A DNA stretch of 23,143 nucleotides from Porphyrobacter sp. (GTDB lineage: Bacteria; Pseudomonadota; Alphaproteobacteria; Sphingomonadales; Sphingomonadaceae): positions 1 to 23,143 of the forward strand of contig JACIYY010000122.1 in the NCBI GenBank assembly GCA_014359685.1, in the 5' to 3' direction. Positions 1 through 23,143 of the stretch are shown one piece after another. The notes below the pieces were generated by a model. The model was not told the origin of the DNA and did no database searches. It worked only from the letters and a program-made list of their open reading frames with translations. Numbering within the stretch: position 1 is the stretch's first letter; every line of letters starts with the position of its first letter. The position numbers and the translations under genes were made by a program.

Positions 1-17
1 AGCGCCTCGATCGTCAT
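1..17 (-). CDS. First codons of an unidentified gene running off the left edge
   Basis: Only the 5' end is present. Read on the minus strand, an AGGAG box (25-29) is followed by two adjacent ATG codons, at 20-18 and 17-15. The second gives the better spacing (7 bases) and reads M-T-I-E-A. The gap to the stop of the hydratase-aldolase upstream is about 30 bases, so the two are probably co-transcribed. Nothing can be said about function beyond membership of the same aromatic-degradation transcript. Confidence 0.45.
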
Positions 18-49
18 CATCTCTCTCCTGCGATCAGGTGCGCTGTCGG

Positions 50-1036
50 TCACCGCTCCGCTTCAAGCGCCCTGCCCAGCTCAGCCCACATCCGCCCCGA
101 ATTGCGCGCACCTTCAAGATAGGGTTCGGGGCAGAGGTGGTAAGGCGGACGGCACGGACCGGCGTTCATCCACCCGCCGGCCGTCATTCTCGCTTTCTCA
201 AGCGGGATATTGTAGGTCGAGAACTCTTTGAAGCTCCCGTTCGGGAACAGCGTCGCCGCGGTCGGCGCAAGCCGACCCATGAAAGCCTTGGCAGCGCTCC
301 AGTCACCGCTCGCACGCGCCTGGGCGACCAGATCGCGCAATGTGATACTGACCAAGGGGTGGCAAACCGCCCCGCTGGTCCAGAATGCATCGATCGAATC
401 GTCCATTCGGGCGGCGCCGTAATAGTCGAAGTCGATCGGCAAGAGCTTGATCCGACCCTTGATCGCCGCGAGATCGGGCAGAAGCGTGCCGACACCGATA
501 TACTTGGCCGTGACCACCTGAGGAATTTCGGCGACCTGCGCCCAGAAGGTTCTGGGGAAATCGAACTTGAACGCCTCCGGATTGGCATAGATCGCCACGT
601 TGATGTCGGGAACCGCCTCCGTGACGTCCCTGTAGAACTGCACTGCGACATCGATGCTGGGTGCGCACCACATCGGAATGCCGAGCATCGTCCCGGTGGC
701 CCCGATATCCACGGCCTGGCGGGTCAGCGCGATGGTATCGCGTGTGTTGATGCAGGTCGTGCCCACGAACACCGGAACCCGGCCGGCGGCGGCATCGACC
801 AGCGTGCGCATGAACACGAGCTTTTCGTCGAGCGTCATGGTGGCGGCTTCGCCCAACGTGCCCATGCTGAGGATACCGTCGACCCCCGCCTTGATGAGCC
901 CGTCGACCATCCGCGCGGTTTCATCGACATCGACGGTGTCGGTGGCCCTCCAGTCGGAAGCCCCCTCCTTCGCTGGGCTGGGAACGATAGCCCAGGCGCC
1001 CTTCACATCAGCTGCCGTCAGAAGTTCGCGCGCCAC
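50..1036 (-). CDS. nahE: trans-o-hydroxybenzylidenepyruvate hydratase-aldolase (NahE/PhnE type)
   Basis: This is a class I aldolase of the dihydrodipicolinate synthase superfamily. In naphthalene and PAH degradation the family splits trans-o-hydroxybenzylidenepyruvate into salicylaldehyde (or an analogue) and pyruvate in the cytoplasm. The 328-residue protein resembles NahE along its length (family about 330 residues). It has GTLGE (59-63), the YANPEAFKFDF block with Tyr150, Schiff-base Lys178 in VVTAKYIG, and the C-terminal GPCRPPY segment that sets NahE apart from DapA. I chose the GTG at 1036 because GGGAG lies 6 bases upstream and the N-terminus then matches the family. An ATG at 1096 would add 20 residues but has AAGGAA directly against it. 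The gene diverges from the SDR gene. The exact ring substrate (naphthalene, phenanthrene or other) cannot be told from sequence. Confidence 0.9.
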   Translation of the reverse strand: MARELLTAADVKGAWAIVPSPAKEGASDWRATDTVDVDETARMVDGLIKAGVDGILSMGTLGEAATMTLDEKLVFMRTLVDAAAGRVPVFVGTTCINTRDTIALTRQAVDIGATGTMLGIPMWCAPSIDVAVQFYRDVTEAVPDINVAIYANPEAFKFDFPRTFWAQVAEIPQVVTAKYIGVGTLLPDLAAIKGRIKLLPIDFDYYGAARMDDSIDAFWTSGAVCHPLVSITLRDLVAQARASGDWSAAKAFMGRLAPTAATLFPNGSFKEFSTYNIPLEKARMTAGGWMNAGPCRPPYHLCPEPYLEGARNSGRMWAELGRALEAER

Positions 1037-1042
1037 CAATCT

Positions 1043-1047
1043 CTCCC
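1043..1047 (-). promoter_or_regulatory. Ribosome binding site that decides the nahE start
   Basis: GGGAG on the minus strand lies 6 bases before GTG 1036. This supports a GTG start over the ATG at 1096, whose purine box has no spacer. Confidence 0.5.
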
Positions 1048-1197
1048 AGTTCCTCGTCCGCAGATTCGCGTGACCGTTGGCCAGTGTGTAAAGCATTTCC
1101 TTGTTTGCTGGCAAGCGCGAAGCTACGCCGCAATGCCGCGCACGGGACGGAAGAAGCCGGACCGGTGCGGGACATTCAGCTTGTCGGGAGAGCACAG

Positions 1198-1983
1198 ATG
1201 ACATGTACCGGACGGTTCACTGGAAAAGTCGCGGTCGTCACGGGCGCGGCGCAGGGGATCGGGTTTGCCACTGCGCTGCGAATGGCTCGTGAGGGGGCTG
1301 CGGTCGTGATCGCCGATCGCGCCGAGCAGGCCGCCAAGGCGGCTGTCGCGGCGCTTGGCGAGGAAGGGCTGGAGGCATCTGCAGCCGTTCACGATCTCGA
1401 ACATCGGGAGGGCGCGGTGGCGCTCTATCAGTCTGTCGCAGAACGTCACGGGCGGATCGATGTCGCGGTCCACAATGTCGGCGGGACGATCTGGGCGAAG
1501 CCGTTCTGGGAGTACCGGCCAGAGGAAATCGTCGCCGAAATCAACCGCTCGCTATGGCCGACCTTGTGGTGCTGCCACGCAGTGCTGCCGCATATGCGGG
1601 AGGCGGGGCGCGGCTCGATCGTCAATATCGGCTCGGTCGCAACGCGCGGCATCAACCGGGTCCCCTATGCAGCGGCCAAGGGCGGAATCGCCGCGCTGAC
1701 TGCGGCGCTGTCGCTCGAACTGGGAGACTGCGGAATCCGGGTGAATTGCGTCGCGCCCGGCGGCGTCAAGGTCGACCGGGTGACGCCACGCAATCCTGCG
1801 CCGCCGACGGACGCCGACAGAAAGGGGTTCGAAGAGGTCTCGAACCAGACCATCCGCGACACGCCGCTCGGCCGGTTTGCCGATCCCGAAGAGCTGGCTG
1901 CGGCAATCTGCTTCATGGCCGCTGACGAAGCATCCTACGTCACCGGCCAGACCCTCTATGTGGCAGGCGGCGGCATCGGCTGA
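1198..1983 (+). CDS. benD: cis-dihydrodiol carboxylate dehydrogenase, BenD/XylL-type SDR
   Basis: Short-chain dehydrogenase of 261 residues. BenD/XylL oxidises 1,6-dihydroxycyclohexa-2,4-diene-1-carboxylate to catechol with NAD+ and loss of CO2, after benzoate or toluate dioxygenase. Visible are the Rossmann TGAAQGIG (15-22), VGGTIWAKPF (94-103), the PTLWCCHA segment, catalytic Ser146, and Tyr157-xxx-Lys161 in RVPYAAAKGG. VGGTIWAKPF and SVATRG-NRVPY are what I recognise as specific to BenD/XylL rather than general SDRs. The ATG at 1198 has GGGAGA upstream and removes a 38-residue extension lacking family features. It converges on the ferredoxin reductase gene with only 20 bases between stops. 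The true substrate could be another cis-diol carboxylate; sphingomonad xylL-like genes often sit inside mixed aromatic clusters. Confidence 0.85.
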   Translation: MTCTGRFTGKVAVVTGAAQGIGFATALRMAREGAAVVIADRAEQAAKAAVAALGEEGLEASAAVHDLEHREGAVALYQSVAERHGRIDVAVHNVGGTIWAKPFWEYRPEEIVAEINRSLWPTLWCCHAVLPHMREAGRGSIVNIGSVATRGINRVPYAAAKGGIAALTAALSLELGDCGIRVNCVAPGGVKVDRVTPRNPAPPTDADRKGFEEVSNQTIRDTPLGRFADPEELAAAICFMAADEASYVTGQTLYVAGGGIG

Positions 1984-2003
1984 GCGAGCCGCCGCCCGTC
2001 GGC

Positions 2004-3230
2004 CTACCGCGCGGCCTTGAGCAGTTCGCGCAGCGAGAAATCCGGGTCCGCCAGCCTGGTGGAATCGGCTGCGACGCGACGCTCGACCAGTCGCTTGCCG
2101 ACCCCCATGTCCGGCGCCCGATTGACCGTGAGGACGCCTTCGATCGTGTCGCCGGCCTGGAAGAAGGCAGCAAACGCGTTGCTTTCCATGTCGCCGCGCA
2201 CGGTGACCTTCGCCGCGACCGGGATATGCCCGCAGAACTGGATGTTGAGATCGAACTGATCGCTCCAGTACCAGATGGGCTTGCAATAATCGACAGTTTG
2301 ACCAAGCATCGCCTGCGCTGCAGCCTGCCCCTGGTCCGCGGCGTTCTGATACGTCTCCTGGCGGATGCGCCCGCCGAAGAAGCCTTCCTGTTCGGCGACG
2401 TCGCCAGCCGCGAAGATGTCGGGATTGCTGGTGCGGCATTGCCGGTCGGTGAGAATGCCGTTGTTGGTCGTCAGGCCGGCATCCCGGGCGAGGCTCGTTG
2501 CCGGCTCGATCCCGATCCCCACGACCACAGCGTCGCATTCTATCAGCGAGCCGTCGTCCAGTTGCACCGCCGTCACCCGCTTGTCGGTCACCTTCATCCC
2601 GCTGATCCCGCGGCTGAAGCGCGTGTCCACGCCCCGCTTGCGATGCTCCTCCCCCAGCCAGTGACCGAATTGCGGGCCGAGCGCGCGGATCATCGGCGCG
2701 GCAAGCGGCTCCACAGCGGTGACCCGGCAGCCGAGCCTGACCGCGCTGGCAGCGACCTCGGCACCGATCACGCCCATGCCGACGATGACGATCCGGGCTC
2801 CGTCGACGAGGTCGGCCGCCATCCGCAGGGCGTCGTCGCGGGTGCGCAGATAGTGCACATTGGCGGCGTCGGCGCCTTCCATGTTGAGTTTGCGAGGCGA
2901 GCCCCCGGTGGCGAGCAGAACGCGATCGGCGCGAACATGGTCTCCGCCCCGCAACTGAACGGCCGATGCTGTCAGATCGAGCGCCTCGGCGCGCACGCCA
3001 AGGCGCAGGTCGATACGGTTTTCAGCATACCAGCCTTCGTCCTGGAGAAAGAAGTTGTCCGGCACGTTGGCCGGATCCCACAAGACTTCCTTCGACAATG
3101 GCGGGCGCTCGTACGGCCGCCAGGGCTCTTCGCCGATCAGCGTGATCTGGCCGTCGAAGCCCGCCGCCCGCAGCGCCTCAACCGCTCTCCCGCCAGCCAG
3201 GTTGGCTCCTACCACAGCAATGGATTTCAC
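2004..3230 (-). CDS. FAD-dependent ferredoxin reductase of an aromatic-ring dioxygenase (BphA4/AhdA4 type)
   Basis: NADH:ferredoxin oxidoreductase of 408 residues. It passes electrons from NADH via FAD to a Rieske ferredoxin that feeds a ring-hydroxylating oxygenase. The order is FAD-binding VVGANLAGG (6-14), RPPLSK (42-47), a second dinucleotide-binding site IVGMGVIGAE (149-158), and the C-terminal FAD motif IFAAGD (272-277), followed by the BphA4-like C-terminal domain with WYWSDQF. I chose the GTG at 3230 because GGAGG lies 4 bases upstream and the FAD motif then begins at residue 6 as usual. The upstream 35 codons look like non-coding sequence. No ferredoxin or oxygenase subunits lie in the window, so in sphingomonads this single reductase may serve oxygenases encoded elsewhere. 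Symbol left open (bphA4, ahdA4 and phnA4 are all used). Confidence 0.88.
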   Translation of the reverse strand: MKSIAVVGANLAGGRAVEALRAAGFDGQITLIGEEPWRPYERPPLSKEVLWDPANVPDNFFLQDEGWYAENRIDLRLGVRAEALDLTASAVQLRGGDHVRADRVLLATGGSPRKLNMEGADAANVHYLRTRDDALRMAADLVDGARIVIVGMGVIGAEVAASAVRLGCRVTAVEPLAAPMIRALGPQFGHWLGEEHRKRGVDTRFSRGISGMKVTDKRVTAVQLDDGSLIECDAVVVGIGIEPATSLARDAGLTTNNGILTDRQCRTSNPDIFAAGDVAEQEGFFGGRIRQETYQNAADQGQAAAQAMLGQTVDYCKPIWYWSDQFDLNIQFCGHIPVAAKVTVRGDMESNAFAAFFQAGDTIEGVLTVNRAPDMGVGKRLVERRVAADSTRLADPDFSLRELLKAAR

Positions 3231-3234
3231 GCTT

Positions 3235-3239
3235 CCTCC
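3235..3239 (-). promoter_or_regulatory. Strong Shine-Dalgarno for the ferredoxin reductase GTG start
   Basis: GGAGG on the minus strand lies 4 bases before GTG 3230. It decides the start over upstream in-frame codons. Confidence 0.7.
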
Positions 3240-3410
3240 CCGGATCGTCCGTTTCGCACAAGGGTGCTCCCAGAGCCTCCCCCATTGTCCATTATGCAAA
3301 TCGTTGTAAACCGGGTCTCGGCGATTAATGCCCACGCTCGTGTTCTCGAGCGTCTCGAAAGCTGGAACGCGACCTCGCCCGCACAGGACCGTCAGCGAGG
3401 GTCCCCCAGC

Positions 3411-4382
3411 TCACATCTCGCCGCGCTGGCGGCGAAGGGCGAACCACTTGGCGACGTTGGCGTTGTGCTCGGCAAGGGTGGCGGCGAAGACGTGGCCGCC
3501 ACTGCCGTCGGCGACCATGTACAGCGCATCGGTCTCGGCCGGGTCCAGCACCGCCGCGATCGAGGCGCGGCCGGGGTTGGTGATCGGCCCGCGCGGCAGC
3601 CCGACCATCGAATAGGTGTTGTAGCCGTTCACCGCCGCAATCTCCGAGCGGCGGATGCGCCGGCCGAGCGGGCGCCCCCTGGTCAGCGGATAGATGATCG
3701 TCGGATCGGCCTGCAGCATCATGCCCTGCTTCAGCCGGTTGGAATAGAGCCCGGCGACCATCCGCCGCTCCTCCGGCACGCCGGTCTCCTTCTCCACGAT
3801 CGAGGCCAGGATCACCGCCTCGCGCGGGGTGGCCACCGCGACATCGGCGCTGCGCCGGGGCCACAGCTCCGCGAGCGTGTCGGTCATCGCCTGCTGCATC
3901 CGCGCCAGCACCGCGGCGCGGCTCTCGCCGCGCTCAAAATCGTAGCTTTGGGGCAGCACCGATCCTTCGGGCGGCACCGGGATGGTGCCGGTCAGCAGCG
4001 GTTCGGCCATCAGCCGCTCGTGCACCAGCACCGAAGGCAGCCCTTCGGGGATGGTGATGAAACGGCGGATCACCGTGCCGTGTTGCAGCGTGTCGAGGAT
4101 CGTCGCCGGGCTGGCGCCGCCGGGCAGCAGGAACTCGCCCGCCTTGATCGGGTCGCCGCTGCCGAGCAGCCTGGCGCGCAGCAGGAAGCCATCGGCAGAC
4201 CCGATCAGCCCTTCTGCCTCCAGCTTGCGGGCGACCGAGGTCAGGGTGGCCCCTTCGGGCACGATGAAGGCGGTGTCCTCCTCGAACTGGGCGGCGCCCC
4301 ACCAGCCGGCGGCGAACAGCCCCGCCACGACCAGCAGCAGCGCGCCCGCCAGTGCGGCGAACAGGCAGCCGGGGCGCTTCAC
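3411..4382 (-). CDS. mltG: Endolytic peptidoglycan transglycosylase MltG
   Basis: Inner-membrane lytic transglycosylase of the YceG family. It cleaves nascent glycan strands and is thought to end their elongation. The 323 residues comprise one membrane segment (about 7-29), a LysM-like part (about 38-110) and the catalytic domain. The catalytic block ASIVEKETG puts the presumed catalytic Glu at 197, and the family motifs GYNTY (253-257) and LPRGPITNPG follow. The start is GTG and overlaps the stop of fabF (bases 4380-4381 shared in GTGA), implying translational coupling. Length and motif order are normal for the family, so I expect a functional enzyme. Confidence 0.95.
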   Translation of the reverse strand: MKRPGCLFAALAGALLLVVAGLFAAGWWGAAQFEEDTAFIVPEGATLTSVARKLEAEGLIGSADGFLLRARLLGSGDPIKAGEFLLPGGASPATILDTLQHGTVIRRFITIPEGLPSVLVHERLMAEPLLTGTIPVPPEGSVLPQSYDFERGESRAAVLARMQQAMTDTLAELWPRRSADVAVATPREAVILASIVEKETGVPEERRMVAGLYSNRLKQGMMLQADPTIIYPLTRGRPLGRRIRRSEIAAVNGYNTYSMVGLPRGPITNPGRASIAAVLDPAETDALYMVADGSGGHVFAATLAEHNANVAKWFALRRQRGEM

Positions 4383-5647
4383 CCTAGCGGGGGCCGCACC
4401 ATCACCAGGCTGGCATTGGTGCCGCCGAAGCCGAAGCTGTTGTTCAGCACCGCCCGCACCTCGCGCTTCGTGGCCGTGAACGGCACCAGGTCGACCCCCT
4501 CGCAGCCGGGCGAGGGATTCTCCAGGTTCAGCGTCGGCGGCACGATCTGGTCGCGCATCGCCAGGATGCAGAAGATGCTCTCGACCGCGCCCGCGCCGCC
4601 CAGCAGGTGGCCGATCGCCGACTTGGTACTGCTCATCGAGACATTGCCGACCGCATCGCCGAACAGCCGCCGCACCGCGCCCAGCTCCAGCTCGTCGCCC
4701 AGCGGGGTCGAAGTGCCGTGGGCGTTGATATAGTCGATGTCGGCCGGCTCCACGCCCGCCTTGCGCAGCGCCATCGCCATCGCCCGGTAGGCGCCCGAGC
4801 CTTCGGGATGCGGCGCGGTGACGTGATAGGCATCGCCCGACAGGCCGTATCCGATCACCTCGGCATAGATCTTCGCGCCGCGCGCCTTGGCGTGCTCGTA
4901 TTCCTCCAGCACCACCACGCCCGCGCCCTCGCCCATCACGAAGCCGTCGCGCGCCTCGTCATAGGGGCGGCTGGCGCGGGTCGGCTGGTCGTTGAAACCG
5001 GTGCTGAGCGCGCGCGCCTGGGCGAAGCCTGCGATGCCGATCGGACAGATCGTCGCCTCCGCGCCGCCGGCCAGCATGATGTCGGCATCGTCGTCGCGGA
5101 TCATCCGCGCCGCATCGCCGATCGAGTGGGCGCCGGTGGAACAGGCGGTGACGACCGCATGGTTCGGCCCCATCAGCCCGTATTTGATCGACACTTGACC
5201 GGACACCAGGTTGATCAGGCGGCCATGGACGAAATGCGGCGAGACCCGGCTCGGCCCCTTGGCGGCCAGGACCAGCGATTCCTTCTCGATCCCCGGCAGC
5301 CCGCCGATGCCGCTGCCGATCGAGCAGCCGAAGCGCAGCCGGGTGGCCTCGTCGGCATCGACCAGCCCGGCATCCTCGATCGCCTGCCCGGCGGCGTCGA
5401 TGCCATAGACGATGAACGGATCGACCTGCCGCTGCACCTTGTGATCGACCCGCTTGTCGGGATCGAAGCCGTATTCGTGATCCTTGGGCTTCACCTCGCA
5501 GGCGATCCGGCACTTCTGGTCGGAGGCGTCGAAGCGCGTGATCGCACCCGCCCCGCTTCTGCCGGCGAGGATGTTCGCCCAGGCCGTCTCCACCTCGCAG
5601 CCCAGCGGGGTGACGAGCCCCAGTCCGGTTACCACCACTCGCCGCAT
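4379..5647 (-). CDS. fabF: 3-oxoacyl-[ACP] synthase II
   Basis: Condensing enzyme of type II fatty-acid synthesis, cytoplasmic. It extends acyl-ACP with malonyl-ACP. The 422-residue protein carries the Cys-His-His triad: Cys169 in TACSTGAHSIG, His310 in NAHGTSTPLGD and His347 in KSAIGHLLGGAG. The glycine-rich C-terminal NNSFGFGGTNAS is also present. The ATG at 5647 has GGAG 6 bases upstream and gives the normal MRRVVVTGLG start; the in-frame extension of 4 codons is not needed. It lies directly downstream of acpP and is coupled to mltG, a common alphaproteobacterial arrangement. Confidence 0.97.
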   Translation of the reverse strand: MRRVVVTGLGLVTPLGCEVETAWANILAGRSGAGAITRFDASDQKCRIACEVKPKDHEYGFDPDKRVDHKVQRQVDPFIVYGIDAAGQAIEDAGLVDADEATRLRFGCSIGSGIGGLPGIEKESLVLAAKGPSRVSPHFVHGRLINLVSGQVSIKYGLMGPNHAVVTACSTGAHSIGDAARMIRDDDADIMLAGGAEATICPIGIAGFAQARALSTGFNDQPTRASRPYDEARDGFVMGEGAGVVVLEEYEHAKARGAKIYAEVIGYGLSGDAYHVTAPHPEGSGAYRAMAMALRKAGVEPADIDYINAHGTSTPLGDELELGAVRRLFGDAVGNVSMSSTKSAIGHLLGGAGAVESIFCILAMRDQIVPPTLNLENPSPGCEGVDLVPFTATKREVRAVLNNSFGFGGTNASLVMVRPPLG

Positions 5648-5689
5648 CTCACTCTCCACGCTGTTCGGCGCCCGGTCGCAAATGCAACA

Positions 5690-5713
5690 GGCCCAACCCG
5701 CGCGGGCTGAGCC
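5690..5713 (-). terminator. Hairpin between acpP and fabF, possible attenuator
   Basis: An inverted repeat of about 11 pairs with two wobbles (arms GGCTCAGCCCG and CGGGTTGGGCC on the minus strand) closes around a very short loop. No T-run follows. It may trim read-through from the highly expressed acpP into fabF or stabilise the acpP mRNA 3' end. This is inference from position and pairing only. Confidence 0.4.
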
Positions 5714-5781
5714 TGTCGATGCCCGTCAGGACCGCGCTCTCCGCCAGCCCGTACGGCCGGCGGGGAGCGGCCGGGCCGCAA

Positions 5782-6018
5782 TCAGCCTTTGTGCTCTTCG
5801 ATATAACGGTTCGCGTCGCCGACGGTGTTGATCTTCTCGGCCGCATCGTCGGGAATCTCGACCCCGAACTCCTCCTCGAAGGCCATGACCAGCTCGACGA
5901 TGTCGAGACTGTCCGCCCCCAGGTCGTCGATGAAGCTCGCGTCCGGCGTGACCTTCTCCTCCTCGACGCCGAGATGCTCGACGACGATCTTCTTCACCCG
6001 GTCGGCGGTGTCGCTCAT
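5782..6018 (-). CDS. acpP: Acyl carrier protein
   Basis: Small acidic carrier of acyl chains for fatty-acid, lipid A and phospholipid synthesis. It has 78 residues, the standard length. The 4'-phosphopantetheine attachment Ser37 sits in [18 protein letters not shown], followed by the usual [15 protein letters not shown] helix. The ATG at 6018 has GAGGA about 8 bases upstream. It follows aspS on the same strand with about 90 bases between, in which acpP may have its own promoter. fabF follows after a hairpin. Confidence 0.98.
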
Positions 6019-6110
6019 GTTGTGTCCTCTTCGAAAGCGCCGTGTCAAAACAGGCTGTCGCCCTAATGAACGCGATGGGTACTGGCAAGTGCCGCGCGGC
6101 CCTGTGTCGG

Positions 6111-7940
<1,830 letters not shown>

Positions 7941-8167
7941 GGGCGCGGTCCTTAGCGGATGCCGGCGACGGGGCAAGCTGGCTTCGGCCCTGCCCAGCCC
8001 GGCGAGCGCAGCGATTGGCGGGTTCTCTGAGGGGCGCGCTGGCGAAAGCATGCCGCTCGCGATCTGTGCGACAGGCGCCCGCCGACTGAGGCCGGCTCGG
8101 CCCGGCCGCTGATAACCGCAGGCGCCCCGTTGGCGGTGGGCCTGCAACGCGCTAACGGGCAGCGATC

Positions 8168-9355
8168 ATGCAGATCCATCCGCTGATCACCCAGTCCGAA
8201 CCCCTCGCCGCTTTGTGCCAGCGCCTCGCCTTGAGCGAGTTCGTCGCGGTCGATACCGAGTTCATGCGCGAGAACACCTATTACCCGCTGCTGTGCCTGG
8301 TGCAGGTCGGCAACGATCAGGAAGCGGCCGCGATCGACCCGCTCGCCCCGGGCCTCGACCTGACCCCGCTGCTCGACCTGCTGACGGCGAACGAGGATGT
8401 GCTCAAGGTCTTCCATGCCGGGGGACAGGATGTGGAGATCATCTACAACCTGACCGGCAAGACCCCGCACCCGATCTTCGATACGCAGATCGCGATGATG
8501 GCGATCAGCCAGTCGGAACAGATCGGCTATGCCAATCTCGTCGAAAGCTGGCTCGGCAAGACCATCGACAAGGGCGCGCGCTTCACCGACTGGAGCCGCC
8601 GCCCGCTGACCGAACGGCAGATCGAATATGCGATCGGCGACGTCACCTATCTGGCGCGCATCTTTCCCAAGATCCTCGCCAAGCTGATCAAGACCGGGCG
8701 CGGCCACTGGCTGAATGCGGAGATGGAGAAGCTCGCCGATCCGGCCAATTACGCCAACGATCCCGGCACCGCCTGGCACCGCATCCGCCCGCCCAGCCGC
8801 AGCGCGGCGGTGCTCGGCCGGCTGAAGGCGCTCGCCGCCTGGCGCGAGGGGGAGGCGCAGGGCAAGGACATCCCGCGCGGGCGGATCATGCGCGACGAAA
8901 CCCTCGCCGACCTCGCCAGCCAGCCGCCCCGCAAGCAGGAGGAGCTGGCCAAGGTTCGCGGCCTCGGCCCGGCATGGAAGGACAACGAGATCGGCCGCCG
9001 GCTGATGAAGGTGCTCGAAACCGCCACCGACCTCCCGCGCGAGGAGATGCCCGACCGCCCGCAGCGCGGCGCCCCATTGGGCAAGGAAGGCGCGCTGGTG
9101 GCCGACCTGCTGAAGCTGCTGCTGAAGATCCGCACGCGGGAGATCGACGTCGCCGCGCGCCTGCTGACCCGCTCCGAAGAACTGGAATTGCTGGCCGCAG
9201 GGGTGCGCGGCCTGCCGGTGCTGGAAGGCTGGCGTTACGAGACCTTCGGCCGCGACGCGCTCGACCTGGTGGAAGGCAAGCTGGCCTTCGCGGTCGAGAA
9301 CGGGCGGCTGAAGATGACCCATATCGACGACGCCGGGTCCGGGACGGCCGGCTAG
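8168..9355 (+). CDS. rnd: Ribonuclease D
   Basis: 3'-5' exoribonuclease involved in tRNA 3'-end maturation. The 395-residue protein has the DEDDy exonuclease domain: Asp29 and Glu31 in VDTEFMRE, Asp88 in HAGGQDVEI, and Tyr154-xxx-Asp158 in YAIGDVTYL. An HRDC domain follows at about 210-290, then a helical C-terminal region. Length matches the alphaproteobacterial family. It starts at ATG 8168, diverging from aspS over about 227 bases. A perfect hairpin follows the stop codon, then oxyR. Confidence 0.95.
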   Translation: MQIHPLITQSEPLAALCQRLALSEFVAVDTEFMRENTYYPLLCLVQVGNDQEAAAIDPLAPGLDLTPLLDLLTANEDVLKVFHAGGQDVEIIYNLTGKTPHPIFDTQIAMMAISQSEQIGYANLVESWLGKTIDKGARFTDWSRRPLTERQIEYAIGDVTYLARIFPKILAKLIKTGRGHWLNAEMEKLADPANYANDPGTAWHRIRPPSRSAAVLGRLKALAAWREGEAQGKDIPRGRIMRDETLADLASQPPRKQEELAKVRGLGPAWKDNEIGRRLMKVLETATDLPREEMPDRPQRGAPLGKEGALVADLLKLLLKIRTREIDVAARLLTRSEELELLAAGVRGLPVLEGWRYETFGRDALDLVEGKLAFAVENGRLKMTHIDDAGSGTAG

Positions 9356-9363
9356 TCGCCGCG

Positions 9364-9385
9364 CCGGCGGTTGCGGAACCGCCGG
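9364..9385 (+). terminator. Perfect 9-bp hairpin after rnd
   Basis: Arms CCGGCGGTT and AACCGCCGG close a GCGG loop just 8 bases after the rnd stop. No U-tract follows, so it may be a weak terminator, an mRNA 3'-end stabiliser, or a leader structure ahead of oxyR. Confidence 0.5.
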
Positions 9386-9437
9386 GAAGGCAGCATGGAT
9401 GGGCCGCCGCGCAGATCGCCCGGCCCGTCGAGGATCC

Positions 9438-10334
9438 ATGACCACCTACCTGCCGACGATCAAGCAACTGCAATATCTGGTCGCGCTGCACGAGCAGAAC
9501 CATTTCGGCCGCGCTGCAGACGTCTGCTTCGTGTCCCAGTCGACGCTTTCGGCAGGAATCCGCGAGCTGGAATCGCTGCTCGGCGTGACGCTGGTCGAAC
9601 GCAGCCGGCGGTCGGTGCGCTTCACCCCGCTGGGTGAGGCGGTGGTGGCCAAGGCGCACCGCCTGCTGCGCGAGGCCGAAGAGCTGTCGGACCTGGTGCA
9701 GGCGGCGGGCAAGCCGCTGTCGGGCGACGTGCGGATGAGCGTGATCCCCACCATCGCCCCGTTCCTGCTGCCGCGCATTCTGCCGCGCCTGCGGCGCGAA
9801 CGCCCGGCCCTCAAGCTGTTCCTGCGCGAGGAGACGAGCGGGGATGCAATCGAATCGCTCCATCACGGGCGCGCCGATTGCGTGCTGCTGGCGCTGCCCT
9901 ACGCCACCGGCGAGGTCGAGTGCGAGACCATCGCGCAGGACCGGCTGGTGGTCGCCTTTCCCAAGGACGACCCGCGCGACCTGCCCGACGCGATCCCGCC
10001 AGCGATGATCGACGAGGGGCGGTTGCTGCTGCTGGAGGACGGCCATTGCCTGCGCGACCACGCTCTGGCCGCCTGCAACCGGGCGGAACTGCGCGCCAGC
10101 GCCACCATGATCGGCACCTCGCTGCACACGCTGGTGCAGATGGTCGACAACGGCCTGGGGGTGACGATGCTGCCGCAGATGGCGATCGACGCCGGCATCC
10201 TCGCCGGCACCCAGATCGTCACCCGCCCGCTGGATTCTGCCGGCGCCAGCCGCGAGATCGCGCTGGTATGGCGCCGCCACAGCCCCCGGGCGGAGGAATT
10301 CCGACTGCTCGCGGGCGAGTTGCGAGAGGGCTGA
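9438..10334 (+). CDS. oxyR: Hydrogen-peroxide-sensing LysR regulator OxyR
   Basis: LysR-family activator or repressor of catalase and peroxiredoxin genes, 298 residues. The N-terminal helix-turn-helix is clear (about 1-60, with HFGRAAD...SQSTLSAGIREL). The decisive feature is the redox pair Cys204 in DGHCLRD and Cys213, nine residues apart as in E. coli Cys199/Cys208, so peroxide sensing is very likely retained. I chose the ATG at 9438 for the family start TTYLPTIKQLQYL; an ATG at 9399 with an upstream GGAAGG would add 13 residues. No catalase or peroxidase gene is adjacent, so its targets lie elsewhere. Confidence 0.93.
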   Translation: MTTYLPTIKQLQYLVALHEQNHFGRAADVCFVSQSTLSAGIRELESLLGVTLVERSRRSVRFTPLGEAVVAKAHRLLREAEELSDLVQAAGKPLSGDVRMSVIPTIAPFLLPRILPRLRRERPALKLFLREETSGDAIESLHHGRADCVLLALPYATGEVECETIAQDRLVVAFPKDDPRDLPDAIPPAMIDEGRLLLLEDGHCLRDHALAACNRAELRASATMIGTSLHTLVQMVDNGLGVTMLPQMAIDAGILAGTQIVTRPLDSAGASREIALVWRRHSPRAEEFRLLAGELREG

Positions 10335-10541
10335 AGCTGCGGCGTTCGCCACGCTCTCAGCCATTCCGGCGAGGCCGCTCGTCGCATGAAAACCGCCGCG
10401 CGCAAAGCACTGCTTCTTCCGATCGCTTCCGGGTGCTTTACCCAGCTTCGAAATTAATATCGGCCCCGCTGCTGTCCCTCGCGGCCCCCTCTGCGGTTCT
10501 CACCGCCCGGCGCGAGGCTAGCCCAACTCAGGTTGACCAGA

Positions 10542-11150
10542 TCAAGCGTAGGTGACGCGAACCTGCTTAGCTTCGGCCCTGCGACGACGGATGGCAAAGC
10601 CGACCGCACCAAAACCGAATATCATCAATGCCCATGCGGACGGCTCTGGAACAGCGCCAGGGACACCAGTCGTGTACAGAACAGCGTTTGAAAAACCTTG
10701 GGTGTTGTCCAAGGTAAGGTAGTCAGCCCCACTGTTCCCAAAGTCAAGCAACCAGAAAACCGACACGTTACCCGCCGGTCCCGCCACGTTTCCAAAGTGT
10801 GCACCGATGATAGTGTTACCAAACATCTTGCTGCCGAAACTCAGCTGGTTTCCGCTGGAAAGAGACTCGATCTTGTACTCATTGCTGAGTGCAGGCCAGT
10901 TCCCATCGAATGTGAAGTCTCCCGGAAGCGCCGCGATGGCAGCTTGCTGTCCCTCGATCTGGTCGGCAGAGCCGCCAAGCAAATTGCCGGCGAAATAGCC
11001 CGAGCAGGCTACCGCATCAGGGGTGGTGAGGTGGGCGTCGCATGCCGGCGGGAGGGAGACGATCTTCGCGGCGCGAGCTGGAGCAGCACCAAGCGCGAGA
11101 GTAATGGCTACCGGAACAGCGAGCAGCAGAGCTTTCGGCGACGTACGCAT
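10542..11150 (-). CDS. Secreted PEPxxWA-CTERM sorting-domain protein
   Basis: Predicted exported protein of 202 residues. It starts with a Sec signal peptide (positive MRTSPK, hydrophobic stretch about 7-22, likely cleavage after ARA near 27). A middle region with Cys37 and Cys49 has no domain I recognise. The C-terminus is PEPSAWALM (from about 168), a hydrophobic helix, then RRRR. That layout is the PEPxxWA form of the PEP-CTERM signal common in sphingomonads, processed by an exosortase and linked with surface or exopolysaccharide functions. Start ATG 11150 has GGAGG about 9 bases upstream. Base composition is visibly lower in GC than its neighbours (about 55% in a 60-base sample around 10760), suggesting separate ancestry. 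No exosortase gene is in view. A short tail of about 11 residues after the arginines is slightly longer than usual. Confidence 0.85.
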   Translation of the reverse strand: MRTSPKALLLAVPVAITLALGAAPARAAKIVSLPPACDAHLTTPDAVACSGYFAGNLLGGSADQIEGQQAAIAALPGDFTFDGNWPALSNEYKIESLSSGNQLSFGSKMFGNTIIGAHFGNVAGPAGNVSVFWLLDFGNSGADYLTLDNTQGFSNAVLYTTGVPGAVPEPSAWALMIFGFGAVGFAIRRRRAEAKQVRVTYA

Positions 11151-11478
11151 TTTGTTGTCCCTCCGTGAGGCCATATCGACCCCCGGGGTGCTTCCGCCTT
11201 ACCAGTAAGTCAAACCGTGCGATCGACCAGCACCAAAGTGACACAGGTTTTTGCTCAAGCGCAAGACGTCCCGGCCCGTCGGTTGTTGAGGATAACACCG
11301 CACAGCAATAGCGCTAACGATTCCTCTGCGCGTCACCGTATCGCGCTGAGAACAGTGGATCAGGGATCTGCGGCACGCGCTTCGCCCTGCAGCTTTGCCG
11401 GCCGCGATCCGAGCGTTCCATGGCGTTTCCGGCCCACACCACAACCAGCGCTAGGCGCGCGCGACGCCCATCGGCATT
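11151..11478. other. Gene-free stretch of 328 bases upstream of the PEPxxWA-CTERM gene
   Basis: No convincing ORF, tRNA or repeat is visible. It lies upstream of the exported-protein gene and downstream of pgsA, so it should hold the promoter of the former and the 3' end of the latter. I could not pick a clear -35/-10 pair. A small inverted repeat (TTGCTCAAGCGCAA, about 11251-11264) is the only local symmetry seen. Confidence 0.5.
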
Positions 11479-12045
11479 TCAATCCATGTGCCGGAGGCCG
11501 ACGCGCAGGTAATCCCAGCCGGTGATCAGCGTCAGCAACGCTGCGCCCCACAGGCCGGCGAGGCCAACCAGCCGGATCCACAGCTCCCCCGGCAGCGCGC
11601 CCGACAGGATCAGCGCGCCCAGCGCGACCAGCTGGATGGTGGTCTTCCACTTGGCCAGCCTGCTCACCGGCACGCTGACCTGAAGCCCGCCCAGAAACTC
11701 GCGCAGCCCCGACACCGCGATCTCGCGGATCAGGATGATGAGGCCGGGGATCACGTGCAGGTCGCCCACCACCGGGCCGCTCAGCATGTCCTGCGCCGCC
11801 AGCACCAGGATGACCGTGGCGACCATGATCTTGTCAGCGATGGGATCGAGAAAGATGCCGAGCCGGCTGACCGCGCCGCTCGATCGGGCGAGCAGGCCGT
11901 CGAAATAATCGGTGATCCCCATCGCGCAATACAGCACGAAGGCCAGCGCATAGCCGAGCGGCCAGTCGGGCCACCACAGCAGCGCGGCGAGCAGCGGCAG
12001 GGCGACGATCCGCGACAGGGTCAGCAGGTTGGGCAGGGTCAGCAT
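11479..12045 (-). CDS. pgsA: CDP-diacylglycerol--glycerol-3-phosphate 3-phosphatidyltransferase
   Basis: Inner-membrane enzyme that makes phosphatidylglycerophosphate from CDP-diacylglycerol and glycerol 3-phosphate, the committed step to phosphatidylglycerol and cardiolipin. The 188 residues are strongly hydrophobic with several membrane helices. The complete CDP-alcohol phosphatidyltransferase motif DGLLAR-x8-G-x3-D-x3-D is at 49-71 (Asp49, Arg54, Gly63, Asp67, Asp71). Start ATG 12045 has AAGGA 5 bases upstream. It diverges from the LplT-like transporter, so two lipid-related genes may share a control region of about 120 bases. Confidence 0.93.
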   Translation of the reverse strand: MLTLPNLLTLSRIVALPLLAALLWWPDWPLGYALAFVLYCAMGITDYFDGLLARSSGAVSRLGIFLDPIADKIMVATVILVLAAQDMLSGPVVGDLHVIPGLIILIREIAVSGLREFLGGLQVSVPVSRLAKWKTTIQLVALGALILSGALPGELWIRLVGLAGLWGAALLTLITGWDYLRVGLRHMD

Positions 12046-12168
12046 AATCGTCCTTCGCCGGCGCCCTAGCCGGTTCGGGCGGCGGGAAAAAGCAGGCCTG
12101 CGCTTGTTTGTACGCGCGGTCCCGCTAAGGCATGGGCGAAACGGGGCTGAGAGGCTGCGCCGCCAGAC

Positions 12169-13485
12169 ATGTTCACATCGCTACACCTGCTCGGGCAGCG
12201 GCGCTTCCTGCCGCTGTTCGCCACTCAGCTGCTCAACGCCTTCAACGACAATCTGTACAAGAACGCCATGGTGCTGTTCGTTGTGTACAGCGTCTACAGC
12301 TCCGAAGCGGCGGAGGCGCAGTTCAGCGCCATCGCGTCGGGGGTGTTCATCCTGCCGTTCTTCCTCCTCTCGGCTGTGTCGGGGCAACTTGCCGACATGC
12401 GCGACAAGGCGGCGATCATCCGCTGGGTCAAGCTAGCGGAGATCGTCATCATGCTGGTCGGCGCGGCCGGGTTGCTGATGGCATGGCGGGGCGGCGCGCT
12501 GCTGGAGCCGGCGATCCCGCTGATGCTGCTGGCGCTGTTCGCGATGGGGATCCATTCGACCTTCTTCGGCCCGATCAAATACGCGATCCTGCCCCAGCAT
12601 CTGGAGCGGCGGGAGGTGCTGCCGGGCACCGGGCTGGTGGAGGCGGGCACCTATGTGGCGATCCTGGCCGGCACGATCCTGGCCGGCTATCTCGCGGTCC
12701 AGTGGGCGGCGCTGCTGGTGGTGGTGATGGCGGTGATCGGCTATGTCGTCAGCCGGCAGGTGCCGCCCGCCCCGCCCTATGAGCACGGGCAGCCGCTCGA
12801 CTGGCACGTGATCCGCTCTTCGATCGCGCTGATCCGCAACACCACGCGCCAGCGCGAAGTGTTCTACGCGATCCTGGCGATCAGCTTCTTCTGGACCATC
12901 GGCGCGGTGCTGTTCATCCAGTTCCCGCCGCTGGCCAAGAACGTGCTGCTGGCCAGCAAGGAGGTGGCGAGCCTGTTCCTGGTGATCTTCTCGATCGGGG
13001 TGGCGGCCGGATCGGTGGCGATCAACACCCTGCTGAAGGGCGAGGTTTCGGCCCGTTACGCCCCCGCCTCGGTGATCGCGATGGGCGGCTTCGTGGCCGC
13101 GTTCTACTTCGTGTGCCGCGCCTGGCAGGCCGACGTGCCGCCGGGCGAGCTGATGAGCGTGGCTTTGTTCCTGGCCCAGCCGCTGGCTCCGCTGGTGCTG
13201 GCGACGCTTCTGCTGATCGCGATCGGCGGGGGCATGTTCGTGGTCCCGCTCTATGCCTTCCTGACCACCCGATGCGATCCGGCGCAGGCGGCGCGGGTGG
13301 TGGCCGCCAACAACATCGTCAATTCGGGCGCCATGGTCGCCGGATCGCTGATCGCCGGCGGCCTCAGCGCGGCCGGCATCCCGATCGTCGAGCAATTGCT
13401 GCTCAGCGCGGCGATGTGCCTGGTCTCGGCCTGGCTGGGAGCCAAGCTCCACCGGGCGGAAAAGCTGGCGCTCGCCCCCGCCTGA
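12169..13485 (+). CDS. MFS transporter, lysophospholipid transporter (LplT)-like
   Basis: Membrane protein of 438 residues with about 12 hydrophobic segments. The N-terminal FLPLFATQLLNAFNDNLYKN block and the FFGPIKYAILPQ block (about 127-140) are the marks of the LplT/Aas-associated MFS branch, which flips lysophospholipids across the inner membrane for re-acylation. E. coli LplT is about 400 residues. No acyltransferase (Aas) domain is fused and none lies next door, so the lipid role is inference from family likeness and the adjacent pgsA. The Shine-Dalgarno before ATG 12169 is weak (GAGAGG about 14 bases upstream), but the start fits the family. Confidence 0.8.
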   Translation: MFTSLHLLGQRRFLPLFATQLLNAFNDNLYKNAMVLFVVYSVYSSEAAEAQFSAIASGVFILPFFLLSAVSGQLADMRDKAAIIRWVKLAEIVIMLVGAAGLLMAWRGGALLEPAIPLMLLALFAMGIHSTFFGPIKYAILPQHLERREVLPGTGLVEAGTYVAILAGTILAGYLAVQWAALLVVVMAVIGYVVSRQVPPAPPYEHGQPLDWHVIRSSIALIRNTTRQREVFYAILAISFFWTIGAVLFIQFPPLAKNVLLASKEVASLFLVIFSIGVAAGSVAINTLLKGEVSARYAPASVIAMGGFVAAFYFVCRAWQADVPPGELMSVALFLAQPLAPLVLATLLLIAIGGGMFVVPLYAFLTTRCDPAQAARVVAANNIVNSGAMVAGSLIAGGLSAAGIPIVEQLLLSAAMCLVSAWLGAKLHRAEKLALAPA

Positions 13486-13504
13486 CGCGCCGCCCCGCGC
13501 CCGC

Positions 13505-13699
13505 TCAGGCGAAGAACAGGCTGGCCGCGATCACGCCTGCCACGTAGGTGGCGAAAGCGTCGCGCAAATCCGGCGGGATCGGCGGTATCCGCGCACGCAG
13601 CAGCACCGATACCCGTCGCCTGGCGGCCGGCCTATCCGCGAGGGTCAGCCGCAGCCAGTGCCGCTCCACAGCGGAGGGACCGGGATTCATCGAGCGCAT
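13505..13699 (-). CDS. Small hypothetical protein with a C-terminal hydrophobic helix
   Basis: A 64-residue ORF, basic in the middle (several Arg-rich stretches), ending in a hydrophobic segment (FATYVAGVIAASLFFA) that could be a membrane anchor. Starts at 13699 or 13690 both lack a good ribosome binding site. It lies convergent to the LplT-like gene, with stops about 20 bases apart, and after the csbD terminator. It may be a real small membrane protein or chance coding in GC-rich DNA. I do not recognise a family. Confidence 0.35.
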   Translation of the reverse strand: MRSMNPGPSAVERHWLRLTLADRPAARRRVSVLLRARIPPIPPDLRDAFATYVAGVIAASLFFA

Positions 13700-13781
13700 G
13701 GGCAGGGTGCTTAACCGCGCGCTAACGATCCACCAAGCCTGCCTTCCGATCCGTCCCTGCCCGGAACGCACCAGCAAACGC

Positions 13782-13811
13782 AAAAAGGGCCGCGCCTCCA
13801 CGGCACGGCCC
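13782..13811 (-). terminator. Rho-independent terminator of the csbD-like gene
   Basis: On the minus strand a 10-bp stem (GGGCCGTGCC with GGCGCGGCCC, one G-T pair, 5-base loop) is followed directly by TTTTT. It lies about 25 bases after the CsbD stop codon. This is the clearest intrinsic terminator in the window. The plus-strand side is followed by CTTCTT and might act in the other direction too. Confidence 0.85.
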
Positions 13812-13835
13812 CTTCTTCCGGTATCGGCGGCAGGA

Positions 13836-14006
13836 TCAGACCTTGTCGCCCAGTTTGCCCTTGATCTCGCCCTTCAGGTTCTGCGCCTCGCCCTTGCGCT
13901 CCTGCGCCTGGCCCTCGGCGCGGGTCGCGGGATCGTTGGATGCCTGCTTGACGTTGCCGGCAATCTCGTTGCCAATTCCCTTAACCTTGTCCTTCATCTC
14001 GCCCAT
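13836..14006 (-). CDS. CsbD family stress-related protein
   Basis: Small, highly charged protein of 56 residues with the CsbD pattern: MGEMKDKVKGIGNEIAG, a lysine- and glutamate-rich middle, and a repeated KGE-KGKLGD end. The family is induced by general stress in several bacteria, but its biochemical role is unknown; it is likely cytoplasmic and partly disordered. ATG 14006 has AGGAG 7 bases upstream. A strong terminator follows, so it is probably a single-gene transcript. Confidence 0.9.
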   Translation of the reverse strand: MGEMKDKVKGIGNEIAGNVKQASNDPATRAEGQAQERKGEAQNLKGEIKGKLGDKV

Positions 14007-14108
14007 GGTCGATCTCCTGTGATGGGCCACCGGGATCGGCGGCCTTGTTGCAGGATCAACGGGTCACAGCTCGCGATCGTTCCGGCAGGCGCTCTTCGGC
14101 CCGCCCCG

Positions 14109-14516
14109 TCACGCTTTCGCCATGGCGCAGATCCGCTCCCATTCCTCGGCCCGCACCTGCGCGACCGAGAGCCGCGACAGCCGCACCAGCTCCATGTCGG
14201 CGAGCGCCGGATCGGCCTTGATCTCCTTCAGACTCACCGGCCGCTCCAGCGCACGCAGCGGCTTGACCTTCACCGCCGCCCATTTGTCGTCGGCGGGATC
14301 GCTCAGCCCGGCCTCGCTGACAGTGACGATGCCGACGATCTCCTTGCCGGTCACCGAGTGGTAGAAGAACGCTTGGTCCCCCACTGCCATCGCCCGCAGA
14401 TTGTTGGCCGCGCGATGGTTGCGGACCCCGTCCCACAGCGTCTCGCCCTCGGCGAGCAGATCGTCCCAGCCGAACGCCTCGGGCTCCGACTTCATCAGCC
14501 ACTTGCCGGTCGTCAT
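14109..14516 (-). CDS. EVE domain-containing protein (THYN1-like)
   Basis: A 135-residue protein that is essentially one EVE domain, a PUA-like fold that binds modified bases in nucleic acids. Visible are WLMKSEPEAFGWDD at the N-terminus, WDGVRNHRAANNLRAM with the base-pocket region, and GDQAFFYHSV. Bacterial members are uncharacterised but are related to human THYN1 and to modified-DNA readers in defence systems. No restriction or defence genes lie nearby, so a housekeeping role is more likely here. Start ATG 14516 follows a purine-rich GGGGGAG. It diverges from dapF. Confidence 0.9.
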   Translation of the reverse strand: MTTGKWLMKSEPEAFGWDDLLAEGETLWDGVRNHRAANNLRAMAVGDQAFFYHSVTGKEIVGIVTVSEAGLSDPADDKWAAVKVKPLRALERPVSLKEIKADPALADMELVRLSRLSVAQVRAEEWERICAMAKA

Positions 14517-14633
14517 CCGCGCTCCCCCTCGCCGTGCTGCACTCCGGCCCCTGCGCCTATGGCCTCGCGGCGCGAGGGGCAAGCGCGCCGGCCCGGCATT
14601 GCCCTGCCGCCGCGCGCGCTCTAGGTGCCAGCC

Positions 14634-15467
14634 ATGCGCGCCGCCTTCACCAAGATGCACGGGCTCGGCAACGACTTCGTCGTGCTGGACACGCGCGACC
14701 AGCCGCTGCCGCCGCTCAACGCGCCGATGGTGCGCGCGCTGGCCGACCGGCACACCGGCATCGGCTGCGACCTGCTGGTGCTGATCGAACCCTCGCAGGT
14801 GGCCGACCTCAAGGTCCGCCTGTTCAATGCCGACGGGGACGAGGTCGCCGCCTGCGGCAACGCCATGCGCGCGGTTGCTCTGCGCCATGCCGCGAACACC
14901 GCGCCGGGCACGCAGGCCATCTTGCGGATCGAAACCGCCGCCGACATCCTCACCGCACGCGCCACCGATGCCGGGGTCGCCGTCGACATGGGCCGCCCGC
15001 GCCTGGAATGGGAGGCGATCCCGGTCGCCTATGCGCTCGACACCCTGTCGCTGCCGGTCGGGTGGGAGGAGCTGGAGCAGCCCTGCGCGGTCAGCATGGG
15101 CAATCCCCATGCGGTGTTCTTTGTGCCCGATTGCGACGCCGTGCCGCTCGCCCGGCTCGGCCCGCATATCGAAAGCGACCCGCTGTTCCCCCAGCGGGTC
15201 AACGTCAATGTCGCCACGGTGGAGGACCGCCGCCACATCCGCCTGCGGGTGTGGGAACGCGGCGTCGGCCTGACCCGCGCCTGCGGCACCGGCGCCTGCG
15301 CCACGGTGGTGGCGGCGGTGCGGCGCGGCCTTGTCGAGCGCTCTGTCGAGGTGACGCTGCCCGGCGGCACGCTGGCGGTCGAATGGGGCGCCGACGGGCG
15401 GGTGACGATGACCGGGCCGGCCGCTGAAAGCTTTCGCGGCAGCTTCGACTGGGGCGATTTCGCGTGA
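14634..15467 (+). CDS. dapF: Diaminopimelate epimerase
   Basis: Cofactor-free racemase that converts LL- to meso-diaminopimelate for lysine and peptidoglycan synthesis. The 277-residue protein has the two catalytic cysteines: Cys75 in NADGDEVAACGNAMR and Cys217 in RACGTGACATV. Other family marks are the N-terminal KMHGLGNDFVVLD and SMGNPHAVFF. ATG 14634 matches the family start; an in-frame GTG 9 bases earlier is less likely. It is the first gene of a tight four-gene run, with its stop overlapping the GTG of mtaB by 4 bases. Confidence 0.96.
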   Translation: MRAAFTKMHGLGNDFVVLDTRDQPLPPLNAPMVRALADRHTGIGCDLLVLIEPSQVADLKVRLFNADGDEVAACGNAMRAVALRHAANTAPGTQAILRIETAADILTARATDAGVAVDMGRPRLEWEAIPVAYALDTLSLPVGWEELEQPCAVSMGNPHAVFFVPDCDAVPLARLGPHIESDPLFPQRVNVNVATVEDRRHIRLRVWERGVGLTRACGTGACATVVAAVRRGLVERSVEVTLPGGTLAVEWGADGRVTMTGPAAESFRGSFDWGDFA

Positions 15468-16690
15468 GCGCCGCTTTGCCGGTCACGATCCACACGCTCG
15501 GCTGCCGCCTCAACCTGGCCGAGAGCGAGCGGCTGCGCGCGTCGCTGGCGGGCGAGCGCGACCTGGTGGTGGTCAATAGCTGCGCGGTGACGGCAGAGGC
15601 GGTGCGCCACACCCGGCAGACGATCCGCCGCGCCCGCCGCAGCCATCCCGCCGCCCGCCTGCTCGTCACCGGCTGCGCGGCGGAGGTGGCGGGGCAGGCG
15701 CTGTCCGCCATGCCGGAGGTCGACGGGCTGGTCGCCAACGCCGCCAAGCTGGAGGCCGCCCGCTACCGCCGCCCCGCCGCGAACCACCGCGCCACCGAAG
15801 CGCTCCCCCCGGCAGGCGCCGCCCCTGCCGCTCCGGCGGCGGCGCATAGCCGCGCCTTCCTGCCGGTCCAGAACGGCTGCGACCATGCCTGCACCTTCTG
15901 CATCATCCCGCGCGGTCGCGGCCCCAGCCGCTCGCTGCCGGTCGCGCAGGTGCTGCGCGAGGCCGAGCAGCACCTCGCCGCCGGCGCGGCGGAGATCGTG
16001 CTGACCGGGGTGGATGTCACCAGCTGGGGCCACGATCTGCCGAACGGCCTGCGGCTCGGCGCGCTGGTGGCGGCGCTGCTCGACGCCTTCCCCGCGCTCG
16101 GCCGGTTGCGCCTGTCCTCGCTCGACGGGGTGGAGATCGACGGGGCGCTGTTCGAGCTGCTGGCCGCAGAGCCGCGCGTGATGCCGCACCTGCACCTCTC
16201 GCTCCAGCATGGGCACGACCTGATCCTCAAACGCATGAAACGCCGCCACAGCCGCGCCGATGCGGTCCGTCTGGTGGAGCGCCTGCGCGCCCGCCGTCCG
16301 GAGATCGCTATCGGTGCCGACCTGATCGCCGGCTTCCCGACCGAGGATGCCGCGATGCACGATGCCAATTGCTCGATCGTCGCCGATCTTGGCATCGTCC
16401 ACGGCCATGTGTTCCCCTATTCGCCGCGCCCCGGCACCCCGGCCGCGCGAATGCCGCAGCTGCCCGGCCCGCTGGTGCGCGATCGCGCCGCCGCTGTGCG
16501 CGAGGCGGTCGCCGGGATCCGCGCCCGCTGGCTGACCGCGCAAATCGGGCGGCCGCTGCTTGTGCTGGCGGAACGCGACGGCACCGGCCATGCGGAGGAC
16601 TTCGCCCGCGTCGCCCTGCCCGCCGGCACCGCGCCCGGCGCGATCGTGGCCATCACCCCCACCCGCGTCGCCGACGGGCTGCTGGCATGA
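15464..16690 (+). CDS. mtaB: tRNA t6A37 methylthiotransferase MtaB
   Basis: Radical-SAM enzyme that adds a methylthio group to t6A37 of tRNAs reading ANN codons. The 408-residue protein has the N-terminal UPF0004 domain with cluster cysteines 14 (TLGCRLN), 40 (VNSC) and 71 (VTGC). The radical-SAM CxxxCxxC follows at 139-143-146 (CDHACTFC), then a weak C-terminal TRAM-like region. The substrate-pocket stretch reads LSLQHGHD where MiaB-type enzymes usually have LQSGSD. The GTG start overlaps the dapF stop, and the gene's own stop overlaps the ftsY start, so translation is probably coupled. Confidence 0.93.
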   Translation: MSAALPVTIHTLGCRLNLAESERLRASLAGERDLVVVNSCAVTAEAVRHTRQTIRRARRSHPAARLLVTGCAAEVAGQALSAMPEVDGLVANAAKLEAARYRRPAANHRATEALPPAGAAPAAPAAAHSRAFLPVQNGCDHACTFCIIPRGRGPSRSLPVAQVLREAEQHLAAGAAEIVLTGVDVTSWGHDLPNGLRLGALVAALLDAFPALGRLRLSSLDGVEIDGALFELLAAEPRVMPHLHLSLQHGHDLILKRMKRRHSRADAVRLVERLRARRPEIAIGADLIAGFPTEDAAMHDANCSIVADLGIVHGHVFPYSPRPGTPAARMPQLPGPLVRDRAAAVREAVAGIRARWLTAQIGRPLLVLAERDGTGHAEDFARVALPAGTAPGAIVAITPTRVADGLLA

Positions 16691-17613
16691 CCGAGCCCGT
16701 GAGCTGGTCGCAGCGCCTGTTCGGCGGCTTGCGCAAGACATCGGAACGCCTGTCCGAAAACCTCACCGGCGTGGTCGGCACCGCCAGGCTGGACGATGCC
16801 ACGCTGGACGGGGTCGAGGATGCGCTGATCCTGTCCGACCTCGGCCCCGCCGCCGCCGCGCGCATTCGTGCGAGGCTGGCGGAAAAGCGCTTCGGGCTGG
16901 CCATTACCGAGCGCGAGCTGAAGGAAGCGGTGGCGGACGAGATTGCCGCGATCCTGCGCCCGGTCGCCATCCCGCTGGAGATCACCGCCTTCCCCCGGCC
17001 GCAGGTGATCCTGGTGATCGGCGTCAACGGCAGCGGCAAGACCACCACCATCGCCAAGCTGGCGCATTGGTTGCAGGAGGATGATTACCGCGTCCTGCTT
17101 GCCGGCGGCGACACCTTCCGCGCCGCCGCCATCGCCCAGCTGGCGGTGTGGGCGGAACGCGTCGGCGTGGACCTGGTCAAGGGACCGCAGGGGGGCGACC
17201 CGGCCAGCATCGTCTTTGACGCAGTGAAGCGCGCGACCGATACCGGGATCGACGCGCTGATCGTGGACACTGCCGGCCGGTTGCAGAACAAGCGCGAGCT
17301 GATGGACGAGCTGGCCAAGATCCGCCGCGTGCTCGGCCGCCTGAACCCGGCGGCGCCGCATGACGTGGTGCTGGTGCTCGATGCCACCAACGGCCAGAAT
17401 GCGCTCAGCCAGATCGACGTGTTCAGGGAGGTGGCGGGGGTGACGGGACTGATCATGACCAAGCTGGACGGCACCGCGCGCGGCGGCGTGCTGGTCGCGG
17501 CGGCCGAGCAATACGGGCTGCCGATCCACGCGATCGGCGTCGGCGAGAGGCTCGATGATCTGCGCCCGTTCGATCCCGACCTGGTGGCGCGGGTGATCGC
17601 GGGGGTCGAATGA
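16687..17613 (+). CDS. ftsY: Signal recognition particle receptor FtsY
   Basis: SRP-family GTPase that docks ribosome-SRP complexes at the inner membrane for co-translational insertion. The 308 residues include the helical N domain (about 15-95) and the G domain with GVNGSGKTT (112-120), GGDTFRAAA, DTAGR (194-198) and TKLDG (258-262). The long acidic A domain of E. coli FtsY is absent and only a short amphipathic N-terminus remains, as is usual in alphaproteobacteria. ATG 16687 overlaps the mtaB stop as ATGA, and the ftsY stop overlaps the start of yciB. Confidence 0.97.
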   Translation: MTEPVSWSQRLFGGLRKTSERLSENLTGVVGTARLDDATLDGVEDALILSDLGPAAAARIRARLAEKRFGLAITERELKEAVADEIAAILRPVAIPLEITAFPRPQVILVIGVNGSGKTTTIAKLAHWLQEDDYRVLLAGGDTFRAAAIAQLAVWAERVGVDLVKGPQGGDPASIVFDAVKRATDTGIDALIVDTAGRLQNKRELMDELAKIRRVLGRLNPAAPHDVVLVLDATNGQNALSQIDVFREVAGVTGLIMTKLDGTARGGVLVAAAEQYGLPIHAIGVGERLDDLRPFDPDLVARVIAGVE

Positions 17614-18263
17614 TGGCGCAGGCGGCGGCTCCCCCGGCAAAGCCGAAATCGGGCTGGATCAACGTGCTGGTCGATTACGGCCCGCTGCTGGTGTTCTTCC
17701 TCACCTACCGCCACTTCGCCCCCGAGGGCGAGGATGCGGGCGGCGAGATCTTCGCTGTCATCCGCGGCACCGGGGCGTTCATCGTCGCCGCGCTGGTGGC
17801 GCTGGCGGTCAGCCGCTGGCGGCTGGGCAGGGTGTCGCCGATGCTGTGGCTATCGACGGTGCTGATCGTCGGCTTCGGGGCGCTGACGATCTTCTTCGCC
17901 GATCCGGTATTCGTGCAGCTGAAGCCGACCATCATCTATCTCGGCTTCGGGGTGGTCCTGCTGGGCGGTTGGATGAGAGGCAAGGCGCTGCTGAAGGTGC
18001 TGCTGGAGGCCGCGTTCGAGGGGCTGTCCGACGAAGGCTGGCTGAAGCTGTCGCGCAACTGGGGCTGGTTCTTCCTGTTCCTGGCCGCGCTGAACGAGGG
18101 GCTGCGGCTGTATCTGGGCTTCGGCGACTGGCTGGCGGCGAAGCTGTGGGTGTTCATGCCGTTGAGCTTCCTGTTCACCTTCACCCAACTGCCGATGCTG
18201 CTGCGGCACGGGCTGAGCGTGGAGGCGGAAAAGACCGTCGTCCAGAACCCGCCGCCCGAATGA
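17610..18263 (+). CDS. yciB: Inner-membrane septation protein YciB/IspZ
   Basis: Polytopic inner-membrane protein of 217 residues with about five hydrophobic segments. The family's LVDYGPLLVFFLTYR near the N-terminus, FADPVFVQLKPTIIY and NEGLRLYLGFGDW are visible. It is linked with cell division and envelope integrity in enterobacteria and shigellae, though the molecular role is unclear. The start uses an ATG overlapping the ftsY stop; a second ATG follows at once and could be used instead. It is the last gene of the dapF-mtaB-ftsY run, with a possible terminator after it. Confidence 0.93.
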   Translation: MMAQAAAPPAKPKSGWINVLVDYGPLLVFFLTYRHFAPEGEDAGGEIFAVIRGTGAFIVAALVALAVSRWRLGRVSPMLWLSTVLIVGFGALTIFFADPVFVQLKPTIIYLGFGVVLLGGWMRGKALLKVLLEAAFEGLSDEGWLKLSRNWGWFFLFLAALNEGLRLYLGFGDWLAAKLWVFMPLSFLFTFTQLPMLLRHGLSVEAEKTVVQNPPPE

Positions 18264-18269
18264 CGCATT

Positions 18270-18289
18270 CCCGCCGAGTCGCGGGGTCT
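18270..18289 (+). terminator. Possible terminator of the dapF-yciB operon
   Basis: Arms CCCGC (18270-18274) and GCGGG (18281-18285) form a short stem with a 6-base loop, followed by GTCTTGTT. The stem is only 5 bp, so strength is doubtful. Confidence 0.4.
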
Positions 18290-18381
18290 TGTTGATGAAA
18301 CACATGCGCGCGCAGCCTTGCCACGGCGGCGAAAAGCGGGCGCGGCGATAGGCGCGCGGCGCAGGCGTAGGACAGCGCTTT

Positions 18382-18393
18382 CGGCCTAGGCCG
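18382..18393. repeat. 12-base perfect palindrome
   Basis: CGGCCTAGGCCG lies between yciB and the DUF6968-like gene. It could be an operator or a chance symmetry in GC-rich DNA. Its central CTAG also resembles target sites used by IS5-family elements. Confidence 0.4.
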
Positions 18394-18454
18394 TGAACCC
18401 ATAAAGATTGGCTCCGCACGCATGTCGTGTCAGACCCGCCTCACGGAGGGGCGG

Positions 18455-18805
18455 ATGGACGACGCGGCTTTTCTAGAGCGCAAGTTTGAGCTGGACGGCG
18501 GTGGCCTGCTGGTGCGCTTCTACACGCCTTTCAAGGCTCCCGGCGGGGAGTTCCAATGCCAGTATTCGGTAGGATGGCCGGAGCAAGAAGTCCGGCGTTA
18601 CGCGTGCGGGCTGGACGGCGTTCAGGCGCTGATGCTGGCGATGCGGACCGTTCACACCGAGCTTGTCGAGAGCGACGCCTACAAGGGCGGGCGGCTTACC
18701 TGGTGCGGACAGGCTGATCTCGATCTTCCGCCTACTTGGGGCGGCGGATCGCTCTACGATGCTCCTCCCCCACCGGACGGAGATGCGCCGACGGGGCCAG
18801 CATAG
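18455..18805 (+). CDS. Small hypothetical protein, DUF6968-like
   Basis: A 116-residue protein beginning at ATG 18455 with GGAGG 5 bases upstream; an ATG-containing extension to 18422 lacks that support. It contains ERKFELDGGGLLVRFYTPF, a GLDGVQALMLAMRTVHTEL helix, then a glycine- and proline-rich tail. The arrangement recalls DUF6968 proteins of unknown function, but I cannot confirm this. There are no membrane segments or signal peptide. It lies just before an insertion sequence and ends about 38 bases from the transposase start, so its tail may be altered by the insertion. Confidence 0.65.
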   Translation: MDDAAFLERKFELDGGGLLVRFYTPFKAPGGEFQCQYSVGWPEQEVRRYACGLDGVQALMLAMRTVHTELVESDAYKGGRLTWCGQADLDLPPTWGGGSLYDAPPPPDGDAPTGPA

Positions 18806-18842
18806 GCTTTCCCACGAGCGCCTCATCTGATTCAGCTTCGGC

Positions 18843-19609
18843 ATGAGCCGATATGATCTTACCGACTTCGAGTGGCGCGTGATCGAGCCGCTCCTGCCCA
18901 ACAAGCCCCGAGGCGTGCCGCGCGTTGATGATCGCCGCACGCTGAACGGCATCTTCTGGGTGCTGCGCTCCGGCGCGCCGTGGCGTGACCTGCCGGAGCG
19001 CTACGGCCCGCGCACCACCTGCTACAACCGCTTCGTGCGATGGCGGAAAGCGGGCGTGTGGGACCGGCTGCTGGACGCCATCACTGCCGCCCACGACGGC
19101 GAGATACAGATGATCGACAGCACCTCCGTTCGCGCCCACCAGCAGGCCGCGACGGCAAAAAAGGGGGTCCAGATCACTGTCTCGGTCGATCACGCGGCGG
19201 GCTCACGACCAAGATCCACGTCGTCGTCGACGCGCAGGGCCTTCCGATCCGGCTCGGCCTGACCGCCGGGCAGAAGCACGACGGCCAGATCGCTGATACG
19301 CTACTCGACCACCTCGGGCCTCGCACCATCGTGCTGGCGGACAAGGCTTATGACGCCGACCGCATTCGCGCCCTGATCCAAGATCAGGGCGCCACGCCCA
19401 ACATCCCGCCGAAGAGCAATCGCAAGTGGAAGCCATGCTTCAGCAAGCGACTCTATCGAGAGCGCAACCTGATCGAGCGGTTCTTTTCCAAGCTGAAGCA
19501 CTTCCGCCGCATCGCCACCCGCTATGACAAACTCGCAGCCAACTTCCTCGCCATGGTCCAGCTCGCATCAGTGCGGCTGTGGCTCAGGGCTTATGAGTCT
19601 ACGACCTAG
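18843..19609 (+). CDS. IS5-family transposase made by -1 frameshifting (two overlapping frames)
   Basis: Frame 1 begins at ATG 18843 ([19 protein letters not shown], the IS5 N-terminal domain) and carries the first catalytic Asp in [11 protein letters not shown]. After the slippery site the product continues in the -1 frame as [16 protein letters not shown]. The second Asp is in [10 protein letters not shown] and the Glu in [18 protein letters not shown]. The joined product is about 255 residues, normal for this group, and the DDE set and both domains are complete, so the element may still be active. Without frameshifting, frame 1 runs on to 19262 and gives a short product that may act as an inhibitor. 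Confidence 0.9.
19157..19163 (+). other. Programmed -1 ribosomal frameshift site
   Basis: The heptamer A AAA AAG lies in the correct zero frame (codons GCA AAA AAG of the first transposase frame) and is followed by GGGGG. Slipping back one base here opens the reading frame that carries the rest of the catalytic domain. Confidence 0.85.
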
Positions 19610-21501
19610 ATTTCCACCTGGCTGCCCAGTTCCACCACCCGGTTGGTGGGCAGGTTGAAGAACTGCATCGGCGTGGCCGCGTTGCGCATCATCCATGCGA
19701 ACAGCTTTTCGCGCCACAGCATCATCCCCGGCCGGCGCGACGGTAGCAGCGTCTGGCGCGACAGGAAGAAGCTGGTCTTCATCATGTCGAACGGCGCGCC
19801 GCACAGGGTCATGGATTTGAGTGCGGCGGGCACGTCGGTCTCCTCCATGAAGCCATAGCGCAGCGTCACCCGGTAGAAGCCGTCGCCCAGCTGCTCGATC
19901 CGGTAGCGTTCCGCCGCATCGACATAGGGTTCATCGGCGATTTCGACGGTCAGCACCACCACCCGTTCGTGCAGCACCTTGTTGTGTTTGATGTTGTGAA
20001 GCAGCGCAGACGGCGTCCCGGTGGCCCCGGAATTCATGAAAATCGCCGTCCCCGGCACCCGCGCGGTCGAATTGCGCGCCGATTTGGCGAAAATATCGAG
20101 CGGAAGCGACACTTCCCCCATCCGTTCGCGCATCAGGCGGCGACCCTTGGCCCAGGTGGTCAGCAGCGTGAAGGCGACCCCGCCGACCAGCAGCGGGAAC
20201 CAGCCGCCATCGGGGATCTTGGTGGCGTTGGCCGCGAAATAGGCGCCATCGACGATGAAGAACACCAGCGCCACGGGGATCGCCAGCCATACCTTTCACC
20301 GCCACACCGCCAGCAGCAGCACCGCCATCAGGCAGGTGTCGATCAGCATCGCCCCGGTCACCGCAATGCCATAGGCCGAGGCGAGGTTGGAGGAATTGCG
20401 GAAGAACAGCACCAGCAGGATCACCGCGATGCACAAGGTCCAGTTGATCGCCGGGATATAGATCTGGCCCTGATGCTTGTGGCTGGTGTGGAGGATCGAC
20501 AGCCGCGGCACGAAGCCCAGCTGGATCGCCTGATGAGTGACCGAGAACGCGCCCGAGATCACCGCCTGGCTGGCGATGAAGGTGGCCGCGGTGGCCAGCA
20601 GCACCAGCGGCAGGCGCAGCGCCTCCGGCGCGAGGAAGAAGAACGGGTTGAGGATCGCCTCCTCCGCCGCCGCATCCCCCAGCGCGATGATCATCGCCCC
20701 TTGGCCGAAATAATTGAGCAGCAGGCACGGCATGACGAAGCCGAACCAGCCGAGCCGCATCGGCCCGCGGCCGAAATGGCCCATGTCGGAATACAGCGCC
20801 TCCGAACCGGTCACCGCCAGCACCACCGAGCCGAGCGCGAGGAAGGCGAGCCAGCGGTCGGTGACGAAGAACTGCACCGCATACCACGGGTTCAACGCCC
20901 ACAGGATCGCCGGCGCCTCCACGACATGCACGATCCCCAGCACCGCCAGCACGGCGAAATAGGCGATCATCACCGGGGCGAACAGCGCGCCCACGCGGGT
21001 CGTCCCGCGCTTCTGGATGACGAACAGCCCCACCAGCAGCACCAGCGCGATCGGGATCACCAGCGGATCGAGCCGCTCGTCCACCACGGTCAGCCCTTCG
21101 ACCGCCGACAGCACCGAAATCGCCGGGGTGATCATGCTGTCGCCGTAGAACAGCGCGGTGGCGAACACCCCCAGCATGACCGTGATCCAGCCATAGCCGG
21201 CGCGCCCGATATAGCGGCTGATCAGCGCCACCAGCGCCAGCGTGCCGCCCTGGCCCTTGTTGTCGGCGCTCATCAGGATGGCGACATACTGGATCGAGAC
21301 CACCAGCGTCATCGACCAGAAGATCAGGCTGACCACGCCGAGGATGTGCAGATCGTCGATCGCCAGCGGATGCGGGCCGCGAAAGGTTTCGCGGAACGCG
21401 TAGAGCGGACTGGTGCCGATATCGCCGAAGACGATCCCGATCGCCCCGACGGCCAGCGCCAGCTTGGCGGAGCCCCGCCCTTCCCCTGTGCCAGCGCTCA
21501 T
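19606..21501 (-). pseudogene. kup: Potassium uptake protein Kup, broken by an in-frame TGA
   Basis: Low-affinity K+/H+ symporter of the inner membrane. A single frame of 632 codons covers the whole family length, from [20 protein letters not shown] to the conserved C-terminal [12 protein letters not shown]. Motifs include [18 protein letters not shown] and about 12 hydrophobic segments before the soluble tail. The frame is interrupted by TGA at 20296-20298 (codon 402), between LLLAVWR and [13 protein letters not shown]. Relatives have Trp at this place, so TGG to TGA is the likely change. There is no frame change, so the two halves are one gene. A GTG at 20274 could restart the tail, but it would lack the transport core. 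The gene's stop TAG is formed at the edge of the IS. ATG 21501 is the family start; a TTG at 21537 is possible. A sequencing error is an alternative. Confidence 0.88.
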
Positions 21502-21639
21502 CGCGACATGCGGCCCCTCATCATCGGCCGGCTGCAATCTGCCGGCACCCGAAGGCGCGGCGCGTAGCAGCGGGCGCGAGCGGCTGCAATGGGAGCGGCC
21601 GGGCCGGGCGGCGAAACGCGCCGAGCCGTGCGGCGGGGG

Positions 21640-22190
21640 TCACAGCGGAGGGCGCTGCGGCGGGACCGATGGCGGCGGCGGGGCCGGGGGCGCAGGCGGG
21701 GCCGGGGGCGGCTGGCCGGCCGAGATCTGCCGCAGCAGGGCATCGAGGCGGGCGAGGCGCTGCGCCAGCGCGGCGCGGGCGGGATCGTCGGGGGCGGTCC
21801 CCGATGTCGTCCCCGGCGCGGCGAGAGCATCGGCCCAGATCGTGCGCCCGTCCATCACGCTGCCCTGCCGGATCAGCGCAAAGCCGAGGAAATAGGCCGG
21901 CGCGACGCTCGACGGATCGGCGGCGGCGGCGCGGCGGAAGGCGAGCAGCGCGGGTTCGGTCAGCCGCCCGCCGGCATGTTCGACCAGCACATTGGCCAGC
22001 GCCAGCCAGGCTTCGGCGTCCTCCGGATCGCGCGCCACCGCCTCTGCCAGCAGCGCGGCGGCATCGGCATAGCGCCCGCGCGCGGCGAAGGCATCGGCGG
22101 TCAGCACCAGCGGGCTGCGCGAACGCTCGGCCGGGGCGACGAAGTCCTGCCGCGCGGCTTTCAGCCACGGCCCGGCCCCGGTGGCATCGG
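21640..22190 (-). CDS. TPR protein resembling the C-terminal half of CcmI/CycH, 5' end missing
   Basis: About 183 C-terminal residues remain. They begin near WLKAARQDF and continue with SRSPLVLTADAFAARGRYADAA, tandem tetratricopeptide repeats (DPEDAEAWLALANVLVEHAGG and FRRAAAADPSSVAPAYFLGFALIRQG), and a proline-rich tail. This arrangement is like the periplasmic domain of CcmI/CycH, which hands apocytochrome c to the haem ligation machinery. The N-terminal membrane part is lost because the sphingomonad sequence stops near 22190-22203. Open reading continues upstream to 23094 in this frame but is antisense to a Pseudomonas-type gene and is not real coding. It lies upstream of kup on the same strand. 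Confidence 0.65.
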
Positions 22191-22200
22191 CGCGCGGACG

Positions 22201-22959
22201 GGTCTCAACCTGGTAGTGGTCCTGGCCATCGCCGCGCTGTTCACCGGGTTCTGGGCCTTGATCAACCGCCCGGTATCCGCCCCCGCCTGGCCGGAACAGA
22301 TTTCCGGTTTTTCCTACTCGCCCTTCCGTCTCGGCCAAAGCCCACAGAAGGGCCAGTACCCCAGCGAGGATGAGATCCGCCAGGACCTTGAGCAACTGAA
22401 CAAGCTGACCGACAACATCCGTATCTACACCGTCGAAGGTACCCAGGCCGAGGTGCCGCGCCTGGCCGAGGAGCTTGGCCTGCGCATCACCCTGGGAATC
22501 TGGATCAGCAACGACCAGGAACGCAACGAGCGGGAGATCGAAAAGGCCATCGGCCTGGCCAACACTTCGCGCAGCGTGGTGCGGGTGGTCGTCGGCAACG
22601 AGGCGTTGTTCCGCGAGGAAGTTAGCGCCGAGCAGTTGATCGGCTACCTCGACCGGGTCCGTGCCGCGGTCAAGGTGCCGGTGACCACCAGTGAGCAGTG
22701 GCACATCTGGAAGGAGCACCCGGAGCTGGCGAAACACGTCGACCTGATCGCCGCGCACATCCTGCCCTACTGGGAGTTCGTGCCCATGAAGGACTCGGTG
22801 GAGTTCGTCCTCGACCGCGCCCGCGAGTTGCGCAAGCAATTCCCACGCAAGCCGCTGCTGCTCTCGGAGGTCGGCTGGCCGAGCAACGGCCGCATGCGTG
22901 GCGGCGCCGACGCCACCCAGGCCGACCAGGCCATCTACCTGCGCACCCTGGTCAACACC
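22201..22959 (+). CDS. ndvB: Fragment of a Pseudomonas-type NdvB-like GH17/beta-glucosyltransferase
   Basis: An open frame without start or stop inside the segment, about 253 residues. It begins with a membrane segment (LNLVVVLAIAALFTGFWALI), followed by a glycoside hydrolase family 17 domain: ISGFSYSPFR, the VVVGNEALFR block with the acid/base Glu, and LLLSEVGWPSNGRMRGG with the second catalytic Glu. This matches the N-terminal part of the pseudomonad glucan glucosyltransferase (NdvB type, about 860 residues), whose GT2 domain should follow but is missing. Codon use and residues fit Pseudomonas, not the sphingomonad genes to the left. It breaks off near 22960 after YLRTLVNTL. Most likely a contaminant or chimeric fragment. 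Confidence 0.85.
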
Positions 22960-23055
22960 CTCGACACCGCCGCCATGGACCAGGCCCGCGCTCGTCAGCA
23001 GCAGCTGACCAAACCGGCCGGCTCCCTCGGCCAACTCGAAGGCCTGGCGATACGC
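22960..23055 (+). CDS. cobT: Fragment of cobT (N-terminal part), joined in frame to the ndvB fragment
   Basis: About 32 residues reading LDTAAMDQARARQQQLTKPA followed by GSLGQLEGLAIR. This is the conserved N-terminal part of nicotinate-nucleotide--dimethylbenzimidazole phosphoribosyltransferase (cobalamin lower-ligand assembly) as seen in pseudomonads. The protein's first ten or so residues are replaced by the ndvB fragment, and its homology stops near 23055. The two fragments share frame by chance or through short homology around CTCGAC. Not a working gene. Confidence 0.75.
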
Positions 23056-23143
23056 TCTGGCACGGCCCTCGGCAATGAGAGCGAGTCTCGACAACGACGT
23101 TTGATGAACATTTCGTCAGGGAGCTATCGCCCGAACCTGCGCT
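23056..23143. other. Unidentified terminal segment
   Basis: These last 88 bases do not continue cobT. No family is recognisable in either strand. The sequence is less GC-rich than the sphingomonad part, which fits a further short piece of foreign DNA. Confidence 0.4.

Follow-up and report, generated by a model that had tools for sequence, protein, structure and literature searches.

Introduction

Draft and metagenome-assembled genomes are known to carry contamination-derived misassemblies where their contigs end. Chimeric molecules have been described for phi29-type amplification: in the available parts of one report, the joined segments share overlaps of 2–21 bases and lie mostly less than 10 kb apart, and only some 28–35% of those more than 10 kb apart have such overlaps (PMC1855051); the available parts of a second give overlaps mostly of 5–8 bases, with a peak at 6 (PMC4595205).

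Here, we analysed a window that corresponds to a whole contig (C27) of 23,143 bases from a sphingomonad assembly of 1.93 Mb, which comprises 385 contigs and is 77.8% complete. At its extreme end, this contig carries a 943-base tail (22201–23143). As judged from its sequence matches, the tail is DNA of the Pseudomonas putida/mosselii group, and it almost certainly arose as an artefact, in the laboratory or in assembly, rather than through biology. It consists of three pieces, hereafter scraps 1 to 3, which adjoin the native genes as follows:

19606–21537, minus strand: native kup-type potassium transporter gene, the downstream neighbour of ccmI (PF02705 K_trans, E 7e-156 over 20299–21537)
21640–22200, minus strand: native ccmI-like gene with TPR models, truncated at the join by the loss of about 55 residues from its N terminus
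22200/22201, no strand: join 1, from sphingomonad to Pseudomonas, with Pseudomonas identity starting at 22201 in the aligned loci
22201–22962, plus strand: scrap 1, codons 7–260 of a glycosyltransferase 2 gene from Pseudomonas; its BLAST match to P. mosselii locus L023 has 94.7% identity
22958–22962, no strand: join 2, between scraps 1 and 2, with an exact 5-base overlap by comparison with Pseudomonas loci
22958–23055, plus strand: scrap 2, near-N-terminal part of a cobT gene (nicotinate-nucleotide phosphoribosyltransferase type; PF02277, E 7.6e-9)
23052–23055, no strand: join 3, between scraps 2 and 3, with an exact 4-base overlap by comparison with Pseudomonas loci
23052–23143, plus strand: scrap 3, Pseudomonas intergenic DNA cut by the contig end, 96% identical to genome G064

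Results

The switch from sphingomonad to Pseudomonas sequence

An abrupt change from sphingomonad to Pseudomonas-type sequence had been placed at 22185–22210 by the initial annotation, and it proved to be real. In a base-level comparison with six Pseudomonas loci, the match begins abruptly at 22201 and the sequence before it is unrelated; 75 BLAST matches to Pseudomonas loci likewise begin at 22201. From the native side, the ccmI frame was aligned to its counterpart in a genome of the same genus (G004) from residue 3 (base 22200) at 61% with HMMER, and from residue 6 (base 22191) with tblastn. Composition switches at the same place, as the fourth-order Markov log-odds score passes from −0.050 at 21751–22250 to +0.052 at 22251–22750; part of the training sequence for the sphingomonad model came from the window itself, left of the join. 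The reference means were +0.032 for 640 held-out Pseudomonas windows and −0.023 for 347 windows from the other contigs of the assembly, a set in which some 20 windows belong to four masked contigs and have a score of zero.

The native ccm–kup locus

The truncated gene has TPR models above the cut-off and the TPR_CcmH_CycH model below it (16.6 bits versus 42), and its TPR domain, along with its position after ccmG and ccmH in relatives, is that expected of CcmI. Its truncation was correctly noted at the outset, although the loss was overstated as the N-terminal half: relative to G004, about 55 of 224 residues are missing, which is a quarter. The fragment was matched in 52 of 59 genomes searched, the window's own genome counted. 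Among the 19 best-matching loci from other genomes, ccmG, ccmH and ccmI occur in this order in every one, and ccmG–ccmH–ccmI–kup is unbroken in 18; locus L021 carries ccmG–ccmH–ccmI, with no kup match within its short locus. The same junction of ccmI with Pseudomonas DNA was sought in these 19 loci and was not found. The families assigned in the locus were CcmH (PF03918), CcmF (PF16327) and K_trans (PF02705); the gene that we take to be ccmG, from its position, matches Redoxin/thioredoxin models.

A second contig of the same assembly (C133, 3102 bases) has ccmF and the first 86 bases of ccmG, where it ends, and this ccmG piece is 75% identical to G004 over 28 residues. Its end is likely the true neighbour side of the ccmI break and, together with the gene order of the relatives, indirectly indicates that the native sequence continues elsewhere. 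Since C133 carries ccmF and ends inside ccmG, the simplest reading would be an intact ccm–kup operon of which about 1 kb (by G004) was merely left unassembled between C133 and C27. A search for ccmH in the window's assembly was empty, as the gap predicts, a result to which we attach little weight given the lack of a positive control and the 78% completeness.

Two further features of the native region were recorded. The kup gene has an in-frame stop at 20296–20298 (minus strand), which yields frames of 413 and 222 residues, while in G004 it is one unbroken frame; the stop may be a true mutation or an error in the sequence. An IS4/5-family transposase gene at 18843–19609 appears as two overlapping frames, the first of which contains PF13340, and resembles frameshifting elements; no inverted repeat ends of at least 12 bases were found for it within 18700–19800.

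Composition of the tail

The initial annotation had described the strand opposite to ccmI, from about 22201, as a single pseudomonad gene lacking its start. The start is indeed absent, as the first six codons are gone if the ATG found 18 bases upstream in P. mosselii is taken as the start, but the gene breaks off again at 22962, on its 3′ side, and the tail is not one gene, with two further breaks inside it at 22958–22962 and 23052–23055. By chance, a single frame stays open from scrap 1 up to the end of the contig.

Scrap 1 holds 254 of 863 codons, with both ends cut. The full P. mosselii protein of 863 residues has a clear glycosyltransferase 2 domain that the scrap does not reach. Of the original GH17/glucosyltransferase label, the second part is thus borne out by a domain outside the scrap, and the N-terminal GH17 match is weak, with 11.8 bits for the fragment and 23.8 for the complete P. 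mosselii protein against a Pfam cut-off of 28.2. Two records titled “Pantoea sp. Cy-639” (L027) and “Pantoea sp. Ap-967” (L054) carry a P. putida-group gene that is 97 and 92% identical to the scrap, respectively, and for this reason they are probably misnamed Pseudomonas.

Scrap 2, of 98 bases, was found in all eight genomes compared at 87–94%, and the PF02277 match rises to E 1.2e-133 in the full gene, here called cobT. Scrap 3, of 92 bases, is intergenic in G064, where an M19 dipeptidase gene flanks it on one side and an LprI-like gene on the other. Its identity is 96% to G064, 94% to G070 and 84% to G060; in other genomes, the matches listed were at 75–79% or covered a short stretch only, and among them there was none in G067 or G068.

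Location of the source loci in Pseudomonas

The source loci were nowhere adjacent, whether in the eight genomes, in G067–G070 where located, or among the matches listed for 298 genomes. In each of the eight, the contig with cobT differs in size from the record with the gene of scrap 1, so that the two lie on different contigs. In G069 (BP8, one contig), scraps 1, 2 and 3 map to about 1.90, 5.24 and 0.17 Mb, respectively. The distance between scraps 1 and 2 is 157 kb in the complete genome G067, where their strands are opposite, about 4.5 Mb in G068, and 1.85 Mb in G070, which has scrap 3 on a different contig. Their relative strand, same or opposite, varies by genome. When the tail was searched against the 298 Pseudomonas genomes (283 matching) with two candidates scored per genome, no match among those listed crossed a junction and none extended beyond base 773 of 943.

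The identities for scraps 1, 2 and 3 were 95, 92 and 77% in P. mosselii G059, 91, 93 and 96% in G064, and 91, 92 and 94% in G070. Because no examined genome is closest to all three, the scraps derive either from an unsampled Pseudomonas donor or from several donors.

Overlaps at the internal joins

At join 2, the left source ends at 22962 in six of six loci and the right source starts at 22958 in four of eight, and later in the other four. At join 3, the left source ends at 23055 in two of five loci, and earlier in three, and the right source starts at 23052 in three of four, the anchor word not being found in the fourth (L114). Substitutions account for the limits that are absent in some relatives, namely those of the right source at join 2 and of the left source at join 3. 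The exact overlaps of 5 and 4 bases were thus measured on relatives rather than on the donor. Among 200,000 random joins of Pseudomonas sequence, overlaps of at least 5 bases arose in 0.85% and of at least 4 bases in 2.5%. Gapped comparison extended the resemblance to at least 10 bases at both joins, on account of which a longer overlap in the donor is possible.

Other Pseudomonas DNA in the assembly

A 16.8-kb P. mosselii locus matched the assembly at more than 79% only in the window (40 of 382 first-look candidates scored), the tail searched as DNA returned only itself (40 of 103 candidates scored), and the GH17-type scrap searched as protein had the window as its sole match. A non-random sample of 80 of the 385 contigs was also inspected, from which 22, each shorter than 3 kb and all N, were dropped; the 58 readable contigs (409,741 bases) gave no megablast match of at least 85% to 92 Pseudomonas loci. 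On these partial searches, the artefact looks local to this contig end.

The Markov score exceeded 0.02 in 0.6% of 2644 windows from the 58 readable contigs. The high-scoring end of C305 was considered as Pseudomonas and rejected, being native and 81–82% identical to two genomes of the same genus. The high-scoring end of C301 has matches only around a tRNA-Lys and, like that of C305, was not Pseudomonas within the searches made; further high windows were found, for example, in C31, C106, C29, C23, C32 and C201. The C301 sequence after the tRNA-Lys (L186, 11101–11538) is of atypical composition, with no match past the tRNA in the five genomes searched, and may represent an integrated element or a further end of foreign origin.

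Discussion

We infer that the fault is artificial rather than biological and that it arose at a wet-lab stage. The three Pseudomonas fragments and the sphingomonad DNA would have become linked in artificial chimeras, most likely during amplification or library preparation, a reading to which we assign a probability of about 0.74. According to this proposal, the foreign DNA would come from at least one Pseudomonas of the putida/mosselii group, either a contaminant or a member of the community, and the joins would most likely have formed when short fragments underwent template switching or end joining. The chimeric read path would then have been assembled faithfully at the contig end, with the true continuation, that is, the start of ccmI, ccmH and most of ccmG, left unassembled. 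A point against this reading is that the partial searches turned up little further Pseudomonas DNA in the assembly.

A considerably less probable alternative, though the strongest of those considered, is a software join, in which an assembler, a scaffolder or a gap filler would have extended the contig end with Pseudomonas reads that were present at low coverage in the same sample. The fragmented and incomplete assembly speaks for it, as do the lengths of scraps 2 and 3, which are about those of short reads, and the imperfect resemblance of at least 10 bases around joins 2 and 3. However, it needs two successive misjoins among Pseudomonas fragments as well, and the usual assembly k-mers are much longer than the exact overlaps of 5 and 4 bases. 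Chimeras formed at the library or amplification stage fit better than a k-mer misjoin because these overlaps look too short for the latter.

Recent transfer, in which Pseudomonas DNA was taken up by the sphingomonad and inserted in ccmI, had been offered as the alternative to a chimeric join, and the initial preference for the join is upheld by the unbroken operon of the relatives, the three distant fragments and the end of C133. The identity of the scraps to living Pseudomonas, at 92–96%, is what a recent event would leave, yet the tail comprises three cut scraps from distant loci at a contig end, both coding scraps are truncated, the start of ccmI is broken, the operon is unbroken in 18 of the 19 relatives' loci, and the far side of the break is accounted for by C133. 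A domain search of the tail at E up to 1 returned no mobile-element domain. We therefore rejected transfer as very improbable on the three-scrap structure, the gene order of the relatives and contig C133. Still harder to credit is the repair of a double-strand break in ccmI by microhomology-mediated end joining, with scrambled Pseudomonas fragments captured as filler DNA. Least plausible of all is a natural three-piece arrangement in an unsampled Pseudomonas, with only the join at 22201 artificial, which would agree with no examined genome being closest to all three scraps but requires two gene-truncating rearrangements about 95 bases apart and had no counterpart among the matches listed for the 298 Pseudomonas genomes at two scored candidates each.

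For quality control, bases 22201–23143 should be excluded from any inference of gene transfer into this sphingomonad, or of a cobT or GH17-type gene in its genome. More generally, what seems to be one foreign gene may be several scraps, and such a structure is a sign of an artefact even when raw reads are not at hand.

Compared with known systems, the tail shares with a horizontally acquired genomic island a foreign taxonomic signature beside native genes; unlike an island, it contains no whole gene, its source loci are distant, and the native operon apparently continues elsewhere. With contamination-derived misassembly at contig ends it shares a foreign end beside a gap, in an assembly that is fragmented and incomplete, but such misassembly involves one contiguous foreign segment, whereas the tail is a chain of three scraps. 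Phi29 amplification specifically, as a candidate route, would fit only in part, because in the available portions of the reports its chimeras mostly join segments less than 10 kb apart, and a minority of the more distant ones share such overlaps. The segments described there are usually inverted as well, while the scraps lie 157 kb to megabases apart, and the tail differs from most of these chimeras in that its segments come from another organism than the contig. Within the same portions, the chimeras nonetheless resemble the tail in their unconnected segments, their overlaps of a few bases and their several joins in a row (PMC1855051, PMC4595205), and the overlaps of 5 and 4 bases measured on relatives at joins 2 and 3 fall within the described range of about 2–21 bases.
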